NCBI RefSeq assembly: GCF_001571005.1
Contig: NZ_BCST01000003.1
Span: 62,001 to 126,000 of the forward strand
Source of the DNA: Herbiconiux solani NBRC 106740
Lineage (GTDB): Bacteria; Actinomycetota; Actinomycetes; Actinomycetales; Microbacteriaceae
Reading direction: 5' to 3'
Length of the DNA: 64,000 bases
The notes under the pieces are model-generated. The model was given only the letters and a program-made list of their open reading frames with translations, had not been told where the DNA came from and ran no database searches. The position numbers were made by a program, and so were the translations under genes. Positions 1-64,000 of the stretch are shown piece after piece. How positions within the stretch are numbered: the first letter of the stretch is position 1; the number at the start of each line of letters is the position of its first letter.

Positions 1-382
1 TGGCCGCCTCCTGGGTGCCGATCAGCACGCCGAGCGCGTTGACCTCCATGATGGAGCGCCAGTTGTCCTCGGTCACGTCGAGGAACTGCATCGGCACGTT
101 GAAGCCGGCGTTGTTGAACCACACGTCGATGCGGCCGAACTCCTGCACCGCGCGCTCGACCACGGCCCGCACGTCGTCGCGCACCGACACGTTGGCGCGC
201 ACACCGATCGCCCGCTGGCCCGAACCCTGCAGCTTCTCGGCCGCCGCGGTGGCCGCCTCTTCGTTCAGGTCGGCGATCACGATCGCCGCACCTTCCCCGG
301 CGAGGGCGTTCGCGATGCCCAGGCCCATCCCGCTGGCGGCGCCGGTGACGACGACCACTTTGTCCTTCATACGATTCGCCAT
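1..382 (-). CDS. SDR family NAD(P)-dependent oxidoreductase, truncated by the window edge
   Basis: The first 127 residues of a short-chain dehydrogenase/reductase are visible; the gene runs off the left edge. The cofactor loop TGAASGMG is at residues 13-20, an Asp closes the second strand (residue 38, typical of NAD preference), and the NNAG motif is at 90-93. The catalytic Ser and Tyr would lie beyond the edge. The start at 382 is preceded by GAAAGGGA; an internal ATG at 370 is the alternative. It is divergent from the XRE-cupin regulator at 528-1307, which is therefore its likely regulator (inference). SDRs of this kind reduce or oxidise small alcohols, ketones or sugars; the substrate cannot be read from the sequence. 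The nearby 2-oxoacid dehydrogenase makes a link to acetoin or diol metabolism conceivable but unproven. Confidence 0.9.
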   Translation of the reverse strand, partial: MANRMKDKVVVVTGAASGMGLGIANALAGEGAAIVIADLNEEAATAAAEKLQGSGQRAIGVRANVSVRDDVRAVVERAVQEFGRIDVWFNNAGFNVPMQFLDVTEDNWRSIMEVNALGVLIGTQEAA

Positions 383-407
383 TGATTCGTCCCTTTCGGC
401 ATGTTCA

Positions 408-443
408 GTGTTGCTTGCCAGTGTGTTCAGCATAGCAACACAC
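408..443. promoter_or_regulatory. Candidate operator of nested inverted repeats between SDR and XRE genes
   Basis: GTGTTGCT at 408-415 is the exact reverse complement of AGCAACAC at 434-441. A second perfect pair, GTGTGTT (421-427) and AACACAC (437-443), overlaps it, and TGTTCAG occurs twice (402-408 and 424-430). The cluster lies just upstream of the SDR start in a divergent intergenic region, where an autoregulating XRE-cupin protein would be expected to bind. The binding role is inference. Confidence 0.45.
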
Positions 444-492
444 TCCGCCGGGATGACCCTACAAAATTAGAGAGACGGATCAGGGCCGTTCG

Positions 493-498
493 TATACT
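493..498 (+). promoter_or_regulatory. Candidate -10 box (TATACT) of the XRE-cupin gene
   Basis: TATACT matches the housekeeping -10 consensus closely and stands out in this GC-rich DNA. No good -35 is seen at the usual spacing. It would start a transcript near position 505, leaving a leader of about 70 nt before the SD-supported start at 576. Confidence 0.4.
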
Positions 499-527
499 CT
501 TGCTGCACAAGACGTCCGCCCTCAGGG

Positions 528-1307
528 ATGCTGAACAGAGGGTGCCGGGGTGGACTAGACGCAAGGAGATGGACCATCACCGATGACATCGGGCCCCGCC
601 TGCGCGCTGCGCGCATCGCGAAGGGCATCAGCCTCAGGAGCGTGGCCACCTCACTCGGTGTCTCGGCCAGCCTCATCTCCCAGGTCGAGACGGGGAAGAC
701 GCAGCCGTCGGTGAGCACGCTCTACGCTCTCGTCAACCACCTCGGCATCTCGTTCGACGACCTGATGGCCGGCAGCGCGCACGGCTCGGCGGCCCCCGCC
801 GCCGCGGCGCAGAGCGCCGAGAACGGGCGCGCGGCGCGGTCGCTCCCCGCGGCCGAGCAGTGGCCGGTCGGTGTGCCGGTGCAGCGCAGCGACGAGAACC
901 CCGTGCTCGAGATGGAGAACGGGGTGCGCTGGGAGCGCCTGGCTGCGAGCCGCGACGGATCGGTGGATCCGCTGCTCGTCACCTACGACCCCGGGGCCTC
1001 GAGCTCGATCGAGGGCCGGATGATGCGGCACAGCGGCGTCGAGTACGCCTACCTGCTCTCGGGCGAACTCACCGTGCGCCTCGACTTCGACACCTTCACC
1101 CTGCGGCCCGGCGACTCGCTGAGCTTCGACTCGGTGCGGCCGCACATGTACGTCAACGAGGGTACGGTCCCGGCGAAGGGGCTGTGGTTCGTGGTGGGCC
1201 GCCGCGAGTTCTCGAACGAGATGCCCGACTCGGGCCAGCCGGAGCGCGCCACGGGCAATCTCAGCTCGGCGGTCGACGTCCTCCAGGCCATGGACCGCCT
1301 GGCCTGA
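528..1307 (+). CDS. XRE family transcriptional regulator with C-terminal cupin domain
   Basis: The protein has an N-terminal Cro/CI-type helix-turn-helix (core VSASLISQVETGKTQPS), a short Ala-rich linker, and a C-terminal small-molecule-sensing cupin (GVEYAYLLSGELTVRL, then LRPGDSLSF). This is the common HTH_3 plus cupin_2 architecture of catabolic and stress regulators. The only canonical in-frame start is ATG at 528, but it lacks a ribosome binding site. A perfect AAGGAG at 563-568 lies 7 nt before an in-frame ATC at 576, and translation from 576 gives an N-terminus (ITDDIGPRLRAAR) that resembles family members beginning MTD-IGPRLRAAR. The true start may therefore be the non-canonical ATC. 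It is divergent from the SDR gene and probably controls it and itself (inference). Confidence 0.9.
   Translation: MLNRGCRGGLDARRWTITDDIGPRLRAARIAKGISLRSVATSLGVSASLISQVETGKTQPSVSTLYALVNHLGISFDDLMAGSAHGSAAPAAAAQSAENGRAARSLPAAEQWPVGVPVQRSDENPVLEMENGVRWERLAASRDGSVDPLLVTYDPGASSSIEGRMMRHSGVEYAYLLSGELTVRLDFDTFTLRPGDSLSFDSVRPHMYVNEGTVPAKGLWFVVGRREFSNEMPDSGQPERATGNLSSAVDVLQAMDRLA
563..568 (+). promoter_or_regulatory. Shine-Dalgarno AAGGAG pointing to an ATC start at 576
   Basis: AAGGAG is separated by 7 nt from ATC (576-578) in the frame of the XRE-cupin gene. The ATG at 569 directly abuts the SD, is out of frame and opens only five codons before TGA at 584. This site decides the start call of the XRE-cupin gene. 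Confidence 0.6.
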
Positions 1308-1332
1308 CGTCCCGCTCCCGCACCCTGCCGTC

Positions 1333-1399
1333 CGAACGGGCTGCTGAGAAGCTCCACGCGTGCAATACGCACACATAACGCTCCTCAGCAGCCCGTTCG
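1333..1399. repeat. 67-nt palindromic element, family A, copy 1
   Basis: CGAACGGGCTGCTGAG at 1333-1348 pairs perfectly with CTCAGCAGCCCGTTCG at 1384-1399; past one mismatch the stem continues to about 20 bp. The loop carries CACGCGTGCAATA (1355-1367). The loop segment GCGTGCA (1358-1364) is complementary to TGCACGC (1400-1406) just outside the 3' arm, so a pseudoknot is possible. A second copy of identical length is at 33926-33992. It sits between convergent genes (XRE-cupin and E2). Confidence 0.85.
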
Positions 1400-1482
1400 T
1401 GCACGCACCGCCCCCCAATGCAACGCAACAGGCCCTACTCGACGACCCAGGGTGAGACCGTCGCCGCGTCAGCGACGGCGGC

Positions 1483-1572
1483 CTCACATGTCGCCCGTGC
1501 CGGGCAGGGACCGGCGCGGCAACAAGCACCTCGCATGTCGCCCGCGCCGGGCGGGGACCGGCGCGGCACTAA
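1483..1572. repeat. Two direct repeats with a 47-nt period at the 3' end of the E2 gene
   Basis: Two near-identical units begin with CATGTCGCCC at 1487 and 1534 and share CCGGCGCGGCA. Each unit is internally dyad-symmetric (GCGCCGG with CCGGCGC). The second unit overlaps the E2 stop codon at 1569-1571. A role in 3' end formation or mRNA stability is plausible but not shown. Confidence 0.7.
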
Positions 1573-3149
1573 AGCAGAATGCTCAGCGGGTTCTCGATCC
1601 GCGACGTGAACGCCGCCAGCCACCGCGCCGCCAGGGCCCCGTCCACTGCACGGTGGTCGACCGAGAGCGTGCAGCGCATGACCGTCGCGACGCGGATCTC
1701 GCCGTCGACCACGACCGCCTGCTGCGTCGCGGCCCCCACGGCGAGGATGCCGGACTGCGGCGGGTTGAGGATCGCCGAGAACTCCAGCGTTCCGTACATC
1801 CCGAGGTTCGAGACCGAGAAGCTGCCGCCCTCGAGTTCGTGCTGCTTGAGCTTCTTCTCCTTGGCCCGGCCCACGAGTTCGGCGATCGACGCACTGACCG
1901 CGCTGAGGCTCTTGGTGTCGACACCTCGCACGACCGGAGTCACCAGGCCGCCTTCGGTCGCCACGGCGACCGCGATGTCGACGGCGCGGTGCACCCGCAT
2001 GCCTTCGTCGCTCCAGGTGACGTTGGCCTCGGGCACCTCGGCGAAGGCCGCAGCCACCGCCTTGACCACGAAGTCGTTGATCGAGACCCGCACGCCCGAG
2101 GTCTCGTTGACCTGCTTGCGCAGGGCGATCAGGTCGTCGACCCGGCACTCGGTCGTGAGGTAGAAGTGCGGAACGGTCGCCTTGCTCTCGGTGAGCCGAC
2201 GGGCGATCGCCTTGCGCATGCCGGTGTGGGGCACGAGGTGCCACTCGGCGGACGCGTCGGAGGCGGATGCCGGTGCCGGGGCGGCCGGCTGGGCCGGAGC
2301 GCTCGGTGCCGAACCGGTCGGTGCCGGCGTGCTCGCTGCGGGCGTTGCCGCCTCGGTAGCGGGCGCGGCGGTCGGAGTCACCTGAGCCGCGGGAGCCGCG
2401 TTCTCGATGTCACGGCGCACGATCCGCCCGTCCGGCCCGGTGCCGGAGATGGAGGCGGGATCGATCCCCTTCTCCTTCGCGAGCTTGCGCGCGATCGGGC
2501 TGACGAACAGGCGCGAGCCGGCCTCGGTCGACGCTGACACCGACGCGGATGCAGGCGCGGCAGCAGACGCTGCGGAATCACTGCCACCCGTCGCACCAGT
2601 CGTACCGGCCGTAGCCGACCCAGGCACCTCGGGCACGGCGGCCTTCTCGGCCTCCACCTGCGACGCCGCCTCGACGACCGGAGTCGCTCCGTCGGGGTCG
2701 CGCTCGGCCTCGTCGCCCTCGGGGATCGCGGGCGCGGTGCCGTCCGCACCGGGCTCGGGCGTCGGCGTGGCGCCCGACGGTCCCGTCGCGGGCGCCGCAT
2801 CCGAGGCAGAGCCGGCCGCAGCATCCGTCGCAGAGCCGGCCGCAGCATCCGCCGCACCGGCCCCACCACCACCGCCGCCGAGCAACGCGTCGATCTCGGC
2901 GTCGCCCTCGCCCTCGGCGATCAGCACGGCAATCGGCGCACCGATCTCGCCCGACTCACCGGGCTCGAGCAGCACGCGCCCGACGATCCCGGCATCCTCG
3001 GAGTTGTACTCCACGACGGCCTTCTCGGTCTCGATCTCGGCCAGGGGATCCCCCACGGCGATCGACTGGCCGGGCTCGACGAGCCACGACGCGATCGCGG
3101 CCTCCTCCGAACCAGCGAGGACACTGGGCATCCTGATGATGATCGCCAT
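1569..3149 (-). CDS. Dihydrolipoamide acyltransferase (E2) of a 2-oxoacid dehydrogenase complex
   Basis: The protein has 526 residues in the classical E2 layout. An N-terminal lipoyl domain (about 1-79) carries the lipoylated Lys43 in IETEKAVVEY. A long Ala/Pro/Gly-rich linker follows, then a peripheral subunit-binding domain (about 214-251, SPIARKLAKEKGID), a second Ala/Pro linker, and the C-terminal acyltransferase domain (about 303-526) with catalytic His499 and Asp503 in HRAVDG. E2 transfers the acyl group made by E1 to CoA. The start lies one base after the E1 stop, with the SD inside the E1 3' end, so the two are cotranslated. No E3 gene is adjacent, so a shared dihydrolipoamide dehydrogenase encoded elsewhere is presumed. 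Whether the substrate is pyruvate, acetoin or a branched-chain oxoacid cannot be decided from the sequence. Confidence 0.93.
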   Translation of the reverse strand: MAIIIRMPSVLAGSEEAAIASWLVEPGQSIAVGDPLAEIETEKAVVEYNSEDAGIVGRVLLEPGESGEIGAPIAVLIAEGEGDAEIDALLGGGGGGAGAADAAAGSATDAAAGSASDAAPATGPSGATPTPEPGADGTAPAIPEGDEAERDPDGATPVVEAASQVEAEKAAVPEVPGSATAGTTGATGGSDSAASAAAPASASVSASTEAGSRLFVSPIARKLAKEKGIDPASISGTGPDGRIVRRDIENAAPAAQVTPTAAPATEAATPAASTPAPTGSAPSAPAQPAAPAPASASDASAEWHLVPHTGMRKAIARRLTESKATVPHFYLTTECRVDDLIALRKQVNETSGVRVSINDFVVKAVAAAFAEVPEANVTWSDEGMRVHRAVDIAVAVATEGGLVTPVVRGVDTKSLSAVSASIAELVGRAKEKKLKQHELEGGSFSVSNLGMYGTLEFSAILNPPQSGILAVGAATQQAVVVDGEIRVATVMRCTLSVDHRAVDGALAARWLAAFTSRIENPLSILL

Positions 3150-3150
3150 C

Positions 3151-5352
3151 TCAGCTCTCCTTCCCGGCTGCGGCGCCGAATCCGGCGCGCACGCGTTCGA
3201 GGCCGAGGACGACCTCCTCGCTCCGTGCGATGGCGGCCCGCTCGAGCACCTTCGAGATGCTCGGCGACGCCTCGGAACCCGTCACCCGCTGCACCGGCTG
3301 GTCGAGCCAGTCGAAGTAGCGGCGCTGGATCTCGTCCGACAGCCAGGCACCGTAGGAGGTGCCCTGGGCGCCCTGCTCCACGATCAGCACGCTGTTGGTC
3401 TTCTTGATGCTCTCGCCGATGGTGTCCCAGTCGATCGAGGCGCGGTCGAGGAAGCGCAGGTCGATCAGCTCGGCGTCGATGCCGGTCTGCTCGATCGCCT
3501 TGGCGCTCTCGCCGACCATCGAGAGGTAGCTGATCACCGTCACGTCCGAGCCGGTCCGCCGCACGGCGGCCTTGCCGAAGGGGATCTGGTAGTCGAGGTC
3601 CTCCGGGATCTCGCCGGACTCGGCATAGAGGTCGACGTGCTCGATCATCAGCACCGGGTCCTGGATCGCGAGCGCCGCGTTCATCAGCCCGATGTAGTCG
3701 AAGGGCGTCGAGGCGGCCATGATCCGCCAGCCGGGGCTCGTGGCGAAGATGCCGGCCGGGTCCATCAGGTGCTGGGATCCGTAGCCGGAACCCATCGCCA
3801 CCTTCGTCCGCAGCACCAGCGGCACCGGGTTGTCGCCGCCGAACATGTGGCGGGCCTTGCCGATCTGGTTGAAGACCTGGTCGGCGGCGACCCAAATGAA
3901 GTCCGGGTACATGAACTCGACCACGGGCCGGTAGCGGCCGTCGAGCGCGATGCCGGCACCGAGGCCGGCGAAGGCGTTCTCGCTGATCGGCGTGCCGAGC
4001 ACCCGGCCCTCGTACTTCTCGGACAGGCCCTTGGTGGCACCGTTCGTGCCGCCCTTCAGGCGGTGCACGTCTTCACCCAGCACGACGATCCGGTCGTCCT
4101 CGGCCATCCGCGCATCCATCACGGCGGCGACGGCGTCGACGAACTTGCCGGTGCGGGTGGCGCCGGTGTACTGGTCCTGCTCGAGGGTGGTCGCGTCGGC
4201 GAGCTCGCTCAGGTCGCCGCGGATGCCGACGTCGACGAAGCTCGGGTCCGGCCACAGGTCGGGGCGGATCCGGCGCACGCCCGGCTTCCCACCCGGGTCG
4301 GGCTCGGTGAGGGCGTCCGAGGCACGGCGCACCGCATCCTGAGCCTGTGCCCGCACCGACTCGAGTCCCGCGTCGTCGATCAGGCCGAGGGCCTTCATCT
4401 CGCGGCCCATGCGGGTCAGCGGGTCGCGCTCGCGCCAGGCCGCCTCCTCGTCCTTGGGGCGGTAACCGAACGCGCTGCCGGGGTACGGGCCGTTCTGGTG
4501 GAAGAAGCGGTACACCTCGGCCTCGATGACGGCCGGGCCGCGGCCCGAGCGCATGTGCTCGGAGGCCTTCTCCATGGCGAGGTGCACGGCCAGCGGATCC
4601 ATGCCGTCGACCCGCCAGGCCGGGATGTTGAAGCCGAGCGCGCGGGCCGAGAGTCGCGGCTCCGCGGTCACCTCGCTGACGTGCGTCGAGACGGCGTAGA
4701 GGTTGTTCTCGATGAAGAAGCACAGCGGCACGTTCCAGGCCGCCGCGAGGTTCATCGATTCGAGCACCGAGCCGATGTTCACGGCGCCGTCACCGAAATA
4801 GCTCACGGTGAGGTCGGTCGTGCCGGCGTGCTTCTGCGACCAGGCGTTGCCCGCCCCCATCGGCACACCGCCGCCGACGATGGCGTTGGTGCCGAGCGCA
4901 CCGGCCTCGTGCCACTGCAGGTGCATGGAGCCGCCGCGACCACGGCAGTAGCCCTGGGCGAGGCCCAGGATCTCTGCGAGCGTCTTCTGCAGCACCTCCT
5001 GCACGGCGTCGTTGACGAGGTGCTCGGGGTCGAGCCCCTCCGGAGCGACGTGGCCGAGGGCCTTGGCGAGGAACTGGTGGTGCCCGCGGTGCGAGCCGTT
5101 GACCCCGTCGGCCGAGCGCAGACCGACGATGGATCCGACCGCCCCGCCCTCCTGCCCGATGGACGAGTGCGCGGGGCCGTGCACGAGGCCGGCGCCGGCC
5201 AGGTCGAGCACGGTCTCCTCGAACGCACGGATGAGGTGGAGCTGACCGAGCATGGTGGCCAGGAGCGCCGGATCGGCGGCCTTCCAGTCGGCGGACGTGG
5301 TGCGCAGCTCGACCCAGTCGGACCCTGGCTGCAGACGCTTCTCGCGGGGCAT
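3151..5352 (-). CDS. 2-oxoacid dehydrogenase E1, fused alpha and beta subunits, ThDP-dependent
   Basis: At 733 residues this is the E1 alpha and beta chains joined in one polypeptide. The alpha half (about 30-350) has the HRGHHQF segment near residue 88 and the thiamine diphosphate motif from GDG (187-189) to ENN (215-217). The beta half (about 398-733) begins GKFVDAVAAVMDARM and includes GEDVH, the FMYPDF segment and a transketolase C-terminal domain. E1 decarboxylates the 2-oxoacid and loads the acyl group on the E2 lipoyl arm. The start has a strong AAGGAG. It is the first gene of the E1-E2 operon and diverges from the VOC gene at 5495. Fused E1 forms are known for acetoin- and branched-chain-type enzymes; the exact substrate is left open. 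Confidence 0.93.
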   Translation of the reverse strand: MPREKRLQPGSDWVELRTTSADWKAADPALLATMLGQLHLIRAFEETVLDLAGAGLVHGPAHSSIGQEGGAVGSIVGLRSADGVNGSHRGHHQFLAKALGHVAPEGLDPEHLVNDAVQEVLQKTLAEILGLAQGYCRGRGGSMHLQWHEAGALGTNAIVGGGVPMGAGNAWSQKHAGTTDLTVSYFGDGAVNIGSVLESMNLAAAWNVPLCFFIENNLYAVSTHVSEVTAEPRLSARALGFNIPAWRVDGMDPLAVHLAMEKASEHMRSGRGPAVIEAEVYRFFHQNGPYPGSAFGYRPKDEEAAWRERDPLTRMGREMKALGLIDDAGLESVRAQAQDAVRRASDALTEPDPGGKPGVRRIRPDLWPDPSFVDVGIRGDLSELADATTLEQDQYTGATRTGKFVDAVAAVMDARMAEDDRIVVLGEDVHRLKGGTNGATKGLSEKYEGRVLGTPISENAFAGLGAGIALDGRYRPVVEFMYPDFIWVAADQVFNQIGKARHMFGGDNPVPLVLRTKVAMGSGYGSQHLMDPAGIFATSPGWRIMAASTPFDYIGLMNAALAIQDPVLMIEHVDLYAESGEIPEDLDYQIPFGKAAVRRTGSDVTVISYLSMVGESAKAIEQTGIDAELIDLRFLDRASIDWDTIGESIKKTNSVLIVEQGAQGTSYGAWLSDEIQRRYFDWLDQPVQRVTGSEASPSISKVLERAAIARSEEVVLGLERVRAGFGAAAGKES

Positions 5353-5408
5353 TCCACTTTCTCCTTCGATCGTGGGAAATGCAGGTACACGAGCACGCTA
5401 ACCCGTGA

Positions 5409-5470
5409 ATGGATACATTTCAACCCTTTTGCTCGGACATTGTGGCGAGTATCGTCGGCGATGGATACAT
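5409..5470. promoter_or_regulatory. Candidate regulator sites: two copies of ATGGATACAT in the E1/VOC divergent promoter
   Basis: ATGGATACAT occurs at 5409-5418 and again at 5461-5470. The outer ATG/CAT of each copy is palindromic, and the short TA-centred form fits operators of FCD-type GntR regulators, one of which is encoded at 6067. Placing the sites between the divergent E1 and VOC genes would allow joint control. The match is suggestive only. Confidence 0.4.
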
Positions 5471-5494
5471 CCTTGACGCAGAGAGGCGTAAGAC

Positions 5495-6019
5495 ATGCCC
5501 ATTCCCACACTGCGCGGCGCCGAGCACCTCGGCTTCACCGTCCCCGACATGGAGGAGGCGCACACCTTCTTCGTCGACGTGATCGGGGCCGAGCACATCT
5601 ACTCCCTGCCGGCCATGCAGAAGGACGACGACTGGATGCAGGAGCACCTCAACGTCGACCCGCGCTCGGTCGTCAACGAGATCCGCTTCTACCGCTGCGG
5701 TCACGGTCCGAATTTCGAGGTCTTCGAGTACCAGCCCGCCGCCGACCAGCGGCCGCAGCCGCGCAACAGCGACCTGGGTGGTCACCACATCGCGTTCTAC
5801 GTCGACGACCTGGATGCGGCGATCGCCTACCTGCGCGAGTCAGGCATCCGCGTGCTCGGCGAGCCGACCGCGTCTCGGAACGCTTCGGCCGGCCAGCGCT
5901 GGATCTACTTCCTGAGCCCGTGGGGAATGCAGTTCGAGCTGGTCAGCTACCCGGACGGCAAGGCGTACGAGAAAGACGCCCCGGTGCTGCTCTGGCACCC
6001 GGCCCGCCCGGCCGAATGA
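5495..6019 (+). CDS. VOC family (glyoxalase/dioxygenase fold) metalloprotein
   Basis: This 174-residue protein has two beta-alpha-beta-beta-beta modules of the vicinal oxygen chelate fold. Candidate metal ligands sit at the expected places: His11 (AEHLGFTV), Glu78 (FEVFEY), His98 (GGHHIAFYV) and Glu148 (MQFELVSYP). The motif PWGMQFELVSYPDG is typical of lactoylglutathione-lyase-like and ring-cleavage enzymes. It is divergent from the E1-E2 operon and followed after a short gap by a GntR regulator, so it probably belongs to the same catabolic unit. Reaction and substrate are unknown. Confidence 0.85.
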   Translation: MPIPTLRGAEHLGFTVPDMEEAHTFFVDVIGAEHIYSLPAMQKDDDWMQEHLNVDPRSVVNEIRFYRCGHGPNFEVFEYQPAADQRPQPRNSDLGGHHIAFYVDDLDAAIAYLRESGIRVLGEPTASRNASAGQRWIYFLSPWGMQFELVSYPDGKAYEKDAPVLLWHPARPAE

Positions 6020-6066
6020 TCTGCCGGGTGCTGTGCCGGGTGACCCGCCGCTAGGCTGGCGCCGAC

Positions 6067-6720
6067 ATGAGTGCGATCAGCGAGAACGTCGCGAGCCACC
6101 GCATCGCGGATGCGCTGCGCACCGAGATCCTCGGCGGTGCGCTCGCCCCGGGCACCCGCATCCGCCAGGAGGATCTGGCCGAGCGCTTCGGCGCCAGCCG
6201 CATCCCGGTGCGCGAGGCGATCAGGATGCTGGACGCCGACGGCCTGATCACCATGGTCTCGAACTCGGGCGCCTGGGTCTCGCGGCTCTCGCTCGCGGAG
6301 TGTACCGAGGCCTACTCGATCCGCGAGCGGCTCGAGCCGCTCCTGCTGCGGTCGAGCCTCCCGGCGCTCGACGCCGACGCGCTCGACCGCCTCGGAGCGC
6401 TCGCGGACGAGATGCAGCGGAACACCGACGTCGACGTGTTCATGCGGCTCGACCGCGAGTTCCACCTGCTGAGCTACTCGGGCGCGACACCGGGCGGGTA
6501 CCTGTGGGAGATCATCCACCGGCTCTGGAACACCACGCAGCACTACCGCCGCGCCTACGCGAACCTGGTGGGCGTGGGCCTCGAGGTGACGCACATGGAG
6601 CACCACCTGCTCGTCGACTGCCTGCGGCGGAGGGATGCGGACGACGCCGAGCGGGTGCTCGTGACGCACATCCGGCGGACGCGGCTCGAACTCGAGCGGC
6701 ATCCGGAGATCTTCGCGTGA
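6067..6720 (+). CDS. GntR family transcriptional regulator, FCD subfamily
   Basis: The protein has 217 residues. The N-terminal winged helix (about 8-70) includes IRQEDLAERFGASRIPVREA and LDADGLI. The C-terminal all-helical FCD effector domain (about 80-205) has DREFHLL and MEHHLLVDCL, whose Asp and His residues usually bind a metal that contacts a carboxylate effector. Such regulators repress organic-acid or amino-acid catabolism genes. Its position after the VOC gene and opposite the E1-E2 operon suggests that it controls this locus; the ATGGATACAT repeats at 5409 and 5461 are candidate sites. Confidence 0.9.
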   Translation: MSAISENVASHRIADALRTEILGGALAPGTRIRQEDLAERFGASRIPVREAIRMLDADGLITMVSNSGAWVSRLSLAECTEAYSIRERLEPLLLRSSLPALDADALDRLGALADEMQRNTDVDVFMRLDREFHLLSYSGATPGGYLWEIIHRLWNTTQHYRRAYANLVGVGLEVTHMEHHLLVDCLRRRDADDAERVLVTHIRRTRLELERHPEIFA

Positions 6721-6750
6721 CCGCAGCGTGACCCGCGCCTGAGAGCCGCT

Positions 6751-6819
6751 CGAATCGAATGAGAATCGGGGGGTCTGTCGACACTATGTCGACGAACCCC
6801 CCGATTCTCATTCCGTTCG
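6751..6819. repeat. 69-nt near-perfect palindrome between convergent genes (family D)
   Basis: GAATGAGAATCGGGGGGT (6757-6774) pairs perfectly with 6796-6813. After a two-base mismatch the stem continues with GTCGACA against TGTCGAC, leaving a 3-nt loop. Outside, CGAA (6751-6754) pairs with TTCG (6816-6819). It fills the gap between the convergent GntR and PanE-like genes, so it can act as a terminator in both directions; no U-tract is seen. Confidence 0.85.
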
Positions 6820-6821
6820 GA

Positions 6822-7853
6822 TCAGCCGACCCGCGCGCCCACCAGCAGCTCGATGTTCTCGGGCTTCCGCTCGAGCTCGCCGGCCTCGATCCGCCGGGCC
6901 AGCTCGACCACGAGCTCGTTGGCCGGCGCCGATCCGCCCACCTTGGCCTGCTCGTCGACGACCAGGCCGTTGATCTCGTGCACCTCGTTGCGGCGCCCCT
7001 TCATCCAGTCCTGCAGCGACGTCGTGCGGGTCGTCGGCGACGAGAAGCGGCGCAGCACCTGCTCGAACAGCTGCTCGGCGAAGACGTCCGGGTCGTCGAG
7101 GGCGGCCTCGGTCATGCCGAAGATGGGTCGCAGCTTGCTGCCCGAGGCTACCGCCGTGCGCGCGGCCTCGCTGCCGCAGCGCAGCATGAACTCGTACATG
7201 CCGGGCACCTGCACGGCCTTGGCGAGCTCGAGGTCGAGGATCGCCGAGGGCACGAGCTCGGCGGCGTTGACGATCAGCTTTCCCCACTTCGAGGAGCGGA
7301 TGTCGTCCGACACCTCGACGGTGCCGGCGTGGCCGAGCACCTCGGCCACCTCCTGCTCGCGCCCCTCGACGGCCGGGTGGATGCCGCCGATCGCGAACCA
7401 GGCGTGCTCGGGCGGCGTCTCGCGGTTGACGACACCGGGCTCCCACATGTTCGACGCGACCTCGATCACGGCGCCGAGCGTGCGCTCCGGGCCCATGATG
7501 TCGGCGATGTCGTCGAGCGACATCCCGTTCTGCAGGCCCACGACCAGGCCGGTCGGCTTGACGAGCGGCTTGATCAGCTCGCAGGCCCAGCGGGTGTCGT
7601 AGGCCTTCACGACGATGAAGACGATGTCGAAGGGCTCGCGGAGCTCGGCGACCTCGTAGAGGTGGCGCACCTCGACCCGGGTGTTCTCGGTGCGGTCGGG
7701 CATCACGACGGTGATGCCGTTCTCGCGCATGGCCTCGACGTGCGCCGGCCACTGCTCGATGAAGGTGACGTCGAGTCCGGCACGGGTGAGGTCGGCGGCG
7801 ATGCCGGCGCCGTTGGCGCCTGTTCCGACGAAGGCGATCTTGGGGGAGGTCAT
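6822..7853 (-). CDS. Ketopantoate reductase family protein (ApbA/PanE-like)
   Basis: The protein has 343 residues. The N-terminal Rossmann domain opens with the NADP-binding loop GTGANGAG at about 10-17, followed by an acidic second strand, and the C-terminal helical ApbA_C domain includes KWGKLIVNAAEL, where the Lys matches the family's catalytic lysine. PanE reduces 2-dehydropantoate to pantoate; many actinobacterial paralogues act on other 2-oxoacids in catabolic loci. Here it stands alone, convergent with the GntR gene and not next to panB or panC, so a catabolic role is as likely as pantothenate synthesis. The ATG at 7853 has only a weak SD. Confidence 0.87.
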   Translation of the reverse strand: MTSPKIAFVGTGANGAGIAADLTRAGLDVTFIEQWPAHVEAMRENGITVVMPDRTENTRVEVRHLYEVAELREPFDIVFIVVKAYDTRWACELIKPLVKPTGLVVGLQNGMSLDDIADIMGPERTLGAVIEVASNMWEPGVVNRETPPEHAWFAIGGIHPAVEGREQEVAEVLGHAGTVEVSDDIRSSKWGKLIVNAAELVPSAILDLELAKAVQVPGMYEFMLRCGSEAARTAVASGSKLRPIFGMTEAALDDPDVFAEQLFEQVLRRFSSPTTRTTSLQDWMKGRRNEVHEINGLVVDEQAKVGGSAPANELVVELARRIEAGELERKPENIELLVGARVG

Positions 7854-8020
7854 CGGCGCTGATACCTGCTTTCCGTTCGCTATTAATGAACAGTGGCCAT
7901 GCTAACCCGGGGTCGAGGCCGGTGAACAGGGGTCAAGCGTTCATTTGAGCTACACAAAAGCACCCCTCGCCTCGCAATCCGGTCGGAGTTCGGCCACGCG
8001 GCACCCGACCGCCGTATTGT

Positions 8021-10810
8021 GTGGCCATGGCAGCGGAGTTGACGCTTGGCGCAGAAGAAGAGCTCCACCTGATCGATCTCGGTAGCGGGAAGCTGTCGGC
8101 GCGCGCGCCACAGATCCTGTCGCGGCTGCCCTCGGAGAACTACTCGGCCGAGATCCAGCGCACCACCGTCGAGACCAACACCGACGTGGTGACGGGGCTC
8201 GACGGTCTCCGCGACGAGATCCTGAGGCTCCGCCGCGGGGTGATCGAGGCCGCCGCACCCGACGGCGTCGGCATCGCCTGCGTCGGCACCGCACCCCGCT
8301 CCGAGTTCGCCGACTTCGAACTCACCACGACGGGCCGCTACGGGCGGATGCAGGAGCAGTACCGCCTGCTGGTCGACGAGCAGCTGATCTGCGGCACGCA
8401 GATCCACGTCGGCGTCTCCGACCGCGACCTCGCCGTCGACATCTCCCAGCGGGTGGCCCGCGACCTCCCCGTGCTCCTGGCCGTCTCGGCCAGCTCGCCG
8501 TACTGGAACGGGCACGACACCGGGTACTCGAGCATCCGCTCGATCATCTGGCAGCGCTGGCCGAGCGCCGGCGCCACCGGGCCGCTCGGGTCGGCCGCCG
8601 AGTACGACGAGCTGCTCGCCGACCTGCTCGCCACCGGTGTGATCGCCGACAGCAAGATGGCCTACTTCGAGGTGCGCCCCTCGTCGCACGCCCCCACGCT
8701 CGAGCTGCGCGTCTGCGACGCCTGCCCGATCGTCGACGACGCCGTGCTGATCGCGGGCCTGTTCCGCGCCTCCGTGCGCGCCGCCGAGCTCGACATCGAG
8801 ACCGGGCTGCCGTTCGTGCCGCAGGCCGCGCCCGTGCACCGGGCCGCGATGTGGCAGGCCGCGCGCGGTGGACTCACCGGCGACCTGCTCGACGACACCG
8901 CGCATCCACGGCCGACCGCCGCCGCCCACGCGGTGCGGCACCTGATCCGGCGGCTTCGCCCCCAGCTCGAGGAGCTCGGCGACTACGAGCAGGTCTCCTG
9001 GCTGGCCGAGACGCTCCTCGCCCGCGGCAACTCGGCCGACCGCCAGCGCGCCGCCTTCGCCGAGCGGGGCGACCTGGCCGCCGTGGTCAAGCTCGTCGTC
9101 GAGGAGACGCACGGGCCGGCCGGCGGCATCCCGCCCGCGGCGCCCGCGCTCCGCACCTACCGCACCCGCGCCGGAGACGAGGCCGTGGGCCCAGGCTCGC
9201 GACCGCGGCCCGCCTACGAGTCGATCGTCGCCCACTACGAGCAGCTCGACCCGGCCCTCGTCGCCGAGCGGATGGCGGCCGTCACCGACTGGACGCGCAC
9301 GCACGGCCTCACCTTCGGCGTCGACGGCGAGGTGCGCGACTTCGCGGTCGACCTCGTGCCCCGCGTCATCCAGGCGCACGAGTGGAAGCAGATCGGCGCC
9401 GGGCTCGAGCAGCGGGCCCGGGCGCTCGAGGCGTTCCTCGACGACATCTACGGCGAGCAGCGGATCGTGGCCGACGGGCTGATCCCGCCGAGTGCGATTC
9501 AGGATGCGCCGGGCTGGTGCGACGAGGCCAGATCGCTGCCCAGCGGCACGGTCAGGGCCCCCGTCATGGGCTTCGACCTCGTGCGCAACGAGTTCGGCGG
9601 CTGGCGGGTGCTCGAGGACAACCTGCGGAATCCGAGCGGCGCGGCCTATTCGGTCGCCATCCGCCAGTTGATGGACGACGTCTCGACCGCGCCGCGGCCG
9701 GCCGGGATGCTCGACCCCTCGAGCCTGTCGGGGCTGCTCCGGCGGTCGGTGCTGCCGGCCGGCGGCACCGGCGCCCTCGTCTCGACGGGCCCCGGCAGCA
9801 CCGCGTGGTTCGAGCACCGTTCGCTCGCCGAGGGGGCGGGGCTCCGGCTGCTCGGTCTCGACGACCTCGAGGTGCGGGACGGCCGGGTGCTCGACCGCAC
9901 CGACGGCACCGCGCTCGACGCCCTCTACCTCCGGCTCGACGTCGAGCTGCCGGATGCGCGGGACTCGTCCGGTTCCCCGATCGGCTCAGCGGTCATGGAG
10001 GTCGCCGCCGCGGGCCGCGTCTTCCTGGCCAATGCGCCCGGCAACGGGATCGCCGACGACAAGGCCATGTACTGCAACGTGCCCGGACTGATCGGCTACT
10101 ACCTCGACGAGCGCCCGCTGCTCGAGCAGGTGCCGACCTACCGCACGAGCGACGAGACCGAGCGCCGGGGCGTGCTCGAGCGGGTCGGCGAGCTGGTGAC
10201 CAAGCCGGTGGACGGGCACGGCGGCGAGGGCGTGCTGATCGGCCCGGCCGCGTCGGCCGCCGAGGTCGCCGCCCGGCGTGCCGAGATCGCGGCCGACCCG
10301 GCGAACTGGGTGGCGCAGGAGGTGGTGGCGCTGTCGTCGCATCCGACGTTCGTGGAAGGCGCGGGGATCGTGCCGGCGCAGGCCGCCGGGGAGGTCATCG
10401 CTCCGGTCTCGCTGCTCGAACCGCGGCACGTCGACCTCCGGGTGTTCGTCTACGCGACGGCCGACGGGTGGGAGCTCGCCGACCTCGCCCTCACCCGGGT
10501 CGCCCCCGGTGGGAGCATGGTCGTCAACTCCTCGCGCGGCGGCGGAGCGAAGGACACCTGGATCGTGACCGAGGATCAGCCGCTGGTCGTGGCCGATGCG
10601 GCGCGGCAGGCGGCGGAGCGGCTGTCCGGGCAGGCGGCGGTGGCGCGGCAGCCAGCGGCTCGCCAGGTGGCGACCGAGCAGGCCGAGCCGGCCGAGCATC
10701 CGGCGACTGCGCAGACCGAGCCGGTTGAGCATCCATCGACCGAGCCGCCCGAGCAAACGGCCGGCCCCACCGGCCAGGAGGAGGTGCCCGATGTGCGGAA
10801 TCGCGGGTGA
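8021..10810 (+). CDS. GCS2-type carboxylate-amine ligase fused to circularly permuted ATP-grasp (type 2)
   Basis: Two ATP-dependent ligase domains lie in one 929-residue chain. Residues about 6-370 match the YbdK/glutamate-cysteine ligase 2 family: GAEEE near residue 10, CGTQIHVGV from 124, and EVRPSSHAPTLELRVCD near 220. Residues about 395-850 match the circularly permuted ATP-grasp family: the EWKQIGAGLEQRARALEAFL segment, LEDNLRNPSG from 531, KPVDGHGGEG from 728, and NSSRGGGAKDTW from 836. The last 70 or so residues are a Glu/Pro/Ala-rich tail. Both domains make amide bonds through acyl phosphates, so the protein may join two amino acids or cap a peptide. The start is GTG 8021 or ATG 8027; neither has an SD. 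Its 3' end overlaps the amidotransferase by 20 nt. The substrates are unknown. Confidence 0.88.
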   Translation: MAMAAELTLGAEEELHLIDLGSGKLSARAPQILSRLPSENYSAEIQRTTVETNTDVVTGLDGLRDEILRLRRGVIEAAAPDGVGIACVGTAPRSEFADFELTTTGRYGRMQEQYRLLVDEQLICGTQIHVGVSDRDLAVDISQRVARDLPVLLAVSASSPYWNGHDTGYSSIRSIIWQRWPSAGATGPLGSAAEYDELLADLLATGVIADSKMAYFEVRPSSHAPTLELRVCDACPIVDDAVLIAGLFRASVRAAELDIETGLPFVPQAAPVHRAAMWQAARGGLTGDLLDDTAHPRPTAAAHAVRHLIRRLRPQLEELGDYEQVSWLAETLLARGNSADRQRAAFAERGDLAAVVKLVVEETHGPAGGIPPAAPALRTYRTRAGDEAVGPGSRPRPAYESIVAHYEQLDPALVAERMAAVTDWTRTHGLTFGVDGEVRDFAVDLVPRVIQAHEWKQIGAGLEQRARALEAFLDDIYGEQRIVADGLIPPSAIQDAPGWCDEARSLPSGTVRAPVMGFDLVRNEFGGWRVLEDNLRNPSGAAYSVAIRQLMDDVSTAPRPAGMLDPSSLSGLLRRSVLPAGGTGALVSTGPGSTAWFEHRSLAEGAGLRLLGLDDLEVRDGRVLDRTDGTALDALYLRLDVELPDARDSSGSPIGSAVMEVAAAGRVFLANAPGNGIADDKAMYCNVPGLIGYYLDERPLLEQVPTYRTSDETERRGVLERVGELVTKPVDGHGGEGVLIGPAASAAEVAARRAEIAADPANWVAQEVVALSSHPTFVEGAGIVPAQAAGEVIAPVSLLEPRHVDLRVFVYATADGWELADLALTRVAPGGSMVVNSSRGGGAKDTWIVTEDQPLVVADAARQAAERLSGQAAVARQPAARQVATEQAEPAEHPATAQTEPVEHPSTEPPEQTAGPTGQEEVPDVRNRG

Positions 10811-12578
10811 GCTGCGGTTCGACGGCCGCAGCGCCGATCTCGGCGTCGTCGAGCGGATGACCGCGTGCCAGAACCACCGCGGCCCGGACGGTTCCGGCCT
10901 CTGGTCCGAGGGCGGGGTCGCGCTCGGCCACCGCCGGCTCTCGATCATCGACCTCAGCGCCGCCGGCAGCCAGCCGATGATCGACCTCGACCTCGGGCTC
11001 TCGATCGTCTTCAACGGGTGCATCTACAACCACCGCGAACTGCGCGCCGAGCTCGAGGGCCACGGCCACCGCTTCTTCTCCACCTCCGACACCGAGGTGA
11101 TCGGCAAGGCCTACGCCCAGTGGGGCAGCGACTGCGTCGACCACCTGCTCGGCATGTTCGCCTTCGTGATCGTGGAGCAGGCATCCGGTCGCATCATGAT
11201 GGCCCGCGACCGCCTCGGCATCAAGCCGCTCTACCTCGACGAGCGGCCCGGCCGGCTGCGATTCGCCTCGACCCTGCCGGCGCTCCTGCAGGCCGGCGAC
11301 GTCGACACCTCGATCGACCGCACGGCCCTGGAGTACTACCTCACGTTCCACTCCGTCGTGCCGGCGCCGCGCACGATCCTGAACGGCATCACGAAGCTGC
11401 CGCCCGCGACCGTGCGGCTGATCGACGCCGACGGGCGCACGACCGACCACGTCTACTGGCGGCCCGAGTTCGACCGCGACCCCGGCCGCGCCGACTGGAC
11501 CGGCCGCGACTGGGAGGACGCGCTGATCACGAGCCTCCGCACCTCGGTCGAGCGGCGGATGGTCGCCGACGTCCCGGTCGGCGTGCTGCTCTCGGGCGGC
11601 ATCGACTCGAGCCTCGTGGTGGCCCTGCTCGCCGAGGCGGGCCAGACCGATCTCGCGACCTTCAGCATCGGGTTCGACTCCGCGGGAGGCGAGTCCGGCG
11701 ACGAGTTCGAGTACTCCACCCTGGTCGCCGAGCGCTTCGGCACCGACCACCACCGCATCGCGATCGACAGCTCGCGGTTGCTGCCCGGCATCGACGGCGC
11801 CGTGCGCGCGATGAGCGAGCCCATGGTCAGCCACGACTGCGTGGCGTTCTACCTGCTCTCGGAGGACGTGTCGAAGTCGGTGAAGGTCGTGCAGTCCGGG
11901 CAGGGCGCCGACGAGGTGCTGGGCGGGTACGACTGGTATCCGCCGCTCGCCGGGGTTCCGCGCGACCAGGCCGCCGAGGCCTACGCCGAGGTGTTCTTCG
12001 ACCGGCGCCGGCCGGCGCTCGGCGGCATCCTCGCGCCCGAGTGGCTCGACGCGACCTCGGATGCCGCGACCGACTTCATCCGGGCCCGGTTCGCCGAGCC
12101 CGGCGCCGAGACCTCGGTGGATGCGGCGCTCCGCAACGACACGACGATCATGCTCGTCGACGATCCGGTGAAGCGGGTCGACAACATGACGATGGCCTGG
12201 GGGCTCGAGGCGCGCGTGCCCTTCCTCGACCACGAGTTCGTGGAGCTGGTCGCGCGCATCCCACCCGAGCTGAAGCTCGCCGACGGCGGCAAGGGCGTGC
12301 TCAAGCGGGCGAGCCGCGGCATCGTGCCGGACGAGGTGATCGACCGCACGAAGGGGTACTTCCCGGTGCCGGCGATCCGTCAGCTCGAGGGGCCGTACCT
12401 TGATCGGGTGCGGGATGCGCTGACCGATCCGGCGGCCCGTTCGCGCGGGCTGTACGACGGGAGTACGGTCGAGCGGATGCTCAGGACACCGAACGAGACC
12501 CGCACCACCCTCGGCTCGAATGCGCTCTGGCAGCTGGCGCTGCTGGAGATGTGGCTGCAGGAGCAGGGCATCCGATGA
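10791..12578 (+). CDS. Asparagine-synthase-like glutamine amidotransferase (NAGGN amidotransferase family)
   Basis: The protein has 595 residues. The N-terminal class II glutaminase domain begins MCGIAGELR with nucleophile Cys2 and includes NHRGPDGSG. The C-terminal synthetase domain has the pyrophosphate loop SGGIDSS (268-274) and SGQGADEVLGGY. It hydrolyses glutamine, adenylates a substrate carboxylate and converts it to an amide. Length and motifs fit the N-acetylglutaminylglutamine amidotransferase group, which amidates a dipeptide osmolyte, but the usual partner synthetase (GNAT fused to ATP-grasp) is absent and a GCS2/ATP-grasp fusion stands in its place. The start has AGGAGGAGG just upstream and lies inside the previous gene; the stop overlaps the S9 peptidase start (ATGA). 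Its substrate is probably the product of the upstream ligase (inference). Confidence 0.88.
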   Translation: MCGIAGELRFDGRSADLGVVERMTACQNHRGPDGSGLWSEGGVALGHRRLSIIDLSAAGSQPMIDLDLGLSIVFNGCIYNHRELRAELEGHGHRFFSTSDTEVIGKAYAQWGSDCVDHLLGMFAFVIVEQASGRIMMARDRLGIKPLYLDERPGRLRFASTLPALLQAGDVDTSIDRTALEYYLTFHSVVPAPRTILNGITKLPPATVRLIDADGRTTDHVYWRPEFDRDPGRADWTGRDWEDALITSLRTSVERRMVADVPVGVLLSGGIDSSLVVALLAEAGQTDLATFSIGFDSAGGESGDEFEYSTLVAERFGTDHHRIAIDSSRLLPGIDGAVRAMSEPMVSHDCVAFYLLSEDVSKSVKVVQSGQGADEVLGGYDWYPPLAGVPRDQAAEAYAEVFFDRRRPALGGILAPEWLDATSDAATDFIRARFAEPGAETSVDAALRNDTTIMLVDDPVKRVDNMTMAWGLEARVPFLDHEFVELVARIPPELKLADGGKGVLKRASRGIVPDEVIDRTKGYFPVPAIRQLEGPYLDRVRDALTDPAARSRGLYDGSTVERMLRTPNETRTTLGSNALWQLALLEMWLQEQGIR

Positions 12579-14593
12579 CGGGGCGGCACGCGGCCGTGGG
12601 GGCGGGTGCTGCGGGGGCGGGTGCTGCGGGGGCGGGTGCTGCGGGGGCTGGTGCTGCGGGGGCTGGTGCTGCTGGGGCGGCGGTCGCTGACGGCACAGCG
12701 GCGGGTGCCGCCGGGCTCGGCACCGCCGATGAGTTCGCCGCCGCGCTGGTCGGGGCCTGGGGCAGCTGGGGCCCGTCGATGACGCCGGATGCCGACCGGG
12801 TCGCCTTCTTGAGCGACCGCGGCGGCATCCCCGAGGTCTGGGTTCAGGATGTCGTGCCGGGCGCGACCGCGCGACGCGTCTCCTTCACGCACGACCCGGT
12901 CGTCGCCGTCAGCTGGTCGGCCGACTCGGCCTGGCTCGCCTGCGCGGTCGCGACCGACGGCGGCGTGCGCACGCAGGTCTGGGTCGTGCGCCCCGACGGC
13001 ACCGACGCGCGCCGCATCTCCGGCCCGCCCGAGCGGCACGCCGAGCTCGGCCCGTGGACCAGGAGCGGTCACCGCGTGGTCGTCACCATCCCCTCGACCG
13101 AGGTCGCCGAGCCGACCCGCGCGTTCCTGGCCGACCCCGCGACCGGGGAGCTGCATCCGCTGGCCGAGGGCGAGCTCATCCACGTGCTCGACCTGTCGGC
13201 GGCCGAGCGGATGCTCGTGCTCCGCGACGGGCGTCGCGGCCACGAGTTCGCGGTGGTGGTCGACCGGGCGACCGACACCGATCATCCGGTGATGCCGTAC
13301 CCGGCGACCGGGGCGACGGATGTCGCGTTCATCCGCCCCTCGCCCCCCGGGCAGGAGGCGCCGGCGGTCGTCTACGCCGCGACGGAGGTCGGGCTGCCAC
13401 GGCGGCAGCTCGTGGCGATGCCCGTCGATCCCGACGACTGGAGCCGCACCCCGGTGGTGCTGGCCGAGCGCCCCGATGCCGAGCTCGAGGAACTGGATGC
13501 GGATGACGCGGGCCGCCTGCTGCTGCTGGTCTGGAACGTGGCCGGCCGCAGCGAGCTCGAGCTGTACGACACGGCGACCGGCAGTTCACGGGCTGTGCCC
13601 GGGTTGCCGGGGGCGGTGGCGACGAGTCCGGTGCTGAGTCGTGACGGGTCGCGGGTGCTGCTGGCGGTCGAGGGCCCGACGCGGCCGCGGGAGCTGTGGC
13701 AGCTCGAGACGTCGTCGCTGGCCTGGTCGCGGGTGAGCGAGGTGCCGCGGCTGCCGGAGCTCGCGCTCGTGGAGCCGACGCTCGAGCGGTACGCGTCGCT
13801 CGACGGGCTCGAGATCACCGGGTGGTTGTACCGGGCTGGCGGTGCCGGCGGGGCTGGCGGTGCCGGTGCTGGCGGGGCTGCCGGCGCGGGTGCTGGTGCT
13901 GGTGCGGGTGCGGGTGCGGCCATGCTGCATCTGCACGGCGGGCCCGAGTCGCAGGAGCGGCCGACGTTCAGTCCGCAGCACCAGGTGATGGTCGCATCCG
14001 GGATCACGGTGTTCGCGCCGAACGTGCGCGGGTCGTCGGGGTTCGGGCGCGAGTTCGTGCACGCCGACGACGTGCGGAAGCGGCAGGGCGCGTTCGACGA
14101 CGTGACCGCAGCGGCGCGGATGCTCGTGGAGCGCGGCATCGCGGATCCGGCCCGCATCGCGGTGACCGGCCGGAGCTACGGCGGGTACCTGACGCTCGCG
14201 GCGCTCGCCTTCACGCCCGGCGTCTTCGCGGCCGGCGTGGACATCTGCGGAATGTCGCACATGCTCACCTTCTACGCCGAGACCGAGCCGTGGATCGCGG
14301 CGGCGGCGGTGACGAAGTACGGGCATCCGGAGCACGACAAGAAGTTCTTGCGGTCGATCTCGCCGCTCGCGAAGGCCGATCAGATCGAGGTGCCGCTGCT
14401 CGTGGTGCACGGGGAGCTCGACACGAACGTGCCGATCGGCGAGGCGCACCGGATCGTGGCGGCGCTGCGCGAGCTCGGCCGCCCGGTCGAGTACCTCGAG
14501 CTGGCGGGCGAGGGGCACGAGTACCGTCGTGCCGACTCGCGGCTGCGGCTCGTGCTGGCGATGCGCGACTTCTTGGCCCCCGCCCTCTCCTGA
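12575..14593 (+). CDS. S9 family (prolyl oligopeptidase-like) serine peptidase
   Basis: The protein has 672 residues: a WD40/TolB-like beta-propeller in the N-terminal half (for example WGPSMTPDADRVAFLSDRGG) and a C-terminal alpha/beta-hydrolase. The catalytic triad is Ser534 (GRSYGG), Asp616 (GELDTN) and His648 (GEGHEY). The enzyme cleaves short peptides and acyl-amino-acid amides. No signal peptide is seen, so it should be cytoplasmic. Two odd Gly/Ala repeats occur: one right after the start (15-bp tandem units, 12601-12675) and one between propeller and catalytic domain (about 13840-13920). The start at 12575 overlaps the amidotransferase stop by 4 bp, so the two are coupled. It may degrade or mature the product of the upstream ligase and amidotransferase (inference). 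Confidence 0.9.
   Translation: MTGRHAAVGAGAAGAGAAGAGAAGAGAAGAGAAGAAVADGTAAGAAGLGTADEFAAALVGAWGSWGPSMTPDADRVAFLSDRGGIPEVWVQDVVPGATARRVSFTHDPVVAVSWSADSAWLACAVATDGGVRTQVWVVRPDGTDARRISGPPERHAELGPWTRSGHRVVVTIPSTEVAEPTRAFLADPATGELHPLAEGELIHVLDLSAAERMLVLRDGRRGHEFAVVVDRATDTDHPVMPYPATGATDVAFIRPSPPGQEAPAVVYAATEVGLPRRQLVAMPVDPDDWSRTPVVLAERPDAELEELDADDAGRLLLLVWNVAGRSELELYDTATGSSRAVPGLPGAVATSPVLSRDGSRVLLAVEGPTRPRELWQLETSSLAWSRVSEVPRLPELALVEPTLERYASLDGLEITGWLYRAGGAGGAGGAGAGGAAGAGAGAGAGAGAAMLHLHGGPESQERPTFSPQHQVMVASGITVFAPNVRGSSGFGREFVHADDVRKRQGAFDDVTAAARMLVERGIADPARIAVTGRSYGGYLTLAALAFTPGVFAAGVDICGMSHMLTFYAETEPWIAAAAVTKYGHPEHDKKFLRSISPLAKADQIEVPLLVVHGELDTNVPIGEAHRIVAALRELGRPVEYLELAGEGHEYRRADSRLRLVLAMRDFLAPALS
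12601..12675 (+). repeat. Five tandem 15-bp units at the start of the S9 peptidase gene
   Basis: GGCGGGTGCTGCGGG repeats five times (the last two units are variants), encoding a run of alternating Gly and Ala directly after the start. Because the unit is five codons, gain or loss changes only the length of the N-terminal tail. The repeat is likely unstable between strains (inference). Confidence 0.85.
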
Positions 14594-14697
14594 CCCGCCC
14601 GCCCCACCCCGCGCATCCCGGCCGTCCCACCCACCCCGCAGGTCCCACCCACCTCGCGCGTCCCACCCCTCCCCGCGCATCCCACCCCCACCCCTTC

Positions 14698-14757
14698 GCC
14701 GAGAAGTCACTTTCACGTCCAAATCCCGGCGTTTAGACGTGAAAGTGACTTCTCGGC
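14698..14757. repeat. Palindromic element, family B, copy 1
   Basis: GAGAAGTCACTTTCACGTC (14701-14719) pairs perfectly with 14736-14754, and the GCC/GGC pairs outside extend the stem to 22 bp. The core from CGAGAAG to CTTCTCG is 56 nt, as in the other two copies (39212-39267 and 39315-39370). C-rich DNA on the left and G-rich DNA on the right prolong the dyad symmetry. The element lies between the convergent S9 peptidase and MFS genes. Confidence 0.85.
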
Positions 14758-14802
14758 GGGGTGGGAGGTGGGCTCGCGGGGTGGGAGGTGGGTGGCGCGG
14801 GG

Positions 14803-16017
14803 TCAGGCCGGGACGAGGGTGCGGGCCCGGGGCATGCGGAGGGCGAAGACCGAGGCCGCCGCCATGAGCACGAACGCCGACGCGAATGCGGCCGGGAACC
14901 CGAAGGCGTCGACGAGCAGCCCGGCGACCAGCGGGCCGGCGATGGCTCCCGCATCGGCCACCGCCTGGAAGACCGCGACCGGCTGCCCGCCTCGCCCGCC
15001 CGCCGCATCCCCCACCGAGGCGGCCGGCGCCGTGCCCATGAACGCGGCCGCCACGCCGTAGACGCAGAGCAGCACGATCAGCACGCCGATGTTCGGCACG
15101 AACGGGATGGCGAGCATGACCACGGCCCCCACCGCGAACGACGCGATGATCGCCGGACGGCGGCCGACCGAGTCGACGAAGCGGCCCGCCGGCAGCAGCG
15201 CCAAGGTCTGCGCGACGGCGGCGACCGCGAAGGCGATGCCCGTCCAGGCCGGTTCGCGGTGCAGCACCTCGACGACGAGCACCGGCACGAGGGCGCTCCG
15301 CACGCCCATCGCCGCCCACCCCTGGGCGAGGTTGGCGAGCAGGGCGGACTGGTACCGCGGATCTCTCAGCACCTGCCGCATCGGCCGGGGCTCCTCGCGC
15401 GGGATGCTGGGGTCGGCCGGGGCGTGGCGTTTGAGAAGGGCGAGGCCCACGGCTCCGGCGACGACGAGGGTACCGGCGTAGAAGAAGAACGGGGCGTGCA
15501 GCGAGATGCCCGAGAGCAGGCCGCCGACTGCGGGGCCGGCCATCCCGCCGATCAGGAAGCCGCCCTGGTAGAACCCGACCGCCCGGCCGCGCACCTCGGG
15601 CGAGGTCGAGGCGAGCAGCAGCGTCATCGCCGAGACCGAGAACATCGCCGAGCCGATGCCGCCGGCGCCGCGGAGCAGGAGCACCTGCGGGTAGTCCTGC
15701 GCGAGGCCGACGAGGGCGCTCGAGACCGCGACGATGCCGATGCCGGTCGCGAGGATGACGCGCTCACCCGCGAAGTCGATCAGCTTGCCCACGAACGGGT
15801 TGGCCACCAGCCGCATCACCGCGAAGGCCGAGACCACCGCGCCGACCTCGAAGTAGCCGACGCCGAAGCTGCGCACGTAGACCGGCAGCACGGGCACGAC
15901 CACGCCGAACCCGAGCATCACGAAGAACGCGACGACCCCCAGCACCACGACGTCGCGGGGCAGCGCGGGGCCGTTGCCCCAGGCGAGGCGGCGGATGAGG
16001 GTGGATGCGCGGGACAC
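14803..16017 (-). CDS. MFS transporter, DHA1-like
   Basis: A protein of about 404 residues with twelve predicted membrane segments in two bundles. The cytoplasmic motif after helix 2 (ANPFVGKLIDFAGERVIL) and a second copy in the C-terminal half (LPAGRFVDSVGRRPAII) are typical of the major facilitator superfamily. Drug- or metabolite-proton antiport is the usual role of this type. GTG at 16017 gives a compact basic N-terminus (SRASTLIRRLAWG); GTG at 16050 is an alternative, and neither has a convincing SD. It is convergent with the S9 peptidase gene, so a link to export of that operon's product is only speculation. Confidence 0.85.
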   Translation of the reverse strand: MSRASTLIRRLAWGNGPALPRDVVVLGVVAFFVMLGFGVVVPVLPVYVRSFGVGYFEVGAVVSAFAVMRLVANPFVGKLIDFAGERVILATGIGIVAVSSALVGLAQDYPQVLLLRGAGGIGSAMFSVSAMTLLLASTSPEVRGRAVGFYQGGFLIGGMAGPAVGGLLSGISLHAPFFFYAGTLVVAGAVGLALLKRHAPADPSIPREEPRPMRQVLRDPRYQSALLANLAQGWAAMGVRSALVPVLVVEVLHREPAWTGIAFAVAAVAQTLALLPAGRFVDSVGRRPAIIASFAVGAVVMLAIPFVPNIGVLIVLLCVYGVAAAFMGTAPAASVGDAAGGRGGQPVAVFQAVADAGAIAGPLVAGLLVDAFGFPAAFASAFVLMAAASVFALRMPRARTLVPA

Positions 16018-16050
16018 CGCTCCAGCGTACGTCGCCCCACCGACGCCCAC

Positions 16051-16348
16051 GCCCGCCAGGGCGCGCGGTGCCCGTGCGCGGTGCCGTCGGCCGCGGCGAG
16101 CGCCGGGTCAGTCCCGGGAGGGGGTGGGAGTGGTCGGGGCGGCGGCTGCGTCGGCGCGGGGCGGGGCGGATGCGAGGTGGCCGCCGCGAGCGCCGGATCG
16201 GTCGCTGGTTGCGGCGAGAGTGAGGCCAGTCGGAAGCAGGCGGAGGCCGGCTCGGGGAAGGTGCGGGGCGGGCGCCGCGAGCGCTAGACGAATTTCGGGG
16301 GCGCAGCGAGCGCCAGACAGACGCAGGACGGCCGTCGCGAGCGCCGGG
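16051..16348. repeat. Non-coding stretch with degenerate GCGAGCGCC repeats
   Basis: No gene is seen here. GCGAGCG followed by CC or CT recurs five times, near 16096, 16186, 16277, 16306 and 16336, each followed by a variant of GGGTCAGTC. The first and last copies sit in a longer similar context: the 3' end of the hydrolase gene (stop near 16349) resembles the segment near 16100-16150. The stretch may be the remains of a duplicated hydrolase 3' end or an expanded tandem repeat. Confidence 0.55.
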
Positions 16349-17371
16349 TCAGTCGCGGGTGGCCGCCGGAGTGGTTGGGACGGCGGCCGCGAACCAGGCC
16401 AGGGCGTCGCGGGCCTCGAGGGTGAAGGTGGCACCGACGAAGTCGTGGAAGCCGTCGGGGTAGATGCGCAGCTCGGCATCCGTGCCGGCGGCCCGAGCCT
16501 TCCGCGCGAACGCCCGCACGTCGGGCACGAAGATCTCCTTCCCGCCCACCACCGCACGGATCGGCGGCAGCCCCGCCAGCGCGTCGGCGATCGGACTCAC
16601 GACCGGGTCGTCCGCGCTGCGCGAGCCACGCCAGAGGTCGCCGGCCAGTCGCAGGGTGCCGGCTCCGAGCATCCGGTCACCCGGTTCGAGGGGTGGGATG
16701 CCGGGGTTCTCGAGCCGCACGTCGACCCACGGCGAGATGAGCAGGAGCGCGTCCGGGGGCGGCGCGCCCTCGTCGCGGAGCTCCATCGCCAGCGCGAGCG
16801 CGAGCCCCCCGCCCGCCGAGTCCCCGGCGATCAGCACCGGCCCGTCGGTGCGAGCGCGCACCTCGTCGTAGACCTCGCGCAGCAGCGGCAGCGCGTCGTC
16901 GACCGTGTGCCAGGGGGCGAGGCCGTAGAGCGGGACGGTCACCCGCGCATCCATCCGCCGCACCAGCTGCTCGATGATCGCCCAGTGCGCCCCGAGCAGC
17001 GGGTTCACGTAGGCGCCGCCGTGCAGGTACACGATCTCGGCCGCCGGCGAGGCGGCACCCGCGGGGTCGACGGGACCAGCGCCCGCACCAGCACGAGCGG
17101 CACCACCACCGGCACCGGCACCACCGGTATCGGCACGGGCACCGACGGCGGCGCCCCCACCACCTCGCGGCGTCAGCGTGATGACCGGCCGGCCGTGGCG
17201 GGTGGTGGTCTCAATGTGGCACAGCCGTTCGAGTCGCTTCGGGATGCGCGCGGGCTCCGGGTACGGCCGGTCGAGCCACGCGGCGCGCCTCTCGGCCGGC
17301 TCGGCCTGCCCCCGCCGGGCCGAGAAGACGACCCCCGCGGCGAACCGCGTCAACCGCATCGCGATGGTCAT
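16349..17371 (-). CDS. Alpha/beta hydrolase, hormone-sensitive-lipase family
   Basis: A protein of about 340 residues. The oxyanion motif HGGAY, nucleophile motif GDSAGG and a C-terminal GFHDF His place it in the HSL (type IV) esterase family. A Gly/Ala-rich insert (about 17040-17170) interrupts the region before HGGAY. Typical substrates are short-chain esters or acylated metabolites; none can be inferred. The start is taken at ATG 17371 (MTIAMRLTRFAAG), since the sequence upstream (to 17422) is not hydrolase-like. Its stop borders a degenerate repeat region. Confidence 0.83.
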   Translation of the reverse strand: MTIAMRLTRFAAGVVFSARRGQAEPAERRAAWLDRPYPEPARIPKRLERLCHIETTTRHGRPVITLTPRGGGGAAVGARADTGGAGAGGGAARAGAGAGPVDPAGAASPAAEIVYLHGGAYVNPLLGAHWAIIEQLVRRMDARVTVPLYGLAPWHTVDDALPLLREVYDEVRARTDGPVLIAGDSAGGGLALALAMELRDEGAPPPDALLLISPWVDVRLENPGIPPLEPGDRMLGAGTLRLAGDLWRGSRSADDPVVSPIADALAGLPPIRAVVGGKEIFVPDVRAFARKARAAGTDAELRIYPDGFHDFVGATFTLEARDALAWFAAAVPTTPAATRD

Positions 17372-17496
17372 GCCGCTCCAGTCCGGCGAGCCCCGCCGCC
17401 TCCCGTCACCGTACTCCCGCACTCCCGCACTCCCGCGAGCCGGCCGGCGGGTTCGATGTCCGATCGCGACACGGCCCAGGGCCCGTCAGCCGCAGC

Positions 17497-18432
17497 TCAC
17501 GTCGAGGCAAGAACCGCACTGGCCGCCAGGGCGAGCGCGAGGCCGATGATCTGGATGAGCGTCAGACGCTCCCGAAGCACGATCGCCGCGAGGATCACGG
17601 TTCCGATCGGATACAGGGCGTTGAGAACACTGACCAGCGGGAGGACATCCGCGGACGCCCCCGAGTGCAGGGCGGCCTGGATGAGGACGTTCGCGGAGGC
17701 GTCGAGCGTGCCGCAGATCGCGAGCTGCAGCCACAAGCCGCCTCGTCGACCCGGCGACCAGGCGGCGGCGGTGCGAGAGGTGGCGGCAGCGGCAGAAGTG
17801 GCGGCAGTGGCAGCCCCCCGCCGTCCTCGTTCACGGCCGGCGACCCCGGCGACCACGGCGACGCCGATCCACATCACAACGGCTTGCACGACGCGTGCGA
17901 CGACGAGGGGCGCCAGCCCGTCCTCGGGTGTCGTCGCAGCATAGGCGAGCACGAGCCCGCCGAACCCGCAGCCCGCGGCGACCGCCGTGAGAAGCCCGCG
18001 ACCGGTGAGCCGCGCGCCGGAACGATCCTTCACGGCGCCGACCAGCCCCACGGCGACGACGGCCACGACGACCGCCGCGATGCCGAGGCCGGTGAGCCGC
18101 GAACCCGCGAAGAGCAGGCCGACGCCCACCGGGACGATGACCGACACCACGGATGTCACGGGCGAGAGCACGCTCATCGGACCGACCGCGAGAGCGGTGT
18201 AGAGCATGAGCACTCCCAGCGAGCCCGCGATCCCGGCGACGGTGCCCCAGAGGAGCGCATCCGCTGAGAACCGGCCGCCCAGCACCGCGAGACCGACGGC
18301 GAGCGGCACCAGTCCGATGAGCGCCGCCCAGGCGGTCGCGACGATCGGGCGGATCGATCGCGACGCCAGCCCGCCCAGGAAGTCGGCGAACCCGTACGCC
18401 AGCGCTCCGGACAGTCCCAGGAGAATCGTCAT
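17497..18432 (-). CDS. DMT superfamily (EamA) permease
   Basis: A 311-residue membrane protein with ten predicted helices in two EamA repeats. The first begins TILLGLSGALAYGFADFLGG; the second ends with LRERLTLIQIIGLALALAAS, the usual end of the family. A loop rich in Arg, Ala and Thr lies in the middle (RERGRRGAATAATSA). EamA permeases export amino acids or other small metabolites; the substrate is unknown. It sits between the HSL hydrolase and the SRPBCC gene on the same strand. Confidence 0.85.
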   Translation of the reverse strand: MTILLGLSGALAYGFADFLGGLASRSIRPIVATAWAALIGLVPLAVGLAVLGGRFSADALLWGTVAGIAGSLGVLMLYTALAVGPMSVLSPVTSVVSVIVPVGVGLLFAGSRLTGLGIAAVVVAVVAVGLVGAVKDRSGARLTGRGLLTAVAAGCGFGGLVLAYAATTPEDGLAPLVVARVVQAVVMWIGVAVVAGVAGRERGRRGAATAATSAAAATSRTAAAWSPGRRGGLWLQLAICGTLDASANVLIQAALHSGASADVLPLVSVLNALYPIGTVILAAIVLRERLTLIQIIGLALALAASAVLAST

Positions 18433-18568
18433 CGGCCCGGCCCGAACTCGCGGTGCGAATCGCTCATACAGTCATTCTCTCCACAGCGGTCGGACCGGCA
18501 ACGAGACGCTCGGGCGAACGAGCTGTCGCCTCGCCAGCCCCAACCGCCGGCCGACCGGAATCGTGCGG

Positions 18569-19102
18569 CTACGAGCCGGGTCGATCGGTCCCGGCCGCTT
18601 CCGCAGCCGCCGCTGCCGCCGCCGCGTCACGCACCGCCGCGAGCACGAGGGGGTCGGCACAGCCGCCCGCGAAACCGCGGATGCGCCGGTCCATGTCGCG
18701 CTGCAGAACGACGGTGCCGATGCGCTCGGCGAGCGGCGCCAGCCACTTGGGCCGGCAGGCGAAGTTGTAGCGCCAGACGGCGAGGGTGCTTCCCGGGTCG
18801 CCGGCGACGGGCGTGAACTTCCATCCGCCCGCGAGGCGCTCGAAGAACCAGGAGCCCTTCGTCATCTTCATGCCCACGTTCGACGGCGGGTTGTAGGAGA
18901 CGTACTCGCTCTCCATCCGGAACCCGAATCGCTGCACGGTGAACGTCCTCACGCCCTTGGCCGGCAGGGTCGCCCCGCCGACGAAGTACTGGCGACGGAT
19001 GAAGGGGTCCCATCGCTTGCGGGTGGCGCCGGTGGTCTGCGAGACCGCGAACGCGACATCCGGAGCCACGGGGACGACACAGCGGGACTCGACGACGGGC
19101 AT
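18569..19102 (-). CDS. SRPBCC (START/polyketide-cyclase fold) family protein
   Basis: A 177-residue protein with the helix-grip fold that binds hydrophobic ligands. It begins MPVVESRCVVPVAPDVAFAV and continues through WDPFIRRQYFVGG, a central ESEYVSYNPPSNVG, and a C-terminal helix that ends in an Ala run. Members include lipid-transfer, cyclase and stress proteins; no catalytic role can be assigned. The start at 19102 is chosen because upstream sequence is Arg/Ala-rich and not family-like. The opposite strand upstream holds the MalT-like regulator at 19276. Confidence 0.8.
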   Translation of the reverse strand: MPVVESRCVVPVAPDVAFAVSQTTGATRKRWDPFIRRQYFVGGATLPAKGVRTFTVQRFGFRMESEYVSYNPPSNVGMKMTKGSWFFERLAGGWKFTPVAGDPGSTLAVWRYNFACRPKWLAPLAERIGTVVLQRDMDRRIRGFAGGCADPLVLAAVRDAAAAAAAAEAAGTDRPGS

Positions 19103-19275
19103 GGCCTCATCGTCGCACGCCCGCCGCACCCGCGCAGCGTCGCACGCCCGCCGCGCCCCCGCACGGTCGCGCCGCCACACCACGCCCAATCACCCGAAGC
19201 CCTAAGCTCGAGGGCGCAGCGTATTCTTCGTCGCGCGCAAGAGCCCGCATCAGCTCGTATCGGAGAGATCTCGTC

Positions 19276-22029
19276 ATGGCGATCAGAGGTGTGCCCCGCA
19301 TCCCCGCCGGAATCGGTGAACGACCGCGGCTGACCCGTCGCTTCGACGGGCCCGAGCCGCTCGTTCTCGCGCAGGCGCCCGCGGGCTACGGCAAGAGCGT
19401 CGCCATGGCCCAGTGGGCGACCGCGACCGACGCCGACGGACTCTGGCTGCAGCTGCGCGAAGGCAACGCGAGCACCGCTGCGCTCGTGCAGCATCTCGCC
19501 GTCGAGCTGCTGGCCGCGGGGCTGATCGACGACGCGAACCCGCTGCGCTGGGGCTCCGAGGCGCTCGCCGGCGGGGCGGACGCGTGGGGCCTGCTGCGCC
19601 ACGGACTCCGGATGATCGGCCGCCCCCTCACCCTGGCCTTCGACGGCCTCGACCGGCTGAGCGACGAAAGTCTCACCGGCCTCGCCGATCTCGTCTTCGA
19701 GCTGCCCGAGCTGCGCGTGCGTGGCACCGCCCGGCGCTCCGGGCCCCTGCACGAACCCGCTCTCGCCCTGAAGCTCGACGTGACGATCATCGGCGCCATC
19801 GAACTGGCGATGACCGAGGCCGAGATCCGGGCGGCACTGGGGGCGGATGCCGACGCGACGACGATCGCGCGGATCGTCGAGAACGGCGGCCTCCCCGTCG
19901 TCACCCGGCTGCTGAGCCGCGAGACAAGCGGCGAGACGAGCGGCCTGAAGAACGGCGAGGCCGACCCCGCCTCCCTGACCGGATCGATCGAGCACGTCGT
20001 CGACTCGCTCATCGCCGCCGAGCTCGCCTCCGGCCACTGGGACGCGCCCCTCGTGCGCTTCGTGCAGGCGACCTCGATCGCCCAGTCCTTCGACGCCTCG
20101 CTGGCCGCCGAACTGGCCGCCGTCGCCGGGGTGCTGAGCTCTCCCGCCGGCCCAAACGGTGAGGATGCGGCCCTCTCCGCGGTCGCCGAGTGGATCGACC
20201 GGGCCGAGTCCGAGGGGCTGGGACTCCGCACCGGCAGCACGAACGCGGCCTTCACCTACACACCCGTGATCCGGGAGGGGTTCGAACGCCGCCTCCGCGC
20301 CGAGAACCCCGGACTCGCCGCCGAGCTCACCCGCCGCGTGGCCCGCCGGGAGCTCGCCGACGGCCAACCCTTCCTGGCGCTCCGCCGCGCGGTCGAGTTG
20401 CGCGACTGGGAGCTCGCCTCCCGCGTCATCCGCGGCTACTGGAACGAACTGCTGCGCAACCACGGCCCCCAGCTCCGCACGCTCTTCCACGGCACGTCGC
20501 TCGGCGTCCTCCGGCGGCAGCCGTTCGTGACCATGCTGCTCGCCTTGGACTACAACCGTGACGGCCACCACCGGCTGCGGGCGCTGGAGTACTTCGCCCT
20601 CGCCTCTCACGCAGCCCGCACCCAGCGCGCGAGCGCGAGCCCGGCCGACCGCGCCGTGCTGCGCTCCATCGAGACGGCCGCGCTGCGCGTCAGCGGACGA
20701 CTCGACGGCGCCGTCACCGCCGCGCTCGACGGCCGCGACATCCTGCTCGCGATGAGTCCCGACGACCGCGACCAGCTCGGGCGCACCGAACCGACCCTGC
20801 ACAACCAGATCGGCACGTCCCTCTTCTACGCCGGCCGCACCGAGGAGGCCCTCGAATCCTTCGCCCGGTCGACGGCGGTCGGCGCCTCGAAGGGGCTGAA
20901 GGGCGGGCTCCAGGGCCTGGCCCTCTCGGCCGGAACCCTGGCGATCACCGGCGACCTCGGCGAGGCGCGGGCCCTCATCCGAGAAGCGGATGCGCTCGAC
21001 TGGCCCGAGGGCTGGATCACCGGCTACGCGGGCAGCTTCTACCAGGTCGCCGCCGCCTTCTCGGCGCTCGAGTCGTGGGACGCGGACGAGGCCGAGCGCC
21101 GCATCCGCCTGCTCGATCCGCACCGCGAGACGATCGAGCACTGGCCCCTGCTCGCCCACGTCGACGCGCTCATCGAGCTCACCCGGGGCAATCCGGATCG
21201 CGCGCGGATCAAGCTCGAGACCGAGATGCGCACGCAGCAACGGCGCCGCGCGCTCGCGTCGCAGACCGTCGCCCGTCTCGCACGCACGCGGTCGCTGATC
21301 GAACTCGCGGCCGGGCGGCATGCGGAGGCCGAGAAGATCCTCGGCAAGGCCAAGAACTCGCGGCACGGGATCGCACTCGCCCGGATCGCGCTGGCCCGCG
21401 CACAGCCGGAGGCGGCCCTCCGACTCCTGATGGGCGATCACCCCACGGGCGGCGAGGCCGCGTCGTCCCGCTCGCGCGCCGAGACCCTCGCGCTCCGGGC
21501 CGGTGCACTCGCCCTCGCCGGGGATCGGCAGCGCGCCGACGCCGCCCTCCGGCTGGCCGTCGAGTTCGCGGTGGACCGCCAGCAGGGTCTCGCGTTCGCG
21601 CTCGTGCCGACCGATGCGCTCGAGGCACTCGTCGGGATCGCGGCGCGAGGCGGGGAATCGGCATCGGCACCTGCATCGGCATCCGCATCGGCATCGGCAT
21701 CGGCGGGGCAGGCGGTAGCGCTGCTCGAGGGTGCGTGCGCGCATCCCCTCGTGCGGTCGGTCGCGGTCGTGCCGACGCTCTCGCCGCGCGAGCTCGCGCT
21801 GGCCCGGGTGCTGCCGCGGGTGAGCCGCACCGCCGAGATGGCCCAGATCCTCTCGGTCTCGCCGAACACGGTCAAGACGCAGCTGCAGGGCCTCTACCGC
21901 AAGCTCGGGGTCTCGAACCGGGCCGAGGCGGTCAACGCGCTCTCGCTGATGCAGCTCAGCGACGAACCGGCCGACCTGGCTGACCCTGCCGACCCGCAGC
22001 GTCGAGCGGATTCGGATCCGTTCGGTTGA
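19276..22029 (+). CDS. MalT-like LuxR family transcriptional regulator (LAL type)
   Basis: The protein has 917 residues. An N-terminal STAND-type NTPase carries the P-loop APAGYGKS (about 35-42) and a Walker B-like LAFDGLD. A middle region is built of helical repeats (TPR-like), and the C-terminal LuxR helix-turn-helix begins SPRELALARVLPRV and includes SVSPNTVKTQLQGLYRKLGV. LAL proteins switch on large gene sets in response to a metabolite. GGAGAG precedes the ATG. A Ser/Ala run (encoded by GCATCG hexamers, about 21657-21710) sits before the HTH domain. The last 74 bp overlap the convergent MFS gene. No obvious target is linked; the adjacent MFS exporter is a candidate. Confidence 0.88.
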   Translation: MAIRGVPRIPAGIGERPRLTRRFDGPEPLVLAQAPAGYGKSVAMAQWATATDADGLWLQLREGNASTAALVQHLAVELLAAGLIDDANPLRWGSEALAGGADAWGLLRHGLRMIGRPLTLAFDGLDRLSDESLTGLADLVFELPELRVRGTARRSGPLHEPALALKLDVTIIGAIELAMTEAEIRAALGADADATTIARIVENGGLPVVTRLLSRETSGETSGLKNGEADPASLTGSIEHVVDSLIAAELASGHWDAPLVRFVQATSIAQSFDASLAAELAAVAGVLSSPAGPNGEDAALSAVAEWIDRAESEGLGLRTGSTNAAFTYTPVIREGFERRLRAENPGLAAELTRRVARRELADGQPFLALRRAVELRDWELASRVIRGYWNELLRNHGPQLRTLFHGTSLGVLRRQPFVTMLLALDYNRDGHHRLRALEYFALASHAARTQRASASPADRAVLRSIETAALRVSGRLDGAVTAALDGRDILLAMSPDDRDQLGRTEPTLHNQIGTSLFYAGRTEEALESFARSTAVGASKGLKGGLQGLALSAGTLAITGDLGEARALIREADALDWPEGWITGYAGSFYQVAAAFSALESWDADEAERRIRLLDPHRETIEHWPLLAHVDALIELTRGNPDRARIKLETEMRTQQRRRALASQTVARLARTRSLIELAAGRHAEAEKILGKAKNSRHGIALARIALARAQPEAALRLLMGDHPTGGEAASSRSRAETLALRAGALALAGDRQRADAALRLAVEFAVDRQQGLAFALVPTDALEALVGIAARGGESASAPASASASASASAGQAVALLEGACAHPLVRSVAVVPTLSPRELALARVLPRVSRTAEMAQILSVSPNTVKTQLQGLYRKLGVSNRAEAVNALSLMQLSDEPADLADPADPQRRADSDPFG

Positions 22030-23374
22030 GGACCGGCCGCAGGAAGACCAGCGGCACCAGGGCGAGCAGCGCGACCGCACCGGCGATCAGGTACAGCGCT
22101 GTGTAGTTGTCCGTCGACCCGGAGAGCGGATCGCCGCCGGTCGCCGCGAAGACGGCGAGCGCGAGAGCGGGTGCGATGGTCTGCGGCAGCGTCTCGGCGA
22201 TGTTGAAGACGCCGAGGTAGGTGCCGGTCTCGCCTGCCGGAACCGTGCGCAGTGCGAGTGCGAGGTCGACGGCGTAGAAGGTGCCGAGCGCGAGCCCGCC
22301 GATCGCGGCGCTGATCCAGAGCTGGGAGGTGGCGGCGCCCGTGTCGGTGCCGGTGCCGCTGCCGCTGCCGCTGCCGGTCACGGTCGCCCGGAGCACCGCC
22401 GCGACGACGAGCCCCAGCGAGACGACGAGGATGTACGGGCCGTAGCGCCCCCGCCGCGACGCCAGGAACCCGGCACCCAGAGCGGCCACGACCACCGAGG
22501 CCCCGCCGATCAGCGTCGTGAGCGCGACGACGGACGACCCCTTCTCGGCGTCGACCGCCATCCGCGACATCACGAAGAACAGCGTGAACGTGGTGACCAG
22601 CGAGAACGCCAGCTGCAGCAGGAAGCGCTGTACCCAGATCCACGCGAAGAGGCGGTGGCGACGGATGCCGGCCAGCCTCGAACGGGCCGCCGGCGCGACG
22701 GCGTCCGGCCGCGGGTCGTCCTGGCGCAGGTCGTCCTGGCGCAGGCCGTCCGGGCGGGAGCCGGCCCGGGCCGGGTCGCTCTGCCGCCCGCCCGTGCGCG
22801 ACCGGCGCAGCGGCGCGTCCGTGAGGAACAGGCAGCAGACGATCACCACGACCACCGCCGCCACCGGCATCGCGAGCACCACGATCTCGAGCCGCGAGGG
22901 CACCACCGCGGCGAGGATGAGCGGGGGCAGGGTCCCGAGGAACGCCGCCGCCCCGAACACACCCGACGCCGACGCGCGCCGTCGCTCGCTCACCTGGTCG
23001 CCGAGCATCGCCGCGACCGCCGCGAGCGAGGCGTTGTAGGCGACCTGCGCGAGCACCCAGCCGACACCGAGGACGATCACCGAGTCGGCCTCGACGATGA
23101 CGACGGATGCGACGAGCCCGACGACGACGCCCCCCAGCATCCAGGGCCGCCGACGGCCGAAGCGACCCGGCGTGCGGTCGGAGAGGAAGCCGAACAACGG
23201 GTTCGCCACGACGGAGGCGATCGCGCCACTGATCGTGATGGCGGCGAGCACCGAGGTGCGGTCGGGCTCCGCCACGAGCCGGGAGATCACGAGCGGCAGG
23301 CCCGTGACGAGCGGGGCGGTCAGAGACCCGAGCACCACGAGGTTGATCGCGGCGAACAGAACGACCCTGCGCAT
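21956..23374 (-). CDS. MFS transporter (GPH/MelB-like)
   Basis: A 472-residue protein with twelve membrane helices. The loop NPLFGFLSDRTPGRFGRRRPW matches the sugar-cation symporter (GPH) subgroup of MFS. A long Arg/Asp-rich cytoplasmic loop (about 180-235) contains a short repeat of RQDD units, and a Gly/Ser/Thr repeat lies between later helices. The 3' end overlaps the LuxR gene by 74 bp, tail to tail. The sugar or glycoside substrate is unknown. Confidence 0.85.
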   Translation of the reverse strand: MRRVVLFAAINLVVLGSLTAPLVTGLPLVISRLVAEPDRTSVLAAITISGAIASVVANPLFGFLSDRTPGRFGRRRPWMLGGVVVGLVASVVIVEADSVIVLGVGWVLAQVAYNASLAAVAAMLGDQVSERRRASASGVFGAAAFLGTLPPLILAAVVPSRLEIVVLAMPVAAVVVVIVCCLFLTDAPLRRSRTGGRQSDPARAGSRPDGLRQDDLRQDDPRPDAVAPAARSRLAGIRRHRLFAWIWVQRFLLQLAFSLVTTFTLFFVMSRMAVDAEKGSSVVALTTLIGGASVVVAALGAGFLASRRGRYGPYILVVSLGLVVAAVLRATVTGSGSGSGTGTDTGAATSQLWISAAIGGLALGTFYAVDLALALRTVPAGETGTYLGVFNIAETLPQTIAPALALAVFAATGGDPLSGSTDNYTALYLIAGAVALLALVPLVFLRPVLNRTDPNPLDAAGRQGQPGRPVRR

Positions 23375-23432
23375 CCTCAGCCCCCGTTCGTCGCCGACCT
23401 CTCAGCGTAGCGGTGAACGAAAGCCCGGCCGG

Positions 23433-24014
23433 CTACGGGTGGAGCCCCGCGTCCGCCTCCGTCACCCGCCACGAGGTGAAGTGCACGACCAGGCCCGCCC
23501 GCGACGGAGCGCAGCAGTAGGGCCCGGCCGTGACAGCGGCCTCGGGGTCGAGGGGCGCGACGCGCACCAGCCGCCAGTCCTCCTCATCCACCTTCGCCCG
23601 CACCGTCACCGCGTCGCCCGAGCGGCTCGCGCGCACCGTGACCGTGCGCCCCGCCCAGCCGCTGACCTGCCCGAGCGACCAGTCGGAGAGCCCGCGGGTC
23701 ACGACGGCGCCGAGGCTCGTGGCGCCGTCGCTCGACTCGATGCCGGCCTTGATCCACACGGTGTCGTCGACGCGGAGGAAGACCCCCGCCTGATCGAACT
23801 GCTCGGCGAAGTCGAGCACGAACGACACCTCGACGGCCGTGCCCTCGTCGAAGGGCGCGAGGAGGGCGCGGGCGTCGTCGTGGATGAAGCCGTACGAGGT
23901 GATCCGCCACGCGTCGCTGCCCTCGACGGCCGTCACGCGCATCCCGTCGTCGGCGATCTCCACGCGGGCGGGTTCGGTGCTCCACTCGCCCGTGGCCCAG
24001 TCGATGCGTGTCAT
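23433..24014 (-). CDS. DUF1349 family protein (YesU-like)
   Basis: A 193-residue protein of the DUF1349 family, which has a concanavalin-like beta sandwich. Visible features are DWATGEWSTEP at the N-terminus, FAEQFDQAGVFLRVDDTVWIKAG in the middle, and the terminal AGLVVHFTSWRV. Some members act near sugar-utilisation genes, but no activity is assigned. The ATG at 24014 overlaps the stop of the upstream hydrolase by 4 bp (ATGA), so the two are translationally coupled in the operon MFS, hydrolase, DUF1349. Confidence 0.83.
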   Translation of the reverse strand: MTRIDWATGEWSTEPARVEIADDGMRVTAVEGSDAWRITSYGFIHDDARALLAPFDEGTAVEVSFVLDFAEQFDQAGVFLRVDDTVWIKAGIESSDGATSLGAVVTRGLSDWSLGQVSGWAGRTVTVRASRSGDAVTVRAKVDEEDWRLVRVAPLDPEAAVTAGPYCCAPSRAGLVVHFTSWRVTEADAGLHP

Positions 24015-25147
24015 GAGTCCGATTCCGTTCCTGTCGAGGATGCCCCGACTTCCGTCGAGGATGCGCCGTCTTCCGTCGAGGATGCGCCGTCTTGCGCCGA
24101 GGATGCCCCGTCTTCCGTCGAGGATGCCCCGTCGCCGACACCAGTCTCGCGCGTTCCCAGCGCCTGGGCGATCGGCGTGCCGAGGAGCCTCCTGGTCCAG
24201 TCGGCCAGTGCCCGGATGGCGCTCCTCGAGACGGCGGCGCCCGGCATCATGCTCGTGAAGCCGTGGAACGCACCCGGCCACACGTGCAGTTCCGCGTCAC
24301 CACCGGCAGCCCACAGACTGCTGGCATAGGCGACCGTCTCGTCGCGGAAGACCTCGGCGCTCCCGCAGTCGAGGTAGGTGCGCGGGAGTCCGGAGAGGTC
24401 GATCGCCCGCGCCGGTGCGGCGTAGACCGACACGTCCTCGCCGGCCCGGCGGGTCCCGAGGTAGGCGTCCCAGCCGAACAGGGTCATCTTCCGGTCCGCG
24501 ACCCCGACACCGTCGATCTGCGTCGTCGACACGGTGGAGTCACGGTCGTCGAGCATGGGTGAGATCAGGATCTGCGCCAGGAGCGCCGGCCCTCTCCGGT
24601 CTCGAGCGAGCAGCGCGGTGCCGGCAGCGAGCCCGGCACCGGCGCTCTGCCCGGCGATCACGATGCGGTCCGGATCGATGCCGAGCTCGTCGGCGTGGGC
24701 GTGCACCCAGACGAGGCCGGCGTAGCAGTCCTCGACCGGATACGGGTCGGGATGCTCGGGGGCGAGGCGATAGTCGACGCTGATCAGCACGGCGTCGTGG
24801 TCGTTCAGCAGCCAGTCGTCGTAGGAGTCGAGGTTTCCGAGGTGGTGACCGAACATCATCCCGCCGCCGTGGATCGTGTACACCGCGCTCCTGGCCGCCG
24901 TGGTGCGGCCGCTCCGCTGGATCACGGCGAGCCCGATCGGTTCCCCGAGGTGGCCCGGCACGGTGAGTGCCCGCCGCTCGTAGCCACGGGACCGCAGCCG
25001 TTCGTCGAGCGCTTCCTCGCTCATCCCGAGGCCGCGCATCTGCGGCAGCATCCCGGTCGTCAGGGCGAACGGGCCACGCGCCTCGAGGGCGGTGAGGAAG
25101 GTGGCGAGTTCGGGGTCGAACGGGGGGCGGGGGATCTGATCAGACAT
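24011..25147 (-). CDS. Alpha/beta hydrolase (HSL family) with C-terminal heptapeptide repeats
   Basis: The protein has 378 residues. Its HSL core has the oxyanion motif HGGGM, then DYRLAPEHPDPYP, nucleophile GQSAG and a C-terminal GAFHGF. A tail of about 40 residues holds five DGASSTE-like repeats, encoded by 21-bp tandem units at 24033-24137; this low-complexity tail is outside the catalytic fold. It overlaps the upstream DHA2 MFS gene by 8 bp and the downstream DUF1349 gene by 4 bp, so it is the middle gene of a three-gene operon. Esterase or lactonase activity is likely; the substrate is unknown. Confidence 0.86.
   Translation of the reverse strand: MSDQIPRPPFDPELATFLTALEARGPFALTTGMLPQMRGLGMSEEALDERLRSRGYERRALTVPGHLGEPIGLAVIQRSGRTTAARSAVYTIHGGGMMFGHHLGNLDSYDDWLLNDHDAVLISVDYRLAPEHPDPYPVEDCYAGLVWVHAHADELGIDPDRIVIAGQSAGAGLAAGTALLARDRRGPALLAQILISPMLDDRDSTVSTTQIDGVGVADRKMTLFGWDAYLGTRRAGEDVSVYAAPARAIDLSGLPRTYLDCGSAEVFRDETVAYASSLWAAGGDAELHVWPGAFHGFTSMMPGAAVSRSAIRALADWTRRLLGTPIAQALGTRETGVGDGASSTEDGASSAQDGASSTEDGASSTEVGASSTGTESDS
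24033..24137 (-). repeat. Five 21-bp tandem units in the hydrolase C-terminus
   Basis: The units, each of about 21 bp and reading GTCGAGGATGCGCCGTCTTC or a close variant on the + strand, encode a heptapeptide close to DGASSTE five times on the minus strand. The length is a multiple of three, so variation alters only the tail. The function is unknown. Confidence 0.85.
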
Positions 25148-26657
25148 GGGAGGGCTCCTGAATGGTGGGCGGGACTGAGGGGGTGCGGCGTGACCGGCGG
25201 ATGCCGATGGCGACGAGGGCTGCGGCGAGCGCCGTGATCGTCAGGCCGGCGACGAGGATCGCGTTCTGGAAGGCCGCGAGCCCGTCGGGCGTGAAGGCCG
25301 TCGTCGCGATGCCGGCTCCGACGAGGGCGGCGAGGATCGTGCCGGTCGCGGCGATCCCCACGGCGGTGGCGATCTCGCTGGCTGTGTCGACGAGGGCCGC
25401 ACCGACGGAGGTCCGGTTCTCGGGAAGACCGCGGAGCACGTTGTTGCCGGCGACGACGCCGACCACCCGCATCCCGGCGGCGACGAACACGAGCGCGACC
25501 ACGACCCAGGGGTACCCGTACCGGCCGAGGAGCGCGAACACGGCGAGCCCGGCGACGACCGCGGCCGCGCTCATCCACGCGGCTCGGCCCAGGCCCACCC
25601 ACGCCACGAACGGACCGACGAAGCGTCCGCTCGCCAGGAGCGCCACGACCTGAGGGAGGGTCCCGAGCGCGGCCAGGGCCGGCGGCCACCCCCAGGCGAA
25701 CTGCAGCTGCAGCGTGACCAGGTACGACAGCCCGGCCATCGCGAGCCCCGCGGCGGCCTTGTAGGCGAGGCCGGAGGAGACGAGCGGATGCGCGACGAGC
25801 CGGAGATCGAGCAGCGGGTGGTGCGCGGTGCGCTCCCTGATGACGAAGGCGACCGCGGCTGCCACGGTGACGGCTGCTGCTGCCCAGCCGGCCCACGGCA
25901 GAACGACCCCGGTGCCGGCTCCGATCGCGTCTTCGATGCCGGCTCCGCCGGCGGCGACGAACAGCGTCGGGGTGAGGAGGACGCCCACGACCGTCAGGGT
26001 GCCGAGAACGGCGCCGACCACGTCGATGGGGTCGCGGTGGAGGTCGGCCCGGCGGTCGGCGGCGATCCCGGCGCGGATTCCGAGGAACGCGATCACCGCG
26101 ATGGGGGCGTTGGCGACGATGAGCACCTGCCACGGCGCCACGGCGAGCACGAAGCCGCCGATCGTGGGCCCGGCGGCGAGCCCGACCAGCCCCGCGGTCG
26201 AGATGACCGTCAGCGCCCGCACCCGCAGGTCGTCCCGCGTGAACAGGCGGAACGCCAACGCCATCGACCCCGGAGTGGTCATCGCCGCCGCGACCCCCAT
26301 CAGCGCGCGGACGGCGATCAGCTGCTCCACCGAGGTGACGAAGACGGTCAGGATGCTCACGACCGCGAGCAGCGTCAGCCCGACGAGCATGATCCGCCGT
26401 CGGCCGAACCGGTCGGAGATCGCACCGAAAAGCAGCATCAGGCCGCCGAACGCGACCGAGTACGCCCCCGAGACCCACTGCAGGGACGAAGTGGATGCCG
26501 CGAGGTCACGCGCGATGGTCGGCAGCGCGACGTTCAGCACGGAGTTGTCGAGCATCTCGAACAGGAACACCGCCGAGAGCCCGGCCAGCGCGACCCACGC
26601 GTCGCGGAGACGTGGCGGTGGGGCCGGGATGGCTGGGGAGGTCGAGGGTTCTGACAT
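25140..26657 (-). CDS. MFS transporter, DHA2 (EmrB/QacA-like, 14 helices)
   Basis: The protein has 505 residues. It starts MSEPSTSPAIPAPPPRLRDAWVAL at 26657, where AAGGAG lies 7 nt upstream. Helix 1 carries LFEMLDNSVLNVALPTIARD, typical of the DHA2 family, and the loop after helix 2 has SDRFGRRRIML. DHA2 pumps export drugs and toxic metabolites by proton antiport. The frame remains open upstream to 27947, but that part has no SD and no MFS similarity. It is the promoter-proximal gene of an operon with the HSL hydrolase and DUF1349, suggesting export and modification of one compound (inference). Confidence 0.87.
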   Translation of the reverse strand: MSEPSTSPAIPAPPPRLRDAWVALAGLSAVFLFEMLDNSVLNVALPTIARDLAASTSSLQWVSGAYSVAFGGLMLLFGAISDRFGRRRIMLVGLTLLAVVSILTVFVTSVEQLIAVRALMGVAAAMTTPGSMALAFRLFTRDDLRVRALTVISTAGLVGLAAGPTIGGFVLAVAPWQVLIVANAPIAVIAFLGIRAGIAADRRADLHRDPIDVVGAVLGTLTVVGVLLTPTLFVAAGGAGIEDAIGAGTGVVLPWAGWAAAAVTVAAAVAFVIRERTAHHPLLDLRLVAHPLVSSGLAYKAAAGLAMAGLSYLVTLQLQFAWGWPPALAALGTLPQVVALLASGRFVGPFVAWVGLGRAAWMSAAAVVAGLAVFALLGRYGYPWVVVALVFVAAGMRVVGVVAGNNVLRGLPENRTSVGAALVDTASEIATAVGIAATGTILAALVGAGIATTAFTPDGLAAFQNAILVAGLTITALAAALVAIGIRRSRRTPSVPPTIQEPSHV

Positions 26658-26918
26658 GGGCGCACTCCTTCGATGAAGAAGTGGCGGCTCCCACGAGCCG
26701 CGTGCGCGCTTCCGCCGGCCGGAGCACGACGGGATTTTTCCCTCTGCCGCCAGATTACCGCATCGTCGGGCGCTGCCCGGAACCCCCAGCGGACCGGACG
26801 CGGGGAGATGTCCCCATGGCCGAGGCGGGCGGTGCTTGGTAGCGTCGGGGGAACCGCAGGTCCGGTGTGTCGCCGGAATCCGATGCTGCGGAACTCTTTG
26901 ACGAGGTAGAGGTAGACG

Positions 26919-28208
26919 ATGAGCGACCAGAACCAGCCGCCGAGCTCCCCCGAGGAGAACGACTCGCCCACCGGCGCCGGCCCGGACACCCCTCCGGCGA
27001 CCCCGCCCGCCGCGGCCCCCACCAGCGGGGCGGGCACGAGCGACGCCGATGCTAGCGGCACCGAGGGGATCGGATCCGACGCGATCGACGAGGACACCCA
27101 CGCCACGGGCACGACTCCCTCGGCCACCTCGCCCGCCGCACCGACCGGCCCGACGACGCCGATCACCCCGCCGCCGCCCGCCGCGCCCACGAGTGGCGCG
27201 GGCGCCGCCTCGGGCACGGGACTGACCCAGCCTTATGGCCAGAACAGTGGCCAGCCCGGCCAACAGCAGCCCGGCGCCGGCCAGACCCCGCCCGTACCTC
27301 CCGTCGGCGGCCCGACCCCGCCCGCTCCCCCGGCCGGCGGTCCTTACCCGCCGTACCAGGGCCCCGGCGCAGGCCAGCCCGGCGCGCAGCAGCCCGGCGG
27401 CCCGCAGCAGCCCGGAGGCTACCCCGGCACCGGCCAGCCCGGCCCCCAGCAGCCCGGCGCCCAGCAGCCCGGCGCCCAGCAGCAGCACCCCCCGTACCAG
27501 CAGCCCGGCCAGCCCGGAGGCCCCGGCTCCTACCCGCCCGCGGCCGGCTTCGCGCCCGGTGACTTCCCGGGCAAGACGCTCGGCATCATCGGCCTCGTCG
27601 TCTCGATCATCGCCAACGTCATCGGCCTGATCATCTCGGCGATCGCGCTCAGCCAGTCGAAGAAGGCCGGCTACAAGAACGGTCCGGCACTCGCGGGCGT
27701 CATCGTCGGTGGCGCGCTGACCCTCCTCACGGCGATCTTCGTGATCTTCTCGATCGTGATCGCGGTCGTCGCGGGCACCGCCGCGACCGACGACTACGAC
27801 TACGGCAGCGGCGGAAGCGGCAGCAGCGACTCCGGATCCGACGGCACCCAGACCGACGTCTTCGCGCTCGCCGTCGGCGACTGCCTCGACGACCAGACCG
27901 GTACCGAGATCACCGAGGTGCCCCTGGTCGACTGCTCGGCCCCGCACGACTTCGAGGTCTACTACGACTTCGATCTACCCGGCGGCCCCTTCCCGGGCGA
28001 CGACGCGATCGAGACCCAGGGCGAGGCCGGCTGCCGCGACGCCTTCGAGACCTTCGTCGGCATCCCCTACGACGAGTCGTTCCACGACTTCACGTACTAC
28101 AAGCCGACCGAGTCCTCCTGGACCGAGGGCGACGACCACCTGATCAGCTGCCTGGTCTTCGACCCCAGCGGCAAGGTCACCGGCACCCTCAAGGGCATCG
28201 GCGAATAA
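26919..28208 (+). CDS. DUF4190 / septum-formation domain membrane protein
   Basis: The protein has 429 residues. The first 200 are Pro/Gly/Gln-rich with repeats of QQPG, and likely cytoplasmic. Two close membrane helices follow (LGIIGLVVSIIANVIGLIIS and ALAGVIVGGALTLLTAIFVI), matching DUF4190. The C-terminal extracellular part resembles the septum-formation domain: VGDCLDDQ, VDCSAPHDFEVYY, and a final ISCLVFDPSGKVTGTLKG, with four Cys that may form disulphides. The family name comes from distant links to cell division; the role is unproven. The start has AGGTAGAGG upstream. It is convergent with the ABC permease, the gap holding a hairpin. Confidence 0.82.
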   Translation: MSDQNQPPSSPEENDSPTGAGPDTPPATPPAAAPTSGAGTSDADASGTEGIGSDAIDEDTHATGTTPSATSPAAPTGPTTPITPPPPAAPTSGAGAASGTGLTQPYGQNSGQPGQQQPGAGQTPPVPPVGGPTPPAPPAGGPYPPYQGPGAGQPGAQQPGGPQQPGGYPGTGQPGPQQPGAQQPGAQQQHPPYQQPGQPGGPGSYPPAAGFAPGDFPGKTLGIIGLVVSIIANVIGLIISAIALSQSKKAGYKNGPALAGVIVGGALTLLTAIFVIFSIVIAVVAGTAATDDYDYGSGGSGSSDSGSDGTQTDVFALAVGDCLDDQTGTEITEVPLVDCSAPHDFEVYYDFDLPGGPFPGDDAIETQGEAGCRDAFETFVGIPYDESFHDFTYYKPTESSWTEGDDHLISCLVFDPSGKVTGTLKGIGE

Positions 28209-28222
28209 TCCGCGCCGGCCGC

Positions 28223-28262
28223 GGCCGCTTCACGACAGCACGTCCTTCGTCGTGAAGCGGCC
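28223..28262. terminator. Hairpin between convergent genes
   Basis: GGCCGCTTCACGAC (28223-28236) pairs perfectly with GTCGTGAAGCGGCC (28249-28262), with a 12-nt loop. The hairpin overlaps the 3' end of the permease gene (stop near 28230) and follows the septum-formation-like gene by 15 bp. It can act as a bidirectional terminator; a U-tract is absent. Confidence 0.65.
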
Positions 28263-29159
28263 GTAGGCCAGCGCCCCGAACACCGCCACGTACGCCAGCT
28301 GCAGCAGCGCGTTCGATCCGAACGACGACCAGTCCACCGGCTGCCGCAGCAGGTCGGCGAAGTCGAGCCAGTGGTAGCTGAACAGCCACGGATGCAGCCA
28401 CTCGGTCTGCGACAACTGCCCCAGCACCTGCGCCACGATCGAGATCACGACCGTGGCGGCCATCGCGCCGACCGGGGCATCCGTCAGCGTCGAGATGAAC
28501 AGCCCGATCGCGCTGAGCCCCAGCAGCCCGACCGTCACGTAGGCCGCGATCAGCAGCGACCTGAGCAGCGATTCGCCGACGCTCACCTGGTCGCCCGAGA
28601 GCAGCGTCACCGGCCCGACCGGGAAGAGTGCGACCCCGATCAGGATGCCCGCGAGCGACACCGTCACGGTCGCGGCCAGGCAGAACACCGCGGCTGCTGC
28701 GAACTTCACGACCAGCAGGCGGATGCGCCCGACCGGCGAGACCAGCAGATACCGCAGCGTGCCGGCGTTCGCCTCACCCGCGATCGAATCGCCGGCGACC
28801 ACGCCGACCGTGAGCGGCAGGAACAGCGGGATCGCGACGACCAGCGCGGTCATCGCGACGAAGAGGCCGTTCTGGGTGATGCGGTCGAGGAACGCCGGGC
28901 CCCGGCCGTCTCCGCCGTCGGTCACGCGGATGGCGACGGCGATCAGGATGGGCACGGCCGCGAGCGCCGCGAGCATCGCCCAGGTGCGCTTGCGCCGGAA
29001 GAGCGCGGCGAGCTCGGAGAGGAAGAAGCCGAGGCCGATCGCGCGCCGGGGCCGGCGGGCGTCGAGTGCGGATGCGGTAGCCGGGTTCGCTGCGGAGCGT
29101 GAGCTTTCCGCGGGGACCGGGCTTGCCGTCGGGACGGCGCCCGTCGATTCACTGGACAA
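28230..29159 (-). CDS. ABC-2 type transporter permease
   Basis: A 309-residue membrane protein with about six helices after an Ala/Ser-rich cytoplasmic N-terminus. It contains the ABC-2 signature GEANAGTLRYLLVSPVGR, which follows helix 2 in exporters of this type. It is the last gene of an operon with an ATPase (29149-30210) and a LolA-like secreted protein (30207-31367); the starts overlap by a few bases. The complex may export or remodel a lipid, lipoprotein or peptide at the membrane (inference). Confidence 0.86.
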   Translation of the reverse strand: MSSESTGAVPTASPVPAESSRSAANPATASALDARRPRRAIGLGFFLSELAALFRRKRTWAMLAALAAVPILIAVAIRVTDGGDGRGPAFLDRITQNGLFVAMTALVVAIPLFLPLTVGVVAGDSIAGEANAGTLRYLLVSPVGRIRLLVVKFAAAAVFCLAATVTVSLAGILIGVALFPVGPVTLLSGDQVSVGESLLRSLLIAAYVTVGLLGLSAIGLFISTLTDAPVGAMAATVVISIVAQVLGQLSQTEWLHPWLFSYHWLDFADLLRQPVDWSSFGSNALLQLAYVAVFGALAYGRFTTKDVLS

Positions 29160-30210
29160 CGTCGAACCCCTCCCCCGTCAGCTCGACGAACAGCTCCTCG
29201 AGCGAGGCCCGTTCCACGGCGAATCCGCGCACCCGCACGCCGGCGGCGACGAGCTCGGAGACGATCGTCTCGGGAGGCAGGCCGTCGGGCAGGGCGGCCC
29301 CGAGCATCCACTCGCCGCCGGTCGAACCGGGGGCGGACTCGATGCCGGGCACCGACTCGATGCGGGGCGCACCGGCGGTCAGGCGGGCGAGCACCGCTTC
29401 GGCCGCGGCCGCATCCGCCGTCACGACCTCGAGCCGCACGCGCGCCTGGCCGGCACTGCGCAGCTCGTCGAGACTGCCCTGCGCCACCAGCCGCCCCGCG
29501 CGCATGACGGCGACGTGGTCGCACATCTGCTCGATCTCGCTGAGCAGGTGGCTCGAGACGAAGACCGTGGTGCCCTCGGAGGCGAGCGAGCGGATGAGGC
29601 TGCGCACCTCGCGGGTGCCCTGGGGGTCGAGTCCGTTGGTCGGTTCGTCGAGCACGATCAGTTCGCGCGGGGCGAGCAGTGCGTTGGCGATGCCGAGCCG
29701 CTGCTTCATGCCGAGCGAGTAGGCGCGCATCTTCTTGCCGGCCGCGTGCCCGAGCCCGACCCGTTCGAGGGCGCGGTCGACGCGGGCGGCGCGGGTCGCG
29801 TGCGGGGCGAAGCCGTCGGCCGCGTCGAGGCGGCGGAGGTTGGCGGCGCCCGACAGGTACGGGTAGAAACCGGGGCCCTCGATCAGGGCGCCGACGCCCG
29901 GGAGCACGGTGGCCGCGCGGGCGGGCATCTCGTGACCGAGCACGCGGATGTCGCCGGCCGTCGCCCCGGCGAGCCCGAGGAGCATGCGGATCGTGGTCGT
30001 CTTGCCCGAGCCGTTCGGCCCGAGGAACCCGAACACCGAGCCGCGCGGAACCGTGAGGTCGACCCCGTTGACGACGGTCGAGCGGCCGAAGCGCTTGGTG
30101 AGGCCGCGGGTGAGGATGGCGGGCTCGGCGCCGGCCGCGTCGGCGCCGGCCGCATCCGTCACCCGGTCGCCGGGCCGGACCGCGGTGCCGGCCTCGGCCG
30201 CATCCGTCAC
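29149..30210 (-). CDS. ABC transporter ATP-binding protein
   Basis: The protein has 353 residues with all ATPase motifs: Walker A GPNGSGKTT, signature YSLGMKQRLG, Walker B IVLDEPTNGLDP and the switch His (FVSSHLLSEIEQMCDHV). A C-terminal extension of about 90 residues follows, as in the drug-exporter (DrrA/CcmA-like) subgroup. It begins with GTG at 30210 in a GTGA overlap with the upstream gene's stop, and its end overlaps the permease start by 11 bp. It powers the permease encoded at 28230. Confidence 0.92.
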   Translation of the reverse strand: MTDAAEAGTAVRPGDRVTDAAGADAAGAEPAILTRGLTKRFGRSTVVNGVDLTVPRGSVFGFLGPNGSGKTTTIRMLLGLAGATAGDIRVLGHEMPARAATVLPGVGALIEGPGFYPYLSGAANLRRLDAADGFAPHATRAARVDRALERVGLGHAAGKKMRAYSLGMKQRLGIANALLAPRELIVLDEPTNGLDPQGTREVRSLIRSLASEGTTVFVSSHLLSEIEQMCDHVAVMRAGRLVAQGSLDELRSAGQARVRLEVVTADAAAAEAVLARLTAGAPRIESVPGIESAPGSTGGEWMLGAALPDGLPPETIVSELVAAGVRVRGFAVERASLEELFVELTGEGFDVVQ

Positions 30211-31367
30211 TCGGCCGCGGCCTGCTCGAGCGTCTCGACCGGAACCGCTCCGGCGAGCACCCGGCCGTCGTCGGTCAGCAGCACCGAGACCAGCGTGGTC
30301 TGCAGCGCGTCGCCGCCCTCGACGGGCGTGGCGAGCTGGGCGAACAGCGGGTTGGTCTTGAGCGACGAGAGGTCGCCGCCGATCGAGGCCTCGACCACGG
30401 CGTTCCAGCCGGTGCCGGTGACCGTCGGCTTCTGCGACTCCGGCAGCGAGCCCGAGCCGTCGTGCGCTCCGGCCCCCTCGTGCGGGGTCACGGTCTTCTC
30501 GGTGACGTCGGTGCCGGCCGGCGGGTTGAAGGAGAACAGGTCGGCTGAGGGCGTGTCGAGCGAGAGCGAGGTGAAGCCGACGCTGAATGCCGGGCTCGAG
30601 GCGCCGCGGGCGAGCACCTCGACCTGCAGCGGCAGTCCGGTCTCGGAGTCGACCGCGATCGAGACCGAGCCGACGAGCGTCTCGGAGCTGCGCGGGGTGA
30701 GCACGAGGTCGTAGGCGTCGCGGCCGGCGACCGAGGTGTCGGCTCCGAGCGAGACGTCGGTCGAGGGGTCGACCGCGTCGATGAACTGCTTCGCGAGCTG
30801 GGCGGGCGTCGGGATGGTGCCGGTCTCGAGCGGGGTGGCGGCATCGGAGTCGCCGTCGCTTGCGCTGCGGTCGGGCAGGGTCGCGTGCACGGCGCTGTCG
30901 TCGCTGGAGTCGTAGAGCCAGAGGTCGCTGCCGTTGAGGATCGCGTCGCGCTCGGCGAGCTGGTCGAGCACCTGCACCCGCAGGAGTCCGGGCCCGCCGG
31001 CGTAGACGCGGGCCGAGTGGCTGCCGGTGAGGAGTTCGAGGGCGCTGGTCACGGAGGCCGTGGCATCGGCGGACGAGCCGGAGCCGCTGCTACCGGAACC
31101 GGAGCCGCCGCTGCCCGAGCCGGAGCCGCTGCCTGCGCCCGCACCGCCCGGCACGCTCGACAGATCCGGCAGGCCGAGGTCGGCGCTCTGCTCGATCGTG
31201 CCCGAGAAGGCGGTGACGTCGGAGGCCGCGGCGAGCTCGAGCACCTGCTCGGCGCTCTTCTGCGGGAGGTCGGCCGAGGCGCTGGCGGCGAAGCCTCCTG
31301 CCACGACCACGGCGACCGCCGCGGGGGCCGCGATCGCGGGAATCCATCGTGTCCAGGTGCGTGCCAT
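30207..31367 (-). CDS. Secreted LolA-like (outer-membrane lipoprotein carrier fold) protein
   Basis: The protein has 386 residues. It has a signal peptide (WIPAIAAPAAVAVVVAGG followed by ASASA) without a lipobox Cys. A Gly/Ser linker (GSGSGSGG) leads to a LolA/RseB-like half-barrel (RVYAGGPGLLRVQVLDQLAE, and RDAYDLVLTPRSSETLVGSV). Such proteins bind lipids or lipoproteins outside the membrane; in actinobacteria they often pair with an ABC-2 exporter, as here. The start at 31367 has GGAGGAGATCGAC directly upstream; in-frame sequence further upstream lacks features. It heads the ABC operon. Confidence 0.82.
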   Translation of the reverse strand: MARTWTRWIPAIAAPAAVAVVVAGGFAASASADLPQKSAEQVLELAAASDVTAFSGTIEQSADLGLPDLSSVPGGAGAGSGSGSGSGGSGSGSSGSGSSADATASVTSALELLTGSHSARVYAGGPGLLRVQVLDQLAERDAILNGSDLWLYDSSDDSAVHATLPDRSASDGDSDAATPLETGTIPTPAQLAKQFIDAVDPSTDVSLGADTSVAGRDAYDLVLTPRSSETLVGSVSIAVDSETGLPLQVEVLARGASSPAFSVGFTSLSLDTPSADLFSFNPPAGTDVTEKTVTPHEGAGAHDGSGSLPESQKPTVTGTGWNAVVEASIGGDLSSLKTNPLFAQLATPVEGGDALQTTLVSVLLTDDGRVLAGAVPVETLEQAAAE

Positions 31368-31513
31368 GTCGATCTCCTCCGTGCTGCAGGGCGGCTGCCG
31401 GGCCGCTGCCGTCGGGCGCTTCGGGATGCGCCGTCCGATGAGAGGAAAGATACGCCTCGCACCCGGGAGTTTGCTCGGCATCCGGCGCCCGCCGACCCCC
31501 CTTCGCGGCCCGG

Positions 31514-31519
31514 TAGAAT
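31514..31519 (+). promoter_or_regulatory. Candidate -10 box (TAGAAT) of purL
   Basis: TAGAAT stands about 43 nt before the GTG start and is the best -10 match in the region; no good -35 is seen. AAGGAG lies about 10 nt before the GTG. No purine riboswitch was recognised in the 190-nt leader region. Confidence 0.4.
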
Positions 31520-31561
31520 CGATGCGCATCCCACCCCCGCAACTCAAGGAGTCCTGGCCGC

Positions 31562-33856
31562 GTGAGCATTGCCGATACCGTCGAGAACGCCGTCGCGACC
31601 CCCGAGAGGGAGCAGCCCTACGAAGCCCTCGGGCTGAAGGCGGACGAGTACGCGAAGATCCGCGAGATCCTGGGCCGCCGCCCCACGAGCGGCGAGCTGG
31701 CGATGTACTCGGTGATGTGGAGCGAGCACTGCTCCTACAAGTCGTCGAAGATCTACCTCCGCCAGTTCGGCCAGAAGGTCAGCCCGGCGATGAAGAAGAA
31801 CCTCATGGTCGGCATGGGCGAGAACGCCGGTGTGGTGGATGTCGGTGAGGGCTGGGCGGTGACCTTCAAGGTCGAGTCGCACAACCACCCCTCCTACATC
31901 GAGCCGTTCCAGGGCGCCGCGACCGGCGTCGGCGGCATCGTGCGCGACATCATCTCGATGGGCGCCCGCCCGGTCGCGGTGATGGACCAGCTGCGCTTCG
32001 GCGCGCTCGAGCATCCCGACACCGCCCGTGTGGTGCATGGCGTCACGAGCGGCATCTCGTTCTACGGCAACTGCCTGGGCCTGCCGAACATCGGCGGCGA
32101 GACCTACTTCGACTCGGTCTACCAGGGCAACCCGCTGGTCAACGCCCTCTCAGTGGGCGTGCTGCGGCACGAAGACCTGCACCTGGCCAACGCGCGCGGC
32201 GTGGGCAACAAGGTCGTTCTCTTCGGGGCCCGCACCGGCGGCGACGGCATCGGCGGAGCATCCATCCTCGCCTCCGACACCTTCTCGGCCGGCGGCCCGA
32301 CCAAGCGCCCCGCGGTGCAGGTGGGCGACCCCTTCGCCGAGAAGGTGCTGATCGAGTGCTGCCTCGAGCTGTACCGCGGCTCGCTGGTCGAGGGCATCCA
32401 GGATCTGGGGGCCGCCGGCATCTCGTGCGCCACCTCCGAGCTCGCCTCCAACGGCGACGGCGGGATGTTCATCGAGCTCGACAAGGTCCTCCTGCGCGAC
32501 CCGTCGCTGACGGCCGAGGAGATCCTGATGTCCGAGAGCCAGGAGCGGATGATGGCGATCGTCGAGCCCTCCAAGCTCGAGGGCTTCCTCGCGGTCACCG
32601 CGAAGTGGGACGTCGAGACCAGCGTGCTCGGCGAGGTCACCGACACCGGCCGCCTGGTCATCAACTGGCACGGCGAGGAGATCGTCAACGTCGAGCCCCG
32701 CACGGTCGCCGTCGACGGCCCCGTCTACGAGCGCCCCGTCGCCTACCCCTCGTGGATCGACGAGCTGCAGGCCTCCTCGGCCTCCGTGCTGCCCCGCGCC
32801 ACCTCGGGCGACGAGCTGCGGTCGGAGTTCCTCCGCCTGATCGGCTCGGCCAACATGGCGTCGAAGGAGTGGATCACCAACCAGTACGACCGCTACGTGC
32901 TCGGCAACACGGCGCTGTCGTTCCCCGACGACGGCGGCATGGTGCGCGTCGACGAGGAGTCGGGCCTCGGCTTCGCCCTCGCCTCGGATGCGAACGGCCG
33001 CTACTGCCAGCTCGACCCGTACCGCGGCGCGCAGCTCGCGCTGGCCGAGGCCTACCGCAACGTCGCCGTCACGGGCGCGACCCCGGTCGCCGTCTCGGAC
33101 TGCCTCAACTTCGGCTCGCCGGAGAACCCCGAGGTGATGTGGCAGTTCTCGCAGGCCGTTGAGGGCCTCGCCGACGGCTGCCTCGAGCTCGAGATCCCGG
33201 TCACCGGCGGCAACGTGTCGTTCTACAACCAGACCGGCTCGCAGCCGATCCACCCCACGCCCGTGGTCGCCGTGCTCGGCGTGATCGACGACGTCGCCCG
33301 CCGCGTGCCCTCGGGCTGGCAGGACGAGGGGTCGAACCTGTACCTGCTCGGCACGACCCGCTCGGAGCTCGACGGCTCGGCCTGGGCCGGCGTCATCCAC
33401 GACCACCTCGGCGGTCGCCCGCCGCAGGTCTCGCTGCCGGCCGAGGCTGCGCTGGCGTCGCTGCTGCAGGCGGGTGCGATCGAGGGTCTGATCGACTCGG
33501 CCCACGACCTGTCCGACGGCGGCCTCGCCCAGACCCTCGCCGAGTCGGTGCTGCGGTTCGGGATCGGCGCGCGCGTCTGGCTCGACGAGATCGTCGAGCG
33601 CGACGGGGTGTCGGTGTCGGACGCGCTGTTCAGCGAGTCGACCGCACGCGTGCTCGTTGCCGTGCCGCGGGAGGACGACGTGAAGTTCAAGGGGCTGTGC
33701 GCGGGACGCGACATCCCGGTGCTGCGGATCGGCGTGACCGACGCGGAGTCGGGCACGCTCGAGGTGCAGGGGCAGTTCGAGGTGCCGCTGGCCGAGCTGT
33801 CGCGCACGCACCGCGCAGCGCTGCCGGAGCAGTTCGGGCCGGTCGTCGGGGGCTGA
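31562..33856 (+). CDS. purL: Phosphoribosylformylglycinamidine synthase subunit PurL
   Basis: The 764-residue small-type PurL carries out the ATP-dependent amidation of FGAR to FGAM, the fourth step of purine synthesis, with PurS and PurQ, which are not adjacent here. Motifs include [19 protein letters not shown] (active-site His region), [10 protein letters not shown], and [11 protein letters not shown] in the second half. It starts with GTG ([10 protein letters not shown]); AAGGAG lies 10 nt upstream. The length and repeated AIRS-like halves agree with the family. It is followed by family A palindrome copy 2 and the convergent chorismate mutase gene. Confidence 0.97.
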
Positions 33857-33925
33857 GGCTGCCGCGCCGTGGCGTTCTTCGGGAGCTGAGGCTTCCGAAC
33901 TAGGGCATTCGGCACCGGTGATGTT

Positions 33926-33992
33926 CGAACGGGCTGATATTCGCGGTCACGCGTGCAATATGCACGTATAGCGGCGAATTTCAGCCCGTTCG
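33926..33992. repeat. 67-nt palindromic element, family A, copy 2
   Basis: CGAACGGGCTGA (33926-33937) pairs with TCAGCCCGTTCG (33981-33992), and the stem continues past one mismatch. Compared with copy 1 the inner stem differs in sequence (TATTCGC here) but still pairs. The loop again has CACGCGTGCAATA (33948-33960), and TGCACGC (33993-33999) follows the 3' arm, complementary to the loop GCGTGCA (33951-33957). It lies between convergent purL and chorismate mutase genes. Confidence 0.85.
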
Positions 33993-34004
33993 TGCACGCA
34001 CGCT

Positions 34005-34340
34005 CTACTCGGCGGTGTCGGCCGCGATGCGCTCGTGGTGGTGGATGACCTCGGCGACGATGAAGTTGAGGAACTTCTCGGCGAACGCCGGGTCGAGGTG
34101 CGACTCCTCGGCGAGGCCGCGCAGCCGTGTGATCTGGCGCGCCTCCCGCTCGAGGTCCGCGGCCGGCAGCCCGTGCTCGGCCTTCAGCCGGCCCACCGTC
34201 TGGGTGAACTTGAACCGCTCGGCGAGCATGTGGATGAGGGCGGCGTCGATGTTGTCGATCGACTGCCGGATGCTCGTGAGGCGGTCGTAGACATCCGCCT
34301 TGCTGTCGAATCCCTCGGTGGACGCCGTCGTTTCAGCCAT
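34005..34340 (-). CDS. Chorismate mutase, AroQ class
   Basis: A 111-residue all-helical protein of the AroQ fold that converts chorismate to prephenate for Phe and Tyr synthesis. Visible family segments are RLTSIRQSIDNIDAALIHML (first helix with Arg and Asp), ERFKFTQTVGRLKAEHGLP, and DLEREARQI. The ATG at 34340 is preferred over TTG at 34346. It sits 2 bp from the stop of the upstream DMT permease, on the same strand, which suggests cotranscription. The DMT protein might export an aromatic amino acid, but this is inference. Confidence 0.9.
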   Translation of the reverse strand: MAETTASTEGFDSKADVYDRLTSIRQSIDNIDAALIHMLAERFKFTQTVGRLKAEHGLPAADLEREARQITRLRGLAEESHLDPAFAEKFLNFIVAEVIHHHERIAADTAE

Positions 34341-34342
34341 GC

Positions 34343-35281
34343 TCAAACTTTAGCGGCCGAGGCCCTCCGCGGCAGGCGCAGCCTGCCCTGTGCCAGGACG
34401 ATGCCCAGGAAGACCAGGAGGGCGCCGAGCGGCGCGTTCCAGCTGAGGGTCTCGCCGAGCAGCAGGAAGCCGAGCGCCACGCCGACGACCGGCGTGAGGT
34501 AGGTGACCGTCGAGGTCGCGGTGGGGCCCCAGGCGTTCAGCACGTTCATGTACCAGTAGTACGCGACGCCTGTGCCGAGCACGCCGAGGATGACCAGGCT
34601 CACCACGATCGCGGGGTCGAGCGAGATCGGGCCGAGCGCGACGGCCGGAGTGAGCACGAGCAGGATGAGCGCCCCCATCCCGACCTGGAGGAACGCCGCG
34701 GTCAGGCCACTGACCGGGTGCCGGGTCGAGATGAACCGGCGGATGTAGCCGAACGTGAAGCCGTAGCAGAGCGCCGATCCGATGCAGGCGAGCTGACCGG
34801 CGAGCTCGAGGGCGAGGTCTCCGTGGGCGGCCTCGCTGACCGCGAACGACCACGGGGCGATGATCACGACCACTCCCGCGATGCCCGCGATCACGCCGAG
34901 CACCCGCGAGCGGTCGAGGCGCTCGACCCGGAAGACGACGGTGACCATGAGCGCGGTCGTGATCGGGGTGACGGCGTTGTAGATGCTGGCGAGGCCCGAG
35001 GTGACGTACTGCTCGGCCCAGGCGAAGAGCAGGTAGGGCGCGGCACAGCCGAAGAGCCCGATGACCACGAAGTGCAGGTACACGATCGGCCGGCGCGGCA
35101 GCGCGGTGCGCGTGATCAGGATGAGGACGGCGAGGGTGAGGGCGCCGAGGACCAGCCTGGTCCACGCCACCTGGCCGAACGAGATGCCGCCGAGCGCGAC
35201 CTTCATGAAGAGGAAGCTCGCTCCCCAGATCAGCCCGAGCGCGGCGAACTGGAGGACGACGGTGGAGCGTTTCGGTGTCAC
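34343..35281 (-). CDS. DMT superfamily (EamA) permease
   Basis: A 312-residue protein with ten helices in two EamA repeats. It contains GLIWGASFLFMKVALGGISF at the N-terminus and YLTPVVGVALGFLLLGETLS in the second repeat. It begins with GTG (TPKRSTVVLQ) directly downstream of a hairpin; a GATACT box 8 nt upstream suggests a leaderless transcript. It is followed 2 bp later by the chorismate mutase gene. The substrate is not predicted. Confidence 0.88.
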   Translation of the reverse strand: MTPKRSTVVLQFAALGLIWGASFLFMKVALGGISFGQVAWTRLVLGALTLAVLILITRTALPRRPIVYLHFVVIGLFGCAAPYLLFAWAEQYVTSGLASIYNAVTPITTALMVTVVFRVERLDRSRVLGVIAGIAGVVVIIAPWSFAVSEAAHGDLALELAGQLACIGSALCYGFTFGYIRRFISTRHPVSGLTAAFLQVGMGALILLVLTPAVALGPISLDPAIVVSLVILGVLGTGVAYYWYMNVLNAWGPTATSTVTYLTPVVGVALGFLLLGETLSWNAPLGALLVFLGIVLAQGRLRLPRRASAAKV

Positions 35282-35294
35282 TGCCCGAGAGTAT

Positions 35295-35322
35295 CGCGCG
35301 GGCCCGACATCGGGCCCGCGCG
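35295..35322 (-). terminator. Perfect hairpin between ohr and the DMT permease gene
   Basis: CGCGCGGGCCCG (35295-35306) pairs perfectly with CGGGCCCGCGCG (35311-35322) around a 4-nt loop. It lies about 110 nt past the ohr stop and 14 nt before the DMT start, on the path of transcription. It probably ends the ohr transcript or insulates the DMT promoter. No U-tract is seen. Confidence 0.6.
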
Positions 35323-35366
35323 AAGGGTGCTCTCGGGGAGGAATGGCGTCTGCACGTGGTGCATTG

Positions 35367-35415
35367 GCCGTTGTTCGTGGTCGGCTGGGTAGCCGTTGTT
35401 CGTGGTCGGCCTGGT
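35367..35415. repeat. Two direct repeats of GCCGTTGTTCGTGGTCGGC
   Basis: GCCGTTGTTCGTGGTCGGC occurs at 35367-35385 and 35392-35410 (25-nt period). The repeat is in the non-coding region just downstream of ohr. No function is evident. Confidence 0.7.
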
Positions 35416-35430
35416 GGCCGGGGTTCCTAG

Positions 35431-35850
35431 CTACTCGACGACGGCGACGTTCACGTCGATGTTGCCGCGGGTGGCGTTGGAGTAGGGGCAGATGGTGTGC
35501 GCCTTGTCGGCGATCTGCCGGGCCTCGTCGGGCGTGACGTTCGGAACGTAGACGTCGAGCTCGACGGCGAGGCCGAACCCACCGGCGTCGTTGTTGCCGA
35601 TCGAGACGCTGGCGGAGACGCCGGCGTCGGTGGTGTCGAGCTTGAGCTCGCGCCCGGCCGCGTGCACCGCGCCGAGGAAGCAGGCCGAGTAGCCGGCTGC
35701 GAAGAGCTGCTCCGGGTTGGTGCCCTCGCCCGATCCACCCATCTCCTTGGGCGGGCGGGTGTCGAAGTCGAGTCGGTCGTCCTCGCTCCGGACGTGGCCG
35801 TCGCGTCCGCCACCGGATGCGTGTGCGATTGCAGTGTAGATAGCTTCCAT
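35431..35850 (-). CDS. ohr: Organic hydroperoxide resistance protein (Ohr/OsmC family)
   Basis: A 139-residue Ohr that reduces organic hydroperoxides with a Cys pair. The peroxidatic Cys57 (YSACFLGAV) and resolving Cys121 (TICPYSNATRGN) are at the usual positions, with the conserved Arg16 and Glu47 nearby. Length and motifs match Ohr rather than OsmC. No OhrR (MarR) gene is adjacent; the MarR gene at 37376 is divergent from a FUSC gene and about 1.5 kb away. It forms a single-gene unit. Confidence 0.94.
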   Translation of the reverse strand: MEAIYTAIAHASGGGRDGHVRSEDDRLDFDTRPPKEMGGSGEGTNPEQLFAAGYSACFLGAVHAAGRELKLDTTDAGVSASVSIGNNDAGGFGLAVELDVYVPNVTPDEARQIADKAHTICPYSNATRGNIDVNVAVVE

Positions 35851-35910
35851 GCCGCTATCCCATCACCTTCCCGCGCCCCGCGCCACGCTCGCCGCAGCCG
35901 GGCGCGGCGC

Positions 35911-36546
35911 TCACGACAACTGCACAGGTCGGCCGCCGCCCTGGTTCTCCACACGTTCGGCCAGACCGGCCCGCACCTCGGGCCATTCGTCGATGATGAT
36001 CGAGAAGACGGCCGAATCCCTCCAGCTCCCGTCGGCGCGCGGAACATCGCGTCGATGGATGCCCTCGAAGGTGGCGCCGAGCTTCGCGATCGCCGCCCGC
36101 GAGCGCGTGTTGAGCACGTCGGCCTGGATCTTGACCCGACCGAAACCGTGCTCGAACGCCAGACCGAGAAGGAGGAGCTTTGCCTCAGGATTCACGACCG
36201 TGCCCCAGACCCGGGGGTCGTAGGCGGTCCAGCCGATGTGCGCGGCCTCGAGCGCCGGCACGAAGTCGCCGAGGGTCGAGGTGCCGATGAGCGTTCCGGC
36301 GTCTGGGCCACCGACGAGGCGGATGGCGTAGGGGTTGCCGCGGTCCCACTGGTAGTAGCGCCCGGCCCAGGCGATGAACTCGGGTTCGGTCGCGCGGTAG
36401 CCCGCGGGGCCGCCGCCGTAGCCCCCGGCGAAGACCTCGGGCCTGCCGATCGCTTTGAACAGCTCGGGCAGGTGTGCCGGGGTGAGTGGTTCGAGACGGA
36501 TGTACCGGCCCTCGAGCGGAGCCGGTTCGGGACGTGTGGCTGGCAT
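35911..36546 (-). CDS. GNAT family N-acetyltransferase (RimJ-like)
   Basis: A 211-residue acetyl-CoA-dependent acyltransferase. It begins MPATRPEPAPLEGRYIRLEPL, has HIGWTAYDPRVWGTVVNPEA in the acetyl-CoA-binding region, and DVLNTRSRAAIAKLGATFEG, the pattern of the RimJ/RimL subgroup that acetylates protein N-termini or antibiotics. The start at 36546 is chosen because in-frame sequence upstream is Arg/Gly-rich and encoded by a 21-bp tandem repeat (36611-36652). The acceptor is unknown. Confidence 0.85.
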   Translation of the reverse strand: MPATRPEPAPLEGRYIRLEPLTPAHLPELFKAIGRPEVFAGGYGGGPAGYRATEPEFIAWAGRYYQWDRGNPYAIRLVGGPDAGTLIGTSTLGDFVPALEAAHIGWTAYDPRVWGTVVNPEAKLLLLGLAFEHGFGRVKIQADVLNTRSRAAIAKLGATFEGIHRRDVPRADGSWRDSAVFSIIIDEWPEVRAGLAERVENQGGGRPVQLS

Positions 36547-36690
36547 GGCCCAAGTCTGGCATCCGGGGGCCCGTGGGCGGGTAGCGGTCGTCGTGCGGGC
36601 GCCACAGCACCGGTTCCGGGCGCCCGTCGGGCGGTTCCGGGCGCCCGTCGGCCGGAACGAATTCGTCTGCACCTGTGCCACGATTGAGCC

Positions 36691-37299
36691 ATGGGCAGCG
36701 CCGCCATGTATTTCCACTCAGCCACCGCGTTCCACGACCTCGTCACCCGCATCGACGACGACCAGTGGGATTCCGTCGCGCTCGGCGAATGGAGCCTGCG
36801 CTCGCTCGTGGGGCACACGACCCGGGCCATCCTGACCGTCGAGAGCTACCTGTTGCTCGACGACCCGGGTTACCCGAACGTGCAGAACGCCGAGGGCTAC
36901 TACGCCCGGGTCTACCGCGACCTCACCGACCCGGTCGCCGTGGCCGCGCGCGGGGTCGAGGCGGGCATCTGGCTCGGAGCCGACCCGGCGCAGACGATCG
37001 CGGATGCGCTCTCGCGCGCCATGGCGCTCGTCGACGCCGCTCCGCCCGAGCGGATCGTCTCGATCGGCGGCCTCGGCATCGAGCTGCCGGAGTACCTCCG
37101 CACCCGCACCTTCGAGCTCATCGTGCACTCGATCGACATCAGCCGGGCGACCGGGCTGCCGCACGGTCAATCACCCGACGCGATCGCGGCCACCCTCGAG
37201 CTCGCGGCCGGCATCGCGGCGATGCGCGGCGACGGCGAGCTGCTCCTCGCCGCCCTCACGGGCCGGGGCGCCCTCCCCGCGGGCTTCTCGGTCGTCTGA
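36691..37299 (+). CDS. Maleylpyruvate-isomerase N-terminal (DinB-fold) family protein
   Basis: A 202-residue four-helix protein related to mycothiol-dependent maleylpyruvate isomerase. Putative metal ligands are His42 (SLVGHTTRA) and the Glu and His of FELIVHSIDISRATG, four residues apart as in the family. These proteins use mycothiol as a cofactor or transfer it to electrophiles, which fits an actinobacterium. No gentisate or maleylpyruvate pathway gene is near, so the precise reaction is unknown. It is divergent from the GNAT gene. Confidence 0.8.
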   Translation: MGSAAMYFHSATAFHDLVTRIDDDQWDSVALGEWSLRSLVGHTTRAILTVESYLLLDDPGYPNVQNAEGYYARVYRDLTDPVAVAARGVEAGIWLGADPAQTIADALSRAMALVDAAPPERIVSIGGLGIELPEYLRTRTFELIVHSIDISRATGLPHGQSPDAIAATLELAAGIAAMRGDGELLLAALTGRGALPAGFSVV

Positions 37300-37375
37300 C
37301 CTCTGGGCGCCGCCGTCGGCCCATCCGCCCGCCGGCCCGTCCGCCCATCGCGGCTCCGGCTCTGCCGGCGGCGGC

Positions 37376-37942
37376 CTAGTCCGTCGTCGGCGCCTCGGGG
37401 TGGGATTCGAGGCTGGCCAGAAGAGCTCGAAGACCGTCCACGAGCCCGGGTCGCACCCCTGAGGGGATGCCGGTCAGGAGTTCCCGCTCGACCGCGAGGA
37501 GAGCGGGGAAGACCTCGTCGATGAGGGCGGTTCCGGATGCCGACAGGCTGATCAAGGCGCCGCGTCCGTCGGCGGGGTTCGGCGAGCGGTCCACGAGCAT
37601 CCGGGCTTCGAGCGAGCGGAGGCGTTTGGTCGTGGCGGGGCCGGTGGCGAGAGCGACGGTGCGGAGGGATCCGGGCGACTGCGGCTCGGGCTGCCGCCGG
37701 AGCGCGGCCAGGATGTCGAACTCGCCCCGGGTGAGCCCGTAGCGCGCGAGGAACTCGTCGCCCGCTCGCGTCACGAGTGCCGAGGCGCGCAGGATGCGGC
37801 CGATCACGTCGATGGGCGCGGTGTCGAGCTCGGGATGCAGTCCCGCCCACGCGGCCCGCACTCCATTGATGACGTCCGTCGCCGCCTCGATCTCCGGGGC
37901 GAGAACGGGGGCAGGAACGGGGGCGGGGGACTCGGTGGGCAC
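37376..37942 (-). CDS. MarR family transcriptional regulator
   Basis: A 188-residue winged-helix regulator. The core includes RYGLTRGEFDILAALRRQPEP, then LATGPATTKRLRSLEARMLVDRS and the wing SPNPADGRGALISLSASG. MarR proteins release DNA on binding phenolic or other ligands. It is divergent from the FUSC family gene at 38014; the intergenic region holds an inverted repeat (37956-37977) that is a likely operator for both. It may sense an aromatic acid exported by the FUSC protein (inference). Confidence 0.9.
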   Translation of the reverse strand: MPTESPAPVPAPVLAPEIEAATDVINGVRAAWAGLHPELDTAPIDVIGRILRASALVTRAGDEFLARYGLTRGEFDILAALRRQPEPQSPGSLRTVALATGPATTKRLRSLEARMLVDRSPNPADGRGALISLSASGTALIDEVFPALLAVERELLTGIPSGVRPGLVDGLRALLASLESHPEAPTTD

Positions 37943-37955
37943 GAGTTCAGGGTAC

Positions 37956-37977
37956 AGTAGTTCACGAGTAAACTACT
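37956..37977. promoter_or_regulatory. Candidate MarR operator
   Basis: AGTAGTT (37956-37962) and AACTACT (37971-37977) form a perfect 7-bp inverted repeat with an 8-nt spacer, between the divergent MarR and FUSC genes. Size and symmetry fit MarR operators. Confidence 0.6.
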
Positions 37978-38013
37978 TTCGGTCGACGGAGCCCGCCGTC
38001 GACAGGAGACCGC

Positions 38014-39174
38014 ATGACCACCAGCCCCACCCGCCCAGCCGGCGCCGCCCGCACCACAAGCACCACCCGCGCCGAGCTGCTTCCGCACCCCCGGCGGCTG
38101 GTCGAGCTCGGGCCGCACGGCGGCGCGCACTGGGTCGCGCTCCGCGCAGGGGTCGCCGTGGCGATCCCGCTCGGCATCCTCTACGCCACCGGCCACATCG
38201 ACCTCGCGCTCTACGCGGTCTTCGGCGCGTTTACCGCCCTCTACGGCCGGTCTCACACGCACGTCACCCGGCTGCGGATGCAGGCGAGCGCAGGCGTCGG
38301 ACTCGTCCTGGCCGTCGTGATCGGTACGGCCGTGAGCGTCTCGGGTGCGCGCGACTGGATCGTGCTGCCCGTGGTCGCCGTGATCGCCGCCGGCGCGACC
38401 TTCGTGGCCGACGCGCTCGACTGGCATCCGCCCGGGGCGTTGTTCTTCGTGTTCGCGCTCGCGGCGTGCGCGTCGGTGCCCGCGGACGCCGGCCGCATCC
38501 TCACCGCCTTCGTGCTCGCCGCCGTGAGCGCGGTCGTCGCGATGATCATCTCGACGGCGGGGCTCGCCCTTCCCCGCTGGCGCAATCGCGAGCCGACCCG
38601 GCTGGCGATCTCGTTCGCCGCCACCGCGAATCGTCCCGGCGAGCTCGCGAAGGTGGCCGCCGTCGGAGCCGCGGTGCTGATCGCCGGGGCCATCCCGACC
38701 GCGACCGGGCTCGGGCATCCGTATTGGGCGATGGTCTCGGCGGTGGCCGCGCTCGGTGCCGCCGACACCGCCGGCCACCTGGTTCGCGCGGGGCAGCGGG
38801 TGCTCGGCACGCTCGTCGGCGTCGGGCTCGCGGCGGTGCTGCTGGCGGTGTCCGCCGCATCCGGATCGGCGACGGGCTCGACGGCCGCGCAGCTCGAACT
38901 GATCGTGTCCGTCGTGCTGCTGCAGGTCGGCGCCGAGCTGTTCGTGATGCGCAACTACGGCGTGACGATGATCTTCGTGACCCCGCTAGCGCTGCTCATG
39001 TCGCAGCTCGCGCACCCGCTCGACGAGGTGGCGCTGCTGCGCGACCGCACCCTCGAGACCCTCCTGGGAGCCGCAGTCGGCATCGCGGTCAGCCTCGTGG
39101 CAACCTTGGCGGCCTCCCGCGCCCGCTCCCGTCCCCGCGCCGGCCACCACCCGCACGCTCGCACCGACCCCTGA
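38014..39174 (+). CDS. FUSC family membrane protein (aromatic acid exporter-like)
   Basis: A 386-residue protein with two bundles of membrane helices. The first bundle includes HWVALRAGVAVAIPLGILYA and GHIDLALYAVFGAFTALYGR; the second, HPYWAMVSAVAALGAADTAG and VGVGLAAVLLAV, typical of the fusaric-acid resistance and AaeB-like families. The second bundle ends in an Arg-rich cytoplasmic tail. It probably exports aromatic carboxylic acids under control of the divergent MarR protein (inference). The gene ends just before two tandem family B palindromes. Confidence 0.87.
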   Translation: MTTSPTRPAGAARTTSTTRAELLPHPRRLVELGPHGGAHWVALRAGVAVAIPLGILYATGHIDLALYAVFGAFTALYGRSHTHVTRLRMQASAGVGLVLAVVIGTAVSVSGARDWIVLPVVAVIAAGATFVADALDWHPPGALFFVFALAACASVPADAGRILTAFVLAAVSAVVAMIISTAGLALPRWRNREPTRLAISFAATANRPGELAKVAAVGAAVLIAGAIPTATGLGHPYWAMVSAVAALGAADTAGHLVRAGQRVLGTLVGVGLAAVLLAVSAASGSATGSTAAQLELIVSVVLLQVGAELFVMRNYGVTMIFVTPLALLMSQLAHPLDEVALLRDRTLETLLGAAVGIAVSLVATLAASRARSRPRAGHHPHARTDP

Positions 39175-39211
39175 TCCCAACGCCCGGCGCCCACCCCGAG
39201 CCCCACTTCAT

Positions 39212-39267
39212 CGAGAAGTCACTTTCACGTCCACCCCAGGGGTTTTGGACGTAAAGGTGACTTCTCG
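39212..39267. repeat. Palindromic element, family B, copy 2
   Basis: The core runs from CGAGAAG at 39212 to CTTCTCG ending at 39267, 56 nt. The arms match CGAGAAGTCACTTTCACGTCC and its complement with two imperfect pairs. The gap between the convergent FUSC and purA genes holds this copy and copy 3. Confidence 0.85.
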
Positions 39268-39314
39268 ACGAAGGTGGGGGTGGGGTCGGAGCGGAGGTGG
39301 GGGGTGGGGATTGG

Positions 39315-39370
39315 CGAGAAGTCACTTCTACGTCCATCCCGGGGGTTTTGGACGTGAAAGTGACTTCTCG
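39315..39370. repeat. Palindromic element, family B, copy 3
   Basis: This is a 56-nt hairpin core with the same arms as copies 1 and 2; the left arm has CACTTCTACGTCC instead of CACTTTCACGTCC. It lies 47 nt from copy 2 in the same intergenic space, with G-rich sequence around both. Confidence 0.85.
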
Positions 39371-39388
39371 GCGGAGGTGGGGCCGGGG

Positions 39389-40675
39389 CTAGGGGAGGAG
39401 GTCGTGGCGGGTGACGATGGCGTCGCGGTCGGGACCCACGCCGATCGCCGAGATGCGCGAACCGCTCATCTCTTCGAGCGCCAGCACGTAGCGCTGGGCC
39501 GCCGGCGGCAGGTCATCGAACGAACGGACACCCGTGATGTCCTCCGACCAGCCCTCGAACTCCTCGTAGATCGGGACGGCGTGGTGGAAGTCGCTCTGCG
39601 ACACCGGCACCTCGTCGACCCGCACGCCGTCGACGTCGTAGGCGACGCAGACCGGGATGCGCTCGAGCCCGGTGAGCACGTCGAGCTTGGTGAGCACGAA
39701 GTCGGTGACGCCGTTGATGCGCGCGGTGTAACGCGCGATCGGCGCGTCGTACCAACCGGTGCGGCGCGGCCGCCCGGTGGTCGTGCCGAACTCGAAGCCC
39801 TTCGAGCGCAGGAACTCGCCCGACTCGTCGTGCAGCTCGGTCGGGAAGGGGCCGGCGCCGACGCGGGTCGTGTAGGCCTTGACGACCGCGATCACCCGGT
39901 CGATGCGGTTCGGCGCGACGCCGGAACCGGTCGCCGCCCCGCCCGAGGTCGCGTTCGACGACGTGACGAAGGGGTAGGTGCCGTGGTCGACGTCGAGCAT
40001 CGTGGCCTGGCCGCCCTCGAAGAGCACGGTCTTGCCGTCGCGCAGCGCCCGGTCGAGCACGAGCGCCGTGTCGGCGACCATCGGCCGCAGCCGCTCGGCG
40101 TACGACAGCAGGTCGTCGACGACCTCGTCGGCCGCGATCGCCCGGCGGTTGTAGACCTTGACCAGGATGTGGTTCTTGAGGTCGAGCGCGCCCTCGACCT
40201 TTTGACGCAGGATGCCCTCGTCGAACAGATCCTGCACCCGGATGCCGACGCGGTTGATCTTGTCGGCGTAGGCCGGCCCGATGCCGCGACCGGTCGTGCC
40301 GATCTGACGCTTGCCGAGAAAGCGCTCGGTGACCTTGTCGATCGTGCGGTGGTACGCGGTGATCACGTGCGCGTTGGCCGAGACCAGCAGGCGCGAGACG
40401 TCGACGCCGCGCGAACCCAGCGCCTCGAGTTCGTGGAAGAGCACCTCTACGTCGACCACCACGCCGTTGGCGATGACCGGGGTGACCCCGGGGGTCAGGA
40501 TGCCGGAGGGCAGCAGGTGCAGGGCGTATTTCTTGTCGCCCACCACGACCGTGTGGCCGGCGTTGTTGCCGCCGTTGAACTTGACGACGTAGTCGACGCG
40601 GCTGCCGAGGAGGTCGGTGGCCTTGCCCTTGCCTTCGTCGCCCCACTGGGCGCCGATCAGGACGATCGCTGGCAT
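39389..40675 (-). CDS. purA: Adenylosuccinate synthetase
   Basis: The 428-residue GTP-dependent enzyme converts IMP and aspartate to adenylosuccinate, the first committed step to AMP. The N-terminus [16 protein letters not shown] has the catalytic Asp13; NNAGHT has His41; and [11 protein letters not shown]-like signature residues ([16 protein letters not shown]) are present near the C-terminus. The length is the family standard. It is divergent from a small thioredoxin-like gene at 40816. Confidence 0.97.
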
Positions 40676-40815
40676 GTGGAATCCTTCCGGGTCCGATGTC
40701 AGTGTCCGACGAACGGTGCCGGTTGACAGCTGATTCTATCGCGGGGCGCTCGGCGCCGCCGCGGGGGCGCCGAAGCCTGGGGAATCAGACCGGCCGAACC
40801 GGTGTTGTGGAGAAG

Positions 40816-41091
40816 ATGGCCGAACTCAGCGTCACGCTCTACTCCTCGAGCTTCTGCGGCGCCTGCACGAGCACCCGCGCCACGCTCGACGACCTCCGCC
40901 CGCTGCTCGGCGACCGCGTCGAGTGGCACGAGATCAACGTCGCGGATGCGCCCGACGTCGCCGAGTCGGCCGGGATACTGGCGACCCCCACGGTCGTCAT
41001 CACGGCCGCCGACGGCACCGAGCGGATGAGGGCATCCGGAGTGCCCTCATCCGCTCAGGTGCTGTCGGCGATCGCCCGAGCTCTGCCCTAG
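40816..41091 (+). CDS. Thioredoxin-family small redox protein
   Basis: A 91-residue thioredoxin-like protein with the active-site Cys pair Cys14-Gly-Ala-Cys17 and the cis-Pro region TPTVVI. It is shorter than classical thioredoxin and resembles glutaredoxin-like NrdH or TrxA-like redox proteins that reduce a disulphide in the cytoplasm. The ATG is preceded by GGAGAAG. The partner is unknown. Its last 4 bp overlap the convergent metallophosphoesterase gene. Confidence 0.85.
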   Translation: MAELSVTLYSSSFCGACTSTRATLDDLRPLLGDRVEWHEINVADAPDVAESAGILATPTVVITAADGTERMRASGVPSSAQVLSAIARALP

Positions 41092-44000
41092 CCCAGTCGC
41101 CGGCGCCGGCCGCGGATCACGGCGAGCGCCCCGAGCGCGATCACGAGCAGCCCGATGGCCAGCCATTGGCCTGCGCCGTCACCCACGCCAGTGGCTGCAA
41201 GGCTTCCACTCGACTGAGGCGCGACTGCAGATGCGGGATTCTCGGGAGAGCCACTAGTCGGGTCGGTCTGACCCGATCCAGGCGAACCCGAACCCGAACC
41301 CGACCCCGGCTTCCCCGGCTCCTCGACCACGCCCCCCACGGTGAACGTCCGCACCGCCGAGTAATCCACGGCACCGTACGGGTCGGCCGTCTTCACGAAC
41401 CACCCGTGCTCGCCGTCGGCGAGGCCCTTCCAGACCGTCGACAGCACCGTGCCGCTGGCCACGTCGCTGAACGACGCGATCTCGTTGGTCGTCAGGATGT
41501 CGGCCGAGAACGCATCCGTCGCCAGCGTCTTGGTCGCCGAGCGGATGCCCACCGCCGCGTAGGGGATCGTGAACTCCTGGTCGGCGAGCGTGAACGACGG
41601 GTCGTCCGAGTCGAACTGGTCGAGCGATGGCGAGTAGGTGCGCACCGAGACCGTCGACGAGGCGTTGTCGAAGTGCAGCAGCCGCAGGAAGCCGAGGCCT
41701 CCCTCCGCGAGCCCCTGGTAGTCGAACAGCATCGCGTAGACCGTGCGGTCCGGGGTGCCGTCGCCGTCGTCGTCGAACTCGTCGGTGCGCGTGTAGGCGT
41801 CGTGGTAATGACCCGACATGACCATCATCACGTTGGGGTTGGTGGCCACGACCTCGTCCATGATCCGCTGCGGGATGGGGCCGAGCCCGCCCGTCGTCAG
41901 CATGTACTCGTGCAGGTTGATGATCACCTTGCGCTCGGGGTACTTCGCGATCACCTCGTTCATCCAGGCGATCTCGGCGTCTCCCGGATCCCAGCCCATC
42001 GACACGACCATGAAGTCGATGCCGCCGGCCGTGATCAGGTCGAAGTGCCCGCGGTTGTCGAGGTAGCTCTCGCCGTACCAGGGGTTGTTCTCGTAGCGCG
42101 AGGCGCCGAAGTACTTCGAGAACTCGGTGTAGTCGTCCTCCTTGTGTCCGACGTCGTGGTTGCCGGCGAGCACGCCGTAGGGCAGTTTCGCGTCGTCGAA
42201 CAGGCGGTACGCGGCATCCGCGTTGTCCCACTGGTGCTGGTCGGCCGAGTTGTCGACGACGTCACCGGTGTGGAACACGTACTGCAGGTTGAGGTTCGCG
42301 CGCTCCTTGAGGAAGAACCGGTTGATGTCGAGCTGGTGCTGGTAGAAGGTGTCGTTGTAGTACTGCGTGTCGGTCTCCCAGCCGAGCGTGAAGTCGTAGT
42401 CGGCGCGCGGCGTGGCCCCGGCGTTGAACGGCGCCACGGCGGTGTCGCGGGTCGAGAGGTTCGCGCCGGCGAAGCCCTCCGAGTGCTGCACGAGCACCTG
42501 GATGCGGCCGTCCTTCAGGTGGCCGGCGACCGGCACCGTGGCGCCCAGGTCGAACGACGCGGGCGAGTCGGCGGCAGCGGCGTCAGCAGCGTCAGACGCA
42601 GCAGAGCCAGCAGCCGAACCGTCACCAGAGTCAGCCCCCGTCACATACCGGTCCACCTCCTCCCAATCCCCCGTCGCGGTGTCGAGCACGTACATCAGCA
42701 CCTTCGCGTCGGCGTTCGCCGTGCCGCTCCAGGAGAGCCGGGCGAGTGCGTCGGCCCCCGCGGTCGCCGGAACCGAGACGTCGAACATCTGGTACGGGAA
42801 GGCCGCGTCGGTCGAGACGGAGGCGTCGATCCCGTCGGTGCCCGTCATCGCGGCGAGCTCCTCGGCCGAGACCGGGGTGCGGGCCGAGCGGTCGGTGCCC
42901 GAGGCCTCGCCCGTCTCGCCCTTCCAGCTCGTCACGCCCGCATCCGAGGGATCGAGGTGGTAGCCCTCGGCGAAGCTCGCGTCGAGCACGTCACCCGAGG
43001 GGTCGGTCACCTCGGCCGAGAGCGTCACGTCGCGGGTCGACTCGATCGCGTTCTCGACCGGCGAGATCGGCTCGGTGCCGGGCTGCTCGTCGGGGGTCGT
43101 GAACGCGACCGTCTTCGTCGCGGCGTTGCCGAGCGCATCCGTCGCCGTGATCACGAAGGCGTGCGAGCCCGAGGCCATGGTCACCGAGGAGGCCGAGTAG
43201 GGCAGGCGGATGGCCGAGCCGTCGAGGGTCGCGGTCTGCGTGGCCAGGCCCGAGCCCGCATCCGTCGCCGTCGCGTCGATCGAGAAGGCGCCGCGGTACT
43301 CGGTGCCGTCGGTGAGGGTCGTCGTGAGCGCCGGCGCGGTGTTGTCGACGGTCACCGCAGCGGATGCCGTGGTCACGCCGCTGGTCGCCACGACCGTGTG
43401 CGCCCCGTCGGCCACGGCGGTCGTGTCCCAGACCGCCGCCTTGGCCGAGAAGGCGTCGTCCGGCAGCACGAAGTGGGCGTCGTAGTAGTCGAGCTTTCCG
43501 GTGGAGTCGCCCATCTGCAGCACGGTCGACGGGTCGTCGTAGCCGACAGGGGTCAGCGTGCGGCCGTCCGGCAGCACGAGCCGCAGGTTCTTGATCGTGA
43601 AGTCGTCGTTGTTCTCGTTCGGGTCGATCACCGGGGCGGCCTTCGTGCCGGCCCAGACGCTGACCACGAGGTCCTTGCCCTGCGTCACGTACGACAGCGG
43701 GACCGAGGTCGAGATGGTCTCGTAGCCCGAGGGGATGCCGTCGTCGAAGATGCGGAGCACGTCGTCGCCGATGCGCACACCGTTCTTGAAGAAGACGTTG
43801 ACGCCGCTCGCGTCGAAGGCGAACGAGGGCTCGGACTCGAGCGCCGGCGTGGTCGCGACCGCGGCCCCGTCGATGCTGAGGCCCACGGTGTCGGTGGCGT
43901 GGTCGGTCGCCGCCGAGAGCAGCGTCTTCCCGCCCACGAACTGGCCGTCGGTCACGTTGAGCCGGAGCGGGGCGTCGTTCGCGCCCTCGACCGTGAGGTG

Positions 44001-45611
44001 CACCGCGGGCAGGGTCGTCGTCTGCGCGCCGTCCGAGGCGGTCAGGAAGTAGTCGACCGAGCGGGCGCCGGTGAGGTCGACGGCCGGGACGGTGAAGCCG
44101 TAACCGTTCGACCCGTCGTTCTCGAGGTTGACGGTGCGGTAGCCCGCGTCGGCGTTCGTCTTCCAGTGCAGCGTGACCGTGCGGACGAGCACGTCGTCGG
44201 TGATCTCGAAGTGGAACGGCAGGTCGGCCGCGCGCTTCACGACCGTGGGGCTGGTGTCGGTCACGACGGGCGCCGAGTGGTCGGCCGGCGGCACCATGAG
44301 GCCGGCGGGCACCTGGTCGGCGGTGACGGATCCCGGGGAGGCCGGCGCCTGCTTCACGAGCGTCTGCCGGGTGAGCGCCTTCGGGTCGACGGCGTACTGG
44401 ATGCCCTGGTCGGCGGTGGTGTCGTCGGCTCCGGCGAGGTTGTAGTAGGCCCGGTTGATGCGCTGCCCGGTGTTCGTGATGATCTCGATGCCGCGGGCCG
44501 AGGAGTTCGCCATTCCCGCGGTGCGGGTTTCGACGAGGTTCTGGCCCAGCGTGAGCGCGGTGCCGAACTTCGTGTTGAAGTCGGCGGGGGTCAGAGCGTC
44601 GTTCGTGCCGTTCTTGACCCAGACGACGAGCGTGCCGCCGGCCGGGATGACCGGGTTCGCGGGCTCGACCGGCCAGAGCGCGGTCTGGCTGTTCGAGAGG
44701 TCTTCGAGGGGGTAGAGGTAGCGCAGCGTGTAGTCGGAGAAGTCGACCGCCTCGCTCGTGGCGTTGTAGAGCTCGATGAACTCGTAGGCGTCACCGCCGC
44801 CGAGGTTCGAGGAGTCGGGCAGCAGCTCGGTGACCTGCAGCGGCGCCGTGACGAGCGCCGGGTCGGGCTGCGGGCCGGGCGCGGGGGCCGGGGTCGTGGG
44901 GGTGGGCGTCGGGGTGGGATCGGGCGTCGGCTCGGGCTCCGGGGCGGCCGGCAGCTGCTCGGCCGCGACGACTCCGGGCGTGGGCGCCCCGAGGGTCTGC
45001 TGCACGGGCGCGCTCGCCGTTGCCGAGTCGGCCGGCACCGCGAAGTGCACGCTGCGGTCGGCGCCCGCCGATCCGGTGGGGTAGAACGAACGGCTCACGG
45101 CCGTGCCGGCGGCGTCGGTGATGCGGATGCCGCGGTTGCCGCCGTTGGCCATCCCCGCCTGGCCGGTCACCTTGACGACGGGGTAGCCCGCCGTGCCGCC
45201 GTAGTGGGCGGCGAAGTCGTCGGCGTCGAGCACCGAGGTGTCGATGCCGGTGGCCGTGTAGTCGAGCCAGAACACAGTGGCCGCGTGGGCGGGCACGACG
45301 GTGCCGGCGGCCGGGGCGAGCGCCACGTCGCGGGCGCGGTCGTCGGTGTCGGCGTAGATGTAGGCGAAGCCGAACGCACCGTCGAGGGCGAGCGGAGCAT
45401 CCGTCGTGTTGTAGACCTCGAAGAACTCGAACTGGTCCGAGCCGACGTTGTCGGGGTTGATCTCGGTGACGACGAGCGGCGGCGGCACGGATGCGGCGGC
45501 GGCAGCCGGGGCTGCGGCGAACGCCGGGGCGGCGACCAGGGCTCCCGCTCCGAGTGCGAGGCCGGTTGCTCCGGCGAGGACTGTGGACAGGAAACGGGGG
45601 CGTGCACGCAT
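41088..45611 (-). CDS. Surface-anchored lamin-tail-domain metallophosphoesterase
   Basis: The protein has 1,507 residues. It has a signal peptide (MRARPRFLSTVLAGATGLAL), two lamin-tail domains (about 50-390, EINPDNVGSDQFEFFEVYN and ELLPDSSNLGGGDAYEFIELY), Ig-like and bacterial-surface domains in the middle, and a calcineurin-type metallophosphoesterase (about 1000-1290) with FHTGDVVDN, AGNHD, INLHEY and GHYHDA. The C-terminus has LAATG, a hydrophobic helix and an RRRR tail, the pattern of class E sortase substrates. It probably hydrolyses a phosphodiester or nucleotide outside the cell. The start at 45611 is chosen because it begins the signal peptide. Confidence 0.9.
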   Translation of the reverse strand: MRARPRFLSTVLAGATGLALGAGALVAAPAFAAAPAAAAASVPPPLVVTEINPDNVGSDQFEFFEVYNTTDAPLALDGAFGFAYIYADTDDRARDVALAPAAGTVVPAHAATVFWLDYTATGIDTSVLDADDFAAHYGGTAGYPVVKVTGQAGMANGGNRGIRITDAAGTAVSRSFYPTGSAGADRSVHFAVPADSATASAPVQQTLGAPTPGVVAAEQLPAAPEPEPTPDPTPTPTPTTPAPAPGPQPDPALVTAPLQVTELLPDSSNLGGGDAYEFIELYNATSEAVDFSDYTLRYLYPLEDLSNSQTALWPVEPANPVIPAGGTLVVWVKNGTNDALTPADFNTKFGTALTLGQNLVETRTAGMANSSARGIEIITNTGQRINRAYYNLAGADDTTADQGIQYAVDPKALTRQTLVKQAPASPGSVTADQVPAGLMVPPADHSAPVVTDTSPTVVKRAADLPFHFEITDDVLVRTVTLHWKTNADAGYRTVNLENDGSNGYGFTVPAVDLTGARSVDYFLTASDGAQTTTLPAVHLTVEGANDAPLRLNVTDGQFVGGKTLLSAATDHATDTVGLSIDGAAVATTPALESEPSFAFDASGVNVFFKNGVRIGDDVLRIFDDGIPSGYETISTSVPLSYVTQGKDLVVSVWAGTKAAPVIDPNENNDDFTIKNLRLVLPDGRTLTPVGYDDPSTVLQMGDSTGKLDYYDAHFVLPDDAFSAKAAVWDTTAVADGAHTVVATSGVTTASAAVTVDNTAPALTTTLTDGTEYRGAFSIDATATDAGSGLATQTATLDGSAIRLPYSASSVTMASGSHAFVITATDALGNAATKTVAFTTPDEQPGTEPISPVENAIESTRDVTLSAEVTDPSGDVLDASFAEGYHLDPSDAGVTSWKGETGEASGTDRSARTPVSAEELAAMTGTDGIDASVSTDAAFPYQMFDVSVPATAGADALARLSWSGTANADAKVLMYVLDTATGDWEEVDRYVTGADSGDGSAAGSAASDAADAAAADSPASFDLGATVPVAGHLKDGRIQVLVQHSEGFAGANLSTRDTAVAPFNAGATPRADYDFTLGWETDTQYYNDTFYQHQLDINRFFLKERANLNLQYVFHTGDVVDNSADQHQWDNADAAYRLFDDAKLPYGVLAGNHDVGHKEDDYTEFSKYFGASRYENNPWYGESYLDNRGHFDLITAGGIDFMVVSMGWDPGDAEIAWMNEVIAKYPERKVIINLHEYMLTTGGLGPIPQRIMDEVVATNPNVMMVMSGHYHDAYTRTDEFDDDGDGTPDRTVYAMLFDYQGLAEGGLGFLRLLHFDNASSTVSVRTYSPSLDQFDSDDPSFTLADQEFTIPYAAVGIRSATKTLATDAFSADILTTNEIASFSDVASGTVLSTVWKGLADGEHGWFVKTADPYGAVDYSAVRTFTVGGVVEEPGKPGSGSGSGSPGSGQTDPTSGSPENPASAVAPQSSGSLAATGVGDGAGQWLAIGLLVIALGALAVIRGRRRRLG

Positions 45612-45778
45612 CGTAGAGATCAAGAACTCCGGCTCGTCGGTCAAAACGAGAGCGAACGTAACCACTTCGGGTTACCCGGATGCAGATGCCGAGTGAACAC
45701 TAAGCACTCCTCAGCAACGCGTGTCGAGGAGCGGCGGCAACGTCAGAACGCCGCCGAACGCCGCCGAATCCTGCCCGC

Positions 45779-46462
45779 TCAGGCCTCCTGGCGCACCTGC
45801 CGCAGGTACCGGTAGACCGTCGGCTCCGAGATCTGCAGCACCGCGGCCGCCCTGGCCACCGACCCTTTCAACAGGAACACACCCGCCTTGTCGAGGTCGC
45901 GCACCGCATCCACCTTCTCGCCCGGCATCATGCGCGCCGGGGGCACCGGCTGGGCCGAGACGATCCGCGAGACGCTGTCGAGCGTCAGGTCGTCGACCGT
46001 GATGCTGAGCTTCTCGGAGTAGCCGTCGCCCTTCATGATGTTCGTCGTCGCCGTGATCGCCTCGAGCGCCCGCCTGGCCAGCACCAGGTCGGTGTCGTCG
46101 ATGTTGATGCACAGCATCCCGATCACGGCGCCCGCCTCGTCGCGGATGAAGTAGGTGGACGACCGGAAGCCCCGGCCCGTCGCCGACTCGGCCTCGTAGT
46201 TCGCCAGGAAGTCGTCGCCGTCGCGCTGGTTGCGCAGCACCTTCAGCACGAGGTCGGTGGCCGGCGCCCCGACCGACCGGCCACTGACGTGGCCGTGGGT
46301 GAGCGCCACGACCGAGCGGCTCAGATCGCTGGTGTCGTGCAGCACGATCTCCGAGCGCGGGCCGAGCAGGGCGCCGAGGAAGTCCATCAGGCCGAGGAAG
46401 GGCGCGAACTCGGGCCGGAGCTCGCGGTCGGTCGCGATCTCGGTGCTGACAGACGTGGTCAT
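45779..46462 (-). CDS. YheO-like PAS domain plus DauR-like HTH regulator
   Basis: A 227-residue regulator. The N-terminal YheO-like PAS domain (about 15-130) has EIVLHDTSDLSRSVVALTHGHV; the C-terminal HTH (about 165-225) has GSVARAAAVLQISEPTVYRYL. DauR-type proteins control D-amino acid or related catabolism. It is divergent from the amino-acid ABC operon at 46627, its likely target (inference). Confidence 0.87.
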   Translation of the reverse strand: MTTSVSTEIATDRELRPEFAPFLGLMDFLGALLGPRSEIVLHDTSDLSRSVVALTHGHVSGRSVGAPATDLVLKVLRNQRDGDDFLANYEAESATGRGFRSSTYFIRDEAGAVIGMLCINIDDTDLVLARRALEAITATTNIMKGDGYSEKLSITVDDLTLDSVSRIVSAQPVPPARMMPGEKVDAVRDLDKAGVFLLKGSVARAAAVLQISEPTVYRYLRQVRQEA

Positions 46463-46571
46463 GCCCGACCTCCAGGACGAATAGGCGTGAGCGGAATCAT
46501 CTCAGGTTCCCGGCCCGGGAACGGGGTGAAACAACACCGAAATAATTATCTATCATGATGACAGTGTTCTA

Positions 46572-46595
46572 TCACGCGGCACTTCCGCCGCGTGA
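46572..46595. promoter_or_regulatory. Inverted repeat in the DauR/ABC divergent region
   Basis: TCACGCGGC (46572-46580) and GCCGCGTGA (46587-46595) form a perfect 9-bp inverted repeat with a 6-nt spacer. It is in the leader of the substrate-binding protein gene, 32 nt before its ATG, and may be an operator or a leader hairpin. AAGGAG is 8 nt before the ATG. Confidence 0.5.
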
Positions 46596-46626
46596 AGACC
46601 GATGACGTTCCGAAGGAGCACACCTG

Positions 46627-47595
46627 ATGCCTCGACTCACCACCCGCGTCGCGCTCGCGACCGGCGCACTCGCGCTCACCGTCGCCCTCGCCGCCTGCTC
46701 CGGTTCGGGAGCCGGCGCCGGTGCCGGCACGGGCACCGACGGAGCGGCCGACGCCGACGTCACCTCCGCCATCCCCGACACCTCCTCGATCCTCGACGCC
46801 GTCACCGCCGACGCCGCGCTCTCCGGGCAGGTGCCCGCCGCGATCTCCTCCGACGGCGTGCTGACCGTGGGCTCCTACGTGCAGTCGCCGCCGAACAACT
46901 TCTACGCCGCCGACGGCTCCACCGTGGTCGGCAGCGACCACGACCTGATCGTGGCCATCGGCAAGAAGCTCGGCCTCGACGTCGCCTACGAGAACCTCGA
47001 CTTCCAGGCCCTGATCACGAGCCTCCAGTCCGGCCGCGTCGAGGCGACCATCGCCGCGATGAACGACACCGCCGAGCGCCAGAAGACGATCGACTTCGTC
47101 GACTACCTCACCTCCGGGATCACGATCATGGTGCAGAAGGGTAACCCGGCCGGCATCAACGGCCCGCAGGATCTCTGCGGAAAGAAGATCGCGGTCGTCA
47201 CCGGCACCAGCCAGCAGGACTTCGCGCAGCGCACGAGCGACGACTGCGTCGCCGACGGCGGCAAGCCCCTCGAGATCACGGTCACCGACAGCGACAGCCA
47301 GAACCAGACCCAGCTGCGTACCGGCCGCATCGACGCGATCGTCAACGACCTGCCCACCGCCGTCTACGTCTCGCAGACCACCAAGAACGGCGAGGCCTTC
47401 GAGGTCGTGCCGGGCGACGTGATCGACGGAGCCCCTTACGGCATCGGCGTGAACAAGGACAACCCGGGCCTCCGCGACGCCATGGCCTCTGCACTCGACG
47501 CCCTGATCGCCGACGGCACCTACGGCCAGATCCTCGACGCCTGGGGCGTGCAGAGCGGCGCCGTCACCGCCGCAGCCGTCAACGGCGGAAAATGA
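46627..47595 (+). CDS. Amino-acid ABC transporter substrate-binding lipoprotein
   Basis: A 322-residue lipoprotein with lipobox LAAC (Cys24), cleaved and lipidated, followed by a Gly/Ala linker and a family-3 periplasmic-binding fold ([43 protein letters not shown]). Such proteins bind polar or acidic amino acids. It heads an operon with a permease, ATPase, PLP enzyme and RidA. AAGGAG is 8 nt before the ATG. Confidence 0.92.
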
Positions 47596-48538
47596 GCACC
47601 ACCCGAACGGATGGGGTGCGGCCCGAGGGCCGCACCCTCCTCCCCCAGGTGCGCCTGAAGCACACCGGGAGGTGGATCAGCGCGGCCGTGATCGTCGTGC
47701 TGCTCGTGCTGCTGGTGATCGGGGCGTCGCAGGGCGACATCGACTACGCGGCCATCCCGGCCTACGTGGTCTCCCCGGTCATCCTGGAGGGCCTGGTGAA
47801 CACGATCGTGCTCGCGATCGTGGCCCAGGTCTCCGCCATCGTGATCGGCGTCGCGATCGCACTCATGCGCATCTCGAAGAATCCGGTGGCCGTCGCCTTC
47901 GCCTCGGGCTACACCTGGCTCTTCCGCGGCCTCCCGGTGCTGCTGCAGATCCTGCTCTGGTACAACCTGGCGCTGATCTTCCCGAACCTGCAGCTGGGCA
48001 TCCCGTTCACCGACATCGTGTTCGTGAGCCTGAACACGAACGACGTGATGACGACCTTCGTGGCCGCCTTCCTCGGCCTCGCGCTCAACGAGAGCGCCTA
48101 CATGGCCGAGATCGTGCGGGCCGGCCTGAAGAGCGTCGACCGCGGCCAGATCGAGGCCGCCCAGTCGATCGGCGAGACCCCGGCCCAGCGGATGTCGCGG
48201 ATCGTGCTCCCCCAGGCGATGCGCGTGATCATCCCGCCCACCGGCAACGACTTCATCAACATGCTGAAGGGCACGGCGATGGCCTCGGTGATCGGCTACA
48301 TGGAGCTGATCAAGGCCGCCAACAACATCTCGTCGTTCAACCTGCAGGTGATGGAGACGCTCATCGCCGCCGCCATCTGGTACATGGTGATCGTGAGTAT
48401 CGCGAGCATCGGCCAGTACTACCTCGAGCGCGCCTTCGACCGTCAGGACCGCCGCCCCGGCGGCCGCGGCAAGGCGCCCACCCTTCGCCGGAGGGTCGCC
48501 GCCGATCTCGGTCGCGCCCCCCTGATCAGGAGCACGCA

Positions 48539-48542
<4 letters not shown>
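47592..48542 (+). CDS. Amino-acid ABC transporter permease
   Basis: A 316-residue permease with the EAA-type motif [22 protein letters not shown] that contacts the ATPase. It starts in a 4-bp overlap (ATGA) with the substrate-binding protein stop and ends in a 4-bp overlap with the ATPase start. It is the single membrane subunit, probably acting as a homodimer, of a polar-amino-acid importer. Confidence 0.92.
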
Positions 48543-49314
<772 letters not shown>

Positions 49315-49318
<4 letters not shown>

Positions 49319-50466
49319 CGGCCCCGTTCGAGACCTACCGGGCGCAGTTCGGCGAGGACGAGGGGTACCTCAACTTCGCCAGCTACGGCCCGCCGTCCCG
49401 CGCGGCCGCCGAGGAGAGCGCGCGTCTGTTCGGCCTCGCGGTCTCGGGTGCCGACTCGGGCGCCGAGCTGCACTCGGCCGACCGGCGCGCGCTGGCGGCC
49501 GCGGCCCGGCTGGCGGGGCGCGAGGTGTCGGCCGTGCAGCTCTCGCCCAGCACCTCGCACGGGTTGTTCCAGGTGGCCTTCGGGCTCGCGGGCGGCGACG
49601 TGCTCGTCTCGGCGGCCGAGTTCCCGGCGAACCTCTACCCCTGGTGGCGTGCCGAGCAGGCCGGGCGGATCCGCACGGTCACGATGGGCGACGGCACCCC
49701 GCAGCCGGTCACGCCGGAGCTGGTCGCCGCCTCGCTGACCCCGTCGGTCACGGCCGTCTCGGTGAGCGCCGTCGACTTCCGCACCGGCCACCGCGCCGAT
49801 CTCGCCGGCCTCCGCGAGGTCGTCGGCGACCGGCTGCTGATCGTCGACGGCATCCAGGGCTTCGGCGTGCTCGACCTGCCGTGGCAGCTGGCCGACGCCC
49901 TGGTCGTCGGCGGCCAGAAGTGGCTTCGCGCGGGGTGGGGCACGGGCTTCGTCGCGTACTCCGCCCGGGCGCTCGAGCGCCTCGAGCCGACTCTCGGCGG
50001 CTGGACCGGGGTCGAGCAACCGACACTCTACGACGGCGCCGAGCATCCCGTGCAGGCCGGCGCGCAGCGCTTCTCGGTGACGAACGGCTCGCCGTTCGCC
50101 TCGGGCGCCCTGGCCACGGCCCTCGAACTCGTCGAGGACGCCGGGGTCGGCACCATCGCGGCGGCCGTCGCCGAGCGCGTCGAGCTCTTGGTCGACCGCC
50201 TGGTCGGGGCAGGGGCCATGGTCGGAGCCGTGGCTGGGGCCGGGGCCGGGATGCGCGTGGCGCTGCCCGAGGATCCGGCCCGTCGCTCAGGCATCGTCCC
50301 GGTCGTCTTCGCGCCCGGCCGTGCCGAGGAGGCCCACCGGGCCCTCGCCGCCCAGGGCGTCACCACCACGCTGCACGGGCCGGACCGCATCCGCTTCTCG
50401 GTGCACGCGACCACCACCCTCTCCTCGCTCGACCTCGTCGGCGACATCCTGAAAGGCCTCCGATGA
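49315..50466 (+). CDS. Class V aminotransferase-fold PLP enzyme
   Basis: The protein has 383 residues of fold-type I. The cofactor Lys202 is in GGQKWLRAG, and Asp178 of IVDGIQGFG pairs with the pyridine nitrogen. Related enzymes are aminotransferases, Cys desulphurases and isopenicillin N epimerase-like proteins. It starts with GTG in a GTGA overlap with the ABC ATPase. Together with RidA downstream, which clears reactive enamine intermediates, it probably transforms the imported amino acid (inference). Confidence 0.86.
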
Positions 50467-50972
50467 CCGACACCACCAGTACCGCCCCCGCCGACACCGA
50501 CACCGCCCAGGCCGTCGCCGACACCGCCCCCAACGGCGCCGGCGCCATCCGCACCGACCCCACCGGCAGCGGCGCCGAGACCGCCCGCATCCGCCCCGTC
50601 GCGGTCGAGACCGCTGCGGCGCCCGCGGCGATCGGACCGTACTCGCAGGCCGTGCGGGCGGGCTCGCTCGTCTTCGTCTCGGGCCAGCTGCCCATCGATC
50701 CCGCGACCGGAGAGTTCGCCGGGCCGGGCGTGAAGGACGAGGCGGCGCAGTCCCTGAAGAACGCCGCCGCCGTGCTCGAGGCCGCCGGAAGCGGGCTCGA
50801 CCGGGTGGTGAAGACGACCGTGCTGCTCGCCGACATGGCCGACTTCGCCGACGTCAACGCGGTCTACGCCGAGTTCTTCCAGGGTGCGGTCCTCCCGGCC
50901 CGAGCTGCCTTCGCGGTAGCGGCCCTCCCCAGAGGCGCCCGCGTAGAAATCGAACTAATAGCCGCCGCCTGA
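50463..50972 (+). CDS. RidA family enamine/imine deaminase
   Basis: A 169-residue protein whose last 125 residues are a RidA domain (AAPAAIGPYSQAVRAGSLVF; FVSGQLPIDPATGE), including PARAAFAVAALPRGARVEIE with the conserved Arg. The first 45 residues are a Thr/Asp-rich extension not seen in standard RidA. RidA hydrolyses 2-aminoacrylate-type enamines made by PLP enzymes, which matches the upstream gene. It overlaps that gene's stop by 4 bp (ATGA). Confidence 0.88.
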   Translation: MTDTTSTAPADTDTAQAVADTAPNGAGAIRTDPTGSGAETARIRPVAVETAAAPAAIGPYSQAVRAGSLVFVSGQLPIDPATGEFAGPGVKDEAAQSLKNAAAVLEAAGSGLDRVVKTTVLLADMADFADVNAVYAEFFQGAVLPARAAFAVAALPRGARVEIELIAAA

Positions 50973-50998
50973 CCCCTCCCCCTCTCCCGCCCTCCCCC

Positions 50999-51056
50999 GC
51001 GAACCGTCACAAATCGCCCGAAAAGCCCCCGGGAAGGGCGGTTTCTGACGGCTCGC
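50999..51056. repeat. Palindromic element, family C, copy 1
   Basis: CCGTCA (51004-51009) with TGACGG (51046-51051), and CGCCC with GGGCG inside, form a 48-nt hairpin core; GCGA and TCGC extend it to 50999-51056. It shares most bases with copy 2 at 51136-51193. It is in the gap between convergent ridA and the Vgb-like gene. Confidence 0.8.
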
Positions 51057-51135
51057 CGGACGAGGGGTGGCGAGGGGTGGGTGGATGCGCAGGGTGCGCC
51101 GATCCCCACCCCGGCTTCCGTCCCCACCCCCCACC

Positions 51136-51193
51136 GCGAGCCGTCACAAAACGCCCAAAAAGCCCCCGGGAAGGGCGGTTTTTGACGGGTCGC
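51136..51193. repeat. Palindromic element, family C, copy 2
   Basis: The 48-nt core (51141-51188) has the same CCGTCA/TGACGG and CGCCC/GGGCG arms as copy 1 and a loop with AGCCCCCGGGAA in both. Copies are 137 nt apart in the same convergent gap; the DNA between them is G/C-rich. Confidence 0.8.
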
Positions 51194-51218
51194 CGGACGA
51201 GGGGGGAGGGACGGGGGG

Positions 51219-52103
51219 CTAGGGGGTTACCGCCAGGAGGGCGCCGGACTCCATGGCCACCCAGATCGTGCCGGCGGGCGACACCGCCAGGCCGTGGGGC
51301 TCGTCGTGGCCCGAGGAGGCGAGGGCGAGCAGCGTGACCGCGCCCGCGAGGTCGATGTGGCCGAGCTCGTTCGAGCCCCAGAGCGTGAACCACGCTCCCC
51401 CACCGGCGGGGTCGGCCACGATGGCGTGCGGCCCCGATCCGGCGTCGGGCAGCGGATGCTCGGTGACGTTCCCGCGCCGGTCCACCCTTCCGATGCGGCC
51501 GGCCAGGATCTCGCAGAACCACGCCGCACCGTCGTCGCCGACCGTGATGCCGACGGGTCCCGCATCCGGAGTCGGCAGGGCGAACAGCTGCGGAGCCGAG
51601 TCACCGCCCCGCACATACCCCACGGCGTTCGCCCGGTGCGCGGTGAACCAGAGCGAGTCGCCGGAGGCCGCGATCATCGAGACCATCCCGTCGGAGGTGC
51701 CCGCCGCGAACTCGGCGACGCCGCCGAGGATGTCGATGCGGCCGAGCGAGTCGATGCCGGCCTCGGTGAACCAGGCGGTGCCGTCGTCGAGCGACACGAT
51801 GCCGAACGGCTGGGCTCCCGGGGTGGGGGCCGCGATCTCGCGCAGCGTGCCGTCGGGGCCCAGGAGGAGCACCCGGTCGCGCGCACCGTCGGTCACCCAG
51901 ACCGAGTCGTCGCCGGCGGCCGCGACCTGGGCGGGCTGCGCGCCCTCCCCCAGTGCGAACCGCGAGAACCCTCCTCCCGGAGCCTTCCGCACGACCTCGC
52001 CGGCGTGCACGAGGGTGCTCCAGACGGCCCCGTCGCGCGTCACGGCTACGCCGTACGGCCCGCCCGCGGGCCCTGACACGTCGTAGACCTCGATCGCGCT
52101 CAT
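51219..52103 (-). CDS. Virginiamycin B lyase (Vgb) homologue
   Basis: A 294-residue seven-bladed propeller of the Vgb family, which linearises streptogramin B antibiotics by a lyase reaction. The active-site residues recalled for S. aureus Vgb (substrate-binding His228, metal-binding Glu268, catalytic His270, metal-binding Glu285) have counterparts here: His226 (SGPHAIV), Glu268 and His270 (DEPHGLAV), and Glu285 (VAMESGAL). Other blades have WFTEAGIDSLGRID-like repeats. SMP-30-like proteins share the fold but not this set. Resistance to streptogramin B is possible but unproven. It is convergent with ridA and divergent from the rhamnosidase gene. Confidence 0.75.
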   Translation of the reverse strand: MSAIEVYDVSGPAGGPYGVAVTRDGAVWSTLVHAGEVVRKAPGGGFSRFALGEGAQPAQVAAAGDDSVWVTDGARDRVLLLGPDGTLREIAAPTPGAQPFGIVSLDDGTAWFTEAGIDSLGRIDILGGVAEFAAGTSDGMVSMIAASGDSLWFTAHRANAVGYVRGGDSAPQLFALPTPDAGPVGITVGDDGAAWFCEILAGRIGRVDRRGNVTEHPLPDAGSGPHAIVADPAGGGAWFTLWGSNELGHIDLAGAVTLLALASSGHDEPHGLAVSPAGTIWVAMESGALLAVTP

Positions 52104-52154
52104 GGAGACCGAGCCTAGCCCGCAGCCCGCCGCGCCCGGCCCCGCGGAACCTCG

Positions 52155-52166
52155 TGAATCGTTTCA
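52155..52166. promoter_or_regulatory. Candidate LacI-type operator 1 of the rhamnosidase gene
   Basis: TGAATCGTTTCA is the exact reverse complement of operator 2 (TGAAACGATTCA, 52262-52273). The central CG and near-palindrome fit LacI-family operators controlling glycoside hydrolases. It lies upstream of a TTGACA box (52186-52191). No LacI gene is in the window. Confidence 0.6.
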
Positions 52167-52261
52167 GAAAATTTGGCGCGAAACCTTGACACCTGTCGAT
52201 CGTGACGACCAGAGTGGGCCCACCCGCCTTGCTCAGCCAAGGGACTACCCATCCCGGAAGT

Positions 52262-52273
52262 TGAAACGATTCA
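52262..52273. promoter_or_regulatory. Candidate LacI-type operator 2 of the rhamnosidase gene
   Basis: TGAAACGATTCA lies 13 nt before the rhamnosidase ATG, directly before the ribosome binding site (GGAGA). With operator 1 it brackets the promoter at a distance of 107 nt, a spacing that could allow repression by looping (inference). Confidence 0.6.
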
Positions 52274-52286
52274 ATGGAGAATTCAC

Positions 52287-55200
52287 ATGGCTCATAGGCT
52301 TCCACGCCGCCTTCGCACCGCTCTTGCCGGGTGCACGACTATCGCTGTCGCGGTCGGGATCGTCTCCCTCTCCGCACTCCCCGCTCAGGCGGCCGAGGCG
52401 CAGTCGCCGTTCGCGACCACCGCATCCTCGGCCGTCGACGCGACCACCGCATCCGCACCAGCCGCCCCGGCCCCGGCCCCGACGACCGCCCCGCAGGCCA
52501 CCGCCCTCACCACCAACGACCTCACCGACCCGCTCGGCGTCGGCGGCGACGCGCCCCGCCTGTCGTGGCAGGTCATCGACCCCGACCGGGGCAGCGTGCA
52601 GTCGGCCTACCGCGTGCGGGCCGCGAGCTCTGCGGAGGGCCTCGCGAGCGGCGACACGATCTGGGATTCCGGCAAGGTCGACTCCGACCAGTCGGTCGAC
52701 GTCGACTGGGCCGGCCCCGAGCTCGCCTCCTCGACCCGCTACTTCTGGCAGGTGCAGGTCTGGGACGGCACGGGAGCCGCCTCCGATTGGAGCGCCCCCG
52801 CCTGGTTCGAGACCGGTCTCCTCGAGGCCTCGGACTGGTCGGCCGACTGGGTCGGCGCGCAGGCCGAGTCGCGCGACTGGACCGACTACACCCTGACCTC
52901 CGAGTTCTCGCTCGTGCACCCCGCCTCCTCGGCGATCGGATTCTTCTTCCGCAGCCCCGACGCCCAGAACGGCTTCATGTGGCAGATCAACTCGGGCATC
53001 CAGGCCGCGGGGAAGGTCTACTTCCGCCCCCACGACAAGGTCAACGGCGGCTACAACCTCCTCGGCAACCAGGACATCACCTCGATCATCGCCGAGCACG
53101 GCGGCGTCGAAGCCACGCACACGATCACCGTCCAGGTGGTCGGTGACACCATCACGACCTCGATCGACGGGGTCGCCCTCGGCGGCCAGTTCGGCGTCGT
53201 GAAGAGCTCGAACCACCCGAGCGGCGGCATCGGCCTGCGCACGAGCGGCACCGAGAGCGCCCTGATCAAGAACCTCACGGTCGTCTCCTCCGAGGGCGAG
53301 AGCCTCTTCGGTTCCACCTTCGGAGCCGGAGGCACCGGCACAGCCACCACAAACCCCCTGAACGGCGGCACCCCCTCCCCCGACGGCCTCGCGATCAGCG
53401 GCGGCGTCGAAGCCTTCCAGACCGTCGAGCCCCCGATCGTCCGCGGCGGCTTCACCACCGACCCGACCAAGACCATCGCGTCGGCCCGCGCCTACGCCTC
53501 GGCCCAGGGCCTCTACCAGCTGAACCTCAACGGCGCCCAGGTCGGCGACCAGTACCTCGCGCCCGGCTGGACCGACTACTCCAAGACCTACCAGTACCAG
53601 ACCTACGACATCACGAGCCAGGTCGTGCCGGGCGCGAACGCCCTCGGCGCCCAGCTCGCCGACGGCTGGTTCGCCGGCACCCTGCAGAGCGGGCCGAAGA
53701 ACGTCTGGGGCTCGACCTCCGACCTGTCGCTGATCGCGCAGGTGCTCGTCACCTACACCGACGGCACCAGCCAGACCTTCGGCACCGACGGAAGCTGGAC
53801 CACCTCGACCGGCCCGGTCGTGGCCGCCGACCTCTACAACGGCGAGACCTACGACGCGACCCGCGAGCAGACCGGCTGGGACACCCCGGCCTTCGACGCC
53901 TCCACCTGGGCGCCCGCCGTCATCCGCCCCTCGCAGACGGCGAAGCTGCGTGCGCAGTCCGACCAGCCCGTCCGGATCACGAGCGAGCGCCCCGCGCTCA
54001 CCCAGACCGAGCCCACGCCCGGCGCGTTCGTCTACGACCTCGGCCAGAACATGGTCGGCACGGCCGCGCTCACGCTGACCGGCAAGGCGGGCCAGCAGGC
54101 GCGCATCCGGTACGCCGAGGTCCTCAACCCCGACGGCACGATGTACACCGCGAACCTGCGGAGCGCGAAGGTCACCGACTACTACACCTTCGCCGCCGAC
54201 GGCACGGCGAGCTTCCACCCCACGCTGACCCAGCACGGCTTCCGCTACGTCGAGGTCACCGGGGTCGACACCGCCCCCGCCCTCACCGACGTCGTGGGCA
54301 CCGTGTGGAACTCGGCCGGAGAGGACACGGTCGGCTTCACCACCTCGAACGCCCTCGTGAACCAGCTGCAGTCGAACATCACCTGGGGCCAGCGCGGCAA
54401 CTTCGTCTCGATCCCGACCGACACCCCGGCCCGCGACGAGCGGCTGGGCTGGACGGGTGACATCAGCGAGTTCGCCAGCACCGCGACCTACAACCTCGAC
54501 TCGGACGCGTTCCTGACCAAGTGGCTGCGCGACCTGCGCACCGCCCAGTCGGCGAACGGCGCCTACCCGGATGTCGCCCCGAACTACGCCGGGATGTCCG
54601 GCAACGGAAACTCCGGCTGGGCCGACGCGGGCGTCACGGTGCCCTTCGCGCTCTGGCAGAGCTACGGCAACACGGACGTGCTGGAGGACGGCTGGTCGTC
54701 GATGACGAAGTACATGGACTACCTCGCCGCGACCAGCTCGAACTTCCAGCGCGACGGCGGCGCCTTCCGCGACTGGCTGAACCTCAACGACGAGACCGCC
54801 TCGAACATCATCGGCACCGCGTACTACGCGCACAGCGCCGACCTGATGTCGCAGATGGCGGCCGCGATCGGCAACACGGCGGATGCGGACAAGTACCGCA
54901 CCCTGTACGAGAACATCCGCTCGTCTTACCAGGACGCGTTCATCGGCGACGACGGCGCGCTCTCCAGCGACACGCAGACCGGCTACGTGATCACGATCAT
55001 GTTCGGCCTGGTGCCGGATGCCGTGCGCGACCAGCTGGCCGACCGCTTCGTCGCCACGCTCGAGCGCGCCGACTGGCACCTCTCCACCGGGTTCCTGGGC
55101 GTCAAGAACCTGCTGCCCGCCCTCACCGCGATCGACCGCACGGATGTCGCGTACCGCCTGCTGCTCAACACCGACTACCCCTCGTGGGGCTACGAGATCG

Positions 55201-58200
55201 CGAACGGGGCGACCACGATCTGGGAGCGCTGGAACTCGATCATGCCCGACGGCTCCTTCGGCGACGTCAGCATGAACTCGTTCAACCACTACGCCTACGG
55301 CGCCGTCGGCGCGTGGATGTACGGCACCGTGGGCGGCATCTCGGCCCTCGAGCCCGGCTACCGCAAGACACTGATCGCCCCGGTGCCCGGTGGTGGACTG
55401 ACCAGCAGCGCCATGGACTACCGCACCCCGTACGGCACGGTCTCCAGCCACTGGAGCACGGGCCCTGGATCATTCGACCTGACCGTCGCGGTGCCGGCGA
55501 ACACCACGGCCCGCGTCGTGGTGCCGGCGCAGAACCCGCTGGCCGTGACGGAGGGCGGCTCGCCGCTCACCTCGGCCGCCGGGATCGTCTCGTCCACCGA
55601 CACCGGTGACACCGTCACGATCGAGCTCGGCTCGGGCGACTACGACTTCGCGGTCGAGTCCCCGGCCGCCGACCTCGCCTCCGTGAAGGAGGGTCTCGCC
55701 GCCTTCGACCAGCTGGTCGAGGACGCGGACCTGACCGGGCCGCAGCGCACCGCGCTCCAGGCCGACTCGGCCACCGCCGCCGCGGCGGTCGACGCGGGTC
55801 TCGCCGACCCGGCCTCCGCGGCCGAGAAGGCGGGCGCCGCGCTCTCGGCCCTGCAGGACGCGAAGGCGCTCGTCGCCACCGACCTGACCGCCGGGCCGCT
55901 CGACCAGGCGGGGGCCGACGCTCTCGTCGCCGCCCTCGACCCGATGATCCAGAGCCTCAACCGGGCCCTGGTCGCGGCGATCGGCATCTCGGTGGGCACC
56001 ACCGGGCCGGCCGGCGAGCTGCTGCCCGGCCAGACCGAGACGGTGACCGTGACGGCCAGCAACACCTCGGCCGCGGACATCGCCGACGTCGGAGCCGCGC
56101 TCGACCTGCCGGAGGGCTGGACGTCGGCCCCCGCGGCCGCCGAGCGCGTCACCCTGGCGGCAGGGGCGTCGAACGCCTTCACCTTCCAGGTCACCGTGCC
56201 CGTCGACGCCACGATCGGGAGCAACCCGATCGTCGGCCGGGTGGACGTGCCGATCACCGGAGGCCGGGCCTCGACGACCGCGGCCACCTCGGTCACGGTC
56301 GCCTCGCCGGTCACCCTGACCGCGACCGCGGCTCCCGCGACCGCGGCCCCGGGCGGCTACGCGCTCGTCACGGTGGCGCTGCACAACCGCAGCACGGCCA
56401 CCGTGACCGGCACGGTGCAGCTGGGTGTGCCGGAGGGCTGGACCGCACCCGCGGCCTCGGCTCCCGTCACCCTCGCCCCGGGCGCCGACGCCTCGGTGCC
56501 GGTGAGTCTCGTCGTCCCCGCCTCGGGCAACACCGGGACGGTACCGGGCCTCGTGGCCGGCTTCGCCTCGGCGGGCCAGACGCTCGCCACGGCTCCGGTG
56601 CCCTTCGCGCTGACCATCGGCGTGCCGGATGCCGCGACGGCGATCGACTACCTCGACATGGGCAGCACGGCCTCCACCCCCGCGGGCGAGGCGGCCCACG
56701 CCGTGACCTTCTCGTCGCGCTCGGGCAACTCGCCCGACGAGGCCGGACTGACCCGCCGCTACACCTACAAGGGCGAGAAGGACGGCTTCATCCAGTTCAC
56801 GATGAAGATCACCAAGGGCCAGCCGTTCGTCCTCCGAACCCGCGAGACGTACGACGGGCCGCAGATCAAGGACTACGAGGTGCTGGTGAACGGCCAGACC
56901 GTCGAGTCGCGGATGTTCGAGCACACCTCGGGCATGGGCACGGAGGTCTACCAGGTGGTGGTCGACGATCCGGCCCTGCTGACCGGTGACACCGTCACCG
57001 TTCGCTTCCAGAACAACCCCGAGGGCCGCAACTACGACCCGTCGATCGCGGATGTCTGGACGCTGCCGGTCCCGGCTGCTGACACGGTCGCCCCGGTGAC
57101 CACCGCATCCTTCGACGACCAGGGCGGCACCGCCGTCGGGCCGGTCGCGGTCACCCTCGCGGCGACCGACGACGTCTCGGGTGTGGCGAGCACGACGTAC
57201 TCGGTCGACGGTTCGCCCGCCGCCGTGTACACCGCGCCGTTCGAGGTCTCGGGCGCCGGTGCGCACACCGTCACCTACCGCTCGACGGATGTGGCCGGCA
57301 ACACGGAGGAGATCAAGACGGCCACGCTCCACCTGGTGCAGGGGCCGCCCGAGGTCGACCGGTTCTCCGGCGTCGACCGCTTCGAGACCGCGGTGACGGT
57401 GTCGAAGGCCGGCTTCGAGACCGCCGACACGGTTTACCTGACCTCGGGCGAGACCTTCCCCGACGCGCTCTCCGCGGCTCCCGCGGCGGCCGTCGACGGC
57501 TCGCCGATCCTGCTGACGAACGCGGGCTCGCTGCCCTCGGTCGTGCGGGACGAGATCATCCGGCTCACGGCGACGCACGTCGTGATCGTGGGCGGGCCGA
57601 ACTCGGTCGGCGCCGCGGTCGAGGCCGACCTCCAGACCCTCGTGCCCTCGGTCACGCGGATCGGCGGGGTCGACCGCTACGAGGCCTCGCGCAACGTCGC
57701 CTCGACGGCGTTCCCGACCGGAGCGGACGTGGCGGTCATCGCGACCGGCACCTCGTTCCCGGACGCACTGTCGGCCGGTGCCGCGGTGGCCGCGCACGGC
57801 CCGGTCATCCTCGTCGACGGCTCCGCCCCGACGCTGGATGCCGCGACAGTGGCGCTGCTGAAGCAGCTCGACGTCGATCAGATCGTGGTCGCCGGCGGTC
57901 CGGACACGGTCTCGGCGGGCATCCTGGCGCAGGCGAAGTCGCTGGTGCCGGACACCGTGCGGCTCTCCGGAGCCGACCGGTACGCCACCTCGCGGGCGAT
58001 CAACGCGCACTTCTTCGACTCCACGGAGAAGGTGCTGATCGCCACCGGCCTGAGCTTCCCCGACGCCCTGTCGGGATCGGCTCTGGCGGCACGCGTGGGC
58101 GGCCCGCTGTTCACGGTGCCGGGCACCTGCATCCCGTCCGAGACCCTGGCGCAGATCACCGCGCTGGGTGCGAAGGACGTGGCGCTGCTCGGAGGCGAGA

Positions 58201-58247
58201 ACACGCTGTCACCGGCGGTCGCCGATCTGACGGTCTGCGCACCCTAG
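52287..58247 (+). CDS. Secreted GH78 alpha-L-rhamnosidase with C-terminal CWB2 repeats
   Basis: The protein has 1,986 residues. A signal peptide (LRTALAGCTTIAVAVGIVSL, then AQA) is followed by Ig-like and laminin-G-like domains and the (alpha/alpha)6 GH78 domain. Asp712, Glu718, Trp722 and Asp725 (DTPARDERLGWTGD) and Glu980 (TIWERWNS) match the spacing of the acid (E636) and base (E895) of SaRha78A as recalled. The C-terminal third has NPCBM/NEW3-like, OmpL47-like and three CWB2 repeats (about 1690-1986; VDRFSGVDRFETAVTVSKAG). CWB2 binds cell wall polymers. It releases rhamnose from plant or microbial glycans at the cell surface. Confidence 0.9.
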   Translation: MAHRLPRRLRTALAGCTTIAVAVGIVSLSALPAQAAEAQSPFATTASSAVDATTASAPAAPAPAPTTAPQATALTTNDLTDPLGVGGDAPRLSWQVIDPDRGSVQSAYRVRAASSAEGLASGDTIWDSGKVDSDQSVDVDWAGPELASSTRYFWQVQVWDGTGAASDWSAPAWFETGLLEASDWSADWVGAQAESRDWTDYTLTSEFSLVHPASSAIGFFFRSPDAQNGFMWQINSGIQAAGKVYFRPHDKVNGGYNLLGNQDITSIIAEHGGVEATHTITVQVVGDTITTSIDGVALGGQFGVVKSSNHPSGGIGLRTSGTESALIKNLTVVSSEGESLFGSTFGAGGTGTATTNPLNGGTPSPDGLAISGGVEAFQTVEPPIVRGGFTTDPTKTIASARAYASAQGLYQLNLNGAQVGDQYLAPGWTDYSKTYQYQTYDITSQVVPGANALGAQLADGWFAGTLQSGPKNVWGSTSDLSLIAQVLVTYTDGTSQTFGTDGSWTTSTGPVVAADLYNGETYDATREQTGWDTPAFDASTWAPAVIRPSQTAKLRAQSDQPVRITSERPALTQTEPTPGAFVYDLGQNMVGTAALTLTGKAGQQARIRYAEVLNPDGTMYTANLRSAKVTDYYTFAADGTASFHPTLTQHGFRYVEVTGVDTAPALTDVVGTVWNSAGEDTVGFTTSNALVNQLQSNITWGQRGNFVSIPTDTPARDERLGWTGDISEFASTATYNLDSDAFLTKWLRDLRTAQSANGAYPDVAPNYAGMSGNGNSGWADAGVTVPFALWQSYGNTDVLEDGWSSMTKYMDYLAATSSNFQRDGGAFRDWLNLNDETASNIIGTAYYAHSADLMSQMAAAIGNTADADKYRTLYENIRSSYQDAFIGDDGALSSDTQTGYVITIMFGLVPDAVRDQLADRFVATLERADWHLSTGFLGVKNLLPALTAIDRTDVAYRLLLNTDYPSWGYEIANGATTIWERWNSIMPDGSFGDVSMNSFNHYAYGAVGAWMYGTVGGISALEPGYRKTLIAPVPGGGLTSSAMDYRTPYGTVSSHWSTGPGSFDLTVAVPANTTARVVVPAQNPLAVTEGGSPLTSAAGIVSSTDTGDTVTIELGSGDYDFAVESPAADLASVKEGLAAFDQLVEDADLTGPQRTALQADSATAAAAVDAGLADPASAAEKAGAALSALQDAKALVATDLTAGPLDQAGADALVAALDPMIQSLNRALVAAIGISVGTTGPAGELLPGQTETVTVTASNTSAADIADVGAALDLPEGWTSAPAAAERVTLAAGASNAFTFQVTVPVDATIGSNPIVGRVDVPITGGRASTTAATSVTVASPVTLTATAAPATAAPGGYALVTVALHNRSTATVTGTVQLGVPEGWTAPAASAPVTLAPGADASVPVSLVVPASGNTGTVPGLVAGFASAGQTLATAPVPFALTIGVPDAATAIDYLDMGSTASTPAGEAAHAVTFSSRSGNSPDEAGLTRRYTYKGEKDGFIQFTMKITKGQPFVLRTRETYDGPQIKDYEVLVNGQTVESRMFEHTSGMGTEVYQVVVDDPALLTGDTVTVRFQNNPEGRNYDPSIADVWTLPVPAADTVAPVTTASFDDQGGTAVGPVAVTLAATDDVSGVASTTYSVDGSPAAVYTAPFEVSGAGAHTVTYRSTDVAGNTEEIKTATLHLVQGPPEVDRFSGVDRFETAVTVSKAGFETADTVYLTSGETFPDALSAAPAAAVDGSPILLTNAGSLPSVVRDEIIRLTATHVVIVGGPNSVGAAVEADLQTLVPSVTRIGGVDRYEASRNVASTAFPTGADVAVIATGTSFPDALSAGAAVAAHGPVILVDGSAPTLDAATVALLKQLDVDQIVVAGGPDTVSAGILAQAKSLVPDTVRLSGADRYATSRAINAHFFDSTEKVLIATGLSFPDALSGSALAARVGGPLFTVPGTCIPSETLAQITALGAKDVALLGGENTLSPAVADLTVCAP

Positions 58248-58271
58248 CGCCGGCCCGCACGCCGTAGCACC

Positions 58272-58307
58272 CTGAGGGGGTGGCCGCACCCGCGGTCACC
58301 CCCTCAG
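58272..58307 (+). terminator. Terminator hairpin after the rhamnosidase gene
   Basis: CTGAGGGGGTG (58272-58282) pairs perfectly with CACCCCCTCAG (58297-58307), and the stem can extend inward by four more pairs. A short pyrimidine run with TTT follows. It ends the rhamnosidase transcript; the next gene (mnhA) has its own candidate -10 (TAGACT, 58317-58322). Confidence 0.75.
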
Positions 58308-58316
58308 TCCGTTTGA

Positions 58317-58322
58317 TAGACT
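58317..58322 (+). promoter_or_regulatory. Candidate -10 box (TAGACT) of the Mrp operon
   Basis: TAGACT lies 36 nt before the GTG start of mnhA, directly after the rhamnosidase terminator. No clear -35 is seen, as it would fall in the hairpin. GAGGAG precedes the GTG. Confidence 0.35.
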
Positions 58323-58358
58323 GAGCGACCTGCCCTCTCCCCGACATGAGGAGTCCGC

Positions 58359-61300
58359 GTGATCCTGATCCTGCTGCTGTTCGCAGGATTGTCAGCGCTC
58401 ACTCCGATTCTCACGAGGCTGCTCTCGACGAAGGTCTTCTACCTCGTCGCCCTCCTCCCAGCCGGCGCGTTCTTCTGGACATTGGCGCAGTCAGGCGTCG
58501 TGCTGAGCGAGCACGCCGAGGGCACGGCCTCGATCACCGAGTACGTGCCGTGGATCCCGCAGCTGGACATCGCGCTGTCGTTCCGGATGGACACGCTCGC
58601 CTGGCTGCTCGCCCTCGTCGTCACCGGCGTCGGCGCGCTCGTCTTGATCTACTGCGCCCGCTACTTCTCGCGCGACGAGCCCTCGCTCGGCCGCTTCGCC
58701 GCGCTGCTCCTCGCCTTCGCGGGCACCATGTTCGGCCTGGTCACCGCCGACGACATCTACATCATGTTCATGTTCTGGGAGATCACGAGCGTGCTCTCCT
58801 ACCTCCTGATCGGCCACTACACCGGCCGCAAGGAGAGCCGCGGTGCAGCGCTGCAGGCCCTGCTGGTCACCACCTTCGGCGGTCTCGCGATGCTCGTCGG
58901 CATCGTGCTGCTGACGGCGGATGCCGGCACCACGAGCATCGCCGAGCTGGTCGCCGACCCGCCGGCCGGCAGCGCGCTGGTCACCGCCTCCATCCTGCTG
59001 ATCCTGGTCGGCGCCCTGTCGAAGTCGGCCCTCGTGCCCTTCCACTTCTGGCTGCCCGCGGCCATGGCGGCGCCGACACCGGTCAGCGCCTACCTGCACG
59101 CCGCCGCCATGGTGAAGGCCGGCATCTACCTGATCGCCCGGCTCGCCCCCGGCTTCGCCGACACCCCGGGGTGGACCCCGGTGCTCGTGAGCCTCGGCGT
59201 CTGGACCATGCTGCTCGGCGCCTGGCGCTCGCTCCGCCAGAACGATTTGAAGCTCCTGCTCGCTTACGGCACGGTCAGCCAGCTCGGCTTCCTCACCGTG
59301 GTGGTCGGCTTCGGCACGCGCGACGCGGCCCTCGCGGGCGCCGCCCTGCTGCTCGCCCACGCCCTGTTCAAGGCCACCCTCTTCCTCGTCGTCGGCATCA
59401 TCGACCACGACGAGGGCACCCGCGACCTGCGGGAGATCTCCGGCCTCGGCCGCCGCCGCCCGCTGCTCGCCGCGGTCGCCCTGATCGCCGTGGCCTCGAT
59501 GGCCGGCATCCCGCCGCTCCTCGGCTTCGTCGCCAAGGAAGGGGTGCTCACCGCGTTCCTCGAGGCGGGTCTCGGCTCGGCCGACGCCCCCGCCGACCCC
59601 TGGGGCTGGGTGGCGCTGGTGGGCGTCTCGGTCGGCTCGATCCTCACCGTGGCCTACAGCGCCCGGTTCTTCTGGGGCGCCTTCACCACGAAGAAGAAGA
59701 CCACGGATGCGCTGGCCGGCCCGCAGGCGCACGCCGCCGCCCACGGCGAACCGGCCCACCCGCCGGCGCGGAGCATCCTCGCCGCACCGGTCGTGCTCAC
59801 GCTCGCGACGATCGCCTTCGGCTTGCTCGCCTCCCCGCTCGGCCACGCGCTCGAGAGCTACGCCGACACGATGCCGGATGCGGAGACGGCCGACTACCAC
59901 CTGGCGCTCTGGCACGGGCTCGAGCCCGCCCTCGGCATCTCGGCACTGATCATCGCCGCCGGCCTCGGCCTCTTCGCGCTGCGGAAGCCGTTCGCGCGGC
60001 TGCAGAAGAAGGTGCCGGCCCTGGTCGACGCCTCCCGCACCTATTGGGGCATCGTGCGCGCGGTCGACCAGGTCGCCGCACACGTCACGGTCTTCGCCCA
60101 GAAGGGCGGTCTGCCGCAGTACATCAGCACGATCCTCGTGGTGTTCGTGCTGTGCCTGGGCACCGCGACCGCCTTCAACCGCACCTGGCCGAGCGAGTTC
60201 GTGCTCTTCGACTACCCGGCCCAGGTGTTCGTCGCGGCCGCGATGGCCGTCGCCGCCGTGATGGCCGCCCGGGCGACCCACCGGCTCGCGGCCGTGCTGC
60301 TGGTCGGCGCGACGGGATTCGGGCTTGTCGCGCTCTTCGCCTTCCACGGCGCACCGGACCTCGCGCTCACCCAGGCCCTGGTCGAGACCGTCACGGTGGT
60401 GGTGTTCGTGCTGGTGCTGCGCCGCCTGCCGCAGAAGATCGCGCAGCACAACAAGCCCGTCCGGCAGGGCCGGCGCATCCTGATCGGCACGCTCGTCGGC
60501 GTCACGATGGGCCTCGTCGGCTTCATCGCGCTCGGCGCCCGGCAGGCCGGCGGGCTCGGCGACGAGCTCGCACGGCTCGCGCTCGAGGAGGGCCACGGCA
60601 AGAACGTCGTGAACGTGATGCTCGTCGACATCCGCGCCTGGGACACGATGAACGAGCTCTCGGTGCTCGTCGTCGTGGCCACGGGCGTCGCGAGCCTGAT
60701 CTTCGTGACCGGCCGCAACTTCACGATCCCCCGGCTCCGCGAGTCCCGCGGCCGCCGGCAGGCGACCAACCGTCGCGACCTGGTGGCGGATCCGCACACC
60801 GCCGACGCCTCGCCGGACGACCGGCAGCACTCCTGGCTGCTCGGCGGCCGGACGCTGTCGCCGGAGAACCGCTCGCTCATCCTCGAGGTGCTCGTGCGAC
60901 TGGTCTTCCACCCCGCGATCGTGGTCTCGATCTTCCTGCTGTTCGCCGGTCACAACCTTCCCGGCGGCGGGTTCGCGGCCGGGGTGCTGGCGGGGCTGGC
61001 GCTGATTGCGCGCTACCTGGCCGGCGGGCGCTACGAACTCGGCGAGACCATCCCGATCGGTCCGGGCATCCTGCTCGGGGTCGGGATGCTGCTGGCGACC
61101 GGCACCGCCGTCGGGTCGCTCTTCGCCGGCGCCGACATCCTCACCTCGGCCTACTTCGAGACCGACGTGCCGCTGCTCGGCCACATCTCGTTCGGCACCT
61201 CGACGATCTTCGACGTCGGCGTCTACCTGGTCGTGATCGGGGTCATCCTCGACATCCTCCGCGCGCTCGGCGGCGAGGTCGACCGGCAGCAGGCCGAGGA

Positions 61301-61457
61301 CGACGTCGACGCCGCCCCCGACGACCACTCGGTCGTGGCGGATGAGGCCGACACCCGCGGACGGGTCGCGAGCCGTGCCACCAGCGGCCCGCTCGGCCGG
61401 GACGACGAGGCGCGGGCCGGCTCCGGCGACGCGCTGGAAGAGGAGGCCCGCCCATGA
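58359..61457 (+). CDS. mnhA: Na+/H+ antiporter subunit A (MnhA/MrpA) with fused B-like C-terminus
   Basis: The protein has 1,032 residues and about 20 membrane helices. The N-terminal NuoL-like domain (about 1-480) has TADDIYIMFMFWEITSVLSY and SALVPFHFWLPAAMAAPTPV, with the Lys and Glu of the proton path. The C-terminal part (about 680-960) matches MnhE-adjacent and MnhB domains (HNLPGGGFAAGVLAGLALIARY). The polypeptide is therefore the A-B fusion seen in actinobacteria. The complex exchanges sodium for protons for pH and salt tolerance. GAGGAG precedes the GTG. It overlaps mnhC by 4 bp. Confidence 0.93.
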   Translation: MILILLLFAGLSALTPILTRLLSTKVFYLVALLPAGAFFWTLAQSGVVLSEHAEGTASITEYVPWIPQLDIALSFRMDTLAWLLALVVTGVGALVLIYCARYFSRDEPSLGRFAALLLAFAGTMFGLVTADDIYIMFMFWEITSVLSYLLIGHYTGRKESRGAALQALLVTTFGGLAMLVGIVLLTADAGTTSIAELVADPPAGSALVTASILLILVGALSKSALVPFHFWLPAAMAAPTPVSAYLHAAAMVKAGIYLIARLAPGFADTPGWTPVLVSLGVWTMLLGAWRSLRQNDLKLLLAYGTVSQLGFLTVVVGFGTRDAALAGAALLLAHALFKATLFLVVGIIDHDEGTRDLREISGLGRRRPLLAAVALIAVASMAGIPPLLGFVAKEGVLTAFLEAGLGSADAPADPWGWVALVGVSVGSILTVAYSARFFWGAFTTKKKTTDALAGPQAHAAAHGEPAHPPARSILAAPVVLTLATIAFGLLASPLGHALESYADTMPDAETADYHLALWHGLEPALGISALIIAAGLGLFALRKPFARLQKKVPALVDASRTYWGIVRAVDQVAAHVTVFAQKGGLPQYISTILVVFVLCLGTATAFNRTWPSEFVLFDYPAQVFVAAAMAVAAVMAARATHRLAAVLLVGATGFGLVALFAFHGAPDLALTQALVETVTVVVFVLVLRRLPQKIAQHNKPVRQGRRILIGTLVGVTMGLVGFIALGARQAGGLGDELARLALEEGHGKNVVNVMLVDIRAWDTMNELSVLVVVATGVASLIFVTGRNFTIPRLRESRGRRQATNRRDLVADPHTADASPDDRQHSWLLGGRTLSPENRSLILEVLVRLVFHPAIVVSIFLLFAGHNLPGGGFAAGVLAGLALIARYLAGGRYELGETIPIGPGILLGVGMLLATGTAVGSLFAGADILTSAYFETDVPLLGHISFGTSTIFDVGVYLVVIGVILDILRALGGEVDRQQAEDDVDAAPDDHSVVADEADTRGRVASRATSGPLGRDDEARAGSGDALEEEARP

Positions 61458-61954
61458 ACGCCTCGATCACCCTCGTCGTGCTGATGGCCGTGATGTACGG
61501 CACCGGCGTCTACGTGATGCTCGAGAAGAGCCTCACCCGCATCCTGATCGGCTTCCTGCTGGTCGGGAACGCGACGAACCTGCTCATCTTCCTGATGTCG
61601 GGCCGCTCGGGGTCGTCGCCGATCATCGACGGCGGCACGGCCGACGCGCCCATGGTCGACCCGGTTCCGCAGGTGCTGATGCTGACCGCGATCGTCATCA
61701 ACTTCGGGGTGACCGCCTTCATCCTGGCGCTGATCTACCGGTCGTGGTGGCTGTCGAACCTCGGCGACGAGGGAGACGACGTGATCGCCGGCGAGGAGGA
61801 GCAGGACGCGGCGGAGGCCGACCAGGCGCACGAGTTCCACCAGTCGCTCGAGGGCGACGACGACGCGGTGCGGGCGGTGCTCGGCGAAGGGTCGGGGGCG
61901 GGCGACGACGATGACGACGAACCGAGCGAGCAGGAGAGGGATGTGATGCGATGA
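61454..61954 (+). CDS. mnhC: Na+/H+ antiporter subunit C (MnhC/MrpC)
   Basis: A 166-residue NuoK-like subunit with three membrane helices in the first 105 residues (ASITLVVLMAVMYGTGVYVM and FLLVGNATNLLIFLM, with the conserved Gly-Asn pair) and a long Asp/Glu-rich cytoplasmic tail. It overlaps mnhA by 4 bp (ATGA) and mnhD by 4 bp. Confidence 0.93.
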   Translation: MNASITLVVLMAVMYGTGVYVMLEKSLTRILIGFLLVGNATNLLIFLMSGRSGSSPIIDGGTADAPMVDPVPQVLMLTAIVINFGVTAFILALIYRSWWLSNLGDEGDDVIAGEEEQDAAEADQAHEFHQSLEGDDDAVRAVLGEGSGAGDDDDDEPSEQERDVMR

Positions 61955-63573
61955 GCGCCCTCGTTCCCCTGCTCGTGATCATCCCGCTCGTCGGGGCGGC
62001 GATCACCCTCATCCTCGGCCGCTACCGCCGGCTGCAGATCGCGATCAGCGTGACGGCCCTGACGGCCGTGACGATCGCGGCCGCCGTGCTGCTCGCCCAG
62101 GTCGACAGCACCGGAAACCCGATCGTGGTCAAGGTGGGCGGCTGGGAGCCACCGTTCGGCATCGTGCTCGTGGTCGACCGGCTCTCGGCGATCATGGTCG
62201 TGGTCTCGGCGCTCATGCTGCTCGGCGTGCTCGTCTTCGCCGTCGGCCAGGGTCTCGCCGACCGCGACCGCGACACCCCGGTCTCGATCTTCCATCCCAC
62301 CTACCTGATCCTGTCGGCGGGTCTGTTCGACGCGTTCATCGCGGGCGACCTGTTCAACATGTACGTGGGCTTCGAGATGCTGCTCGCGGCCAGCTACGTG
62401 CTGCTGACGCTCGGCGGGACCGGGGCGCGGATCCGGGCCGGCGTCACCTACGTGGTCGTGAGCCTGGTCTCGTCGCTGCTGTTCCTCGGGGCGATCGCGC
62501 TGATCTACGGCGCGACCGGAACGGTGACGATGGCGCTGTTGTCGGACCGCATCCGGGAGCTGCCGCTGGACGTGCAGGTCATCCTGTGCGCCGCGCTGCT
62601 GATCGGTTTCGCGGTGAAGGCGGCGATCTTCCCGCTCTCGTTCTGGCTGCCGGACTCGTATCCCACCGCGCCGGCCCCGGTCACGGCGGTGTTCGCGGGG
62701 TTGCTGACCAAGGTCGGTGTGTACGCGATCATCCGCACCGACAAGCTGCTGTTCTTCGACGTGCCGCTGACCATCCCGTTGCTGATCGTGGGCGGGCTGA
62801 CGATGCTGATCGGCATTCTCGGCGCGCTCGCGCAGGCCGACGTGAAGCGGCTGCTGTCGTTCACGCTGGTCAGCCACATCGGCTACATGATCTTCGGCGT
62901 CGCGATCGGCACCGAGCTCGCCACCGGCGCCACGATCTACTACATCGTGCATCACATCACCGTGCAGACCGCGCTGTTCCTGGTGGTGGGGCTGATCGAG
63001 CGGGTCGGCCGTTCGACCTCGATCACGCGGCTCGGCGGGCTGCTGAAGAAGGCGCCGTACGTGGCGATCCTGTTCTTCATCGGGGCGCTGAACCTCGGCG
63101 GCATCCCGCCGTTCTCCGGGTTCCTCGGCAAGGTCGGGCTGTTCGAGGCCGGTGCCGAGTCGCCGTCGCCACTGGTCTACGTGCTGATCGGTGCGGGCGT
63201 CGTCACCTCGCTGCTGACCCTATACGCGCTCATGCGGGTGTGGAACATGGCGTTCTGGCGGCCCTCCGAAGACGTCGAGGGCTACGAGTCGCCGCTGATC
63301 GAATCGCTGCAGGAGAGCCCGGATGCGGTCAACGGCTCGACCACGGGCGTCGGCGTCGCGACGCGCACCTCGGTGCTCATGGTGGGAGCCACGACCGGGC
63401 TGATCGTGATGACGCTGTGCCTGACGGTGTTCGCGGGGCCGCTGTTCGAGCTGGCCGGGCGGGCTGCGGGCAACGTGGCGACGCCGGATTCGTACGTCGA
63501 CTCGGTGTTCCCGGGCGGGGTGCCGTCTGACGTGTCTGTCGGTGGGCCCGCCGGCTCGGGGGGTGCTCGATGA
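61951..63573 (+). CDS. mnhD: Na+/H+ antiporter subunit D (MnhD/MrpD)
   Basis: A 540-residue NuoN/NuoM-like subunit with about 14 helices: GDLFNMYVGFEMLLAASYVL has the Glu of helix 5, and VKAAIFPLSFWLPDSYPTAP the Lys of helix 7 of the proton-translocating family. It overlaps mnhC and mnhE by 4 bp each. Confidence 0.94.
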   Translation: MSALVPLLVIIPLVGAAITLILGRYRRLQIAISVTALTAVTIAAAVLLAQVDSTGNPIVVKVGGWEPPFGIVLVVDRLSAIMVVVSALMLLGVLVFAVGQGLADRDRDTPVSIFHPTYLILSAGLFDAFIAGDLFNMYVGFEMLLAASYVLLTLGGTGARIRAGVTYVVVSLVSSLLFLGAIALIYGATGTVTMALLSDRIRELPLDVQVILCAALLIGFAVKAAIFPLSFWLPDSYPTAPAPVTAVFAGLLTKVGVYAIIRTDKLLFFDVPLTIPLLIVGGLTMLIGILGALAQADVKRLLSFTLVSHIGYMIFGVAIGTELATGATIYYIVHHITVQTALFLVVGLIERVGRSTSITRLGGLLKKAPYVAILFFIGALNLGGIPPFSGFLGKVGLFEAGAESPSPLVYVLIGAGVVTSLLTLYALMRVWNMAFWRPSEDVEGYESPLIESLQESPDAVNGSTTGVGVATRTSVLMVGATTGLIVMTLCLTVFAGPLFELAGRAAGNVATPDSYVDSVFPGGVPSDVSVGGPAGSGGAR

Positions 63574-64000
63574 GGGCGCGGATCCTGAGCGGGCTGGTGC
63601 CCTTCCTCGGGCTGGTGCTGCTGTGGATGCTGCTGTGGGGCCAGTTCACCTGGCTCGCGCTGATCACCGGCGTGCTGCTCGCGGGCCTGGTCTCGATCAC
63701 GTTCTACCTGCCCGCCGTGCGGCTGAGCGGGCGGCTCAACCCCTGGTACGGGCTGGTGTTCCTGGTGCGGCTGCTCGTCGACATCGTGCGGGCGTCGTTG
63801 CAGATCGCCTGGATCGCGCTGAAGCCGCACTACCGGCCCTCGAACGCGATCTTCGCGGTGCCGCTGCGCACGCGGTCGGATCTCGTGATGGTGTTCACGG
63901 CCGAGGCGATCGCGCTCGTGCCCGGGTCGATCGTGCTCGACATCGACCGCGACACGGCGACCCTCTACCTGCACGCGCTGAACGTACAGTCGGCGGAGGA
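63570..64000 (+). CDS. mnhE: Na+/H+ antiporter subunit E (MnhE/MrpE), partial
   Basis: The first 143 codons of MnhE are present; the gene runs off the right edge. It starts in a 4-bp overlap with mnhD. The N-terminal helices (SGLVPFLGLVLLWMLLWGQF) and the soluble domain (PSNAIFAVPLRTRSDLVMVF; ALVPGSIVLDIDRDTATLYLHAL) match the family. The remaining Mrp subunits (F and G) should follow beyond the window. Confidence 0.9.
   Translation, partial: MRARILSGLVPFLGLVLLWMLLWGQFTWLALITGVLLAGLVSITFYLPAVRLSGRLNPWYGLVFLVRLLVDIVRASLQIAWIALKPHYRPSNAIFAVPLRTRSDLVMVFTAEAIALVPGSIVLDIDRDTATLYLHALNVQSAE

Follow-up and report, generated by a model that had tools for sequence, protein, structure and literature searches.

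A fused GCS2–ATP-grasp ligase, an AsnO amidotransferase and an S9 peptidase form a conserved NAGGN-like gene trio in Actinomycetota

The window is a 64,000-nucleotide stretch of DNA from Herbiconiux solani NBRC 106740. At 8021–14593, it contains three genes on the forward strand. The first encodes LIG, a fusion of a GCS2 domain and a circularly permuted (CP) type 2 ATP-grasp domain, and runs from GTG 8021 or ATG 8027 to 10810. The second encodes an AsnO amidotransferase (ATG 10791 to 12578), and the third an S9 serine peptidase that resembles acylaminoacyl-peptidases (ATG 12575 to 14593). The ATG of AsnO, which begins the sequence MCGIAG, sits 20 nt inside LIG, and the ATG of S9 overlaps the AsnO stop codon by 4 nt (ATGA). 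The gene set, the gene order and both overlaps agree with the original prediction. Neither promoters nor terminators are found in 7700–14900 on either strand (by chance, fewer than one and about one, respectively, would be expected; the sigma-70 rule behind the scan may not suit this host). The genome is 3.85 Mb in size and 99.92% complete. Compared with six relatives, the GCS2 part, the CP part, AsnO and S9 have dN/dS values of 0.14–0.46, indicating that all four are under purifying selection.

The GCS2 domain of LIG (8045..8872; residues 9–284, counted from 8021) carries the motif LGAEEEL and scores 170 bits against PF04107 (cut-off 21). It falls into YbdK-type subfamilies (TIGR02050, 256.6 bits, cut-off 176.4; NF010041, 351 bits, cut-off 332), and the nearest solved chains are those of YbdK (1r8g and 1tt4). 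The profiles place this half among the GCS2/YbdK carboxylate–amine ligases, with a predicted gamma-glutamyl ligase activity. The CP_ATPgrasp_2 domain (9359..10504; residues 447–828, counted from 8021) scores 332 bits (cut-off 32) and covers profile positions 1–374 of 374. Its motifs VLEDN, KPVDGHGGEG and VNSSRGGGAKDTW align with 3n6x, the nearest solved structure, a CP-ATP-grasp protein named putative glutathionylspermidine synthase. By its full domain and ATP-grasp motifs, this half classifies as a type 2 CP-ATP-grasp. LIG was predicted to combine two amide-forming ligases, and both domains indeed score over their cut-offs. GCS2 relatives make gamma-glutamyl bonds and ATP-grasp enzymes extend them, as in glutathione synthesis; to our knowledge, the substrates of CP-ATP-grasp ligases are largely undescribed. 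The domain profile search detects no acetyltransferase domain in LIG. EgtA of ergothioneine synthesis was considered for LIG and rejected, as TIGR03444 is absent among the NCBIfam matches at E ≤ 0.001. TIGR01435 and the GshAB model are likewise absent among the NCBIfam matches of LIG, and LIG has no match in the plasmid set at E ≤ 1e-80.

AsnO is composed of a glutaminase domain (GATase_7; MCGIAG) and an asparagine-synthase domain (Asn_synthase; SGGIDSS). It scores 947 bits against TIGR03104 (cut-off 570.1) and is the only gene of the genome over that cut-off. AsnO is 58–66% identical to AsnO proteins encoded beside Ngg, the synthetase of the bacterial osmolyte NAGGN, a small peptide that protects against salt, and annotation pipelines call such an AsnO a NAGGN amidotransferase. 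In NAGGN synthesis, as described in passages of PMC8070244, Ngg acetylates and links two glutamines and AsnO amidates the second. Micromonospora provocatoris is a reported NAGGN producer that carries asnO and ngg (passages of PMC8146288), and in Frankia, NAGGN-assigned proteins increase under PEG (passages of PMC5768760). In the H. solani genome, the Ngg profile TIGR03103 has no match over cut-off (best 24.6 versus 569 bits), in accordance with the earlier claim of a NAGGN-like amidotransferase without its synthetase, and the profile of the NAGGN M42 peptidase, TIGR03106, has no match at E ≤ 0.001. Membership in the NAGGN system proper is rejected, Ngg and M42 having been searched for genome-wide and not found.

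S9 scores 157 bits against the Peptidase_S9 profile (cut-off 22.6). The motifs GRSYGGY, HGELDTNVP and GEGHEY, at residues 532, 612 and 645, presumably contain the Ser–Asp–His triad. The nearest solved chain is that of amino acyl peptidase (5l8s), with further S9 enzymes, acylaminoacyl-releasing ones among them, ranking next. The N-terminus looks like an Ala/Gly-rich linker, as judged by reading and not by a signal-peptide program. S9 would be a maturation protease if the operon acted on a ribosomally made peptide or on the end of a protein, as lasso-type and other RiPP pathways do. AsnO-like cyclases and S9-type isopeptidases are found in lasso pathways, and AsnO and S9 match the corresponding families weakly (NF033535, 228 versus 525 bits; NF033523, 83 versus 400 bits). 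However, both scores are far below cut-off, on which membership in a lasso peptide pathway is rejected, and no conserved small ORF or precursor lies between or beside the genes (ORFs of at least 60 aa called). In addition, canonical AsnO relatives use a dipeptide, according to passages of PMC8070244. We consider a ribosomal product very unlikely. The maturation role that was originally proposed for S9 is the weaker reading: S9 is most like acylaminoacyl-type enzymes, and other AsnO loci carry a different hydrolase, M42 or DUF1028, as the third component, with which a role in turnover would agree better.

A scan with LIG yields 78 loci, among which species are unevenly sampled, with many Curtobacterium genomes. 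Eight loci are set aside: two cut by contig ends (L076 and L078), one with GCS2 only (L079), one in pieces (L088) and four with CP only (L086, L087, L089 and L090). The remaining 70 have a full-length fusion and include loci from Microbacteriaceae, Kineosporiaceae, Cellulomonadaceae, Geodermatophilaceae, Propionibacteriaceae and Nocardioidaceae. Both AsnO and S9 are matched in 55 of the 70, in 52 with nearly full-length matches to each (the partial matches are S9 in L025 and L044, and AsnO and S9 in L033). Of the others, four have AsnO only (two at a contig edge), five have S9 only and six have neither. LIG and AsnO are separated by no more than 60 nt in 54 of the 55 loci. A possible S9 start was found in 51 loci, and in 42 of these it lies no more than 60 nt from the stop of AsnO. 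The flanks of the trio vary between genera. The neighborhood search called for by the original prediction finds the trio conserved in other genomes, and the genome itself has no Ngg over cut-off, so that the outcome named as refuting the prediction does not occur. The retention of the trio in 55 of 70 loci with tight spacing supports the earlier view of the three genes as one functional unit. Within 150 genomes of the same family, TIGR03104 occurs in 16 and the fusion in 15, adjacent to each other in 13. Four further genomes of the 150 have a GCS2-only relative (62–71% identical), with neither AsnO nor S9 beside it in the stretches read, suggesting a separate use for GCS2. Four Quadrisphaera-type genomes have LIG–S9 and, elsewhere, a separate Ngg-linked AsnO.

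In a sample of 296 Actinomycetota genomes, 31 match TIGR03104. TIGR03103 is found in 21 genomes at E ≤ 1e-100 (in 19 over cut-off), all of them within the 31, and adjoins AsnO in each, with one short ORF between in G189. The remaining 10 of the 31 have no TIGR03103; there, GCS2, CP-ATP-grasp or both adjoin AsnO. The neighbors are the fusion and S9 (G000 and G086), GCS2 and S9 (G023, G128, G193 and G246), GCS2 alone (G121), separate GCS2 and CP with DUF1028 (G130 and G237), and CP with DUF1028 (G076). No AsnO locus has both Ngg and GCS2/CP in the stretches read. Among 106 longer AsnO loci (duplicates counted), 12 have Ngg, 73 have GCS2 or CP, one has S9 only and 20 have none of these, including L150, whose GCS2 is below the score limit. 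In the same 106 loci, M42 is confined to Ngg loci and found in five of the 12, so that some Ngg loci lack it; S9 is found in 65 GCS2 loci and one ligase-less locus, and DUF1028 in the three unfused CP loci. The ligase swap is systematic in Actinomycetota.

In the AsnO tree, for which the fused rows were thinned to 25, the label Ngg or GCS2/CP changes four times, and at least three of the changes are forced by starred branches. The fused rows form one group (90/55) beside the Streptomyces-type GCS2–AsnO–S9 rows (97/95). When gammaproteobacterial AsnO sequences are added (quick method, midpoint root), the GCS2/CP-linked rows fall among the Ngg-linked ones, an arrangement that points to Ngg as the older partner of AsnO. 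The CP domains of the unfused AsnO loci fall outside the fused CP clade (support 92, unstarred; quick method). The unfused loci with GCS2, CP-ATP-grasp, AsnO and DUF1028 come from another family, and their GCS2 is so distant that a search with the GCS2 of LIG does not find it. The trees call for about four partner switches, and GCS2 and CP probably joined AsnO twice. GCS2-only rows nest among the fused rows (quick method), and therefore the CP half has probably been lost in them. The occurrence of GCS2-only and fusion-only genomes would also fit a loose cluster, in which GCS2 and CP-ATP-grasp perform other ligations and AsnO and S9 are merely co-transcribed. This explanation is improbable in view of the tight coupling in 54 of 55 loci, the varied flanks and the repeated independent pairing with AsnO.

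The stretch of AsnO that diverges most between Ngg-linked and GCS2/CP-linked proteins lies at residues 571–581 (12501..12533, forward strand), which read RTTLGSNALWQ in the fused rows. Columns 571–578 have the top mean divergence of all 8-residue stretches (0.49, compared with a column mean of 0.13). In particular, position 571 is Leu/Ile in 27 of 27 Ngg-linked rows and 1 of 37 GCS2/CP-linked rows, position 575 is Arg/Lys in 23 of 27 and 0 of 37, and position 576 is Gly in 25 of 27 and 0 of 37; these counts exclude ligase-less rows and a single row with S9 only. Five gammaproteobacterial Ngg-linked rows likewise read TPLRG. The columns were picked post hoc from a scan of all 595, with a strict specificity filter (four columns) preceding the wider divergence score. 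AsnO 571–578 changes with the ligase partner, as judged from only three independent pairs on starred branches, which are nearly always concordant (sign test p at least 0.25). The stretch is a candidate for a change in the acceptor site; alignments to solved relatives stop at residue 562, short of it. A positive charge at position 571 was considered and rejected, as it fits some lineages only (Ser in L107, Thr in L150, Leu in L186 and Met in L189).

This divergence bears on whether LIG merely stands in for Ngg, with NAGGN or another N-blocked Gln–Gln amide as the product. The high identity of AsnO to Ngg-linked rows, its score far above the TIGR03104 cut-off and the name given to it by annotation pipelines are all in keeping with such a product. 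However, AsnO departs at position 576 from the 25 of 27 Ngg-linked rows, LIG has no acetyltransferase domain, and GCS2 relatives give a gamma-glutamyl bond. Moreover, the four Quadrisphaera-type genomes keep LIG–S9 in addition to a separate AsnO–Ngg locus. We therefore regard a NAGGN-type product as quite unlikely.

TIGR03104 also reaches beyond NAGGN in gammaproteobacteria, where 124 of 274 genomes have matches. We read 45 of these loci, comprising the 30 best-scoring ones and 15 picked mostly from low scores. Ngg is found in five of the 45 and a Grx4 glutaredoxin in 28 others. Both Grx4-linked and ligase-less AsnO proteins pass TIGR03104, indicating that the profile is not NAGGN-specific. 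The Grx4-linked AsnO is a lead that points to glutathione amide. Passages of PMC8877833 document this compound in purple sulfur bacteria and give Glu21 of glutathione reductase as its marker, although passages of one study state that it was not found in Allochromatium vinosum (PMC4213376). In the literature searched, no paper was found that contains both "glutathione amide" and "asparagine synth".

The proximity of AsnO to Grx4 in 28 of the 45 loci is one reason to consider a thiol as the product of the H. solani operon, i.e. a glutathione-amide-like gamma-Glu-Cys-X amide for redox chemistry. GCS2 and ATP-grasp together would supply both activities of glutathione synthesis, and a CPWA-motif protein, which we take to resemble glutathionyl-hydroquinone reductase, is encoded downstream in 5 of the 78 loci (two families; no NCBIfam match). 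On the other hand, neither the remaining 73 loci nor the window has that protein, and most loci have S9 instead of a conserved thiol-redox neighbor. In addition, mycothiol is the main actinobacterial thiol. We consider a thiol product unlikely.

The reading that we prefer, with about even confidence, is that 8021–14593 holds an operon for the synthesis, amidation and turnover of a small gamma-glutamyl peptide, i.e. a NAGGN trio with a non-homologous ligase. We propose a gamma-glutamyl peptide because LIG has no acetyltransferase domain and GCS2 relatives form gamma-glutamyl bonds. In this pathway, the GCS2 domain would link Glu, through its gamma-carboxyl, to an amino acid, and the CP-ATP-grasp domain would extend the resulting product at its carboxyl end, in the manner of GshF. 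AsnO would then transfer the amide nitrogen of Gln onto the end carboxylate, and S9 would hydrolyze the capped peptide. Streptomyces-type loci, which are without the CP domain, would make a shorter form of the product. A gamma-glutamyl peptide amide would carry no net charge, as would suit a compatible solute. We infer the substrates, the order of the steps, the role as osmolyte or nitrogen store and the direction of the S9 reaction. With its ligase exchanged for a different one, the pathway probably yields a small molecule that is new.

A bolder reading, which we hold only tentatively, extends the preferred one. One line of AsnO would have taken on new, unrelated partner ligases and hydrolases several times, with a change in its acceptor pocket at every exchange. 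LIG would be a second, independently assembled kind of bifunctional gamma-glutamyl tripeptide synthetase, its product an undescribed amidated gamma-glutamyl tripeptide, and the Grx4-linked AsnO of gammaproteobacteria a glutathione amidotransferase.

Despite the NAGGN naming, 10 of the 31 sampled Actinomycetota genomes with AsnO have another ligase in place of the NAGGN synthetase. A new amidated peptide as the product would represent a new class of actinobacterial small molecules and give CP-ATP-grasp ligases a testable role. The Grx4-linked AsnO would open the amidation step in glutathione amide synthesis to testing. No description of the GCS2–CP-ATP-grasp/AsnO/S9 trio was found in the literature searched, whose coverage excludes key older amidoligase and NAGGN papers. 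Iyer and others reportedly surveyed the amidoligases in 2009, and Sagot and others are said to have addressed NAGGN genetics in 2010.

Several known systems resemble the locus in part. CP-ATP-grasp/alpha-E cassettes share the CP_ATPgrasp family with LIG, and the H. solani genome has a second CP_ATPgrasp protein (G000 C9; 42% identical) with an alpha-E-like neighbor, recognized by likeness and not by a family search. In contrast, the LIG locus has no alpha-E gene, and the fused CP domains form a group of their own. The bifunctional glutathione synthetase GshF likewise carries, in a single polypeptide, first a gamma-glutamyl ligase domain and then an ATP-grasp ligase, but LIG uses GCS2 and circularly permuted ATP-grasp folds, and an amidotransferase gene follows. 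The Streptomyces and Embleya GCS2–AsnO–S9 operons have the same three functions and an AsnO sister to the fused group, but no CP-ATP-grasp alongside. The locus would work like the NAGGN trio of AsnO, Ngg and M42, yet by membership it is not the NAGGN system. The two share the AsnO family, the logic of ligase, amidotransferase and peptidase, and a compact operon. Ngg (GNAT and RimK-like ATP-grasp) is replaced by the GCS2–CP-ATP-grasp fusion, M42 is replaced by S9, and the AsnO end that reads LTPLRGNKLWQ, or nearly so, in the NAGGN trio reads RTTLGSNALWQ here.

Within the trio, which encodes the GCS2–CP-ATP-grasp ligase fusion (LIG), the TIGR03104 amidotransferase (AsnO), and the S9 peptidase, the LIG and S9 genes contain repeats. 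A 33-nt repeat (window 10669–10754) lies in the low-complexity tail of LIG, and two short tandem repeats of 15 nt (12598–12680) and 24 nt (13841–13919) each encode an Ala/Gly-rich stretch in the S9 gene. Elsewhere in the window, a 1986-residue protein (52287–58247) carries alpha-L-rhamnosidase domains and cell-wall-binding CWB2 repeats.

At Naasia L079:8001–11084, a lone GCS2 half with 76% identity to that of LIG is positioned immediately 5′ of S9, and the CP-ATP-grasp half is absent. In Curtobacterium flaccumfaciens Sample7_18 (L088/L174), the trio looks broken, because the matches to LIG, AsnO, and S9 are all fragmented. The genome of the window itself encodes a second CP-ATP-grasp protein (contig C9:78743–80440; L156:5804–8440), 42% identical to the CP half of LIG and adjoined by an alpha-E-like gene.

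AsnO also occurs in other settings. In Naasia (L172 and L188), an additional TIGR03104 AsnO adjoins a nucleoside hydrolase gene and transporter-like genes, and no ligase gene accompanies it. An AsnO-like gene (53.5% identity) at 651–2417 of OQ572415.1, an unannotated 20.5 kb record named Pseudomonas phage Y15, is possibly host DNA. In gammaproteobacteria, a gene for the monothiol glutaredoxin Grx4 is found near TIGR03104 AsnO at 28 of the 45 loci read (L193–L234; for example, L234:5858–8016), and near none of the five AsnO genes among them that are linked to the NAGGN synthetase Ngg. The Grx4-associated AsnO is a candidate glutathione amidotransferase.

A few kb 3′ of the trio, a CPWA-motif protein is encoded in Herbiconiux and Geodermatophilus (L015, L016, L019, L024, and L083). 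The one such protein searched has no NCBIfam match; the CPWA-motif protein resembles glutathionyl-hydroquinone reductases.
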